DNA of 39,613 nt from Oligoflexales bacterium. Lineage in GTDB: Bacteria; Bdellovibrionota_B; Oligoflexia; Oligoflexales; RGVZ01. Every line of letters begins with the position of its first letter. The stretch's first letter is position 1. A program made the translations under genes and the position numbers. The notes below the pieces were generated by a model that saw only the letters and a program-made list of their open reading frames with translations, made no database searches and was not told where the DNA came from. The DNA lies in assembly GCA_947476525.1 (NCBI GenBank), contig CANJQY010000005.1, forward strand, positions 1 through 39,613. Direction: 5' to 3'. Shown piece after piece: positions 1-39,613 of the stretch.

Positions 1-128
1 ACTAAGGGGGTCAGTTTTTTAGGCTATTTCTTGGATAGGTAATGGCTTCGCATCGGTCATCTTCTCACATAAAGCGGCGTCATCAAAAATATATTCTTAA
101 TTGTATCCTCTGAAAGGGGAGTGGTTCC

Positions 129-1673
129 ATGGGAATCTTTGGCGGTAGTAAAAATAAGAAAAATGAATTCCAAACTTTTGACCCTTTCATTGGATTGGAC
201 GACTCATTTAGCGATAGAAACTTGTTCGGAGAGATTCATGTCGCAGCCAGAGACAAGCGTGGAAGTGATTCCAGACAAGCCGTAATGGGATCTAGCGTGG
301 CTCCATCACAATCTCGCGCGATTCAACTGTTGGCCTACCTCGCTTTTCCATTATGTGTTCTCGGCTTCGTAGCAGGCCAACTGAAGCCGTGGAAAGTTTT
401 TGCTGCCCAGTCGCAAGAATTCGCTTACTTTGAAGTTCGAGCACTTGACGCGTCGGGACATCCGATCGCAGGGGCGGTGGTTAAAAATGAGGGCAAATTG
501 GTTGGTACCACCGATAGCTTCGGCGAGTGGCGGCAGTATATTCCCGTTACGCTAGGGAAAACGGTGTCCTTAAGCATGGCGAAGAAAACGGAAAGAGAAT
601 TGCTGTATTCGACCAAAAACTTTGCGATTCCGGTGGAAAAAGGTGAAAAAATTGAAATACGCGGAACGACGCAACTAGCAAGTGTCGATTTGAATAACTC
701 AGTGGCTAGAAAAGCATTAAGTGATCCGAATCAAAGTGTGATGGGCGGCAATCAGAAAATCACTACGGCAGCAACCGGGGATGTGCCGCCTGTCGCACCA
801 AAGATCGTGACTGAGATGGCGTTCGTCTCTGACCACACTAGCATTTGGTTTGTGGGAAAGGGTCCAAAGTCGAGCCATCTAAATAGTGCTGTGCTACCTG
901 AACTTGTCAAACGCGCAAAGGAGTCTGGTCTTAAAGTCGATCCCGCATCGACCTGGCAGGTCGTGTTGGTGAATTTGATCGACAAGCCTGCCAAAATAAC
1001 TAAAGGCGGTGGCGGCGTGATTTTAGTGTCAAATAGCGACCAGGTTTCCGGTGGTGATTCAACACCAGGTGCTAGTGATAAAATTTCGTTTCTAAGAAAT
1101 TATCAAGTGCAACCTGCGGTTACTGCCAGCAGCATTTTTTTTGGTTTGACTCAGATGGTTCATAAAAACGTAGCCATAACAAAACATGGCGACCGTTGGG
1201 CTGCATTCGGGCCAACGGCGGGTCCAACAGCGTGGACGCTTACACCAGAACGCCCCCTACAAAGGAACGGACAAGTATTTAATTTAAGCACAGAAAAACT
1301 TGCGAGCGATCAGATGGATGGATTTTACCTTGCCCCATCACAACAAGATCCATGTACGGCAAGTGTTACAGCCTGTGAACTCACCACCGCAAGTTACGCC
1401 CAAGTAGCGCCAGTACACGGTTGGGTTCGGTTACGGTTGGCACTATCAAGGCCAATGAAATCGAATGAAAAAATATTTGTGTCAGGCTATGATGCGACCA
1501 AGGTTGGTGATAAGCTCTATGAGTATTGGGGTCAAGATCAGGTGAAGGTGAACGTCACAGTCATTGAATCGGCACCGATTACCGGAGCAATGAAAATATT
1601 GTCGAGATCTCAAATTATTTCAAATGCCAAGACGCCTCCAAACTTTGGGGCGCTATCCATCTCACAAAAATGA
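129..1673 (+). CDS. Membrane-anchored protein of unknown function with a carboxypeptidase-regulatory-like domain
   Basis: This 514-residue protein was not recognised as a named family. A polar N-terminal region of about 65 residues is followed by one hydrophobic segment (about residues 65-87), so it is probably a single-pass inner-membrane protein with a large periplasmic part. Directly after the membrane segment (about 97-165) comes a stretch that reads like a carboxypeptidase-regulatory or Cna-B-like beta-sandwich (pattern 'ALDASGHPIAGAVV...GTTDSFGEW'). The remaining 350 residues are rich in Thr, Ser and Gly, with no catalytic motif seen. The ATG at 129 is preceded by a purine-rich Shine-Dalgarno stretch (AAAGGGGAG, about 113-121). 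It lies just upstream of serA on the same strand with a 46-bp gap, but no functional link is evident. It could be a lineage-specific envelope protein. Coding status is secure from length and ribosome-binding site; function is unknown. Confidence 0.75.
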   Translation: MGIFGGSKNKKNEFQTFDPFIGLDDSFSDRNLFGEIHVAARDKRGSDSRQAVMGSSVAPSQSRAIQLLAYLAFPLCVLGFVAGQLKPWKVFAAQSQEFAYFEVRALDASGHPIAGAVVKNEGKLVGTTDSFGEWRQYIPVTLGKTVSLSMAKKTERELLYSTKNFAIPVEKGEKIEIRGTTQLASVDLNNSVARKALSDPNQSVMGGNQKITTAATGDVPPVAPKIVTEMAFVSDHTSIWFVGKGPKSSHLNSAVLPELVKRAKESGLKVDPASTWQVVLVNLIDKPAKITKGGGGVILVSNSDQVSGGDSTPGASDKISFLRNYQVQPAVTASSIFFGLTQMVHKNVAITKHGDRWAAFGPTAGPTAWTLTPERPLQRNGQVFNLSTEKLASDQMDGFYLAPSQQDPCTASVTACELTTASYAQVAPVHGWVRLRLALSRPMKSNEKIFVSGYDATKVGDKLYEYWGQDQVKVNVTVIESAPITGAMKILSRSQIISNAKTPPNFGALSISQK

Positions 1674-1719
1674 ATGGATGGATCATGTTTGAGATTATAG
1701 TAAAACGGAGTGGCAACAA

Positions 1720-3318
1720 GTGTCTGATAGAATCAAGGTTTTAATCACGGGTGCCCTTCATCGTTCAGCCATCGATCTTTTTAGTCACAATAAAAAATTG
1801 AACGTAGCCTACCACCCCGACTGTGATCGTAAGTCACTGCTTACGCTCATTGCCGGCTGCCAAGTATTGGTTACGCGTAGTGAAACAGATGTGGACAAGG
1901 CGGTCATTGACGCTTGCGCCGATTTGAAAGTGATTGCTCGTGCTGCCGTCGGGGTCGGGAATATAGATATTGATTATGCGACTGAAAAGGGTATTTTGGT
2001 CATCAATTGCCCCGGAAAAAATACGAATAGTGCTGCGGAACTTACTCTTGGGCTTCTGCTTGGAATGTTCAGAAATATTCCTCAAGCCCACGCAACCGTC
2101 AAGTCTGGCGGTTGGGATCGTCACCGATTTACGGGCCGAGAACTAAAGGGAAAACGCATCGGCATCGTTGGCCTTGGGAACGTCGGGCACCGCGTTGCGA
2201 AATTCGCTCGAGGCTTTGACATGGACGTGGCCGCTTATGATCCGTATGTAGCTCCAAATATTTTTGAAGCCAATGGCGCGCGGCGTGTCAATTCCCTAAA
2301 AGAGCTGGCATCCCAAGTCGACATTCTCACGTTTCATGTTCCAATTAACAAAGAGACGAAGGGAATGGCGACAAAAGACATTTTTTTGGCCATGCCCGAA
2401 GGCAGTTGGGTGATCAATGCGGCACGTGGCGGGATATTCAAAGAGACAGATATCATTGAGGTGCTTAAGTCTGGGCATATATCTGGTCTAGGAGTTGACA
2501 CCTTTGAGGTTGAGCCGAAGTTGAATCCTGAACTTTTAGCGCTTTCCAATATATGGTGCACGCCGCACATTGGGGCGTCGACAGAAGAGGCCCAACTGGC
2601 TATTGGCGAGACCATTTATGATCAGGTGGTAAAGGCATTGGACGGCGGCGTCGTCGACTATCCTGTAAATCTCCCACAGGTTGGAGTGTTGAATGACCAG
2701 CGAGTTAAAAGCTATGCCGTCTTGGCTGAAAAATTAGGCAGTTTGGCGGGGCAAATTGCAGGCTTCAATCCTAGTCACATTGAAATTTCGTATCGGGGTG
2801 ATATCGCCGGATCCGATCATTCGCTGATTCGCCTTAGTTTTTTGAAGGGCTACGTCTCGCGAGTGGTCAATAGTTACGTGTCATTTGTCAACGCGGAGAC
2901 TCACGCAAAAAAACTCGGCCTCAACGTAACCGACAATTCAGATCCGCAGTTTGATAGCTATCGTTCAGCGTTGAAAATTAGTTTAACCGGACCCGAGGCC
3001 CAATCTCTTAAAGTTGGTGGCCTTGTGTTTGACGATCAAATTATTCGATTGTCTTTAATTAACGATTATCATTTCGAGGCCGAGCCGTCAGGTCACATGC
3101 TGCTGGTCGAAAACGAAGACAAGCCAGGAGTTATCGGTGATTTGGGGCACTTTCTGGGCGTCAAAGGCGTCAACATCGGAACGTTTGAGTTGAGTCGAAA
3201 TCGCCGCGGGGGCAAAGCCATGGCCGTCATCAGGACGGATCAAGAGGTTTCTGCAGTTGATCAGCAGGAGTTGCACAAAATTAGGAACATATTAAAAGTG
3301 AACCGCGTGTTTTTATAA
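1720..3318 (+). CDS. serA: D-3-phosphoglycerate dehydrogenase, long ACT-domain type
   Basis: It oxidises 3-phosphoglycerate to 3-phosphohydroxypyruvate with NAD+, the first step of serine synthesis in the cytoplasm. At 532 residues it has the long layout: a split substrate-binding domain, an NAD-binding Rossmann domain with the GxGxxG motif 'GIVGLGNVGHRVA', an intervening (ASB) domain, and a C-terminal ACT domain ('ENEDKPGVIGDLG'). The expected catalytic residues are present: Arg236 in 'INAARGG', Glu265 in 'DTFEVEP' and His283 in 'TPHIGAS'. Translation starts at GTG 1720, with GGAG at 1707-1710 nine bases upstream. In this family the ACT domain normally mediates serine feedback control. The gene appears to stand alone between two unrelated genes. 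Identification is firm. Confidence 0.95.
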   Translation: MSDRIKVLITGALHRSAIDLFSHNKKLNVAYHPDCDRKSLLTLIAGCQVLVTRSETDVDKAVIDACADLKVIARAAVGVGNIDIDYATEKGILVINCPGKNTNSAAELTLGLLLGMFRNIPQAHATVKSGGWDRHRFTGRELKGKRIGIVGLGNVGHRVAKFARGFDMDVAAYDPYVAPNIFEANGARRVNSLKELASQVDILTFHVPINKETKGMATKDIFLAMPEGSWVINAARGGIFKETDIIEVLKSGHISGLGVDTFEVEPKLNPELLALSNIWCTPHIGASTEEAQLAIGETIYDQVVKALDGGVVDYPVNLPQVGVLNDQRVKSYAVLAEKLGSLAGQIAGFNPSHIEISYRGDIAGSDHSLIRLSFLKGYVSRVVNSYVSFVNAETHAKKLGLNVTDNSDPQFDSYRSALKISLTGPEAQSLKVGGLVFDDQIIRLSLINDYHFEAEPSGHMLLVENEDKPGVIGDLGHFLGVKGVNIGTFELSRNRRGGKAMAVIRTDQEVSAVDQQELHKIRNILKVNRVFL

Positions 3319-3386
3319 TTCTCGTACGGCATTTTGGACTATTAGACTTTTGGACTTTTATTTTAGGCTTGGAATGATTAACTAAA

Positions 3387-3848
3387 ATGATTATTTGGAT
3401 AGACAATGACGGCTGCCCTCGTGTCGTTAGAGAATTAGTTTTTAAGGCCGCAAGCCGTATTCAATGCCGACTTTTAGTCGTGGGTAATAGTTGGATGCGA
3501 ATCCAAGAATCGCCACTTTTCGAAATGATTGTAGTGCCTGGCGGGTTCGATGCAGTGGACGATTACATTGCGTCCCATGTCGAACCGATGAATTTGGTGA
3601 TCACCGCCGATGTCCCCTTGGCGGCCCGGATTGTCGAAAGAAAGTCCATCGCACTTAGTCCTCACGGGGACATTTTTGACGCGAATAATATTGCGGAGAA
3701 GCTTTCCATGCGAAATTTGATGCAAGAACTCAGAAGTGCTGGTGAAGTGCGGGGAGGGCATGGTACATTTGATGGTAGTCACAAACAGAAATTTGCGAAT
3801 GCCTTCGACCGGTTAGTCAATCAGCTCGCACGGGCAACAAGTAAATGA
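3387..3848 (+). CDS. UPF0178 (YaiI/YqxD, DUF188) family protein
   Basis: A 153-residue protein that matches the UPF0178 family in length and signature: N-terminal 'IDNDGCPRVVRELVFKAA' (Asp and Cys near the start), the central 'NLVITADVPLAARIVER', and the late 'GGHGTFDGSHKQKFANAFDRLV' where the family has its GGP-x-F...D-R-x-x-F region. The family has a PIN/NYN-like nuclease fold, and the conserved acidic residues are kept, but no substrate is established. It is cytoplasmic with no signal peptide. It lies between serA and the acyl-CoA ligase with short gaps (68 and 35 bp), so co-transcription is possible. The ATG at 3387 has only a weak ribosome-binding site. Family assignment is confident; molecular role is unknown. 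Confidence 0.85.
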   Translation: MIIWIDNDGCPRVVRELVFKAASRIQCRLLVVGNSWMRIQESPLFEMIVVPGGFDAVDDYIASHVEPMNLVITADVPLAARIVERKSIALSPHGDIFDANNIAEKLSMRNLMQELRSAGEVRGGHGTFDGSHKQKFANAFDRLVNQLARATSK

Positions 3849-3883
3849 AACAAGTCTAAAGCAGTTTTGCGCAGGAGAATGAT

Positions 3884-5545
3884 ATGCCGCATATTTGGTA
3901 TAAGAGCTATGAGTCGACCGTTGCCAAAACAATTGACGCGTCGCGCTATTCGTCGATTAATCAGATATTTGACGAAGCCTTTACCGCTTTTTCATCCTCA
4001 CCGTCGTTTCACTGTATGGGCACGACCATGACATATGGGGAATTGAACGACCGTGCTTTGCGGTTCTGTGCTTTTCTTCAAAATGATTTGAAGTTGGTCA
4101 AAGGCGACCGGATTGCGATCATGATGCCAAATATTTTGCAGTATCCGGTGGCAATGGTTGCCGCATTGAAGGCAGGCCTCGTGATCGTTAGCTGTAATCC
4201 GCTCTATACCGCCAGAGAGTTGGAGCATCAACTTAAGGATTCTGGGGCGAAGGCCATTGTGTTGTTTGAAAACTCGGCAGCTGTGTTGGAAAAAGTTTTA
4301 GCTCAAACTCAAATCAAACATGTGATCACGACTCAGATTGGCGACATGCTAACGTTTCCAAAAAATCACATCGTTAATTTTGTTATCAAAAAAGTTAAAA
4401 AAATGGTTCCAGCCTGGAAGATCCCTGGGGCCATCACAATGTCGGAGGCGATTTGTCGAGGTAATGCCACGCAAGTCGCTGCGCAAACACTGGGGCACGA
4501 AGATCTTGCGTTTTTGCAGTATACCGGTGGGACTACGGGGGTTTCTAAAGGCGCCATGTTGACCCACGGAAACATTGTTTCAAACATGATGCAAGCACGT
4601 GAATGGATTAAAAATATGGTCAGTCCAAAAGGCGACATTATTATTACTCCTTTGCCGCTGTATCACATTTTTTCACTGACTGCGAATTTCCTAACGTTCA
4701 CGTCCCTTGGGGCTCTCAATGTTTTAATCACAAATCCGCGCGACGTAAAAGGGTTTGTAAGCGAGCTCAAAAAATGGAAGTTTACGGCGATCACAGGCGT
4801 CAATAGTCTCTTTAATATGTTACTCAACGACCCAGAATTCAAGAACGTTGATTTTAGCTCACTGCGCCTATCCCTTGGCGGAGGAATGGCGGTGCAAAAG
4901 GCCGTTGCCGAGCGTTGGCAAGAGACGACAAAAGTGGCCTTAATTGAGGCGTACGGATTGACGGAGACCTCGCCGGCGGCCTGTTTAAATCCCATGACAA
5001 ACACCGTTTACTCAGGATTTATAGGCCTGCCCATCTCTTCAACCGAGGTTTCGATTAGGGCTGACGATAATAGCGTTTGCAAAAGCGGCGATATTGGTGA
5101 GATCTGCATTCGGGGACCTCAGGTGATGCTTGGCTATTGGAACCAAGCCCAAGAAACGGCCAACGTCACGACGGAGGATGGTTTCTTTAAATCCGGAGAT
5201 TTAGGTTTCATGAACAGTGAAGGCTACATCAAAATCGTGGATCGAAAAAAGGACATTATTCTAGTTTCCGGATTTAACGTTTATCCGAATGAAGTTGAGG
5301 ATGTGATGATGGGGTGCCCCAAAATGTCGGAATGTGCAGCGGTTGGAGTTGCGGACCCTCATTCTGGTGAGTTAGTGAAGTTGTTTGTGGTTAAAAAAGA
5401 CAAGAGTTTAACGGAAGCTGAGTTGCGAGAATTTGCGAAAGAGAATTTAACCGGCTACAAAACTCCAAAATTTTATGAATTTAGGGATGAGTTGCCGAAA
5501 TCAAACGTAGGAAAAATTCTCCGCAAAGAACTTCGGTCCAAATAG
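3884..5545 (+). CDS. fadD: Long-chain fatty acid-CoA ligase (AMP-forming)
   Basis: An ANL-superfamily adenylate-forming enzyme of 553 residues that activates fatty acids to acyl-CoA through an acyl-AMP intermediate. Visible motifs are the P-loop 'YTGGTTGVSKGAMLTH', the 'YGLTETSP' motif, the 'SGDLGF' Asp that binds ribose, the hinge 'DRKKDIILVSGFNVYPNEVE', and the C-terminal lysine in 'SNVGKILRKELR'. The hinge and the N-terminal 'FDEAFTAFSSSPSFHCMGTTMTYGEL' resemble FadD rather than acetyl-CoA synthetase. The ATG at 3884 follows AGGAG (about 3872-3876). It is probably the last gene of a plus-strand group that converges on the minus-strand hydrolase fusion downstream. Exact chain-length preference cannot be read from sequence. 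Confidence 0.9.
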   Translation: MPHIWYKSYESTVAKTIDASRYSSINQIFDEAFTAFSSSPSFHCMGTTMTYGELNDRALRFCAFLQNDLKLVKGDRIAIMMPNILQYPVAMVAALKAGLVIVSCNPLYTARELEHQLKDSGAKAIVLFENSAAVLEKVLAQTQIKHVITTQIGDMLTFPKNHIVNFVIKKVKKMVPAWKIPGAITMSEAICRGNATQVAAQTLGHEDLAFLQYTGGTTGVSKGAMLTHGNIVSNMMQAREWIKNMVSPKGDIIITPLPLYHIFSLTANFLTFTSLGALNVLITNPRDVKGFVSELKKWKFTAITGVNSLFNMLLNDPEFKNVDFSSLRLSLGGGMAVQKAVAERWQETTKVALIEAYGLTETSPAACLNPMTNTVYSGFIGLPISSTEVSIRADDNSVCKSGDIGEICIRGPQVMLGYWNQAQETANVTTEDGFFKSGDLGFMNSEGYIKIVDRKKDIILVSGFNVYPNEVEDVMMGCPKMSECAAVGVADPHSGELVKLFVVKKDKSLTEAELREFAKENLTGYKTPKFYEFRDELPKSNVGKILRKELRSK

Positions 5546-5584
5546 CCCTGTGCTTTGTCGCAGGTTCAAAAAAGTAAGCTATTG

Positions 5585-5625
5585 GCGCTATGGGGTGCCT
5601 AGGAGCCTGTTAGGCTCGATAGCGG
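5585..5625. terminator. Possible hairpin between convergent genes
   Basis: A nested inverted repeat lies between fadD and the convergent minus-strand gene. CGCTAT (5586-5591) pairs with ATAGCG (5619-5624) and encloses GAGCCT-GTT-AGGCTC (5603-5617). There is no clear T-run, and the inner hairpin lies in the last codons of the minus-strand gene, so a terminator role is only suggested by position. Confidence 0.3.
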
Positions 5626-7182
5626 GGTCATGTCTTCCGAGTCAAGAAGGCGACTGGCCTCGGGATCATCTCTCAAAATTTTGATGACCTCTTTAATTGG
5701 TTCACGGCGGATGATGAATTCGAAATGGCTCAAACCATTCATGGAATAATTGTGAATATTTTTGTGACCACTTTTCGGTACGAAAATACCATTTACGCCA
5801 CGCGAAACGGTGTCATTGACGCTGTAAATCTGATGGATTTGCAGGCTGTCGGGAACGTCACTATCTTTTAGAACCTTCAGAAAACGGCTTCCCGGTCGCA
5901 TCTGCCAAACGTCTCGCCAGAAGAAACCTAAGGGCGTGGCGAGAGCAAGATAGGTGAAATAACTTCCACTGCACGGGGGAGCCATGGCAATCAATTTATT
6001 GCAGTATTTATGACCGCCCAGCTTCAATAACCACCACAAGGCAACCAACGTGCCCTTTGAGTGGGCCACAATATGTACTTTTTTGAAACCGTGGCGATCC
6101 ATTTGCCGTTTAAGTTTGTAGTCAATAAAGTTTGATGTTTCCATGACCCCGTGGGTGAAAAAGGTACCAAAGAGCCCGCCGAGGTTAAAACTCAACACAT
6201 CAAATCCTGCGGTAATAAGTTGCCGCTCGATGACATTGAGAGCTCTTTGCGACGAAAAGAAACCGTAGAGCAGAAGAACAGGTGTTTTTGTGGGGTCAAT
6301 TTTTTGATTGCGGCGAACAATTTGATTGTTCTTGCTAGCTTCCTCCATAATCTCACGGTAGGCGTCATTGAGAGTGGTCCAAAGGCTTCGGCCGCGTTTT
6401 CGGCTTTGCCATTCAAAAATAAATAGGGGAACTAAAATGACAGCTGAAGTCAATCCAACTGCGTTCACAGTTCGGCCATAGAGCGTGATGCTTGGATTGG
6501 AGAGGTAGACCGTCACAATGCACTCGGGCAGAATTCCCAACAAAGTGTAGCCAAATACCCGTCTTGGACTCAGAGTGAAAACTCCCGCGAGAAAACTAAT
6601 GACGTCAAAGGGGAAAATCGGAATTAACCTAGCCGCAAAAATCAATTTATAATCTTGTGTTCGCATGAGTCGTAGGGTTGAAGGAAGATTTCTTCCCATC
6701 CAAGGCACGACAATGCGGCGTCCTACTAAATAACTTAAGCCATAGACCGGAATTGTCGAGAAAGCGCTGCCTAAGGCTGCCAATAGAATAGCGTGACCGG
6801 TGCTAAAATATTTAGCGGCAAGGATTGATGTAAAGACATTTGGAGTCAATAAAATAGGGCGCAAAAAAGACAAGAGCAAGAAATGTGCGGGCGCCAGTTT
6901 GCTGCCTCCGACGCACGTTTCCACACCGTCAGGGCACCAGTTGTGCCAAAAAGTCCAGACGAAGCAGGCCATGCCAACCAGCAAGCCGAGCTCAAATAGA
7001 AATGCTGCTCGAAAGTAATTGAATTTGAAAATTGGCGACGATGGACGTGAAAAAACAGCAGAACTATTTTGCAGAGTCTTTAATTCACAAAACGTTGCCT
7101 CGTCTTTTTTTGGCAAAGCCTCGTCGTCGGCTGGATTTTTATCTCCAGTATTGCCATTCAATTTGTTCGTTTCAAGGTCCAA
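5599..7182 (-). CDS. Fusion of a DedA/TVP38-type (VTT) membrane domain with an alpha/beta hydrolase
   Basis: A 527-residue two-part protein. After a polar N-terminus of about 50 residues, several hydrophobic segments (about 53-270) include the VTT/DedA-like core 'RLIPIFPFDVISFLAGVF' and 'LGSAFSTIPVYGLSYLVGRR'. Such proteins are inner-membrane lipid scramblases or transport-like proteins. From about residue 300 a lipase-like alpha/beta hydrolase follows: 'PVLLLYGFFSSQ' (oxyanion region), nucleophile elbow 'VAHSKGTLVALW' with Ser, a likely acidic residue in 'YSVNDTVSRG', and a late His in 'GLSHFEF'. The start is TTG at 7182 behind GAGGA with short spacing. No in-frame ATG occurs before the first membrane segment, so the exact start is uncertain. 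The gene is divergent from the NlpC-like gene. The two domains point to phospholipid handling at the inner membrane; the substrate is unknown. Confidence 0.8.
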   Translation of the reverse strand: MDLETNKLNGNTGDKNPADDEALPKKDEATFCELKTLQNSSAVFSRPSSPIFKFNYFRAAFLFELGLLVGMACFVWTFWHNWCPDGVETCVGGSKLAPAHFLLLSFLRPILLTPNVFTSILAAKYFSTGHAILLAALGSAFSTIPVYGLSYLVGRRIVVPWMGRNLPSTLRLMRTQDYKLIFAARLIPIFPFDVISFLAGVFTLSPRRVFGYTLLGILPECIVTVYLSNPSITLYGRTVNAVGLTSAVILVPLFIFEWQSRKRGRSLWTTLNDAYREIMEEASKNNQIVRRNQKIDPTKTPVLLLYGFFSSQRALNVIERQLITAGFDVLSFNLGGLFGTFFTHGVMETSNFIDYKLKRQMDRHGFKKVHIVAHSKGTLVALWWLLKLGGHKYCNKLIAMAPPCSGSYFTYLALATPLGFFWRDVWQMRPGSRFLKVLKDSDVPDSLQIHQIYSVNDTVSRGVNGIFVPKSGHKNIHNYSMNGLSHFEFIIRREPIKEVIKILRDDPEASRLLDSEDMTPLSSLTGS

Positions 7183-7317
7183 ATCGTCCTCGCGTTATCA
7201 TGTCGAACTTAGTACCGAAAAAGTCTCTTTAGGGTTCTCGGTGCAACCTCGTTCAATGCAATTTATTCTTTTATTATATCGGAGTGTTGAGCTATAATGT
7301 GAGGAGGAGAATGAAAA

Positions 7318-8016
7318 ATGCACCGATTCGCGTTCAATATATCGAAATTATTACCTTTAATCGGCGTACTTTTTGGGGCGAACGCAGCTGAGAGTTCTGA
7401 TTTATCAATTTACCAAGAAAAAATCAGGGTGGCAGGCATCGATATGCTTGAAAACCTCGAAGTGTCTTATGTATTTGGCGGAGCCAACCTTGGCGATGAC
7501 AAGACGTGTACAGGGTGTAACGAATGTCTCGAAAAATTACAACCAGCGCCAAAGTTACGTTTCAAGCAATGCCCTATATGCGCTCAATGCAGTTTGGATT
7601 GCTCTCACTTTTCGCAAATGGTTTTCGAGCGTGCAGGCCTCACGTTTCCATATATTACGACTTCCGAACTTCTTGAAATGGATCCGGCACTCCTTCAAAA
7701 AAAATATCAGTTAATCTCTCTTGGCACCAATGTGGCGCAAATAATTCCCGGCGATATGTTAGTTTATCGGGGTCATGTGGTCATCGTTGAAGCCATTCAC
7801 GGTATGGATTCTGGCGATATCATTCACGCGACAGGCGGCAAAGATATTCGGGCTCCTGGCCAGGGAATTCAGCGTGAGCGTTTTGTGCGCATGTCGTCTT
7901 TTCGCGGCGATCTGCTCAAGGTGGTTAGGCATTCCAAGCTTGCATTCACTATCGGAACTAACGACGAACCAAAGCCATTCAAAATGCGACGAGTTGAAAA
8001 AAAACAGGCTAAGTAG
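7318..8016 (+). CDS. Secreted NlpC/P60-like cysteine hydrolase with a cysteine-rich insertion
   Basis: A 232-residue protein with an N-terminal signal peptide (about residues 1-25, ending near 'FGANAA'). The body resembles the NlpC/P60 (CHAP-like) fold of peptidoglycan peptidases: 'LEVSYVFGGANLG', the catalytic Cys in 'SLDCSHFSQMVFERAG', the His in 'GDMLVYRGHVVIVEA', and the later 'IIHATGG'. A cysteine-dense insertion between the first strand and the catalytic Cys holds CxxCxxC, then CxxCxxC, then the nucleophile, an arrangement able to bind metal or form disulfides. ATG 7318 follows GGAGGA at 7303-7308. An out-of-frame ATG at 7311 is too close to the ribosome-binding site. It is likely periplasmic and acts on cell-wall peptides. 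Family confidence is good; the substrate and the role of the cysteines are unknown. Confidence 0.75.
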   Translation: MHRFAFNISKLLPLIGVLFGANAAESSDLSIYQEKIRVAGIDMLENLEVSYVFGGANLGDDKTCTGCNECLEKLQPAPKLRFKQCPICAQCSLDCSHFSQMVFERAGLTFPYITTSELLEMDPALLQKKYQLISLGTNVAQIIPGDMLVYRGHVVIVEAIHGMDSGDIIHATGGKDIRAPGQGIQRERFVRMSSFRGDLLKVVRHSKLAFTIGTNDEPKPFKMRRVEKKQAK

Positions 8017-8017
8017 T

Positions 8018-8039
8018 TTTTGGCGCGAAAGTGCCAAAG
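8018..8039. terminator. Hairpin with GAAA tetraloop between convergent genes
   Basis: TTTGGCGC (8019-8026) and GTGCCAAA (8031-8038) form an eight-pair stem with one G-T wobble around a GAAA tetraloop (8027-8030). It sits in the 28-bp gap between the NlpC-like gene and the convergent Hpt gene. A T-run follows on neither strand, so it may be a bidirectional terminator or a 3' end stabiliser. Confidence 0.45.
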
Positions 8040-8044
8040 ATTGA

Positions 8045-8416
8045 TTAAACTGGTGGACAAAGGAGCGCCGCTTCAAGTTCGGCCATGACCTGCGAAACAG
8101 CGGCGCGGATTGCGGTATCATCGCCTAAAGGCCAGGAAATGGTGCCCGATTCGCATTCCGCGTGAAGGGCGTTTAACCGCTCGCATAGTTTTGAAGCTCC
8201 AACGAATCCGATTGTGCCACTAATTTTATGCGCCGCTTTAGATAATTCAACTGGATTTTTCTCGACGATGGCAGCCTTGTATTTTACGAAGCTGGAGTTC
8301 AGGGAATCGAGAGACAGGGTTAAGGATTCGACCCAAAAATTTTTTTTGGCCTCCGCAGTTGCCATTTGCGTACATACGGACTCAATGATTTCAAGATTTA
8401 AAAGTGGTGGACTCAT
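8045..8416 (-). CDS. Stand-alone Hpt (histidine phosphotransfer) protein
   Basis: A small helical protein of 123 residues (127 if a TTG at 8428 is used). It carries an Hpt signature, 'AAHKISGTIGFVGASKLCERL', in which the His would accept a phosphoryl group from a receiver domain, followed by the Gly-rich turn and helix typical of the family. No kinase, receiver or output domain is attached. ATG 8416 was chosen over TTG 8428; neither has a strong Shine-Dalgarno sequence. It is cytoplasmic. Its gene converges on the NlpC-like gene and has no two-component partner next to it. The nearest visible candidate is the hybrid kinase at 30-33 kb, which ends in a receiver domain and lacks an Hpt domain; that pairing is only an inference. 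Confidence 0.75.
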   Translation of the reverse strand: MSPPLLNLEIIESVCTQMATAEAKKNFWVESLTLSLDSLNSSFVKYKAAIVEKNPVELSKAAHKISGTIGFVGASKLCERLNALHAECESGTISWPLGDDTAIRAAVSQVMAELEAALLCPPV

Positions 8417-8582
8417 GCGCAAGCTCAATTTTAGACTAATGATTTCAGGACTTAAAATTTTGGCATTATCCTAGGATAATACCACTAGATATCAATAAAA
8501 CTGAAAAAATTGTTTGGGGAAAGTGTCTGACGCACTTCGTCGACTAAAAAAATGGCATAAGCATGCCCCAAACGTGAATTGC

Positions 8583-8675
8583 AGCCTCCATTTGCCAGAA
8601 GGGGGCCTTCAAACTCTTGCCATGAACCCAATTATTGGGTTACTCTTGCCGACCAAACTCTGGAGGCTCTATCCT
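8583..8675 (+). promoter_or_regulatory. Structured leader/operator region upstream of efp-accB-accC
   Basis: Nested signals occupy the 276-bp gene-free stretch before efp. Outer arms AGCCTCCA (8583-8590) and TGGAGGCT (8661-8668) are inverted. Within them ACTCTTGCC is repeated directly (8613-8621, 8642-8650), flanking the perfect palindrome AACCCAATTATTGGGTT (8625-8641). A short GAAGG-GGG-CCTTC hairpin lies at 8598-8610. A promoter-like TTGCCG (8646-8651), 18 bp, TATCCT (8670-8675) overlaps the second direct repeat, which would put the palindrome just upstream of the -35 box. The repeats are seen directly; operator and promoter roles are inferred. Nothing clear was seen in 8429-8582. Confidence 0.4.
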
Positions 8676-8704
8676 CTGGCTATTTAATTGAATGAGGAAT
8701 CCAC

Positions 8705-9268
8705 ATGTACTCTACTCAGGACTTTCGTAAAGGTTTAAAAATCGAATACAACAATAAGCCTTGGAACATAGTGGAATTCCAGCATGTAAGTCCAGGCAAA
8801 GGTAATGCTTTTTGTCGCACACGCCTCAAAAATCTTGAGACGGGGCAAGTTGTAGAGGTGACGTTCAAGTCTGGTGAAAAAGTGGCGATTCCAGATGTTG
8901 AAGTTCGCGAAATGCAGTACCTGTACAAGGAAGGCGATCGCTGGACGTTTATGGACGTGGGAAACTACGAGCAAACTACACTTTCAGATGATGAAGTCGG
9001 TGATGCAGCTAATTATATGGTAGAAAACCGGACGGCTCGCGTAACGTTCTTTAGAAGTCGCGCCGTGGCTGTTGACGTTGAAAATCACGTCGACCTCAAA
9101 GTCATTGAGACTCAGCCGAACATAAAAGGTGATACGTCTGGCGGCGGAGGAAAACCTGCGAAGCTTGAAACGGGATTGTCCATTCAAGTGCCCTTTCATA
9201 TTAAAGAAGGCGACGTACTGCGCATTGACACAAGAACAAACGAGTACCTTTCAAAAGTACAAGCATAG
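8705..9268 (+). CDS. efp: Elongation factor P
   Basis: A 187-residue EF-P, the translation factor that binds between the P and E sites and rescues ribosomes stalled on polyproline. It shows the full three-domain length: an N-terminal KOW-like domain with 'STQDFRKGLKIEYNNKPW', the tip loop 'SPGKGNAF' with Lys32 where E. coli EF-P has its modified lysine, and the C-terminal signature 'GDVLRIDTRTNEYLSKV'. The modifying enzymes (EpmA/EpmB or others) are not in this window. The ATG at 8705 follows TGAGGA (8693-8698). It heads a tight cluster with accB (24-bp gap) and accC (15-bp gap), an arrangement common in bacteria that suggests one transcript. Confidence 0.96.
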   Translation: MYSTQDFRKGLKIEYNNKPWNIVEFQHVSPGKGNAFCRTRLKNLETGQVVEVTFKSGEKVAIPDVEVREMQYLYKEGDRWTFMDVGNYEQTTLSDDEVGDAANYMVENRTARVTFFRSRAVAVDVENHVDLKVIETQPNIKGDTSGGGGKPAKLETGLSIQVPFHIKEGDVLRIDTRTNEYLSKVQA

Positions 9269-9292
9269 TTTACTATATTGGGGGGGTCTTTC

Positions 9293-9790
9293 ATGGATTT
9301 AAAAAACATTGAGCAATTGATGGAGCTAATGCGTAAGCAAGGCTTTAATCACGTTAAATTTGAATCAAAAGATCAAAAAATTGAAGTCACCATGCAGCCA
9401 GCTTCTGTAGCCGGCGGCATGGCAGGAATGCCAATGATGGCGCATCCAATGGCAGGATTAATCGGGCAGCCGATGGGCCACGCTATGGGCCAGCCGATGA
9501 GTCAAGGGACGTCGAAATCTGACGGCGTAGGTCCATCAGCAAAGGCACCACCCAGCGGCCATGTGTTGAAGTCTCCTTTTGTTGGTACCTTCTATCGCTC
9601 TACCACACCCGGGTCTGATCCGATGGTGGAGGTTGGTACACGAGTTCGTAAAGGACAAAGTTTATGCATCGTCGAAGCCATGAAGCTAATGAATGAAATC
9701 GAATCGGATCGCGACGGCGTGATTCGCGAGATTCTCGCTGAAAATGGCCAACCGGTCGAATTCGATCAAGTACTATTTGTCATTGAATAG
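9293..9790 (+). CDS. accB: Biotin carboxyl carrier protein of acetyl-CoA carboxylase
   Basis: A 165-residue subunit that carries biotin between the carboxylase and transferase sites in the first step of fatty acid synthesis. The C-terminal biotinyl domain has the motif '[11 protein letters not shown]' with Lys131 as the biotinylation site, preceded by the family '[10 protein letters not shown]'. An N-terminal helix ('[17 protein letters not shown]') is joined through a flexible linker unusually rich in Met, Gly and Pro (about residues 38-72), where many homologues have Ala/Pro. ATG 9293 was chosen because a G7 run (9280-9286) serves as Shine-Dalgarno; the TTG at 9278 lies upstream of it. It sits between efp and accC in one operon. 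Confidence 0.95.
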
Positions 9791-9805
9791 GCAGGGTGGC
9801 ACGAC

Positions 9806-11140
9806 ATGAAAAAGGTTTTAATTGCTAATCGCGGCGAAATTGCTGTACGCGTGATTCGTGCTTGTCAAGAATTGGGCATCCAAACAGTTGCAATTCATAG
9901 TGTCGCGGATCGCGATGCATTGCATACGAGGATTGCCGACGAGAGTATTTGTATTGGTCCCGGACCTAGTGCCAAAAGCTATTTGTCAATTCCAGCAATC
10001 ATGAGCGCAGCAGAGATTGCGGGCGTTGATGCCATCCATCCAGGTTATGGCTTCTTGTCAGAAAATGCAAAGTTTGCCGCAATTTGCGAAAATTATAACG
10101 TGAAATTTATCGGGCCAAAGTCCTCTCACATCCGCGCCCTCGGAAACAAAGTCGAAGCACGGGCGTTTGCAGAAAAAGCTGGTGTACCGATGCTTCCGGG
10201 AAGCCCTGGCGCGGTCACATCTTCTCAAGAGGCATTGAAACTCGCTAAAGAAATTGGATTTCCGTTGATCATCAAAGCGGCGTCGGGTGGCGGCGGTCGC
10301 GGAATGAAAATTGTTCGCTCCATGGACGAGCTTACCAAACAATATGAGCTCGCGCGCAGCGAGGCGTTGGTTGGTTTTGGTGACTCAGATGTTTTTATTG
10401 AGCGGTATTGTGAGCGTCCTCGGCACGTAGAGTTTCAACTGGTCGCCGATGAGCATGGAAATGTTGGCCATCTCGGAGAGAGGGATTGTTCTATTCAGCG
10501 GCGCCATCAAAAACTACTGGAGGAAGCTCCCTGTCCAATCATGACTCCTGAGCGTCGAAAAGAAATGGGTGATACGGCCGTTCGCCTGGCAAAGGCGGTC
10601 GGATATCAGAGCCTTGGGACCGTCGAATTTCTGCTGGATGAAGACGGCCGCTACTATTTTATGGAAGTGAATACACGGGCGCAAGTAGAGCATCCGGTCA
10701 CAGAGATGATCACTAGCGTCGATCTCATCAAGGAACAAATAAATATCGCTCGTGGGCACAAGCTCTCGTTCGATCCCACAAAAATTGAAATTCGAGGGCA
10801 CGCTCTAGAATGTCGGATTAATGCTGAAGATCCAGTTACGTTTGCTCCGTGGCCGGGCAAGGTTACCGCGTATCACGAGCCAGGGGGGCCGGGCGTTCGT
10901 GTGGATGGAATGCTTTACGCCGGTTATACCGTTCCGTCACTATATGACTCCATGGTGGCAAAACTGATTACGTGGGGGCGTGACCGCGAGGAGTGTTTGG
11001 CACGAATGCGCAGATCGCTGCGTGAAATGAAAGTGGACGGAATTCGAACAAACATCCCGTTTCATTTGCGGGTATTGGATGATAAACGGTTTATTGAGGG
11101 CCAGGTTACCACAAAGTTTTTGCAGGAGTGGGGCATCTAG
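9806..11140 (+). CDS. accC: Biotin carboxylase subunit of acetyl-CoA carboxylase
   Basis: A 444-residue ATP-grasp enzyme that carboxylates biotin on AccB using bicarbonate and ATP. It has normal length for the family. Motifs in order are 'KKVLIANRGEIAVRVIRA' at the N-terminus, 'HPGYGFLSEN', the ATP-binding glycine-rich loop 'KAASGGGGRGMKIV', 'ERDCSIQRRHQKLLEEAP', and the catalytic region 'FMEVNTRAQVEHPVTE'. The biotin carboxylase C-terminal domain follows. ATG 9806 lies 15 bp after accB. The carboxyltransferase subunits (accA, accD) are not in this window. A weak GC hairpin (CGCCG-AGC-CGGCG, 11161-11173) follows the gene. Identification is firm. Confidence 0.97.
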   Translation: MKKVLIANRGEIAVRVIRACQELGIQTVAIHSVADRDALHTRIADESICIGPGPSAKSYLSIPAIMSAAEIAGVDAIHPGYGFLSENAKFAAICENYNVKFIGPKSSHIRALGNKVEARAFAEKAGVPMLPGSPGAVTSSQEALKLAKEIGFPLIIKAASGGGGRGMKIVRSMDELTKQYELARSEALVGFGDSDVFIERYCERPRHVEFQLVADEHGNVGHLGERDCSIQRRHQKLLEEAPCPIMTPERRKEMGDTAVRLAKAVGYQSLGTVEFLLDEDGRYYFMEVNTRAQVEHPVTEMITSVDLIKEQINIARGHKLSFDPTKIEIRGHALECRINAEDPVTFAPWPGKVTAYHEPGGPGVRVDGMLYAGYTVPSLYDSMVAKLITWGRDREECLARMRRSLREMKVDGIRTNIPFHLRVLDDKRFIEGQVTTKFLQEWGI

Positions 11141-11174
11141 TGGCCGTAGGACAACGGCTGCGCCGAGCCGGCGT

Positions 11175-11205
11175 TTGATGGGCAAAATTTTCCTATTTAT
11201 ATAAT
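11175..11205 (+). promoter_or_regulatory. Possible sigma70-type promoter before the unknown 11250 gene
   Basis: TTGATG (11175-11180), a 19-bp spacer and a perfect TATAAT (11200-11205) lie upstream of the unknown gene that begins at 11250. The spacer is longer than the usual 17 bp. Transcription would begin near 11212, upstream of the AGGGAG ribosome-binding site. Confidence 0.4.
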
Positions 11206-11249
11206 CTTCTCCCGTGCCGATGATCTGGCATCAGGGAGATTTTTTTCGC

Positions 11250-12494
11250 ATGAGTTCAGCCCTACTAGCATTAATTAAAAGCATCGAACAACAGCCAGCA
11301 GACGAAGTGTTGGTTGATAGGTTTATTGTGTTAGTAGAGGGCTGCCCCCAGCCAGAACGGTCAACCTTTCTCACTAAGATTGCGAAAACAGTAGCCTCGG
11401 CTCTGCCGCGACGAGCTATCGAAATAGCGTTTAAAGAGTTCAGGGCGCCTCAATCTCCTCCTGTCAATATTGCCGTTATCGTGGACGCCCTGGAGAAGAT
11501 GAATATGTCTGAAAAATCGGCGATTATTCGGAAATTAGCCATGCGATATTGGAACAAACAGCTTTCTACGGATGATAGAAATCTTGCAAAATTGGCGATC
11601 GAGGAGCATTTGACGAGGATTCTACTTCAGCCCTCAATCATGACGCCGCTGCAAAAATCAAAAGATGACGAAGAGAGGGATCAAAATTTGTTCCCCGAGC
11701 GTAACTTTGACGGATTGCCGCTCTCTTTATTAGGCGCAAACTTGGAACAGCAGCCCTATATGGGGCGAGTTCCTCTCAAGAATATGGAGCCTGCCGATTC
11801 GGCGCCAGATTTGGGCCCAAGGCCTGTATTGGAAGCCCTGCCTGCAACAATATTTAGTATTGCTGAGGAGGCCCTGCCATCAAAAATAGTCAGTTTTGGC
11901 GAGGAAACTCCTCAACATGAAATTCGAGCGAGAATTTCTGTGTCAAACAATCAAGATGGAATTCCTCAGATGATTGCCGCTCCAGATGTTTCCAGGCAGT
12001 CGCGAGGTTTACTCGAAAGCGCACTGCGAGGTACTCCTGAATTGGATGGGAAATACGAGGGTCGGACCCCTGCGGGCAAACTCTCGGCAGATGAGGTTAA
12101 GGCCCTCATTGCGAGCGAGGACTGGGAGGGTTTATTGGTCAAATTAATGGTCGATCTTAGGCTGGGCGCCGATGTTCAATTTCTGATGACTGCTTTTGAA
12201 AAACACAACCTTCAGCGGATCGACATTCGGTTTGCTGGGCGGTGGATTGACATCCTCGTAGCTGGCGGCCAGGAACGACGTGCATTGCGTTACATTCAGC
12301 GAAAATTGATTGAGGAAGAAAGTCTAACTTGGGCCAGAGTGTGTTGGCCCAAAATTCAAACAATTAGAAATCGATTAGAGTTAACCGATTTTGATTGGCG
12401 TGAAAGTGATGGCGTGGCGGCCTTGCGCAATAGAGTCAACGAATTGAGGCCCAAACTCTTCTGTTATTTAGTTGCCCAACAGAAAGTTTCTTGA
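11250..12494 (+). CDS. Hypothetical protein upstream of the Bat operon
   Basis: A 414-residue soluble protein not recognised as any family. The N-terminal third reads as alpha-helical repeats, a middle segment (about 135-285) is rich in Pro, Glu and Ser and looks disordered, and the C-terminal part (about 285-414) is again helical ('SADEVKALIASEDWEGLLVKLMVD' onward). No signal peptide, membrane span or catalytic motif is visible. ATG 11250 is preferred because AGGGAGA lies upstream (11233-11239). The longer ORF would begin at GTG 11214 or ATG 11220 without a ribosome-binding site. It ends 62 bp before moxR, but a promoter-like sequence over its stop codon suggests the Bat genes have their own start site. 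It could be a helical scaffold or adaptor, but this is speculative. Confidence 0.65.
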   Translation: MSSALLALIKSIEQQPADEVLVDRFIVLVEGCPQPERSTFLTKIAKTVASALPRRAIEIAFKEFRAPQSPPVNIAVIVDALEKMNMSEKSAIIRKLAMRYWNKQLSTDDRNLAKLAIEEHLTRILLQPSIMTPLQKSKDDEERDQNLFPERNFDGLPLSLLGANLEQQPYMGRVPLKNMEPADSAPDLGPRPVLEALPATIFSIAEEALPSKIVSFGEETPQHEIRARISVSNNQDGIPQMIAAPDVSRQSRGLLESALRGTPELDGKYEGRTPAGKLSADEVKALIASEDWEGLLVKLMVDLRLGADVQFLMTAFEKHNLQRIDIRFAGRWIDILVAGGQERRALRYIQRKLIEEESLTWARVCWPKIQTIRNRLELTDFDWRESDGVAALRNRVNELRPKLFCYLVAQQKVS

Positions 12495-12518
12495 AAAATC
12501 TCCCATTTCAAATACAAT
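12491..12518 (+). promoter_or_regulatory. Likely promoter of the moxR/Bat operon
   Basis: TTGAAA (12491-12496), a 16-bp spacer and TACAAT (12513-12518) form a good match to a housekeeping-type promoter. The -35 box overlaps the stop codon of the preceding gene. Transcription would begin near 12525, upstream of the GGGGG ribosome-binding site of moxR. Confidence 0.5.
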
Positions 12519-12556
12519 GATCACCAGTGAAGGAAAATTCATTTTTTGGGGGTTTT

Positions 12557-13552
12557 ATGTCCGTTTCAAATGCGGGTGAACTTGATCGAGAAATTAGACA
12601 ATTCGCCGAGCGCGTCGAGCTGGTAATGGCGGGTTTTTCATCGCGAATCGTTGGTCAATCTTACATGGGACAACGGCTTCTAATGGCCTTGATTGCCGAT
12701 GGTCATGTTTTGTTAGAGGGATTGCCTGGGCTTGCCAAAACGCTAGCCATCAAAACCATGAGCGAATTGACTGGCCTTAAGTTTTCCAGAATTCAGTTTA
12801 CTCCTGATTTGCTGCCGGCCGACGTTACCGGAACTCAGGTGTATGACCCTAAACAAGGGACGTTTCATGTTCGCAAAGGTCCACTATTTTCCAATTTGGT
12901 TCTGGCCGATGAAATCAATCGAGCTCCCGCCAAAGTGCAGTCAGCTCTTTTGGAGGCGATGCAAGAACGTCAAATCACTATTGGTGGCGAAACGTTTTTG
13001 CTGGAGCATCCGTTCCTCGTGATGGCGACACAGAATCCGGTGGATCAAGAGGGAACGTATCCATTGCCTGAGGCTCAAGTCGATCGTTTTATGTTCAAAG
13101 TAAAAGTCATATACGGTTCTGAACGAGACGAAATGGAGATGCTGAAGCGGGCAAGCATGGGAACCCTTACTGCAAGCCTAAAACCAGTCTTGTCTAGGTC
13201 AGATATTATTGAGGGCCGCCAATTGGTCGCCAAAATTCGGGTCTCAGATAAAATTCACCAGTATATCGTCAGCCTTGTTTTTGCAAGTCGTGAGCCTGCT
13301 CGTTATAAATTGACGGACGTCGTCCCTTGGATCGATACGGGGGCGAGCCCTCGTGCAACTCTATACATGGAGAAGGCGTCACGGGTAAATGCGTTGCTGC
13401 TGGGTCGTGATTTTGTAACTCCTCAGGACGTGAAAGACGTTGCAATGGATATTTTACGTCACCGCATTACCCTGAGCTATGCGGCGGAAGCAGAACAAAT
13501 CACGAGTGAGAGAGTCGTTCAGAAAATACTAGACCGGGTCGAGGTACCTTAA
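12557..13552 (+). CDS. moxR: MoxR-family AAA+ ATPase
   Basis: A 331-residue MoxR ATPase, a chaperone-like AAA+ protein typically encoded beside DUF58 and von Willebrand A (vWA) proteins, where it is thought to remodel or activate them. Visible motifs are Walker A 'GLPGLAKT', Walker B 'LVLADEINRAPAKVQSALLEAMQE', the sensor-1 region 'MATQNPVDQEGTYPLPEAQVDRFMF', and a C-terminal lid ending in 'ILDRVEVP'. ATG 12557 follows a GGGGG run (12548-12552). The longer ORF from GTG 12527 has no ribosome-binding site. It is the first gene of the Bat-type operon; the DUF58 gene starts 16 bp after its stop. Confidence 0.93.
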   Translation: MSVSNAGELDREIRQFAERVELVMAGFSSRIVGQSYMGQRLLMALIADGHVLLEGLPGLAKTLAIKTMSELTGLKFSRIQFTPDLLPADVTGTQVYDPKQGTFHVRKGPLFSNLVLADEINRAPAKVQSALLEAMQERQITIGGETFLLEHPFLVMATQNPVDQEGTYPLPEAQVDRFMFKVKVIYGSERDEMEMLKRASMGTLTASLKPVLSRSDIIEGRQLVAKIRVSDKIHQYIVSLVFASREPARYKLTDVVPWIDTGASPRATLYMEKASRVNALLLGRDFVTPQDVKDVAMDILRHRITLSYAAEAEQITSERVVQKILDRVEVP

Positions 13553-13568
13553 AAGAGCGAGTCCAGCG

Positions 13569-14474
13569 ATGTTGTCGGCGGAAACAATTGCACGTATTAA
13601 AGCTCTTGATTTGAGAGGTCGTCATATGGCGACGGATCTCATGTCGGGAGACTACGCCAGTGCATTTCACGGCCGTGGAATGGAATTTCACGAAGTCCGA
13701 GAGTATGTCCCCGGCGATGATGTGCGCGGAATCGATTGGAACGTGACGGCAAGAATGAACCAGCCGTTCATTAAAGTGTTTCGCGAAGAGCGTGAGCTTA
13801 CGGTGATGCTGCTGGTCGATATTAGCGCGTCGTTGGCATCCGGTTTGTCTAGGTCCCGGAAGGATGCTTCAGCGGAATTGGCGGCGGTGATTGCGTGGCT
13901 TGCCATTCGCGGCAACGACCGCGTGGGTCTGATGTTGTTCGGGCAATCCGTCGAACTCTACGTTCCGCCTCGGAAGGGCCAAGGTCATGTTTGGCGAATT
14001 ATTCGTGATGTGATGACTTGGACACAACAGGGCAAGGCTTCGAACATTGACAGTGCGTTAGATCAGGTGGCGAAGGTGGTTAAGCGCAGGGCTGTTTGTT
14101 TTGTAATATCAGATTTTTTAAGTGGTTCCATCGCGAAATCCCTAGGACGAGTGGCCATGCAGCACGACGTCACTTGCGTCCATATGGGCCAAGACCCACT
14201 TGACGGAGCCATCGCAACGCAGAGCGGCAAATTTTTCGGAGGTGGTGTCAGTGTGTTTGTTGACCGAGAAACTGGAGAATTAGTGGAGGTCGATACCTCT
14301 AGCAGCTCAAGTCGCAAAGCGATCATCGAGGCACATCACACTCGCATCAAAAATCTGGAGGATGTTGTCAGAAAATCGGGTGCGGATATGTTTACCGTCG
14401 CATCGAATCATTCTGCCATTGATCCGCTCGCAGCCTATCTTCGGCAGCATCAAGGTCGGAGAAAAAAATCATGA
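13569..14474 (+). CDS. DUF58 domain protein (vWA-like) of the Bat operon
   Basis: A 301-residue cytoplasmic protein of the DUF58 family. The diagnostic region 'GDYASAFHGRGMEFHEVREYVPGDDVRGIDWNVTARM' is followed by a vWA-like fold with 'VMLLVDISASLASG', where the Asp-x-Ser-x-Ser metal-site pattern is kept. DUF58 proteins sit with MoxR ATPases and are presumed to be client or adaptor proteins; no enzymatic activity is established. The start at ATG 13569 is 16 bp after moxR. Its stop overlaps the next start by 4 bp (ATGA), indicating translational coupling. Confidence 0.9.
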   Translation: MLSAETIARIKALDLRGRHMATDLMSGDYASAFHGRGMEFHEVREYVPGDDVRGIDWNVTARMNQPFIKVFREERELTVMLLVDISASLASGLSRSRKDASAELAAVIAWLAIRGNDRVGLMLFGQSVELYVPPRKGQGHVWRIIRDVMTWTQQGKASNIDSALDQVAKVVKRRAVCFVISDFLSGSIAKSLGRVAMQHDVTCVHMGQDPLDGAIATQSGKFFGGGVSVFVDRETGELVEVDTSSSSSRKAIIEAHHTRIKNLEDVVRKSGADMFTVASNHSAIDPLAAYLRQHQGRRKKS

Positions 14475-15256
14475 GTAGCCTTCCGGCCAGCCCAACTAAA
14501 AACGCGGCAGCGACTCCTAGTCCCGTTTCAACGACGGATGAAAAAACATCCGAACTGCAAAAAACACCACCCCATGGAATGAAGGGTGCCCTCGGGCCAA
14601 GTGATGGCATCACTCCAAAGCCATTTTTGGTTGGCGCCTGTGTGGTTTTGCTTGTGGCATTGCTGGCTGCGATCATCATGTTTCTTGTTGACTGGCAACG
14701 TCGCCGCCGAATGAGGATGGCCACCTCTGGCGCGTTAAGCATTGATCCTACTGCATGGGCGAGACTGCGCTCGTCTATCAGCGGCATTAAAGTTCCTGGG
14801 CTTGACCCCGCGCACCTGCCGGTTGCTGGCGGAGATGAGTTGGCTATGGAGACGCACGAAAGTTTGGAGTGGAATCACTTTAGCAGTGAGGTAAGCCTTT
14901 GCCTTCGTAGGGCGATTGAACTTCGCACCGGTATGCCTCTGGCGGAAAGTACCACCGAGGAGATCTTGGCATTACTCGCAAAACGTGGGCATCAGTTAGA
15001 AGTGTTGACCAAAGAAGAATTACAACAAATATTAGGTCGACTCGACCGCGTCCGTTTTGGTGGTCAGAAGATTAGCCAGGAAGAAGGCTCCAAAATATTG
15101 AAAAACCTTGTTGGCTGGTGTGATCGGCTGGAGCATGCTACTCAGGCGGGTGTTCAAGCAGGCGTTGAAGTCACGAGGCCTGACCAAAAGGCGACCTCGT
15201 TAGGTAACTCACCAACAATAAAAAAAGGGAATGGGGAGCTGCGTGTCTTTGATTAA
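14471..15256 (+). CDS. Single-pass membrane protein of the Bat operon (DUF4381-like)
   Basis: A 261-residue protein with a Pro/Thr-rich N-terminus, one strong transmembrane segment (about residues 51-74) followed by an Arg-rich stop-transfer stretch, and a helical C-terminal region (about 130-235: 'VSLCLRRAIELRTGMPLAESTTEEILALL'). Size, topology and place between the DUF58 protein and BatA match the DUF4381-type proteins of other Bat operons, but the similarity was judged by eye and is weak. It overlaps the DUF58 gene by 4 bp and the following batA gene by about 14 bp. It may anchor or link the periplasmic vWA proteins to the ATPase; this is an inference from context. Confidence 0.65.
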   Translation: MSSLPASPTKNAAATPSPVSTTDEKTSELQKTPPHGMKGALGPSDGITPKPFLVGACVVLLVALLAAIIMFLVDWQRRRRMRMATSGALSIDPTAWARLRSSISGIKVPGLDPAHLPVAGGDELAMETHESLEWNHFSSEVSLCLRRAIELRTGMPLAESTTEEILALLAKRGHQLEVLTKEELQQILGRLDRVRFGGQKISQEEGSKILKNLVGWCDRLEHATQAGVQAGVEVTRPDQKATSLGNSPTIKKGNGELRVFD

Positions 15257-16274
15257 TTATATTTTATCATTTTTTTCCACCACCTTGCCGTTTACCTTTA
15301 TGACGCCGGTGTGGCTGGTGGCATTGCCGCTTCTTTTTCTGCCTTATTGGATGGATCGCCGTGGCCGTCGCCACGCGATCCCGATTTCAAGTACTCTGAT
15401 CATGGTGCCGCGTCACGTCCGAAAAAAAATTCCAATGCTTCGTCACGGCGGATGGATTTTACGAACGCTCACCCTATTGTTAATCATCGTGGCCTTAGCA
15501 CGGCCGCAAATAGGTGAGAGGCAAGGCAAGAGAGCCACTGACGGCATCGATGTGGTCTTGGCCATTGATACGTCTGGAAGCATGAGAGCTCGAGATTTTG
15601 AGGTCAACGGCCAGCGTCCTGATCGTCTCGAGGTTATCAAAGCGGTGATCGCCGATTTTATTGAAGCTCGCCCCGACGACCGTATTGGCATGGTCGTGTT
15701 TGGGAGTGAGGCCTATACGCAAGCTCCCTTGACGTTAGATCACGACGTGCTGCAAAAGTTCTTGGATAGAGTTGAAATCGGAATGGCGGGAGATGGTACC
15801 GCCATCGGAGACGGGCTTGCCGTGGCCATAAAACGCTTAAAGGACACTCCGGGTGAAAGTCACGTAGTGGTTTTGTTAACCGATGGCGCCAATAATGCAG
15901 GGCGCATCGATCCGGTGGCGTCTGCGCAGGCGGCGAAAGCCTTGGGAATTCGCGTCCATACCATCGGCGTCGGAAGCGACGGAATTGTCCCGATTGTGCA
16001 AAATGGCCGTGTATTTCACATAAAAGGAGACATTGACGAGGTCACCCTCAAGCGTATTGCCGATGAAACCGGGGGAGTTTATCGCCGTGCGGTGGACACT
16101 AGTGCGTTGATCAATGTTTACCGGGAGATTGATAAGTTGGAGAAAAATCGTCGCGAAGATAAAGACCAACATCGTGGGCGCGACATTTTTTCGTCAATTA
16201 TCGCAGCCGCAATAATTTTGTTACTCGCAGAAACTTTATGGCGATCGACCAAATATCGGAGGGTTCCTGCCTGA
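15243..16274 (+). CDS. batA: BatA-type membrane vWA protein
   Basis: A protein of about 343 residues with the BatA layout: a hydrophobic N-terminal segment ('MTPVWLVALPLLFLPYWM'), a second one after a short basic loop ('LRTLTLLLIIVALARPQ'), a vWA domain, and a C-terminal transmembrane helix (about 315-335). The metal-ion-dependent adhesion site is intact: 'AIDTSGSM' with Asp109, and later 'LLTDGANNAG'. GTG 15243 is chosen because GGGGAG precedes it; ATG 15231 is an alternative without spacing to its ribosome-binding site. BatA was first described in the Bacteroides aerotolerance operon; later work in other bacteria links Bat proteins to envelope stress or complex assembly. It overlaps its neighbours on both sides. 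Confidence 0.9.
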   Translation: MSLINYILSFFSTTLPFTFMTPVWLVALPLLFLPYWMDRRGRRHAIPISSTLIMVPRHVRKKIPMLRHGGWILRTLTLLLIIVALARPQIGERQGKRATDGIDVVLAIDTSGSMRARDFEVNGQRPDRLEVIKAVIADFIEARPDDRIGMVVFGSEAYTQAPLTLDHDVLQKFLDRVEIGMAGDGTAIGDGLAVAIKRLKDTPGESHVVVLLTDGANNAGRIDPVASAQAAKALGIRVHTIGVGSDGIVPIVQNGRVFHIKGDIDEVTLKRIADETGGVYRRAVDTSALINVYREIDKLEKNRREDKDQHRGRDIFSSIIAAAIILLLAETLWRSTKYRRVPA

Positions 16275-18058
16275 TGAATCTTTGGAATCATTTGCAAGAT
16301 ATGTTTGTGAATGCCATGCCCATGATGGGTTGGCTGAATGTGTCTCGCCTGAATTGGTTAATACTTTTTCCGGGCATGGTTATATTATTGTATTTTGCTT
16401 ATTACCGCATCGATCTTCGACTTGGTTTGGCGCAGTCTTCTATCAGCGTTGGGGCTCCTAGATGGACCCTGAGGCGAATCATATCCGGAATTAAAGCTGT
16501 GGTTTTGTGCATGGCTTTGATCAGCCTTATTGTTGCTAGTGCAGGTCCTAGGGTCGGTTGGACGTGGATCGAAAGTCGTCAAAGTGGCATGGATATCGCG
16601 GTCGCCGTCGATGTGTCGAAAAGTATGATGGCCCAAGATCTGGACCCATCTCGACTTGAGCAGGCAAAACGTCTGATCATAGATTTACTGGATGTCTCAG
16701 TTGGTGACCGCATCGGGTTGGTGGTGTTTGCTGGATCTGCGTTTGTTCAGTGCCCGCTAACCGCAGATCATGGTGCCATTAGATCATTTTTGGACCTGTT
16801 AAATACCGACATGATTCCAGTCGGCGGAACCGATATTGCTGGCGCGTTACAAGAATCTCTTCGAGCCTTAGATGCGGGCGGTGAAGAAAAGGGCCAAGGT
16901 AAAATTATTATTTTACTCACTGATGGCGAGGATCACAAAGGTGCCATTGATGCGGCCATGAGTGAAGTTATCAAATCAAAGGCCAAAGTGATTACGGTCG
17001 GAATGGCTTCCGAGTCTGGAGCGCCAATTCCAGACCCGCAAGGCGGATTTCTTAAAGATAAGGGAGGCAATGTCGTCGTGAGCCGCCTTACGGAAACGCC
17101 CCTAAAAATGATCGCCGAGAAGAGTGGAGGGCAGTACATTCGTGCGACTGACGTCGGGGCGTCAGTGTCCAAGCTTTATCAGGATATTATTCGGCAAAAA
17201 GGAACTGTACGCGAGACGCAAGCTAAAAAAGAACGACTTTGGTACGAGAGATTTCAGTGGCCCGCAGCCGCGGCCTTTATTTTGCTGGTGCTTGAATTAT
17301 TTTTGTTCGATGTGGGTTTAACCACAGCAGGTTCCCTGGCCGTGTTGCTTGGAATTTTGTGTGTCCCCACGCCATTAAAAGCTAGTGCCGCAGATAATGA
17401 CCGTTACAATCAGGCACTCGAAACTTTTTTCGCCGGTGAGGCCGAGAAGGCAAAAGGAGAATTCGAAGACTTGGCGAAATCAGCTTCAGGTGACGTTCAG
17501 CAGAGGTCCCTTTATAACCTCGGAAACATCATGGGGGCTGCTGGTCAGTTCGACGAGGCCGTAAAATTTTATGAGGCAGCCCTTGCGCTAAACAGTCAAG
17601 ATCAGCAGGTTCGCGACAACCTTGAGTGGGCAAAGAAAAAATCCGACGCCAAGAAAGACAAGGATAAAAAAGATAAAAAAGACAAAAAAGACGATAAGGA
17701 AGATGATAAAAAAGACGACAAGGATAAAAAACCGGGAGATAAGTCTGACGACAAAAAAGACGACAAAGATAAGAAGTCTGACGACAAAAAAGACGACAAA
17801 GATAAGAAGCCTGACGACAAAAAAGACGACAAAGATAAGAAGCCTGACGACAAAAAAGATGGCAAAAAAGACGACGGTGAAAAGAAATCTGACGATCCCG
17901 CTGAAAATAAGGCAGCCGAACAGGCCAAGCAGCAGCCTCCGATGACTCCGGAAGAGGCCGAGAAACTCCTGAGAACTGCTACTGACGACAGAAAATCGTT
18001 TGTGCCGATTAGTCGGCAAGGTAAATCATCACCAACCGCCGTCAAGGAAGACTGGTAA
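16274..18058 (+). CDS. batB: BatB vWA protein fused to TPR (BatC-like) domain with a Lys/Asp repeat tail
   Basis: A 594-residue fusion. The N-terminal part is a BatB-like membrane vWA protein: two hydrophobic helices (about 20-38 and 72-90), MIDAS 'AVDVSKSMMAQDL' with Asp113, and 'ILLTDGEDHKG'. After a further hydrophobic region (about 325-365) come TPR-like repeats ('YNQALETFFAGEAEKAKGEFEDL' and 'QFDEAVKFYEAALALNSQDQQV'), as in BatC. The tail (about 450-550) is almost wholly Lys and Asp, including a 33-bp tandem repeat. ATG 16274 overlaps the batA stop (TGATG) and has CGGAGGG upstream; ATG 16238 is a less likely longer start. In Bacteroides and Leptospira BatB and BatC are separate proteins, and here they are joined. 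Confidence 0.9.
   Translation: MNLWNHLQDMFVNAMPMMGWLNVSRLNWLILFPGMVILLYFAYYRIDLRLGLAQSSISVGAPRWTLRRIISGIKAVVLCMALISLIVASAGPRVGWTWIESRQSGMDIAVAVDVSKSMMAQDLDPSRLEQAKRLIIDLLDVSVGDRIGLVVFAGSAFVQCPLTADHGAIRSFLDLLNTDMIPVGGTDIAGALQESLRALDAGGEEKGQGKIIILLTDGEDHKGAIDAAMSEVIKSKAKVITVGMASESGAPIPDPQGGFLKDKGGNVVVSRLTETPLKMIAEKSGGQYIRATDVGASVSKLYQDIIRQKGTVRETQAKKERLWYERFQWPAAAAFILLVLELFLFDVGLTTAGSLAVLLGILCVPTPLKASAADNDRYNQALETFFAGEAEKAKGEFEDLAKSASGDVQQRSLYNLGNIMGAAGQFDEAVKFYEAALALNSQDQQVRDNLEWAKKKSDAKKDKDKKDKKDKKDDKEDDKKDDKDKKPGDKSDDKKDDKDKKSDDKKDDKDKKPDDKKDDKDKKPDDKKDGKKDDGEKKSDDPAENKAAEQAKQQPPMTPEEAEKLLRTATDDRKSFVPISRQGKSSPTAVKEDW
17741..17872 (+). repeat. 33-bp tandem repeat, four units, in the batB Lys/Asp tail
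   Basis: Four consecutive 33-bp units (starting 17741, 17774, 17807 and 17840) encode 11-residue repeats of the form K-S/P-DDKKDDKDK. Units 1 and 2 are identical, unit 3 changes Ser to Pro, and unit 4 is degenerate at its end. The near identity at DNA level indicates recent expansion or slippage. Confidence 0.9.
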
Positions 18059-18103
18059 ATAGGGCTGGTTGATAAAACTGGCAATAAAGGAAGGCAAAGG
18101 GAA

Positions 18104-19945
18104 ATGGAAGTTAATATTCGCAAAGTTAATATTCGCAAAAAAATAGCTCTGATTTTACTTGTGGCTCTGCTTACAGCTGGCAGTAAACTCGCTATTGCAG
18201 GCACCATGACGGCCGAAATTGACCGCGTGCAGTCTACTCTTAACGAACCTTTCAATATGAATGTCAGCGTCCAAGGCTCCCTTGACGGCGAAGTCATCGA
18301 GCCTGAATCCAAAGATTTTGAATTTATAAGAACCGGCACATCCACCAACATTTCAATGATTAACGGCACAGTCACCAAGGAACGGCAGTATTCTTATCAG
18401 GTGCGAGCCCTCAAGGAAGGACATTTGACCATTCCGTCGCTTAAAGCGAAAGTTGATAACGAAGTCCTGCAAACAGTTCCGATTCAAGTGGACGTTAAGG
18501 GCGGCGTCGCAGAACCTACTCCGGACGAGGTTGGCGCTAACAAAAAGTTAATTTTTGTTGAGAGAGAACTACCTAAAAAAACGATGTATCAAGGAGAAGT
18601 CATTATCTCCAAGGTCCGATTACTACATAGAGCACGCTTTACCGGTGTGACTCCCAGCCGTGATGCCGCCCCCGATTGGCGGTTGATTGGCACTGAGGGC
18701 CAGCAAAATCGTGAGGAGGTTCGTGACGGTGCTAGGTGGAACGTCATAGAGATGAGCGAGGGTTTGATTCCACTAAAGGCCGGTAAATTAAAAGCTCCAT
18801 CATTTGGAGTTAGTGCCACGTGGATTCAGCCGTCTACTAATCGGCAGCGTAGCCCACAAAATATTTTTGACATGCTGCGCAATGGCAATTTAAGCATGGG
18901 TGAGGAGGTCAGTAAAAAACTTTTTTCCGCCCAAATTTCTGTTGACGTAAAGCCGTTACCGAATCCAAAGCCAGCTGAATTCGCCGATATTGTGGGAGCC
19001 TTTACTCTGACGTCAAACATTTCAAAACGGAAGATTGGTACCGGTGAAACAGCAACGGTGACTCTAGAAATAAAAGGCCAAGGTGCCCTAGACCATATGA
19101 GGGACGTGAACTTGACCATTGCCGGTGCAAGAGTTTATGCAGATAAACCGGTGTTGACTGAAAAAATTGAAGCTGGCGCAGGACTTGTTTCCACCAAGAT
19201 TTTAAAATATGCGATAGTTCCCAATGCGCAAGGTTTGGTCGAGCTAGGGACTGTGAAATTAGCCAGTTTTAATACGTTCACCGAAACCTATGACACCATG
19301 ACTGCAAATCTCGGTTCGTTGGAGGTGGGTGTTCCAAGCTTGACGCCAACAGGCACTGCAGTGGTGGCTTCAAATCCTAACGCTCCAGCAGAGGCTTCGG
19401 CGGCGAGTAGTGGTTCCAATCCAGTTGCTAATCCAGCCGTGGTTCCCCCGTCACCAGACGCTCCACTTTCTCCTAGACTCATTACCGACGAGCCTGATAG
19501 CGCACGGCCGTGGTTTTTGGGGCCGGTAGCCCTGGCCGTTGAAGTGCTACTCGTCGCAGGATTACTTGGCGGCCTAATTTTGCGCCGAGGATTGCGTCGC
19601 CTAAAATCCTCAGCCCCGCTCGTCAAGAAGAAGTCGGCAAAACAATGGCAAGGATTAATTGCGGAATTGGCGCACGGGGACCGACTAGTGTTTGACCGGG
19701 CTGTGATGCAGCTAAAAGAAATTCTATCGGCCAATTCCCAAGATCCATTGGCGATGACGTCACGAGATTTAATTCAAAGTGCAGAGTCCATGAAGTTTGA
19801 TCCCTTACACGTGGAGGCGCTGGGTCGTTTGCTGAAGGTGTTGGACAGGCTTGCCTATAGTGGAAATCCCGATCAACCGACAGAGGCATCCTCTGTTGCG
19901 GATTTGACCGCACTGTTGATTTATTGCCAGTCGCGAGGTGTGTAA
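18104..19945 (+). CDS. batD: BatD-type protein with periplasmic beta domains
   Basis: A 613-residue BatD-like protein. An N-terminal signal segment (about 12-32) is followed by a long periplasmic beta-rich region starting 'AEIDRVQSTLNEPFNMNVSV', the usual BatD opening, with the family's 'YSYQVRALKEGHLTIPSLKA' and 'PKKTMYQGEVIISKVRL'. A Pro/Ala/Ser-rich linker (about 415-465) leads to one transmembrane helix (about 470-490) and a cytoplasmic helical tail. ATG 18104 has AAGGAAGG and AAAGGGAA upstream. The first codons contain an exact 15-bp duplication (VNIRK-VNIRK). The gap from batB is 45 bp and the stop overlaps the batE start (TAATG). Confidence 0.88.
   Translation: MEVNIRKVNIRKKIALILLVALLTAGSKLAIAGTMTAEIDRVQSTLNEPFNMNVSVQGSLDGEVIEPESKDFEFIRTGTSTNISMINGTVTKERQYSYQVRALKEGHLTIPSLKAKVDNEVLQTVPIQVDVKGGVAEPTPDEVGANKKLIFVERELPKKTMYQGEVIISKVRLLHRARFTGVTPSRDAAPDWRLIGTEGQQNREEVRDGARWNVIEMSEGLIPLKAGKLKAPSFGVSATWIQPSTNRQRSPQNIFDMLRNGNLSMGEEVSKKLFSAQISVDVKPLPNPKPAEFADIVGAFTLTSNISKRKIGTGETATVTLEIKGQGALDHMRDVNLTIAGARVYADKPVLTEKIEAGAGLVSTKILKYAIVPNAQGLVELGTVKLASFNTFTETYDTMTANLGSLEVGVPSLTPTGTAVVASNPNAPAEASAASSGSNPVANPAVVPPSPDAPLSPRLITDEPDSARPWFLGPVALAVEVLLVAGLLGGLILRRGLRRLKSSAPLVKKKSAKQWQGLIAELAHGDRLVFDRAVMQLKEILSANSQDPLAMTSRDLIQSAESMKFDPLHVEALGRLLKVLDRLAYSGNPDQPTEASSVADLTALLIYCQSRGV
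18110..18139 (+). repeat. 15-bp tandem duplication at the batD N-terminus
   Basis: GTTAATATTCGCAAA occurs twice in a row (18110-18124, 18125-18139), duplicating five codons (VNIRK) in the basic n-region of the signal segment. The reading frame is preserved. Confidence 0.95.
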
Positions 19946-20682
19946 TGCTGCCTCGTGATTTTACGGAGACGTTTAATGCGGCGGTGACGTCGGCCGATTG
20001 GCCGCTCGTCATAATATTAGGAGAATCCGCTGTTGCTGAGCAGAGTGCCTCGGTAGCAATGGTCTATAACTTAGGACTTGCCTACCTAAAAACGGGAAAT
20101 GCGCCACTGGCGGTGTCGGTTTTTTTAAGTGTTCCCGCCAACAAACAAGATGCAAGTTTTCGCTTTGCGATGGCTGAAAGTTTGCGCATGGCAGGAGCCT
20201 CAGCCGATGACCTAGAGCTTGGCGCCCATGGGTTTTATGGAGCCATGACAAATGTTGCGCGAACGATTTCGCGGGTAGATCCATATAGTTGGTGTGTTTC
20301 GGCGCTTGGTCTTGCAATTATATTGGGAATCACTTTGGTTTTTGGTCATAAAAAAATGGCAACGCCGCGCGTTCGTTCAGCCGTTGTGTTTTCTTTGATT
20401 TTTTCTCTTTCCTTAACCGCCATTGCTGGAGTTGGGATCGGAATAGAATATTTTTATCAGTGCCATTGGGGGGCGATCGTCAGTAAGGATCTTGCGTCGA
20501 TTCGGCCAACTCCGAGCGAGGATAGTGAGACGTCAAAAAGCCTAAAACCAGGCAATCCTGTGCTTGTTCTCGGTGACGTGACGACCCCATGGGTCCGCGT
20601 TATCGAAGCCGATGGGGGGGATGGTTGGATGAATGCGCGCGACCTTCGGGTTGTTACCATTTCAAAGTCTACTGACAGGTGA
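19945..20682 (+). CDS. batE: BatE-like protein: TPR region, two membrane helices and an SH3-like domain
   Basis: A 245-residue protein closing the Bat operon. The N-terminal part has TPR-like helices ('YNLGLAYLKTGNAPLAVSVFLS'), two transmembrane helices follow (about 115-135 and 145-168), and the C-terminal 70 residues read as a bacterial SH3-like domain ('GAIVSKDLASIRPTP...GDGWMNARDLRVV'). This order matches BatE proteins. ATG 19945 overlaps the batD stop by one base and has GAGG upstream. The longer ORF from TTG 19924 would lie inside batD. Its last 67 bp (20616-20682) are duplicated at 24370-24436 beyond the large surface-protein gene, so the 3' end of the operon is a rearrangement junction. 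Confidence 0.85.
   Translation: MLPRDFTETFNAAVTSADWPLVIILGESAVAEQSASVAMVYNLGLAYLKTGNAPLAVSVFLSVPANKQDASFRFAMAESLRMAGASADDLELGAHGFYGAMTNVARTISRVDPYSWCVSALGLAIILGITLVFGHKKMATPRVRSAVVFSLIFSLSLTAIAGVGIGIEYFYQCHWGAIVSKDLASIRPTPSEDSETSKSLKPGNPVLVLGDVTTPWVRVIEADGGDGWMNARDLRVVTISKSTDR
20616..20682 (+). repeat. Left copy of the 67-bp batE-tail direct repeat
   Basis: This is the intact batE 3' end. It matches 24370-24436 at 66 of 67 positions (difference at 20639/24393). Similarity continues weakly to about 20691. The repeat starts in a poly-G run and includes the batE stop codon. Confidence 0.95.
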
Positions 20683-20688
20683 CTGGAT

Positions 20689-20771
20689 CTAATGCGCTGG
20701 TATGGAAAGCATATTAAAGTAAATATCTTGAATATTTGTTTTCATAAAAACATGATTCTTAAATCCTCCAA
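20689..20771 (-). pseudogene. Probable scar of a lipoprotein gene (start and end retained)
   Basis: Read on the minus strand, a Shine-Dalgarno sequence (GGAGG, about 20764-20768) precedes ATG at 20745 and codons MKTNIQDIYF. These resemble the start MKTKMQNFYIF of the intact lipoprotein gene at 24423-25109; 27 bp including the ATG align at 21 positions. Only 18 codons later the frame ends at TAG 20689-20691. In another frame, minus-strand bases around 20667-20697 read SALDPVTCQ-stop, much like the lipoprotein end GVIDPFTCQ-stop. The simplest reading is a paralogue reduced by internal deletion. The 3' end resemblance is partly explained by the shared batE-tail repeat, so confidence is moderate. 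Confidence 0.45.
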
Positions 20772-21112
20772 CTTAAATTCAAATATTGAAACGTCTTCAT
20801 AGGCTCGTCGGAGAAAAATTTTACCAAAAATAAAAGCATATATAATATTCTCTCTTGATGTGGTTTCGATAGCGAGGCGTGCTGACTAGAGATGGATATA
20901 TTGCATATATATATGTGTAATATGTAATAATTTCAGCGTTAAATTTTAGGATGATGAGCCTACGAACTATCGCATGACGAGCGCTCGCTATGAAAAAAAT
21001 TTGCCTAGAATATTTGACGGAGGATATTTTTTCACTTCATAATGTTTATTGACGGCGGAGTTGTCTTTCGTTTTTTTTGAAACATTGTAGTTTAAATTTT
21101 CCGGGAGGAAAT
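20772..21112. other. AT-rich gene-free region upstream of the large surface-protein gene
   Basis: This stretch is strikingly AT-rich compared with the genes on both sides. It contains a TATAAT (20841-20846), an alternating AT palindrome around 20904-20915, and an inverted 8-bp pair ATAGCGAG (20869-20876) and CTCGCTAT (20984-20991). No ORF with a ribosome-binding site was seen. It probably contains the promoter of the large downstream gene, but no promoter pair was convincing. Confidence 0.4.
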
Positions 21113-24100
21113 ATGTTGATAAATAAATTGATTGGAGCAAGTTTAATCGGGGCCCTAATTGGTGTGGGGGTCTTTTCGACCTGTAAAACGCCGGGTACAA
21201 CCAGTGGTTCCCGCGCTAAATCCGGCGGTCGCGTGGCCGATGAATCTTCGAGCGCCTACACCGGGCCGGAGTCCGCATTTTCACTAGTCGGTGATCCTAT
21301 GAAGGGCGTAGGCCCCGCGGATCCTTATCATGGTTTCCCTCGCTGGTATGAGGATGCTACCGGCGCGCGCGTTGAGCTCTGCTATGAGGCCGACCCGAAG
21401 TGCATCATTCCGCCATTTGATGCCACATTGCCTTTCCGGTTTCCGGAAAACTTCCCCGATGAGTCGTTTTACTGGACAGCGAACAATATTCTGGCCATCT
21501 CCACCGGTGGTACAATTCGCGCTGAATTCGCGATAGAGGCGGCGTTTGTGCTTGGAGCAGCGATGCCCGGTCAGCGCATTACGTTCGGCAGAACAAGATT
21601 TACCGCTAGAGGTCTTGCAAACGGAACCTACCGCATTACCCATCCTTATGGGGTTGATGAGTTTGACGTCATTGACGGCACAATTAAGTACACCATGGAT
21701 ATCGGTGTTGGTCAGGAAGTATTCACGGGAGTTTTCAAAGCTCCATTTGGAACCCTGCTGAGCTGGGATGTCGGCGCGCCCGCGGGATATCTCGGTGACA
21801 CGTTGGTGCCGCATTTATTCAAGGGCAGCCCCTACGGAACGAATTTTTTTAAAGTCGAGGCGCTCGCGGGCAACACAGCAACAGTCGTTTCTCAGACTAA
21901 TCTCGCCAATATCGGTGGACGTCTGCTCAAAAATGACGTGGCGGTGAGCCAGCCTGCCGTCCAGCCAGGGATCGCGAATTCAGGAATTTACACCACGCCG
22001 CCGACCGTTAAAATGGTCGGTCCGACCACGGGCTCTGTCGTGCATTATACAACCAACGGCTCCACGCCGACACTCAGCAGCGCATCATATACCGCTCCGG
22101 TTTCGTTGCCATTACCGCTCCCCGGATCCTCTGATGTAACTCTGAAAACAGTGGCTGACCTTGGCGGCGGTGTTCTCGGTCCGGTTAAAGCTTACACATA
22201 CTCGATCAACAGCAATCTAATGTCGGTAAATGCGACACCGGCGCCCAACAGCTACCCCGACCCGATTTCTGTGACGTTAACCCGTGAGGGACCATGCACA
22301 CAAATCTGGTACACCACTGATGGTCTTGATCCCCGCACCAGCACAACAAAAACAGTCTATACCGGACCGATCGCATTGCCGGACAATGGACTGACTACAA
22401 TTAATTATGCGTGTGTCTTGCCGGGAACGGCACCACTGCAGTCATCAGTTATGAGGACCGCGTATTACTCTATTGGCATGCAAAAATTCACTCGCTCCGA
22501 GGTTGATCCGTCCATTGAGATGCCGTTCAGCGCGACCGATGAGGCCGGTAACTCCGTAACGACTTGCTGGGATCCGGCGGATCTTATGTGTCTGGCCCCC
22601 GGCGCTGAAGTGGATTTAACCCGTCAGGTAGTATGGCCACGGAACTATCCGACTGAGACATTTTTGTGGAACGCGACCAACCTGACCGCGTCACCCGCGG
22701 GAAAGGCCCTGCTCGTGCTCGCGATTGAGGGTGCTTACCTTTCACCAACTGTCGTACCAGGCACCAGAATTTTATTTGGCCGGATTCGTATGAGAGTCGA
22801 CGTCGGCGTCGCGGGTCATTACCGCGTCACTCATCCTTATGGCGTTAATCATTTTGACGTGGCGACCACCGGTATTAAAGCCATCAACTACAGCGAGGAT
22901 ATCGCCCCGTCCGAGGGTAATTTCGATCTGTTCCGTTTTGGCCGAATTGGACCTTTGCTAACCTGGAATGCCGGAGCTCCCGCAGGTTATCTCGGAGACC
23001 CCGCGATTCCTCACGCCGTGACCGGAAGCCCCTTCAATACGAACTATTTCCTGGTTGAGTATCTGAATCCGGCGACAGGGCTTTATCAGCAATACCTCAA
23101 ATCAAGCCTGTTTACGGTAGCGGCCAAAAAAGCGCCGGCACTTGACGTGTCCGCAGCCCCTATGGGCGGATTTTACTCCAATGACCGAACGGTCACACTG
23201 ACCGCGTCCAATACTGCCGCGAAGATTTACTACACCCTAGATGGATCCATTCCAACAACGGCCTCGACTCAATTCACTGCCGACTTATTCATCACTGGGA
23301 CAACAACCGTGAAATACTTCGCGCAGCTGGCCGGTGGCGCAACGTCCGAAATTAAAACAGCCAGTTATACCCTAGATAAATCGCCGTTAACGTTGGTCGT
23401 CTCGCCAGCGGGAGGAACGTTTCTAAACACCGCTGTCGGAACATCTGTAGCGCTGACCGCCTCAAGAGCCAGTCGCATCTTCTATACGGTTGACGGCACA
23501 TCGCCGCTGTCATCAGCGACCAGAGTCCGCTATGCGGTGCCGTTTATTCTGAGAGGTCCCGCGTCTGTGGTTCTCAGGTCCGTCGCCATTGACGATGCCA
23601 ATTTCGCGTCTGCCGAGAATACTAACACGTTTAATTTCACACAGATTCTTCCCACGGTCACGGCTCCGGTCGGCCGGATGGTCGCGGGGGCAGCGGTTAC
23701 CGCGACGCGCATCCCAAGGACCTTTTCTTGGACAGGATCAACCATCGCAGGGCAATCTATTGCGAAATACGTCCTCGAGCGCAGCCTCAATAACGGAGCC
23801 TTTGCAAATATTGTGTTACCAGCACTGACAGCGACCAGCGTCTCGTCACCGGTCACTCCGGGCGGTACCTACGTCTACCGTGTCCGCGCGACTGACAACC
23901 AAGCTCCGGCTCAAACATCCCTGAACGGGACTGCTCCGTCGTTTCAGGCAATCTTGGCGCAAGAAAACGCCGCGGTGGTCAAATATCAAGGTTCTTGGGC
24001 ACGCGAGACCAACGCGACTTATATCGGCGGCGCGGCTCGCGCTTGCGCGGTTGTGGGCCCTAGAGCCACGTACTCCGCTGTCAACCGCAGCCAACTGGCC

Positions 24101-24328
24101 TTAGTCGCGCAGACTGGTCCAAACAGGGGATTTGCAAATATCAGCATTGATGGCGGACCCGCGATCCCGGTAGACCTTTACTCGGCAACACGCAGTGGGT
24201 CCAAATTTGTATATGTGACCACGCTAATGCCGAGGGGAACACATACGATGGTGATCACGGCCCGAGGGACGAGAAACGCGGCATCCACAGGAACATCGAT
24301 CGATATCGACGCTGTGTCGTCCTTTTAG
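21113..24328 (+). CDS. Large secreted surface protein with chitobiase-C-terminal-like repeats; probably acquired
   Basis: A 1071-residue exported protein. The N-terminal hydrophobic segment ends at Cys24 ('GVGVFSTCKT'), which may be lipidated, though the lipobox is not canonical. The order is: domain A copy 1 (about 74-250), two chitobiase/beta-hexosaminidase C-terminal-like modules (about 283-365, 369-452), domain A copy 2 (about 463-650), two more such modules (about 676-752, 756-840), a fibronectin III-like domain (about 845-940), and a C-terminal beta domain (about 955-1071). Both A copies share 'RITHPYG/RVTHPYG', 'GAPAGYLGD' and 'GSP-NTNYF'-like strings. The modules show 'YYTLDGSIPT'. 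No catalytic site was seen; it is probably adhesive or carbohydrate-binding. ATG 21113 follows GGGAGG. The gene is more G+C-rich than its surroundings and is bracketed by the batE-tail repeats, which suggests acquisition. Confidence 0.8.
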   Translation: MLINKLIGASLIGALIGVGVFSTCKTPGTTSGSRAKSGGRVADESSSAYTGPESAFSLVGDPMKGVGPADPYHGFPRWYEDATGARVELCYEADPKCIIPPFDATLPFRFPENFPDESFYWTANNILAISTGGTIRAEFAIEAAFVLGAAMPGQRITFGRTRFTARGLANGTYRITHPYGVDEFDVIDGTIKYTMDIGVGQEVFTGVFKAPFGTLLSWDVGAPAGYLGDTLVPHLFKGSPYGTNFFKVEALAGNTATVVSQTNLANIGGRLLKNDVAVSQPAVQPGIANSGIYTTPPTVKMVGPTTGSVVHYTTNGSTPTLSSASYTAPVSLPLPLPGSSDVTLKTVADLGGGVLGPVKAYTYSINSNLMSVNATPAPNSYPDPISVTLTREGPCTQIWYTTDGLDPRTSTTKTVYTGPIALPDNGLTTINYACVLPGTAPLQSSVMRTAYYSIGMQKFTRSEVDPSIEMPFSATDEAGNSVTTCWDPADLMCLAPGAEVDLTRQVVWPRNYPTETFLWNATNLTASPAGKALLVLAIEGAYLSPTVVPGTRILFGRIRMRVDVGVAGHYRVTHPYGVNHFDVATTGIKAINYSEDIAPSEGNFDLFRFGRIGPLLTWNAGAPAGYLGDPAIPHAVTGSPFNTNYFLVEYLNPATGLYQQYLKSSLFTVAAKKAPALDVSAAPMGGFYSNDRTVTLTASNTAAKIYYTLDGSIPTTASTQFTADLFITGTTTVKYFAQLAGGATSEIKTASYTLDKSPLTLVVSPAGGTFLNTAVGTSVALTASRASRIFYTVDGTSPLSSATRVRYAVPFILRGPASVVLRSVAIDDANFASAENTNTFNFTQILPTVTAPVGRMVAGAAVTATRIPRTFSWTGSTIAGQSIAKYVLERSLNNGAFANIVLPALTATSVSSPVTPGGTYVYRVRATDNQAPAQTSLNGTAPSFQAILAQENAAVVKYQGSWARETNATYIGGAARACAVVGPRATYSAVNRSQLALVAQTGPNRGFANISIDGGPAIPVDLYSATRSGSKFVYVTTLMPRGTHTMVITARGTRNAASTGTSIDIDAVSSF

Positions 24329-24369
24329 ACTGTTAGCAGCCGCCTAAAAACTACAGTATTTGACCTACA

Positions 24370-24436
24370 GGGGGATGGTTGGATGAATGCGCACGACCTT
24401 CGGGTTGTTACCATTTCAAAGTCTACTGACAGGTGA
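24370..24436 (+). pseudogene. Right copy of the direct repeat: orphan batE 3' fragment
   Basis: A 67-bp fragment identical to the batE end except for one base, still readable as the last residues GDGWMNAHDLRVV...TDR and the stop. It has no upstream batE sequence. On the minus strand its end supplies the last codons and stop (TAG 24423-24425) of the lipoprotein gene. Confidence 0.9.
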
Positions 24437-25109
24437 AGGGATCTATTACGCCCGATGTAGATAGTTTAATGGAATCTAATGCGCCACCGGCGTCACCAAG
24501 TTTTTTATCGGCTAGGGTGTAGGTCCCTTGACCTTCCGACGTGGCCGTAGCTGGAGTGCCGGTAGCTGGAGTGCCGGTAGCTGGAGTGCCGGTAGCTGGA
24601 GTGCCGGTAGCTGGAGTGCCGGTAGCTGGAGTAGCGGTAGATGGCACGAACGTTTTCTTAATGAGGTAGACATAGAGTTCGGCCTTGTCGCCCTTTGCGC
24701 ATTGGTTTATTTCATAGCCGCCAGCAATCCATGCATCGACCGATTCAATGGCAGGTTTGCCGTTTAACGATTTACTAGCGAGAGATTGCGCAACGCTGTC
24801 TCGGGTACAGGTGGCTTCCTTCTTTAATGGGGCACCTGCGCAAGATTTACTTGAGAACGAGTAAATGCCTTCGCATGCAAGCACAGCTGGCGCTTTGGTG
24901 ACTCTATCCCAGCATGGGGTGGCCGTAGGAGTGATGGGTAATTTATCGTCCGGAGTGCCAGTCGCATCTTTTCCAGTCCCAGTTTTCGCAGGCCTAGACC
25001 TAGGGGCTGATGGCTCTTCTTCCGGTGCCGAGGAGCATGAACTGATAAAGTTTATGGCTATAAGCGCCACAAAGATGTAGAAATTCTGCATTTTTGTTTT
25101 CATAAACAT
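24423..25109 (-). CDS. Lipoprotein with Thr/Pro/Ala/Gly tandem repeats
   Basis: A 228-residue predicted lipoprotein: basic start, hydrophobic segment, and lipobox 'FISSC' with Cys25 as the lipidation site, followed by a Glu/Pro/Ser-rich linker. The middle (about 60-155) has four cysteines in a compact pattern ('TPCWDRV', 'VLACEGIYSF', 'KSCAGA', 'ATCTRDS') suggesting disulfides. A run of five-residue repeats (TPATG) follows, and the tail ends in 'DPFTCQ'. No family was recognised. ATG 25109 has AAAGGGAA upstream. The final codons overlap, in antisense, the duplicated batE tail, so the current 3' end is the same sequence as the repeat. It is probably outer-membrane or periplasmic. Confidence 0.75.
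   Translation of the reverse strand: MFMKTKMQNFYIFVALIAINFISSCSSAPEEEPSAPRSRPAKTGTGKDATGTPDDKLPITPTATPCWDRVTKAPAVLACEGIYSFSSKSCAGAPLKKEATCTRDSVAQSLASKSLNGKPAIESVDAWIAGGYEINQCAKGDKAELYVYLIKKTFVPSTATPATGTPATGTPATGTPATGTPATGTPATATSEGQGTYTLADKKLGDAGGALDSIKLSTSGVIDPFTCQ
24547..24636 (-). repeat. 15-bp tandem repeat, six units, in the lipoprotein gene
   Basis: GTAGCTGGAGTGCCG (plus strand) is repeated from 24547 with units starting every 15 bp up to 24622. The first five units are identical and the sixth differs near its end. The repeat encodes a flexible TPATG linker on the minus strand and is a likely site of slippage length variation. Confidence 0.95.
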
Positions 25110-25315
25110 TTATTTCCCTTTGCAATAATAACGCCCTAGCGGTTTACAATATCTTTGACCTAAAACCCGTTGTAAAGCATTTCGGATATTCTGGCAAAAA
25201 CTTAAGAGATTCTTTTAAGTTACTAGATATATTGAGCTGTTTTTAAGCCTTTGAGCGCGACTTAGAAGCCTTGTTTTAACTTAGAAGGTCCTAAGACTGT
25301 AGCAACCTAATAATA
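25110..25315. other. Divergent intergenic region between the lipoprotein gene and darP
   Basis: About 206 AT-rich bases. AACTTAA (25199-25205) and TTAAGTT (25215-25221) form a hairpin. The string ACTTAGAAG occurs twice (25260-25268, 25279-25287), and AACTTAAGAG at 25199 is similar. These could be binding sites, but no promoter pair is convincing. Confidence 0.3.
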
Positions 25316-25975
25316 ATGATGGAATATTCTAATAAATACGTGTATAGAACGGTTGTCATGAAGCCACATAATATCGAGAACGGTAAAATGTCTATCCTAA
25401 GTCTTGAACCATCCCTAAAAACTCCCGCGCAACAGGCCCCCGCCTTGCAAGGATTTTTAGCGGGCAAGTCGACTGACGGATCTGAAGTATCTGAAGCCGA
25501 TCAACCATCTAAATCAGAGCTTAAACGTCGGCAAAATCGCCTTCAAGACCTCGGACGGCTTCTCGTTGAACTTACGCCAGGTAAAATGGCTCGTATTGAA
25601 CTTCCCGAAAAATTGCGGGCCCACGTGGTCGAGGCCCAACGTCTTACCGCCATGGGCGCACTTCGTAGGCAGATCCAGTATATTGGAAGAATCATGGAGG
25701 AGTTTGATACGCCTGCCATTGCTCGTGCGCTGCGAGATATTGATCAAATTCCGTACATTAAGCCTGTGGTCATAAAATCAGCCCGTGTCCTGGCTGCTGA
25801 GGAGTTGATTGAGGGTGGGGACGAAGCCCTGTTTTCAAAGTACTCAGGTCGCGTCGACAATGCCGATATGCAGAGGCTACGCCAAGCGGTGCGCCTAGCG
25901 CAGAAAAACATTGCATCAGGAAAAGGTGCAGCTCACGAGGCGGTTGTGTTAGCTTCTAAACTCAAGAATTGCTAA
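25316..25975 (+). CDS. darP: DarP/YjgA (UPF0307, DUF615) ribosome-associated protein
   Basis: The family acts in late assembly of the large ribosomal subunit. The core here (from about residue 65) has the YjgA pattern: 'SKSELKRRQNRLQDLGRLLVEL', 'IELPEKLRAHVVEAQRLTAMGALRRQIQYIGRIM', and a helical C-terminus. The ORF gives 219 residues, longer than the roughly 180 of the E. coli protein, because of extra N-terminal sequence. No start has a strong ribosome-binding site: ATG 25316, 25319, 25358 and 25388 are all possible, and ATG 25388 would give a more typical length. It is cytoplasmic and lies 35 bp before nadE. Confidence 0.8.
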   Translation: MMEYSNKYVYRTVVMKPHNIENGKMSILSLEPSLKTPAQQAPALQGFLAGKSTDGSEVSEADQPSKSELKRRQNRLQDLGRLLVELTPGKMARIELPEKLRAHVVEAQRLTAMGALRRQIQYIGRIMEEFDTPAIARALRDIDQIPYIKPVVIKSARVLAAEELIEGGDEALFSKYSGRVDNADMQRLRQAVRLAQKNIASGKGAAHEAVVLASKLKNC

Positions 25976-26010
25976 TCCATATTGGCTAATCCACTTTAGA
26001 GGTTCGAAGC

Positions 26011-27993
26011 ATGAAGCTTGTGAAAGTTGCCGCCGCGGTAATCAATCAAACTCCGATTGATTGGCTGGGCAATGAAGCCCGAATTAAGTCAGTTTTGCGG
26101 GACGCCCGCACAAAAAAAATCTCGGTTCTATGCCTACCAGAACTATGCATCAGCGGCTATGGTTGTGAAGACGCGTTCTATATGCCTCATCTCTCGGAAC
26201 GGTCTTGGAAAATGCTCGAAGCCTTATTGCCTGAAACTCAAGGTATGGTGGTTAGCCTTGGTCTTCCGTTCCTGCATCGCGGCGCACTGTTCAATGTGAT
26301 TGCGGTTGTGGTTGATGGACGAGTTGCGGCGGTGGTCCCCAAAAAACAGCTGGCGGGTGACGGTGTTCACTATGAGCCGCGGTGGTTTAAACCTTGGCCC
26401 AGCGGTGTGATCGAACAGATCACGGTCAACGGGGAAGAGATTCCAATCGGTGATGTGTTCGTCGATTGCGGCGGAATTAAAATTGGATTTGAAATTTGCG
26501 AAGAGGCCTGGGTGGCTAATCGCCCTGGGGCAGTTTTGGCTCGCCTTGGTGTTGACATCGTACTGAACCCGAGCGCAAGTCACTTCGCATTTGGAAAACG
26601 CCAGATTCGCGAACGTTTTGTTTCGGAGGGAGCGCGAGCCTTTAACGTCGTGTACCTTTACTCCAATTTACTTGGCAACGAAAGCGGCCGCATCATTTTT
26701 GATGGCGGCGCGATGGTTGCAAGTGAAGGGCATATCGTGGCTTGTGGTCCAAGGTTTGGCTATAGGGATTTCGAGACCACGGATGCAATTGTCGATGTGG
26801 CCTTAAATCGCATGGCACGAGCTCGCACAGGATCCTTTCAGCCGTTGATTGGCAATGAAATTGGACACGTTATTAATGTTTCTTTTAACTGGCCAGAGAT
26901 CACAGGCTGCGCATCCTCCGAGAGTTCTTGGCAGGACTCGTGGGAGAGTTCATCGGAACTCAAAGCGGAAGAGTTTTCTAGGTCGGTCGCTCTCGGTCTA
27001 TTTGATTTTTTGCGTAAAAGTCGATTAAGCGGATTTACAGTTTCCATCTCTGGGGGCCTTGATTCTGCCGCCGTCACCGCATTGGCGGCCTTTTCACTTC
27101 GCCTTGCGGCCCTCAATATTGGGGTCAACGGGGTCAAGGAGCGCCTTGGCCACATCACCGGCATTCAGCAGTTAAATGGCATCGATGAGATCGTTTGTGC
27201 GTTAATTGGCTGCGCCTATCAAGCCACCGCTAACAGTGGACCCGCAACTGAAGCGGCTGCTAAAACAGTTGCCGAAGCACTCGGAGTCTCATTTTGGCGC
27301 TGGAGCGTTAACGACATTTTGGAAGGCTACAAGGCCATTGTTGGACAGGCTACCGGCACCACCTGGGACTGGAATGCGCACGACGTTATCTTACAAAATA
27401 TTCAAGCACGCAGTCGTGCTCCTTCCATTTGGATGCTCGCGAATCTTAAAAATCATCTTCTGCTCGCAACCTCCAATCGCAGCGAAGTGGCGGTTGGCTA
27501 CGCCACCATGGATGGTGATACCTGCGGCGGCCTTTCTCCCCTTGCAGGTATCGACAAAGCTTACCTTCGTCAGTGGATGGTTTGGCTCGAGTTAAAAGGT
27601 CCAACCGGTCTTGGCCCTGTACCGCAAGTGAAGGTCATAAATCAAATGACTCCAACCGCAGAGTTGAGGCCGCAGTCACAGCATCAAACGGACGAAGCAG
27701 ATCTCATGCCGTACGATGTGCTTGACGTGATTGAGAGGGCAGCCATCCGCGATAAGATGTCACCAAAAGATGTTTTAGCTACGGTTGCGGCGAAATTTCC
27801 GAGACATTCCGCCCAAGATCGAAAAATTTGGGTCACTCGTTTCTTTACCCTCTGGTGTCGAAATCAGTGGAAGAGGGAGCGATATGCGCCGGGATTTCAT
27901 CTCGACGACGAAAGTTTGGATCCAAAAACTTGGTGCAGGTTCCCAATCCTTTCGGGAAACTTTATCGACGAATTGAGTCACCTTGATGCTTAG
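26011..27993 (+). CDS. nadE: Glutamine-dependent NAD+ synthetase
   Basis: A 660-residue enzyme that amidates nicotinic acid adenine dinucleotide to NAD+, the last step of NAD synthesis. The N-terminal nitrilase-type glutaminase domain keeps the Glu44-Lys111-Cys163 triad ('CLPELCISGYGCED', 'VPKKQL', 'GFEICEEAW'). The C-terminal ATP pyrophosphatase domain has the P-loop 'SISGGLDSAAV' and the 'ATSNRSEVAVGYATMDGDTCGGLSPL' region. The two domains together mean it can use glutamine as nitrogen donor. ATG 26011 follows GAGG. Its end overlaps the pyrE start by 8 bp, so the two are probably co-translated. Confidence 0.95.
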   Translation: MKLVKVAAAVINQTPIDWLGNEARIKSVLRDARTKKISVLCLPELCISGYGCEDAFYMPHLSERSWKMLEALLPETQGMVVSLGLPFLHRGALFNVIAVVVDGRVAAVVPKKQLAGDGVHYEPRWFKPWPSGVIEQITVNGEEIPIGDVFVDCGGIKIGFEICEEAWVANRPGAVLARLGVDIVLNPSASHFAFGKRQIRERFVSEGARAFNVVYLYSNLLGNESGRIIFDGGAMVASEGHIVACGPRFGYRDFETTDAIVDVALNRMARARTGSFQPLIGNEIGHVINVSFNWPEITGCASSESSWQDSWESSSELKAEEFSRSVALGLFDFLRKSRLSGFTVSISGGLDSAAVTALAAFSLRLAALNIGVNGVKERLGHITGIQQLNGIDEIVCALIGCAYQATANSGPATEAAAKTVAEALGVSFWRWSVNDILEGYKAIVGQATGTTWDWNAHDVILQNIQARSRAPSIWMLANLKNHLLLATSNRSEVAVGYATMDGDTCGGLSPLAGIDKAYLRQWMVWLELKGPTGLGPVPQVKVINQMTPTAELRPQSQHQTDEADLMPYDVLDVIERAAIRDKMSPKDVLATVAAKFPRHSAQDRKIWVTRFFTLWCRNQWKRERYAPGFHLDDESLDPKTWCRFPILSGNFIDELSHLDA

Positions 27994-28699
27994 TATTCCA
28001 TTAACCCCGCTTCAATCTCGGTTTTTAGATTTATTGTTAACAAGCGGAGCCCTCAAATTCGGAGACTTCACAACGAAATCTGGGCGGTCGTCCCCCTATT
28101 TTTTTAACTCGGGAGCCTTTGATCATGGGCGACTGTTGGGTGAGGTTGGCGCCTGCTATGCCGAATTAATTATTGAAAAATATCCGTTGGCCAATCATCT
28201 TTATGGACCGGCCTATAAGGGGATTTCGCTGGCGTGTGCTTCGTCGGTGGAGTTGAGTGCACGTTCCAAATCAGAGGTGGCCTTCACCTTCAATCGCAAA
28301 GAGGCCAAAGATCATGGCGAAGGTGGACTTTTTGTTGGCCGTCCTTTGGATCCCTCTCGTCCCATTTTGATCATCGAAGATGTCATGACTGGTGGCACGA
28401 GCGTTCGTGAAACCATGGGTCTTTTGTTGCCGCGTAAAATTCCGGTCCTTGGTGTTGTGATCGGAGTTGATCGTCAAGAACGCGGCGCTGGGCAGCTATT
28501 GGCATCACAGGAAGTCTCTGCACAGTATGGGTTTTCTGTGACGGCAATCCTAACCATGGATGAAATTATCGAGGCACTGTGGAATGGTATTACCGCTGAT
28601 GGCAAAGGCATTAGCCGCCTAGGTAAAGTTTGGATCGACGCCGATGCTAAAGCGAGAATTGATCGCTATCGTAGGGAATGGGGCGCCGTTAAAGTTTGA
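27986..28699 (+). CDS. pyrE: Orotate phosphoribosyltransferase
   Basis: A 237-residue type I phosphoribosyltransferase that makes orotidine 5'-phosphate from orotate and PRPP in pyrimidine synthesis. It has the N-terminal 'LLTSGALKFGDFTTKSGRSSPYFFNSG', 'GPAYKGISLA', the flexible loop 'FNRKEAKDHGEGG', and the PRPP motif 'ILIIEDVMTGGTSVRE'. ATG 27986 was chosen over the TTG immediately before it. It overlaps nadE by 8 bp and its last 11 bp overlap the end of a convergent small ORF. Confidence 0.95.
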   Translation: MLSIPLTPLQSRFLDLLLTSGALKFGDFTTKSGRSSPYFFNSGAFDHGRLLGEVGACYAELIIEKYPLANHLYGPAYKGISLACASSVELSARSKSEVAFTFNRKEAKDHGEGGLFVGRPLDPSRPILIIEDVMTGGTSVRETMGLLLPRKIPVLGVVIGVDRQERGAGQLLASQEVSAQYGFSVTAILTMDEIIEALWNGITADGKGISRLGKVWIDADAKARIDRYRREWGAVKV

Positions 28700-28982
28700 G
28701 AATTTGAGCGACTTCATCGTCAAGTGCGTTGGCAAGTGCACTCAATTGCATGAGCAGTGGGTTGCGAAGTGTTTTCTTTCTGAGCGCATCCGCAGCATCT
28801 AAAGCCACCTTTTCTTCACTAACGCACACCCTTAGTTTCGACGGTGTGGTCGTTGACTTTGCAAAAATAGTGGCCTGTGCAGTAGCCGATGTCTCAGCAT
28901 TCGCGCTCTCGGGCACCACTGACCGCAGCACACGAATTCCGTGGGCAGGAGTCGTTTTTTTATTTTGGTTTTGGCAGGTCAT
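28689..28982 (-). CDS. Small hypothetical protein convergent with pyrE
   Basis: A possible 97-residue soluble protein (101 if GTG 28994 is used) with a basic N-terminus, a Ser/Thr/Ala-rich middle and a helical C-terminus ('NPLLMQLSALANALDDEVAQILKL'). AAAGG lies upstream of ATG 28982 at a rather long spacing of 11 bp. The stop overlaps the end of pyrE by 11 bp. No family was recognised. The opposite strand also has an open frame (28729-28986), so coding is uncertain. Confidence 0.4.
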   Translation of the reverse strand: MTCQNQNKKTTPAHGIRVLRSVVPESANAETSATAQATIFAKSTTTPSKLRVCVSEEKVALDAADALRKKTLRNPLLMQLSALANALDDEVAQILKL

Positions 28983-28994
28983 TTGAGCCACCAC

Positions 28995-29307
28995 CTTTCT
29001 ATCGTAAGTTCGTTATCATAACTTTCACACTGATGTTCGGCTCATCTTGAAAAAACTTAACGGGGAATGATTTGCCTATCTGTGCTCGTGGTCATTTGCC
29101 GGGATCCTTCGCCTTCGGCTGAGGATACGTCGTGGGCACCTTCTCGCTAGCGCCTAACAGACTGATATAAATAATTTATTCGCGAAATCTAGGGGTTTTA
29201 TCTGGTGTTTTTTTTGAGTTTGGTTGCAGGTCCCTAAAGTATTGAATCATTTTGCCGAACGACCTATCGGAGTATCGCAGTGAAATCTAATAGGGAATGA
29301 AATCAAT
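28995..29307. other. Gene-free region with a hairpin
   Basis: No ORF with a ribosome-binding site was seen in this 313-bp stretch. The main structure is an imperfect inverted repeat at 29104-29126: ATCCT...GCC-TTC-GGC...AGGAT with one mismatch. It may be a terminator-like or dispersed palindromic element. The last part should contain the promoter of the binding-protein gene, but no convincing box pair was found. Confidence 0.4.
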
Positions 29308-30348
29308 ATGAGTTTGTCAATAAAAATATCGTCAATAAAAATATCGTCAAAGAAAATAGTAAAAATTATTGCACCTTTAGTGTTAGCCACAGTTATTGGT
29401 GGCGTTGCGTTTCAAGTAACCCGTAACAAATCAATTCCCATACGAGTTGGAATGGTCGAGTGGGCGGGATTCTATCCGCTCGTCTGCGCAACACAGAGAG
29501 GTGACTTTAAAAAAGAGGGCTTAGATGTATCTATTCAAGTTTATAAGGACAATTCGGCGTCCAATGCCGCGGTGGCGAAAGGTGATGTTGACATTGTCGG
29601 TCTGACCTTAGGCGACCTCCTACAGATGAACGCATCACGAAAGATTGTGCGTGTGTTTTATGTCGCAGATCAAAGTGGCGAAAGTGACGCGATTGTTGGG
29701 CGAGCAGAAATCAAAACTCCACAGGACTTGCGCGGAAAAATCATCAGCATCGAACACGTCAATTCGTTTAGTCACATGTTTGTCCTGCAGTTTTTGAAAA
29801 AAATTGGTCTCAGTGATTCCGACGTCACATTTAAAGACGTAGCCGCGTCAGATGTGGCAAAGGAGCTTGCTGCGGGGACGATTGATGCAGGCCATACGTG
29901 GGATCCTACCAAGGCCGAGGCCATAAAAGCTGGATTTCGCATGATTGGATCTGCAGCGGATGTGCCAGGGGCGGTCATGGACCTTTATGGCTACAATGCC
30001 CGCCTGATGCAAGATAGACATGACGATGTTGTAACGTTTGCTAAAGTTCTCGGCCGAGTCAATCTCGAGGCGTGGACTAAGCCCGCCGATGAGTGTGTGC
30101 GGTTGGTGGCCGCATTTCACCAAAAAAAGCCAGAGGAAATTATCGATTCCTACCCAGGTGTTATTCACAAGAGTGCAGCCGATCAGTTTGCCGTGATTGA
30201 TTCTCACGCGTCCGGTGATCTAGCTCTACGTAGCATTGCCACGTTTGTGTTTTCGGCCTTAAAAAAATCAGGTCAACTATTCGTCGAGCCTGATTATGAT
30301 TTTATTTTTGATCCAACGATTTCTGCTGAGATTGCGGCTCGTTTTTAA
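29308..30348 (+). CDS. Periplasmic substrate-binding protein, NMT1/SsuA/ThiY type
   Basis: A 346-residue protein with a basic N-terminus and one hydrophobic export or anchor segment (about 20-38), then a type 2 periplasmic binding fold: '[32 protein letters not shown]', '[20 protein letters not shown]', '[19 protein letters not shown]' and '[11 protein letters not shown]'. This is the NMT1/THI5-like pattern of nitrate, sulfonate or thiamine-precursor binding proteins. No ABC permease or ATPase gene is adjacent; the next gene, 14 bp away, is a hybrid histidine kinase. It may therefore deliver a ligand signal to the kinase rather than feed a transporter, which is an inference. ATG 29308 has AGGGAA upstream. 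Codons 4-13 are a 15-bp tandem duplication. Confidence 0.85.
29317..29346 (+). repeat. 15-bp tandem duplication at the binding-protein N-terminus
   Basis: TCAATAAAAATATCG occurs twice (29317-29331, 29332-29346), duplicating the five codons SIKIS just before the export segment, with a partial third copy after it. The frame is preserved. Confidence 0.95.
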
Positions 30349-30362
30349 CTGAGGGTTTGATT

Positions 30363-32645
30363 TTGAGTATTCGGAACAAAATAGTTAATTCCATCATGGT
30401 CCCCATCGTCGTTGTGTCGTCGGTGCTGGGTCTGATTGGCATGACCTATTTAGTTCTGAAATCAAAAAGTGATGCCGAAGTGAATGCTGTATCCATCGCC
30501 AAGGGCATTCACAATAATATAGACAGGTTTATCGTTGAACGTATGGGTGATGCCGACACCCTAGCCAAGACGACTGTGATTGCTGGCGATCATTGGAATA
30601 TTGATGCGATGAATCAGATCTTGATTAGTCACCGAAATGCCTACGGCGTCTATTCTGGTCTATCGGTGATTTCTAGGTCAGGGACAGTGCTTGCCGATGC
30701 AAATTATTTTGGAATTTTCTATCCTTATGTCGATCCACTGCCAAAAGGTTGGCAAAATGGCCAGGTCGCCTTTGAGGCGTTGCAGTCAGGCAACGGCCTG
30801 GTCAATATTGTTGTTGTCGCAGGAGTTGGTCAGGGGCCGGTGTATCAACGTTTCGTGGTCACGAGGATTTCTAGCGATACACTTGAAAGCGCGATCATAC
30901 CTGATGAGTTGCAATGGGGCCCCGTTAATTCCATTAACGTAAATCAGATAAAAGTGGTGAATCGAAGCGGCACAGTCATTTCGACGACATCAGGCGATAA
31001 GTCCAATATAGCACTTTCCGATGACTACCTTGAATTGCATGCGGGAGGTGTCATGAAAAATTATTCTTTCTCCGGTTTAACGACTGGTGTTCGAAGTGGA
31101 GGTGATAAGAGATACATAGGCAACTCGTGGCTAATTCTAGTAGACACTCCTAGCTCGTATTTTTGGATGCCGGTACTGCAATTTTTTGTGGGAATCGTAT
31201 TGTTTTTAGGATTGGTCGTTAGAATTGGAGCCTGGCGTGCAAAAATAGTGGCAGAGTCCATTACTACTCCGGTTACAGGGATGTTAAAGGGACTTTTAGG
31301 CATCCAGAAGGGCAAGTATGACGACTTAGAATCACTAACTTCGTATCCTGATGAGTTGGGTGAGTTAGCCCACGGATTGTGGTTGACTGCAGGAATAATT
31401 GAGTCAACTCAGCAAAAATTGCTAGCTGGCAGCATCGAAGCTGGCTTGGCGCGGGAGGCTGCACAGTCGGCAAATTTGGCTAAAAGTCAGTTTTTAGCCA
31501 ACATGAGTCACGAAATTCGTACACCGTTGAATGGAATCATTGGTTTCGCCCAGACCCTTGACGAAGGGGTGCTAAGCCCCGAGCAAAAGGAAATGACAGG
31601 CATGATGGTTGAAAGTGGTCATGCCTTGTTGGCGGTCATCAATGATATATTGGACGTCTCAAAAATTGAGTCTGGGAAAATGACATTAGAGCAGATTAAT
31701 TTTTCCCTTGCAGCCATGGCCCAGTCCACGACATTGATGTTTGATCGACAATTTCGTGCCAAAAAAGTCGAACTAAAAGTGGACCTGAAGATCGATGATG
31801 ATGCCGTTTGGGTGATTGGGGATGTGGTGCGAATTAAGCAGATTTTTCTCAATTTGCTCAGTAACGCCTTAAAATTTACGTCCATCGGAACTGTGACGTG
31901 GCGCATCAATTTGGACTTGAATTCTGAAGGATGGGTGGTCTTGAATTCTGAAATAGAGGACCAAGGCATTGGTATGACAGAGGCTCAATTGAGGAATCTT
32001 TTCCTGCCCTTTTCACAAGCTGACGAGTCTGTAACTAGGAAATTTGGGGGCACTGGATTAGGTTTGTCGATTGTAAAATCGCTTTTGGAAATGATGGGCG
32101 GAGAAGTCAATGTGGAAAGCATTGTTGGTCGGGGTTCTAAATTTTTGGTTTCGATTCCCTTGAAAAAAGGCCGCGAGGACTCGGCCGTAACGACCGTAGC
32201 GGCGACTAGTCGCCTAGATCCAATGCGCTTGAAAGCACTGAAAGTGCTTGTGGCTGAAGACAATATCGTCAATCAAAAGGTGGCGGCTGCGATTTTTAGA
32301 AAAATAGGAGCCACCATTGATCTGGTTGAAAACGGGGCCATGGCGGTCGAGAAGCTTTCTGCGGAAACCTATGATGTGGTGTTTATGGATTTGCAGATGC
32401 CGGTCATGGATGGATTAACTGCAGCAAAAAAGATACTTGAGATTTATCAAGAATCGAAGCGTAAACGGCCTATCATGGCGGCAATGACGGCCAATATTTT
32501 TGTCGAAGATCGAGAGCGGGCGGTGCTTAGTGGTCTACTAGAGTTCGTCCCAAAGCCGATTCGTCGCGACGATGTTGAAAGAGTACTGAGATTAGTCATC
32601 GATTCTCAGGATGAAGTGGCTATAAATAAGGGAGATGCCAGTTGA
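30363..32645 (+). CDS. Hybrid sensor histidine kinase with an extracytoplasmic sensor domain and receiver
   Basis: A 760-residue membrane kinase. Transmembrane helix 1 (about 10-32) and helix 2 (about 272-292) enclose a periplasmic sensor region (about 35-270), possibly Cache-like by layout. A HAMP-like linker follows, then the dimerisation domain with '[17 protein letters not shown]' and phospho-accepting His383. The ATPase domain has '[13 protein letters not shown]', 'IEDQGIGM' and '[20 protein letters not shown]'. A C-terminal receiver domain has '[14 protein letters not shown]' and Asp676 in '[13 protein letters not shown]'. There is no output domain and no Hpt domain, so phosphate must pass to a separate Hpt protein. 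TTG 30363 is preferred (GAGGG at 30351-30355, spacing 7). It is likely co-transcribed with the binding-protein gene before it. Confidence 0.92.
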
Positions 32646-32736
32646 TCGGAATGTGTTGGGACTGGGTTTGTTGGGGTTGGGTTTGTTGGGAATTGTTTTA
32701 GGATTATCCAGATTATTTTGGAAGGATTTAGAGTGA
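32635..32736 (+). CDS. Possible 33-residue single-span membrane microprotein
   Basis: A small ORF that overlaps the kinase end by 11 bp and whose TGA shares one base with the ATG of the CHASE gene (TGATG), the classic coupling arrangement. It encodes a short polar start (MPVDRN), a 17-residue Gly/Leu helix with a glycine pattern ([17 protein letters not shown]), and a basic/aromatic end (SRLFWKDLE). AAGGGAG lies directly against the ATG without spacing, so initiation would rely on coupling. Its core is a 15-bp tandem duplication (LGLLG twice), which could also be non-coding slippage. The layout is suggestive, but expression is unproven. Confidence 0.35.
32662..32691 (+). repeat. Near-perfect 15-bp tandem duplication between kinase and CHASE genes
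   Basis: CTGGGTTTGTTGGGG (32662-32676) and TTGGGTTTGTTGGGA (32677-32691) are adjacent 15-bp units differing at both end bases. In the small ORF they encode LGLLG twice. Confidence 0.9.
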
Positions 32737-33707
32737 TGGATCCATTGAAATCAATAGAAAAGCCACTTCAGCAGAATTTTGGGGTGGATGGGCGCCCGGG
32801 CGGGAGGCCATTTCTCGGCGGGCACAAGGGGAGTGCTGCCATCACGTCCTTGTTGGCGCTGATTGTTATTGGTGCATTAGGATTTTATTGGTACAGCCGA
32901 AAAGAGCAACGGCGCCATTTATTTGAGAGAGAATCATCGGCGTTGGTAAGGAGCATACTGGAACGAATAGGAAACTACGAAGATGGGCTATGGGCGGGGG
33001 TGGCATTTATTCATGCGCGTGGCAATAAACTAGGGTCTGACGATTGGAAAAAATTTGCAACGGCCCAGGATCTTTTGGCCAAGTACCCTGGAATCAATGG
33101 TGTGTCTGTCGTTTTTAGTGTTAGGAAGCGAGAGATTGGAAAATTTGTCGCTGAGCAGCGGGTGACTCGGCCAGATTTTAACATTCACCCAGAGCATCTA
33201 ATCAACGAATATTTGCCAATCGTTTTTATCGTGCCACTAGCGGGTAACGAGAAGGCCGTCGGAATGGATTTAGCGTTTGAAGAGAAACGCTTGGCGAGTG
33301 CGGTGCAAGCTAGGAGTACTGGCCGTGCACAGATTACGGCGCCAATTGCGCTCGTGCAGGATATGGGGAAAACTCCTGGTTTTCTCTTCTATGCCCCTTA
33401 CTATGATGCGGGCGGCGAGGACGTGAAGTTGTGGACAAATGAAAAAAGGCAAGAGAATTTTCTTGGCATGATATCCATGCCAATCGTCATGAACAAATTT
33501 ATTCGCGGAATTCGTACCGAAGGACGCTCTCGTTACGTAAGCCTGAAAATTTACGATGGCGATGATTTGTTATACGACGAGCAGAATGCGAACAATATCA
33601 ATTTTGATCCTACGCCATTATTTTCACAGAAGGTCGAGGTCATGGTTACAGGTCGAAAATGGACCATTGACTTAAGGTCAACGAAAGCAGTTCGTGGCGA
33701 GAAATAA
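32736..33707 (+). CDS. Membrane-anchored stand-alone CHASE-domain protein
   Basis: A 323-residue protein with a cytoplasmic N-terminus, one transmembrane helix (about 33-55), and a periplasmic CHASE-like domain (about 65-300): 'AGVAFIHARG', 'KYPGINGVSVVFSVRKRE', 'VTRPDFNIHP', 'FIVPLAGNEKAVGMDL', 'GFLFYAPYY'. CHASE domains are extracellular sensors normally followed by a second transmembrane helix and a kinase or cyclase. Here the protein ends a few residues after the domain with no second helix and no output domain, and the stop is not near an obvious frameshift. ATG 32736 follows AAGGA at 32722-32726. It lies 90 bp after the hybrid kinase and is probably in the same operon, so it may act as an accessory sensor for that kinase (inference). 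Confidence 0.8.
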   Translation: MDPLKSIEKPLQQNFGVDGRPGGRPFLGGHKGSAAITSLLALIVIGALGFYWYSRKEQRRHLFERESSALVRSILERIGNYEDGLWAGVAFIHARGNKLGSDDWKKFATAQDLLAKYPGINGVSVVFSVRKREIGKFVAEQRVTRPDFNIHPEHLINEYLPIVFIVPLAGNEKAVGMDLAFEEKRLASAVQARSTGRAQITAPIALVQDMGKTPGFLFYAPYYDAGGEDVKLWTNEKRQENFLGMISMPIVMNKFIRGIRTEGRSRYVSLKIYDGDDLLYDEQNANNINFDPTPLFSQKVEVMVTGRKWTIDLRSTKAVRGEK

Positions 33708-33748
33708 TGACTCGAGGATGGATCGTCACATGGATGAGCTGAAGTGGG

Positions 33749-34966
33749 TTATTTTTTTACGCCTTTTCTTTCGGCCGAAGTGTGCGGTGCGCGTCGAATT
33801 TCGCTTTTCGCACCTCCAGGGCCTTTCGTAGGTGGGTCGAGTTTTTTCCCAGAGGCCCTTTTGACGGGTGGTTGGCTTGCGTTGACCTTCTCGTCCAGGA
33901 TCATGCCTCTTGCCGTGACTTGAAGGGGGGCCAGCGGGGTCTGCTTCGTAATGCCATCCTCGTCGCAAACTAAATAGTCAAAAAATCCCTTATAGCGCTC
34001 TTTGCCTTCGTCGCGTACCGGGCGTCCGACGACAATTCGTGCGGCGTCGGAGGTTAAGCCCACCTCTGGTGAACTAAAGGCAAACAATGAACCCGCATGT
34101 CGAGAACGCGTCATTTCAAGTTGTTCGTCAATCCACTTTGCCAGAGGTGGCTGATCCCATTCGCCTTCGCTGTAGCACCAGTCCTTGGGACGATCCAGCA
34201 TGGGGCAATGGTTGCTGTGTGGGCACGGGTAAAGGGCGACGTAGCCTGCGGCGCACAGGACGTCTCGTAGTTCCATGGTTGAGCGAGCCATTTGTTCTAG
34301 GGCAGGCTCCGCAATAAACACTAAACATTTTTCTTTGCGTTTAATATGATTACTCAATAAGGTGGTAAGCTTGCGGCGTGCCGTATTGTTTCGTGTCAAT
34401 TCATTCCAAACGTAACCAAACAAATAAATGTGAACGGTATCTTCACCTTCGCGGGTCGCAAATTGTTTGGGATCTAAGTCTTCTATGACACGGCGAGTGG
34501 TTTTTACTTTTAGGTCCATCTCCTCAGCGAGCATCGCGGCGGCCTCTAACAAGGGATTGCTGCCATCAATCATAAAGTATTCCGCGTCGTGGATGCCTAA
34601 CGCCAAGGTCATGGCACCCGTGCCACAACCAATATCGTAGACGCGAACTTTTTTGCCTTTTAGCAATTTTTTCCAACCATGCCGGGCATCGGACCTCTCA
34701 AAAAGGACAGAGGCACGTGCCATATTTGTTAAGTGAAAGCCAAGGAGGTAGGCGACAACCGATTCCTTGGTCGTTACCAGTTTTCTGGTTAGGTCGTCAC
34801 GGTGCTGAGTGTAAATTTCCCAAATTTCTAGGATGGTGGGCTTTACACCTTTGAAGATTGTCTTAAAAATAGCATCCGCGCGGCGCCCCGAACGAACGTA
34901 CCCTTTTGGGGTGCGCCCAAGTTTTAGAACCGTGGCCACGAAGGCGTAAAATGGATCAGATTTCAT
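33749..34966 (-). CDS. Rsm22/METTL17-family methyltransferase-like protein
   Basis: A 405-residue protein with a class I methyltransferase core ('VRVYDIGCGTGAMTLALG' binding S-adenosylmethionine, 'YFMIDGSNPLLEAA') and the Rsm22 cysteine region 'YPCPHSNHCPMLDRPKDWCYSEGEW', followed by another Cys in 'DYLVCDEDG'. In mitochondrial members (yeast Rsm22, human METTL17), which support small ribosomal subunit assembly, these cysteines bind an iron-sulfur cluster; the same is expected here but not shown. The C-terminal 60 residues are basic and probably disordered. ATG 34966 has only a weak ribosome-binding site. The gene is divergent from lipA, itself an Fe-S enzyme, and converges on the CHASE gene. 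Confidence 0.8.
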   Translation of the reverse strand: MKSDPFYAFVATVLKLGRTPKGYVRSGRRADAIFKTIFKGVKPTILEIWEIYTQHRDDLTRKLVTTKESVVAYLLGFHLTNMARASVLFERSDARHGWKKLLKGKKVRVYDIGCGTGAMTLALGIHDAEYFMIDGSNPLLEAAAMLAEEMDLKVKTTRRVIEDLDPKQFATREGEDTVHIYLFGYVWNELTRNNTARRKLTTLLSNHIKRKEKCLVFIAEPALEQMARSTMELRDVLCAAGYVALYPCPHSNHCPMLDRPKDWCYSEGEWDQPPLAKWIDEQLEMTRSRHAGSLFAFSSPEVGLTSDAARIVVGRPVRDEGKERYKGFFDYLVCDEDGITKQTPLAPLQVTARGMILDEKVNASQPPVKRASGKKLDPPTKGPGGAKSEIRRAPHTSAERKGVKK

Positions 34967-35012
34967 GACAGTATTCCAAACAAATAGGACGTATACGAGG
35001 TCGCCGCAGAAT

Positions 35013-35037
35013 GGTACAATGGTAGCTCAATTGTACC
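35013..35037. promoter_or_regulatory. Perfect inverted repeat in the rsm22-like/lipA divergent region
   Basis: GGTACAAT (35013-35020) and ATTGTACC (35030-35037) are perfect 8-bp inverted arms around a 9-bp centre, in the 101-bp gap between two divergent genes. This suggests an operator shared by both promoters, or a hairpin in the lipA leader. The regulator is unknown. Confidence 0.45.
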
Positions 35038-35067
35038 CGAATTTCATTTAAATACGAAAGATCGAGC

Positions 35068-36090
35068 ATGAATCCCGTCAATATTTCGTCAAGCAATTCT
35101 AAGGACAATTCTATCGACAAGTCTTCGGGCATACCAGCCGTCCCACAGGCAGCCGACAGTCCTGTTGAGCAAAGTCGTACACTGCATATTGGCAAGCCTG
35201 CATGGCTTAAAACGCCAATTCCTACCGGAGAGACCTATTTTAATATCAAACGGGACCTTCGCGAGAGGAAATTACACACGGTTTGCGAATCGGCGAAGTG
35301 CCCAAATATAGGGCAATGTTGGAATACCAATACGGCCACCTTTATGGTGCTTGGGGACGTCTGTACGAGGGGCTGCCGTTTTTGTAACGTCAAAACAGGC
35401 GATCCCAATGGTTGGCTCGACCATGATGAGCCTCGGCAAGTGGCGGAGAGTGCTGCGTTGATGAAGCTTAAGTACGTGGTGATTACCATGGTTGATCGTG
35501 ATGATTTGCCAGATGGTGGGGCCGCCCATGTAGGGTTGGTGGTTCGTGCGGTGAAAGAATTAAATCCCGGAATCATCATTGAGCTTCTTGCTGGAGATTT
35601 CAAGGGAAGTGACGAAGCACTCAAAACGATCTTGGCAGAAAAACCAGACGTCTATGCCCACAATATCGAGACCATTGAACGCCTTTCTCCGCGAGTGCGA
35701 GATGCTCGGGCCAATTATCGACAGTCGTTGAAATCTCTGAAGCGAGTGCGCGAGTTGGCGGAGTATCGAGTTTTCACGAAGAGTGCCATCATGCTAGGGC
35801 TAGGGGAGGAAGAGACTGAGGTTCAAAAAAGTCTCGGAGACCTTAGGGAAGCCGGCGTTGAATTTGTTAATATGGGCCAGTACATGCGTCCAACGAATAA
35901 ACATTTATCGATAAAACGTTTTGCTCACCCAGATGAATTTGAGCGTTTGGGCCAATTTGCGGAGTCCATTGGTTTTGTCGCGGTAGCGAGTGCGCCTTTG
36001 GTTCGTTCGTCTTTTAAAGCTAACGAGTATTACGCAAAAGCGCAGATTAAATTGGCGCAGATTCAATTGACGCAGCAAAAAACGTTCTAA
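35068..36090 (+). CDS. lipA: Lipoyl synthase
   Basis: A 340-residue radical-SAM enzyme that inserts two sulfur atoms into octanoyl groups on the lipoyl domains of 2-oxoacid dehydrogenases and the glycine cleavage system. Both cluster motifs are present: the auxiliary cluster 'CESAKCPNIGQC' and the radical-SAM CxxxCxxC 'CTRGCRFC'. The conserved C-terminal Arg-Ser-Ser is in 'LVRSSFKANEYY'. A 50-residue N-terminal extension rich in Ser, Asn and Asp precedes the core. The ATG at 35068 has a weak GAG ribosome-binding site. The octanoyltransferase gene lipB is not in this window. It is followed 34 bp later by the acyltransferase gene. Confidence 0.96.
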   Translation: MNPVNISSSNSKDNSIDKSSGIPAVPQAADSPVEQSRTLHIGKPAWLKTPIPTGETYFNIKRDLRERKLHTVCESAKCPNIGQCWNTNTATFMVLGDVCTRGCRFCNVKTGDPNGWLDHDEPRQVAESAALMKLKYVVITMVDRDDLPDGGAAHVGLVVRAVKELNPGIIIELLAGDFKGSDEALKTILAEKPDVYAHNIETIERLSPRVRDARANYRQSLKSLKRVRELAEYRVFTKSAIMLGLGEEETEVQKSLGDLREAGVEFVNMGQYMRPTNKHLSIKRFAHPDEFERLGQFAESIGFVAVASAPLVRSSFKANEYYAKAQIKLAQIQLTQQKTF

Positions 36091-36124
36091 ATCAAATGCC
36101 ACGGGGCCGCGGGGGTGGGTGTCA

Positions 36125-36964
36125 ATGAGATTTCTTGCCGTCATCGCGGCCATCCCTGCAAGCTGCCTCGGTTTTGTGGCATGCCTACTCTATGTCAGTT
36201 CCTATCCATTTGCGGGGCGTGAACGCCGACAGATTCAATTTAACGTGGCAAAGGTGTATGGGTTACCTACGCATTCAGAGTTTTCAAAAAATTTCGTGCG
36301 TCAAAATATTTTGACGCAACTATTGCTGATGCTCGAAACCATTAAAGGAATATTTTGGCCATCTGCCATTGAAATTTCAGGGGCGGATGAGGCAAAGAAA
36401 ATTCTAAATGCAGCGTGTGAGAACTCCGGCATCATTTTGATTTCAGCCCATGTTGGATCATGGGAGTTGCTTGGACGTGAGGTGTCAAAAGCGCTGGCAC
36501 GTCCTTTCTATGGACTTGCCAAACCAAGCCAATCAAAATGGCTCACTCAAATCCTCAATGAAATTCGCGAAAAAATGGGTGCAAAGGTCCTGTGGACGGA
36601 CTCGCCAAATCTTTTTCAAAACATGCAAAACGTAACTGATTCTCAGGGGGTTTTGGGCTTCATTATGGATCAACGTCCGAAAAATAGGAAAAGTGGTCAC
36701 CCTTGTGTGTTCCTGGGTGTTCCGGATAGCCACATAGCCCGTGGCCCCGTGTTTATGGCGGTGCAAAAAAATCTACCTGTATGTGGGATTTACCTCGCCC
36801 GAACTGGTCGATGTCAGTATCGTATATATGTTAGTGAAATTTTAAGTGCCGGGCATGGAGTTGTCGACCAATTGAAGGTCGCCCAGCTAATGGCTGACGA
36901 TATGTCCCGAATGATAAAGATGTTTCCAGAGCAGTGGTCGTGGAATTATCGACGGTGGAAATAG
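36125..36964 (+). CDS. Lipid A biosynthesis (LpxL/HtrB-like) acyltransferase
   Basis: A 279-residue inner-membrane acyltransferase of the LpxL/LpxM superfamily, which adds secondary acyl chains to lipid A precursors. It has an N-terminal hydrophobic segment (about 1-24), the catalytic HxxxxE motif in 'ISAHVGSWELLG', the later 'LGFIMDQRPKNRKSGHPCVFLG', and the ending 'PEQWSWNYRRWK' that mirrors the family 'PEQYLWxHRRFK'. ATG 36125 is chosen with GGGGG at 36111-36115; GTG 36119 is an alternative. It is somewhat shorter than the roughly 305 residues of E. coli LpxL, so it could also acylate another lipid. Confidence 0.85.
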   Translation: MRFLAVIAAIPASCLGFVACLLYVSSYPFAGRERRQIQFNVAKVYGLPTHSEFSKNFVRQNILTQLLLMLETIKGIFWPSAIEISGADEAKKILNAACENSGIILISAHVGSWELLGREVSKALARPFYGLAKPSQSKWLTQILNEIREKMGAKVLWTDSPNLFQNMQNVTDSQGVLGFIMDQRPKNRKSGHPCVFLGVPDSHIARGPVFMAVQKNLPVCGIYLARTGRCQYRIYVSEILSAGHGVVDQLKVAQLMADDMSRMIKMFPEQWSWNYRRWK

Positions 36965-36981
36965 GCCGTTTGCATAGCTTG

Positions 36982-37020
36982 TTTGGATAATTCGTCTGGA
37001 TAATTCGTCTGGATAATTCG
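36982..37020 (+). repeat. 13-bp tandem repeat, three units, before the RluA-type gene
   Basis: T(T/C)TGGATAATTCG is repeated at 36982-36994, 36995-37007 and 37008-37020, and a fourth partial copy runs into the GGAGAG ribosome-binding site of the next gene. It is intergenic, and its period is not a multiple of three. A change in copy number would alter the leader, not the protein. Confidence 0.95.
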
Positions 37021-37033
37021 TTTGGAGAGACCC

Positions 37034-37981
37034 TTGGGTAATATCACTAAAGTCATCAAAATACCGCAAGGCAGCCCTGAAATGCGCGCTGATTTATTAG
37101 TGCAACGCGAAACGAGTCTCTCGCGTTCGGTCATTCGTGGAATGTTTGATCACGACTGCGTGAGTATTGACGGGATGCTGTGCGATGATATCGGCTACCT
37201 AGTGCTCGCAGGGGCACACGTGGTTTTAAAGTATGATCCAAAAACGAGGTACAAGGAAAAGCCTCGGGCACATAAAAGCAGTATTTTTGATGTCATTTTT
37301 GAAGACGAACACCTGATAGTCGTGAACAAACAGGCTGGTTACCTGACCGTCCCGACCAATGCTCAGGAGACAAACACACTTGTTGATGCGGTCAAATCCT
37401 ACGTCAATCGGCGGCAACCACGCGGCCCCGACGTGGCGATTATTCATCGTTTAGACCGGGATACGTCAGGACTTCTTGTGTTTGCGAAGACCGCGAAAGT
37501 TGGCTTTCAGATCAAAGACCAGTTTGCAGATCGCAAGCCGGAGCGTGTATACGTGGCCATTGTTTCTGGGAAATTGAAGCAGTCTTCCGGAACGATGGAG
37601 AGTTTTTTGGCGACGGATAAAGACCTAAATCAACGCTCTGTGACTGAAGGGGAGGGTGGAAAGCTGGCGATCACTCATTACTCGGTCGTGCAGTCGTTTA
37701 GTGATGCCACTTTGGTTCGTGTCACGCTCGAAACTGGCCGTCGAAATCAAATTCGGGTTCATTTTGCCGAGCAGGGCCATCCTATCCTCGGCGACCAGCG
37801 GTATGAGGTAGAAACGGCAAGGCACCGTTCGTGGCCTCATCGCCGCCTGGCATTGCATGCAGAAGTTCTCGGTTTCAGGCATCCGGTAACTGAGAAAATG
37901 CTAAGATTTATGGTGCCGCCACCTTCCGAGTTTGAACGGTTTTGTTCCAAGTATAAATCTTTGACGGCTGACAAAAAATAG
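37034..37981 (+). CDS. RluA-family 23S rRNA pseudouridine synthase
   Basis: A 315-residue enzyme that isomerises uridine to pseudouridine in RNA. An N-terminal S4-like RNA-binding domain ('MRADLLVQRETSLSRSVIRGMF...VSIDG') precedes the synthase domain with 'DEHLIVVNKQAGYLTVPT', the catalytic motif 'IIHRLDRDTSGLLVFAKT' (Asp141), and 'TLETGRRNQIRVHFAEQGHPILGD'. The S4 domain favours RluC/RluD-type rRNA targets, but the exact uridine cannot be read. The start is TTG 37034 with GGAGAG at 37024-37029; TTG 37022 overlaps that site and is less likely. The leader contains a 13-bp tandem repeat. Confidence 0.88.
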   Translation: MGNITKVIKIPQGSPEMRADLLVQRETSLSRSVIRGMFDHDCVSIDGMLCDDIGYLVLAGAHVVLKYDPKTRYKEKPRAHKSSIFDVIFEDEHLIVVNKQAGYLTVPTNAQETNTLVDAVKSYVNRRQPRGPDVAIIHRLDRDTSGLLVFAKTAKVGFQIKDQFADRKPERVYVAIVSGKLKQSSGTMESFLATDKDLNQRSVTEGEGGKLAITHYSVVQSFSDATLVRVTLETGRRNQIRVHFAEQGHPILGDQRYEVETARHRSWPHRRLALHAEVLGFRHPVTEKMLRFMVPPPSEFERFCSKYKSLTADKK

Positions 37982-38069
37982 GGAGTATTCTGGGGCACTG
38001 CTTGGATAAATATTAATTTCGAGGTTTGGTATTTCTACGTCTATTTTAAGCATTGGTTTTGCTGTTGGT

Positions 38070-39467
38070 GTGGTCTATTTACTTGGACTGGCCAGTTTGC
38101 CTACGGCGATTATCCGCAGTCGCACCCCACAGGGTGCTACTGCGTGGTGCATTGGACTGATTTCGTTTCCGATGCTGGCACTTCCACTTTTTTTAATCTT
38201 CGGTCGCAGTAAATTCTACGGTTATGTAGAGGCCCACAGACTTGCGGCCAATGAGATCAGTAATGAGCTTGTCCAACTTCGGGAAACGGTCATCAGTCAT
38301 TCTGCGGACGTTCCTCCGGGTTTAGAGTCGTTGTTTGGGATTGTGGCGTCTTTGATGAAATCGCCATTTACTCGGGGTAACAAGGTGGAGTTGCTGATCG
38401 ACGGCGTGGCTACCTACAAGAGCATGCTTGAGAGTATAGCTGGCGCCTCGAAATATATTTTGATTCAATTCTATATTTTTCGCGATGACGAAATCGGTAA
38501 CAAATTCGCGGACGCATTGATAGCCCAGGTCAAGCGGGGTGTCGCCGTGTATTTTCTTTATGATAACATCGGGTCGTCGAAGTTGAGTAAAAAATTTGTG
38601 AAAAGATTATCCACGAATGGTGTGAATATTTTTGCATTCAAAACATCTAAGCATAAAAGTAGGCTCCAAATTAACTTTCGAAATCACCGGAAGTTGGTGG
38701 TGGTTGACGGCAAGAGTGCGCATATAGGTGGATTAAATATCGGGGATGATTATCTCGGAAAGTACAAGAAAATTGGTGCATGGCGTGATACACATGTGAA
38801 GATATCCGGCGTTGCGGTATTGGAAGCGCAATTGAACTTTATCATAGATTGGTATTGGGAGGCGGAAAAGGTGCCCGCCCTTGATTGGACGCCTGAATTT
38901 TTTAATGGAACGGCTAGTGTTGCGGTTGTGAATACTGGACCTGCGGATGAGACGAGTTTTGCAGGTATTATTCACTTAGATGCGTTTAATAATGCCAAAA
39001 AACGCATTTGGATTGCCAATCCATATTTTATTCCAGATGAGCCTGTGGAGCGGGCACTTCAACTCGCAGTTCTTCGCGGTGTTGACGTTAGGTGCTTGAT
39101 CCCAGGGCGCAACGACAATAAAGTCATTCACATGGCATCCAAAATTTACATGGACCGTTTGGTGCGGGCGGGTGCAAAATTCTATAATTACGGCGGTAGG
39201 AAACGCGTGTTTACCCATTCGAAAACTTTTCTCGTGGATGATTTGTTGTCGTCTGTGGGGACGACAAACCTAGATAATCGTTCATTGCATATTAATTTTG
39301 AGGCGCAGGCCTTGATCGTAGATAAGGATTTTGCTCAGCAGATGGAGGCAATGTTTTTGAACGATTTTTCAATTTCGACGGAAGTGCCAGTTAATTTTTT
39401 TCGCCGGCGATCTTATTGGTATCGCTTGACCGCCAAGGCTCTTAACCTATCTTCGCCCATGCTTTAG
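38070..39467 (+). CDS. cls: Cardiolipin synthase (phospholipase D superfamily)
   Basis: A membrane enzyme of at least 465 residues that joins two phosphatidylglycerol molecules into cardiolipin. Two HKD motifs are present: 'NHRKLVVVDGKSAHIGGLNIGDDY' (His206 from GTG 38070) and 'THSKTFLVDDLLSSVGTTNLDNRS'. The N-terminus shows the Cls hairpin of two hydrophobic segments joined by 'SRTPQGATAW'. The first standard start, GTG 38070, has no ribosome-binding site and cuts the first membrane segment short. The same frame is open upstream to 38010, and GAGG at 38021-38024 lies six bases before an ATT at 38031, which would restore the segment. The true start is thus uncertain. Function is firm. Confidence 0.92.
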   Translation: MVYLLGLASLPTAIIRSRTPQGATAWCIGLISFPMLALPLFLIFGRSKFYGYVEAHRLAANEISNELVQLRETVISHSADVPPGLESLFGIVASLMKSPFTRGNKVELLIDGVATYKSMLESIAGASKYILIQFYIFRDDEIGNKFADALIAQVKRGVAVYFLYDNIGSSKLSKKFVKRLSTNGVNIFAFKTSKHKSRLQINFRNHRKLVVVDGKSAHIGGLNIGDDYLGKYKKIGAWRDTHVKISGVAVLEAQLNFIIDWYWEAEKVPALDWTPEFFNGTASVAVVNTGPADETSFAGIIHLDAFNNAKKRIWIANPYFIPDEPVERALQLAVLRGVDVRCLIPGRNDNKVIHMASKIYMDRLVRAGAKFYNYGGRKRVFTHSKTFLVDDLLSSVGTTNLDNRSLHINFEAQALIVDKDFAQQMEAMFLNDFSISTEVPVNFFRRRSYWYRLTAKALNLSSPML

Positions 39468-39519
39468 GAGTGTGGGGAGGTTGAGGCAAGCTCATGATTT
39501 GATATGAAAGCGAGATTTT

Positions 39520-39613
39520 ATGATGAAGATGAAAGAGCGTAAAATATTGTGGTTGACCGTCATGGAGCTGTTGGAAATGATCACGGCAGCGGTGGCGATG
39601 GTATTTACGGATG
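39520..39613 (+). CDS. Start of an unidentified gene, cut by the window end
   Basis: An open frame begins at ATG 39520 (or 39523) with GCGAG upstream and runs off the window. The visible 31 residues start with a basic stretch (MMKMKERK) followed by a hydrophobic, Met-rich helix, as in a membrane or exported protein. Nothing more can be said. Confidence 0.4.
   Translation, partial: MMKMKERKILWLTVMELLEMITAAVAMVFTD

Follow-up and report, generated by a model that had tools for sequence, protein, structure and literature searches.

How can a single large gene come to lie between two copies of its neighbour's tail when no recombinase accompanies it? We asked this for a locus in the window, i.e. 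the whole stretch of 39,613 nucleotides analysed here, from an Oligoflexales genome (G000). The features needed to follow the argument are listed in the order of their positions; the large gene is called CHX.

19945-20682, plus strand: batE-like gene (TPR/SH3), last of the bat operon, intact (ORF; SH3/TPR matches; orthologs in G001-G004)
20616-20697, plus strand: left repeat copy, 67 bp of batE tail and 15 bp of lipoprotein tail (repeat search, alignments)
20683-20753, minus strand: remnant of a second lipoprotein gene, tail ALDPVTCQ with stop and head MKTNIQDIY, middle deleted (repeat search, alignments)
20754-21112, plus strand: AT-rich leader with ribosome-binding-like GGGAGGAAAT ahead of the ATG (sequence)
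21113-24328, plus strand: CHX, 1071-aa lipoprotein-like protein with CHB_HEX_C_1/Fn3_assoc domains (ORF, domain search, homologs)
24329-24369, no strand: spacer of 41 bp from the CHX stop to the right repeat (sequence, alignment)
24370-24451, plus strand: right repeat copy, orphan batE tail followed by the intact lipoprotein tail (repeat search, alignments)
24423-25109, minus strand: intact lipoprotein gene (ORF; ortholog beside darP in G002)
25316-25975, plus strand: darP-like gene, conserved right flank (profile matches, comparison with relatives)

The repeat search of the window confirmed the observation of the first-pass annotation that the 67-bp tail of batE (20616-20682) recurs with one mismatch at 24370-24436, 3754 bp away, and delimited a direct repeat of 82 bp at 94% (20616-20697 versus 24370-24451). 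Up to the batE stop codon the copies agree in 66/67 bp and in the next 15 bp in 11/15, so that the length of 67 bp given before holds as far as the stop codon, but weaker similarity continues for 15 bp into the lipoprotein tail; a gapped alignment added no further length to the match. The self-match is far past chance (BLAST E = 2e-29), and a search of the whole genome returned these two copies only. In the right copy the batE stop falls within the end of the intact lipoprotein gene and, because both tails sit in this copy, batE and the lipoprotein gene were ancestrally arranged tail to tail. The insert is flanked on both sides by a direct repeat of target DNA, with one copy sharply truncated at the joint: 24369/24370, at the end of the spacer, is a sharp illegitimate junction.

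Alignment of the remnants on both sides bore out the proposed reciprocal pattern, i.e. complete batE plus a lipoprotein scar on the left, and a batE scar plus the complete lipoprotein gene on the right, where the intact lipoprotein gene and then darP come after the 67-bp batE orphan. The left lipoprotein remnant bears deletions and frameshifts. Its head (20719-20753, minus strand) reads MKTNIQDIY, compared with MKTKMQNFY in the intact lipoprotein gene; this match beyond the repeat falls on the lipoprotein start codon and was equalled by 5 of 2000 dinucleotide shuffles, this stricter shuffle test alone being significant, whereas a permissive gapped alignment of the left flank with the lipoprotein region stayed within its null. 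No RNA families were found in 20500-25400.

The protein encoded by the insert matches the chitobiase/beta-hexosaminidase C-terminal domain (PF13290) with 136.5 bits, compared with a curated cut-off of 22, and its signal peptide ends in FSTC, which we read as a lipoprotein signal. The GC3 of CHX (0.57) is the highest among the long genes of the window and within the top 2% of 415 ORFs of the genome, in agreement with the earlier description of a large enclosed gene richer in G+C. A search for similarity to the leader (20754-21112) elsewhere in the genome and in the fetched loci found none, a promoter scan gave no signal above shuffles, and no solved structures matching CHX were found. A structure prediction reached a mean pLDDT of 28.5 with two sequences and was left out of use.

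Full or near-full homologs of CHX are sporadic in the order (G009, 67%; G005, about 50%; G016, G023 and G038). In both G005 and G009 CHX is the first gene of a cluster that also encodes an SCO1-cytochrome c protein and a multicopper oxidase, and in G009 a MauG-type peroxidase follows these two. Proteins partly like CHX have like neighbours elsewhere: in a Nitrospirae bin they sit by MauG and the same cluster gene, in Skermanella by genes for multicopper oxidase and SCO, and in Arthrobacter by genes for multicopper oxidase. Of the 56 relatives that were searched, all those in which the CHX homolog exceeds the shared repeat domain also have the long multicopper oxidase; in G002, the closest relative of G000, the oxidase is present without CHX. 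Judged from these gene neighbourhoods and this co-occurrence, CHX probably serves a secreted module of multicopper oxidase, SCO1 and MauG-type peroxidase as an accessory lipoprotein. G000 differs from G005 and G009 in that CHX lies apart from its partners: SCO1 and the multicopper oxidase are on contig C89, where CHX is absent.

Comparison of the batE-lipoprotein locus in related genomes, which are metagenome assemblies or drafts, showed that both flanks of the window are collinear with G002. There batE is followed by an unrelated gene, the lipoprotein gene and darP, so that G002 presents the site without CHX and without the repeat, although another gene fills the interval. This gene (L047 11086-11913) encodes a different secreted protein with a paralog elsewhere at 59%, and the spot has therefore taken more than one gene. 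In G001 and G003 the batE-darP interval is filled by a different gene block, hence the interval is variable across the genus. The absence of CHX and repeat from G002 and the variable interval support the earlier suggestion that a gene was gained between reciprocal remnants.

The gene trees are discordant. In the CHX tree G000 and G009 were joined with 100/100 support and a grouping of G000 with G005 was rejected (AU p 1e-14), whereas in the SCO1 tree G000 and G002 group with G005 and the CHX-like grouping was rejected (p 0.023); the multicopper oxidase tree decided neither grouping. The closest tree partner of CHX, G009, belongs to another genus, against the SCO1 grouping. The designation of the gene as foreign thus stands insofar as CHX groups with another genus, but not for the module as a whole, the other genes of which are present in G000. 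The simplest reading of the sequences is that CHX would have been gained by horizontal transfer and then inserted here.

A second entry was found in G009, a MAG filed as Pseudobacteriovorax antillogorgiicola, where a direct repeat of 203 bp at 92% encloses the CHX homolog (L048 684-886 and 4309-4511). This repeat is made of the SCO1 upstream region/promoter and 5' end, unlike the batE-tail target of the window, and as target and repeat differ the two insertions are separate. Through the repeat, CHX has moreover acquired a duplicate of the SCO1 upstream region. Flanking repeats were sought around the CHX homologs of G005 and G016 and none was found, which weighs against the route favoured below; the homolog of G023 is cut by a contig end.

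A survey covering about 0.86 Mb of the 2.74 Mb of G000 revealed further repeat-bracketed units, the clearest of which is at ssb (L091 14448-19425). Here a five-ORF insert (two oxygenase-like ORFs, MATE, GNAT and a 174-aa ORF) lies between HD-GYP and ssb, bracketed by repeats of 141 bp at 97% and 46 bp at 100% that comprise the ssb 3' part and the HD-GYP tail; both repeat ends are cut sharply by the cargo. In G002 (L167) HD-GYP directly adjoins ssb, which represents the empty site. At L180 (135-2730) an S9-peptidase lipoprotein gene lies beside a methyltransferase gene with a 66-bp copy of the latter on its far side; the sequence beside the methyltransferase gene is different in G002, and the left context of L180 is hidden by a contig end. 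The survey candidates L179 and L208 were left aside. No motif common to the inner ends of the bracketed units emerged from a search for one. Searches of other genomes gave no unit of this kind in 0.42 Mb of G001, one small candidate case in 0.44 Mb of G002 and, in 0.40 Mb of G047, repeats that were mostly tandem or paralogous and a single displaced tail (L164).

Of the routes by which CHX may have entered, we favour a circularised fragment and a single crossover, to which we give a substantial probability that falls somewhat short of an even chance. A linear fragment from a relative would bring in CHX together with a short stretch of homology to the target; after joining of its ends, the resulting circle would recombine with the chromosome by one RecA-type crossover within this homology. 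Such entry would be additive, the target stretch being duplicated and nothing replaced. The product would read target copy, cargo, target copy, with one copy on the intact host gene and the other sharply truncated at the ligation joint, and the redundant copies would then decay by internal deletion. Donor, circularisation and crossover are what we infer; the repeats, the remnants, the absence from G002, the discordant trees and the recurrence are observed. A single crossover predicts that the cargo-side repeat copy is of donor origin, and in both insertions divergence within the repeat is mosaic (1/67 versus 4/15 mismatches in the window, p 0.003; 2/123 versus 14/80 in G009, p 6e-5), the pattern to be expected were one copy derived from a diverged donor allele. 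The mosaic of the window rests on few bases, for which remnant decay alone may suffice, and conversion of one copy by the other after insertion is a further possible source of such mosaics. The position of the G009 insertion is explained by a single crossover because a donor with the CHX-SCO1 order of G005 gives exactly the observed arrangement. At ssb, in turn, a single crossover would need two unrelated ligated fragments since both repeat edges are sharp.

The competing route that comes closest, although we consider it fairly unlikely, is a staggered break or a switch of replication template. Here a long stagger would open the target, or a fork would switch template and return upstream, and once a foreign fragment was in, both overhangs would be filled, leaving the target duplicated over a variable length. 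Repeat lengths vary widely (66-203 bp and more), where a transposase would leave a fixed length, and the inner ends share no motif; both agree with this route, and at ssb, with both edges sharp, it is simpler than a single crossover. It leaves unexplained, however, why near-identical and diverged blocks occur within one repeat and why the insertion in G009 lies beside SCO1, the usual partner of CHX. Less likely still is that the target was tandemly duplicated first, CHX was then gained between the copies by any route, and one gene decayed in each copy. One intact and one ruined gene per copy is what it would leave, tandem duplications are common (L189 in G000, set aside in the survey, looks like such a remnant of native genes), and merodiploids can arise in transformation (PMC3784515); yet it needs two events, twice for the same family in the window and G009 and again at ssb. 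The first-pass annotation had offered tandem duplication plus gain, or integration that copied its target. The gain stands, and entry by single crossover is favoured but not proven.

Transposition and site-specific integration are disfavoured because repeat length is variable, the targets are unrelated, the ends are unshared and no recombinase was recognised. As noted before, the ORF survey between the repeats recognised no transposase or integrase; the ORF list showed no integron integrase either, and no integrase was recognised between or beside the repeats that would accompany one att copy. Neither a recognised transposase ORF nor a shared end motif, as conserved terminal inverted repeats would give, points to an insertion sequence, and instead of a short target duplication of fixed length we found 67-82 bp in the window and 203 bp in G009. 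Integrative elements typically show direct repeats of a gene's 3' end, and the batE tail might accordingly be an attachment site used by an element whose integrase was lost or acts in trans; the intact gene is indeed preserved. This reading is strongly disfavoured and very improbable: apart from the missing integrase, the CHX unit of G009 has an unrelated target and repeat (SCO1 promoter region versus batE tail), so that the independent insertions share no attachment sequence, the units have no common end motif, no phage record matches CHX, and plasmid matches are partial, covering less than 40% of the query. Equally remote is an assembly artefact from mixed strains in the metagenome. Although the genome is a draft (176 contigs, 88% complete), an ordinary read is longer than the 67-bp repeat, point changes distinguish the copies, deletions and frameshifts mark the left remnant, the flanks on either side are collinear with G002, and the same anatomy recurs in the independent assembly of G009.

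Entry by circularisation and single crossover has a laboratory counterpart. When linearised non-replicative plasmid DNA was introduced into E. coli, 56/60 aberrant integrants gave a duplication product, and the 14 that were sequenced carried duplications of 109-950 bp, which were explained by degradation, recircularisation and single crossover (PMC3240628). Both cases share a partial target duplication of variable length with one copy truncated and no recombinase of its own, but the E. coli case is a laboratory plasmid (PMC3240628), whereas here the cargo is a natural gene, the insertion is old enough for decay and the family was hit twice. Homology-facilitated illegitimate recombination, proposed for the T6SS effector arrays of Vibrio cholerae (PMC5361080), likewise combines one homologous with one illegitimate end and leaves a displaced remnant by the new gene; in its classical form it deletes or displaces the target, which here is duplicated and kept. 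In Streptococcus pneumoniae transformation DNA uptake also yields tandem copies of host DNA, but these merodiploids extend over about 100-900 kb and depend on a repeat that already exists, unlike the window (PMC3784515). The locus resembles single-crossover and homology-facilitated illegitimate recombination but departs from them in that the target is duplicated and kept, the cargo is a natural gene and one family was hit on two occasions.

For most single-gene gains in bacteria the entry route cannot be traced. In the present case a single gene family has entered twice independently, each time without a recombinase and flanked by a long copy of the respective target, and G000 holds at least one further example, at ssb, with an empty site in G002. 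If this holds up, it provides a signature in the sequence from which additive gene gain without a recombinase may be recognised and dated in ordinary genomes, and what is known mainly from laboratory crosses becomes testable in nature. More speculatively, and with only a slight probability, the lineage might recurrently gain secreted-protein genes with long copied target ends in this recombinase-free way, and the units might excise as circles and re-enter empty sites of relatives via the same repeat, acting as minimal mobile cassettes.

Several other repeats came up alongside these units. At L092 and L108, which were set aside, the repeats hold terminator-like hairpins, and L089 was set aside as the cargo gene's own tail lies in the repeat; there (4202-8674) a 171-bp repeat contains the tail of a 1245-aa DUF285 lipoprotein gene together with the first part of a short ORF that lies downstream. 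In G047 a 532-bp displaced 3' copy of a 2426-aa giant gene (L164 13390-13921 and 15826-16357) encloses a 251-aa gene, resembling the displaced tails of giant polymorphic genes. In the window, a lysine/aspartate-rich repeat tract is present in the bat VWA/TPR protein (17600-17940), and the intact lipoprotein gene contains 15-bp tandem repeats in about seven copies (24541-24660; GTPAT), where strain-to-strain length change is possible. L181 and L191 were set aside as bracketed units as they share a dispersed repeat, GCGAAAATCGTACAATGTGTGTTGCTACTACA, which flanks ATPase genes in G000 (L181 152-196 and 2032-2075; L191 16938-16995 and 18386-18443) and is possibly a small mobile or regulatory repeat.
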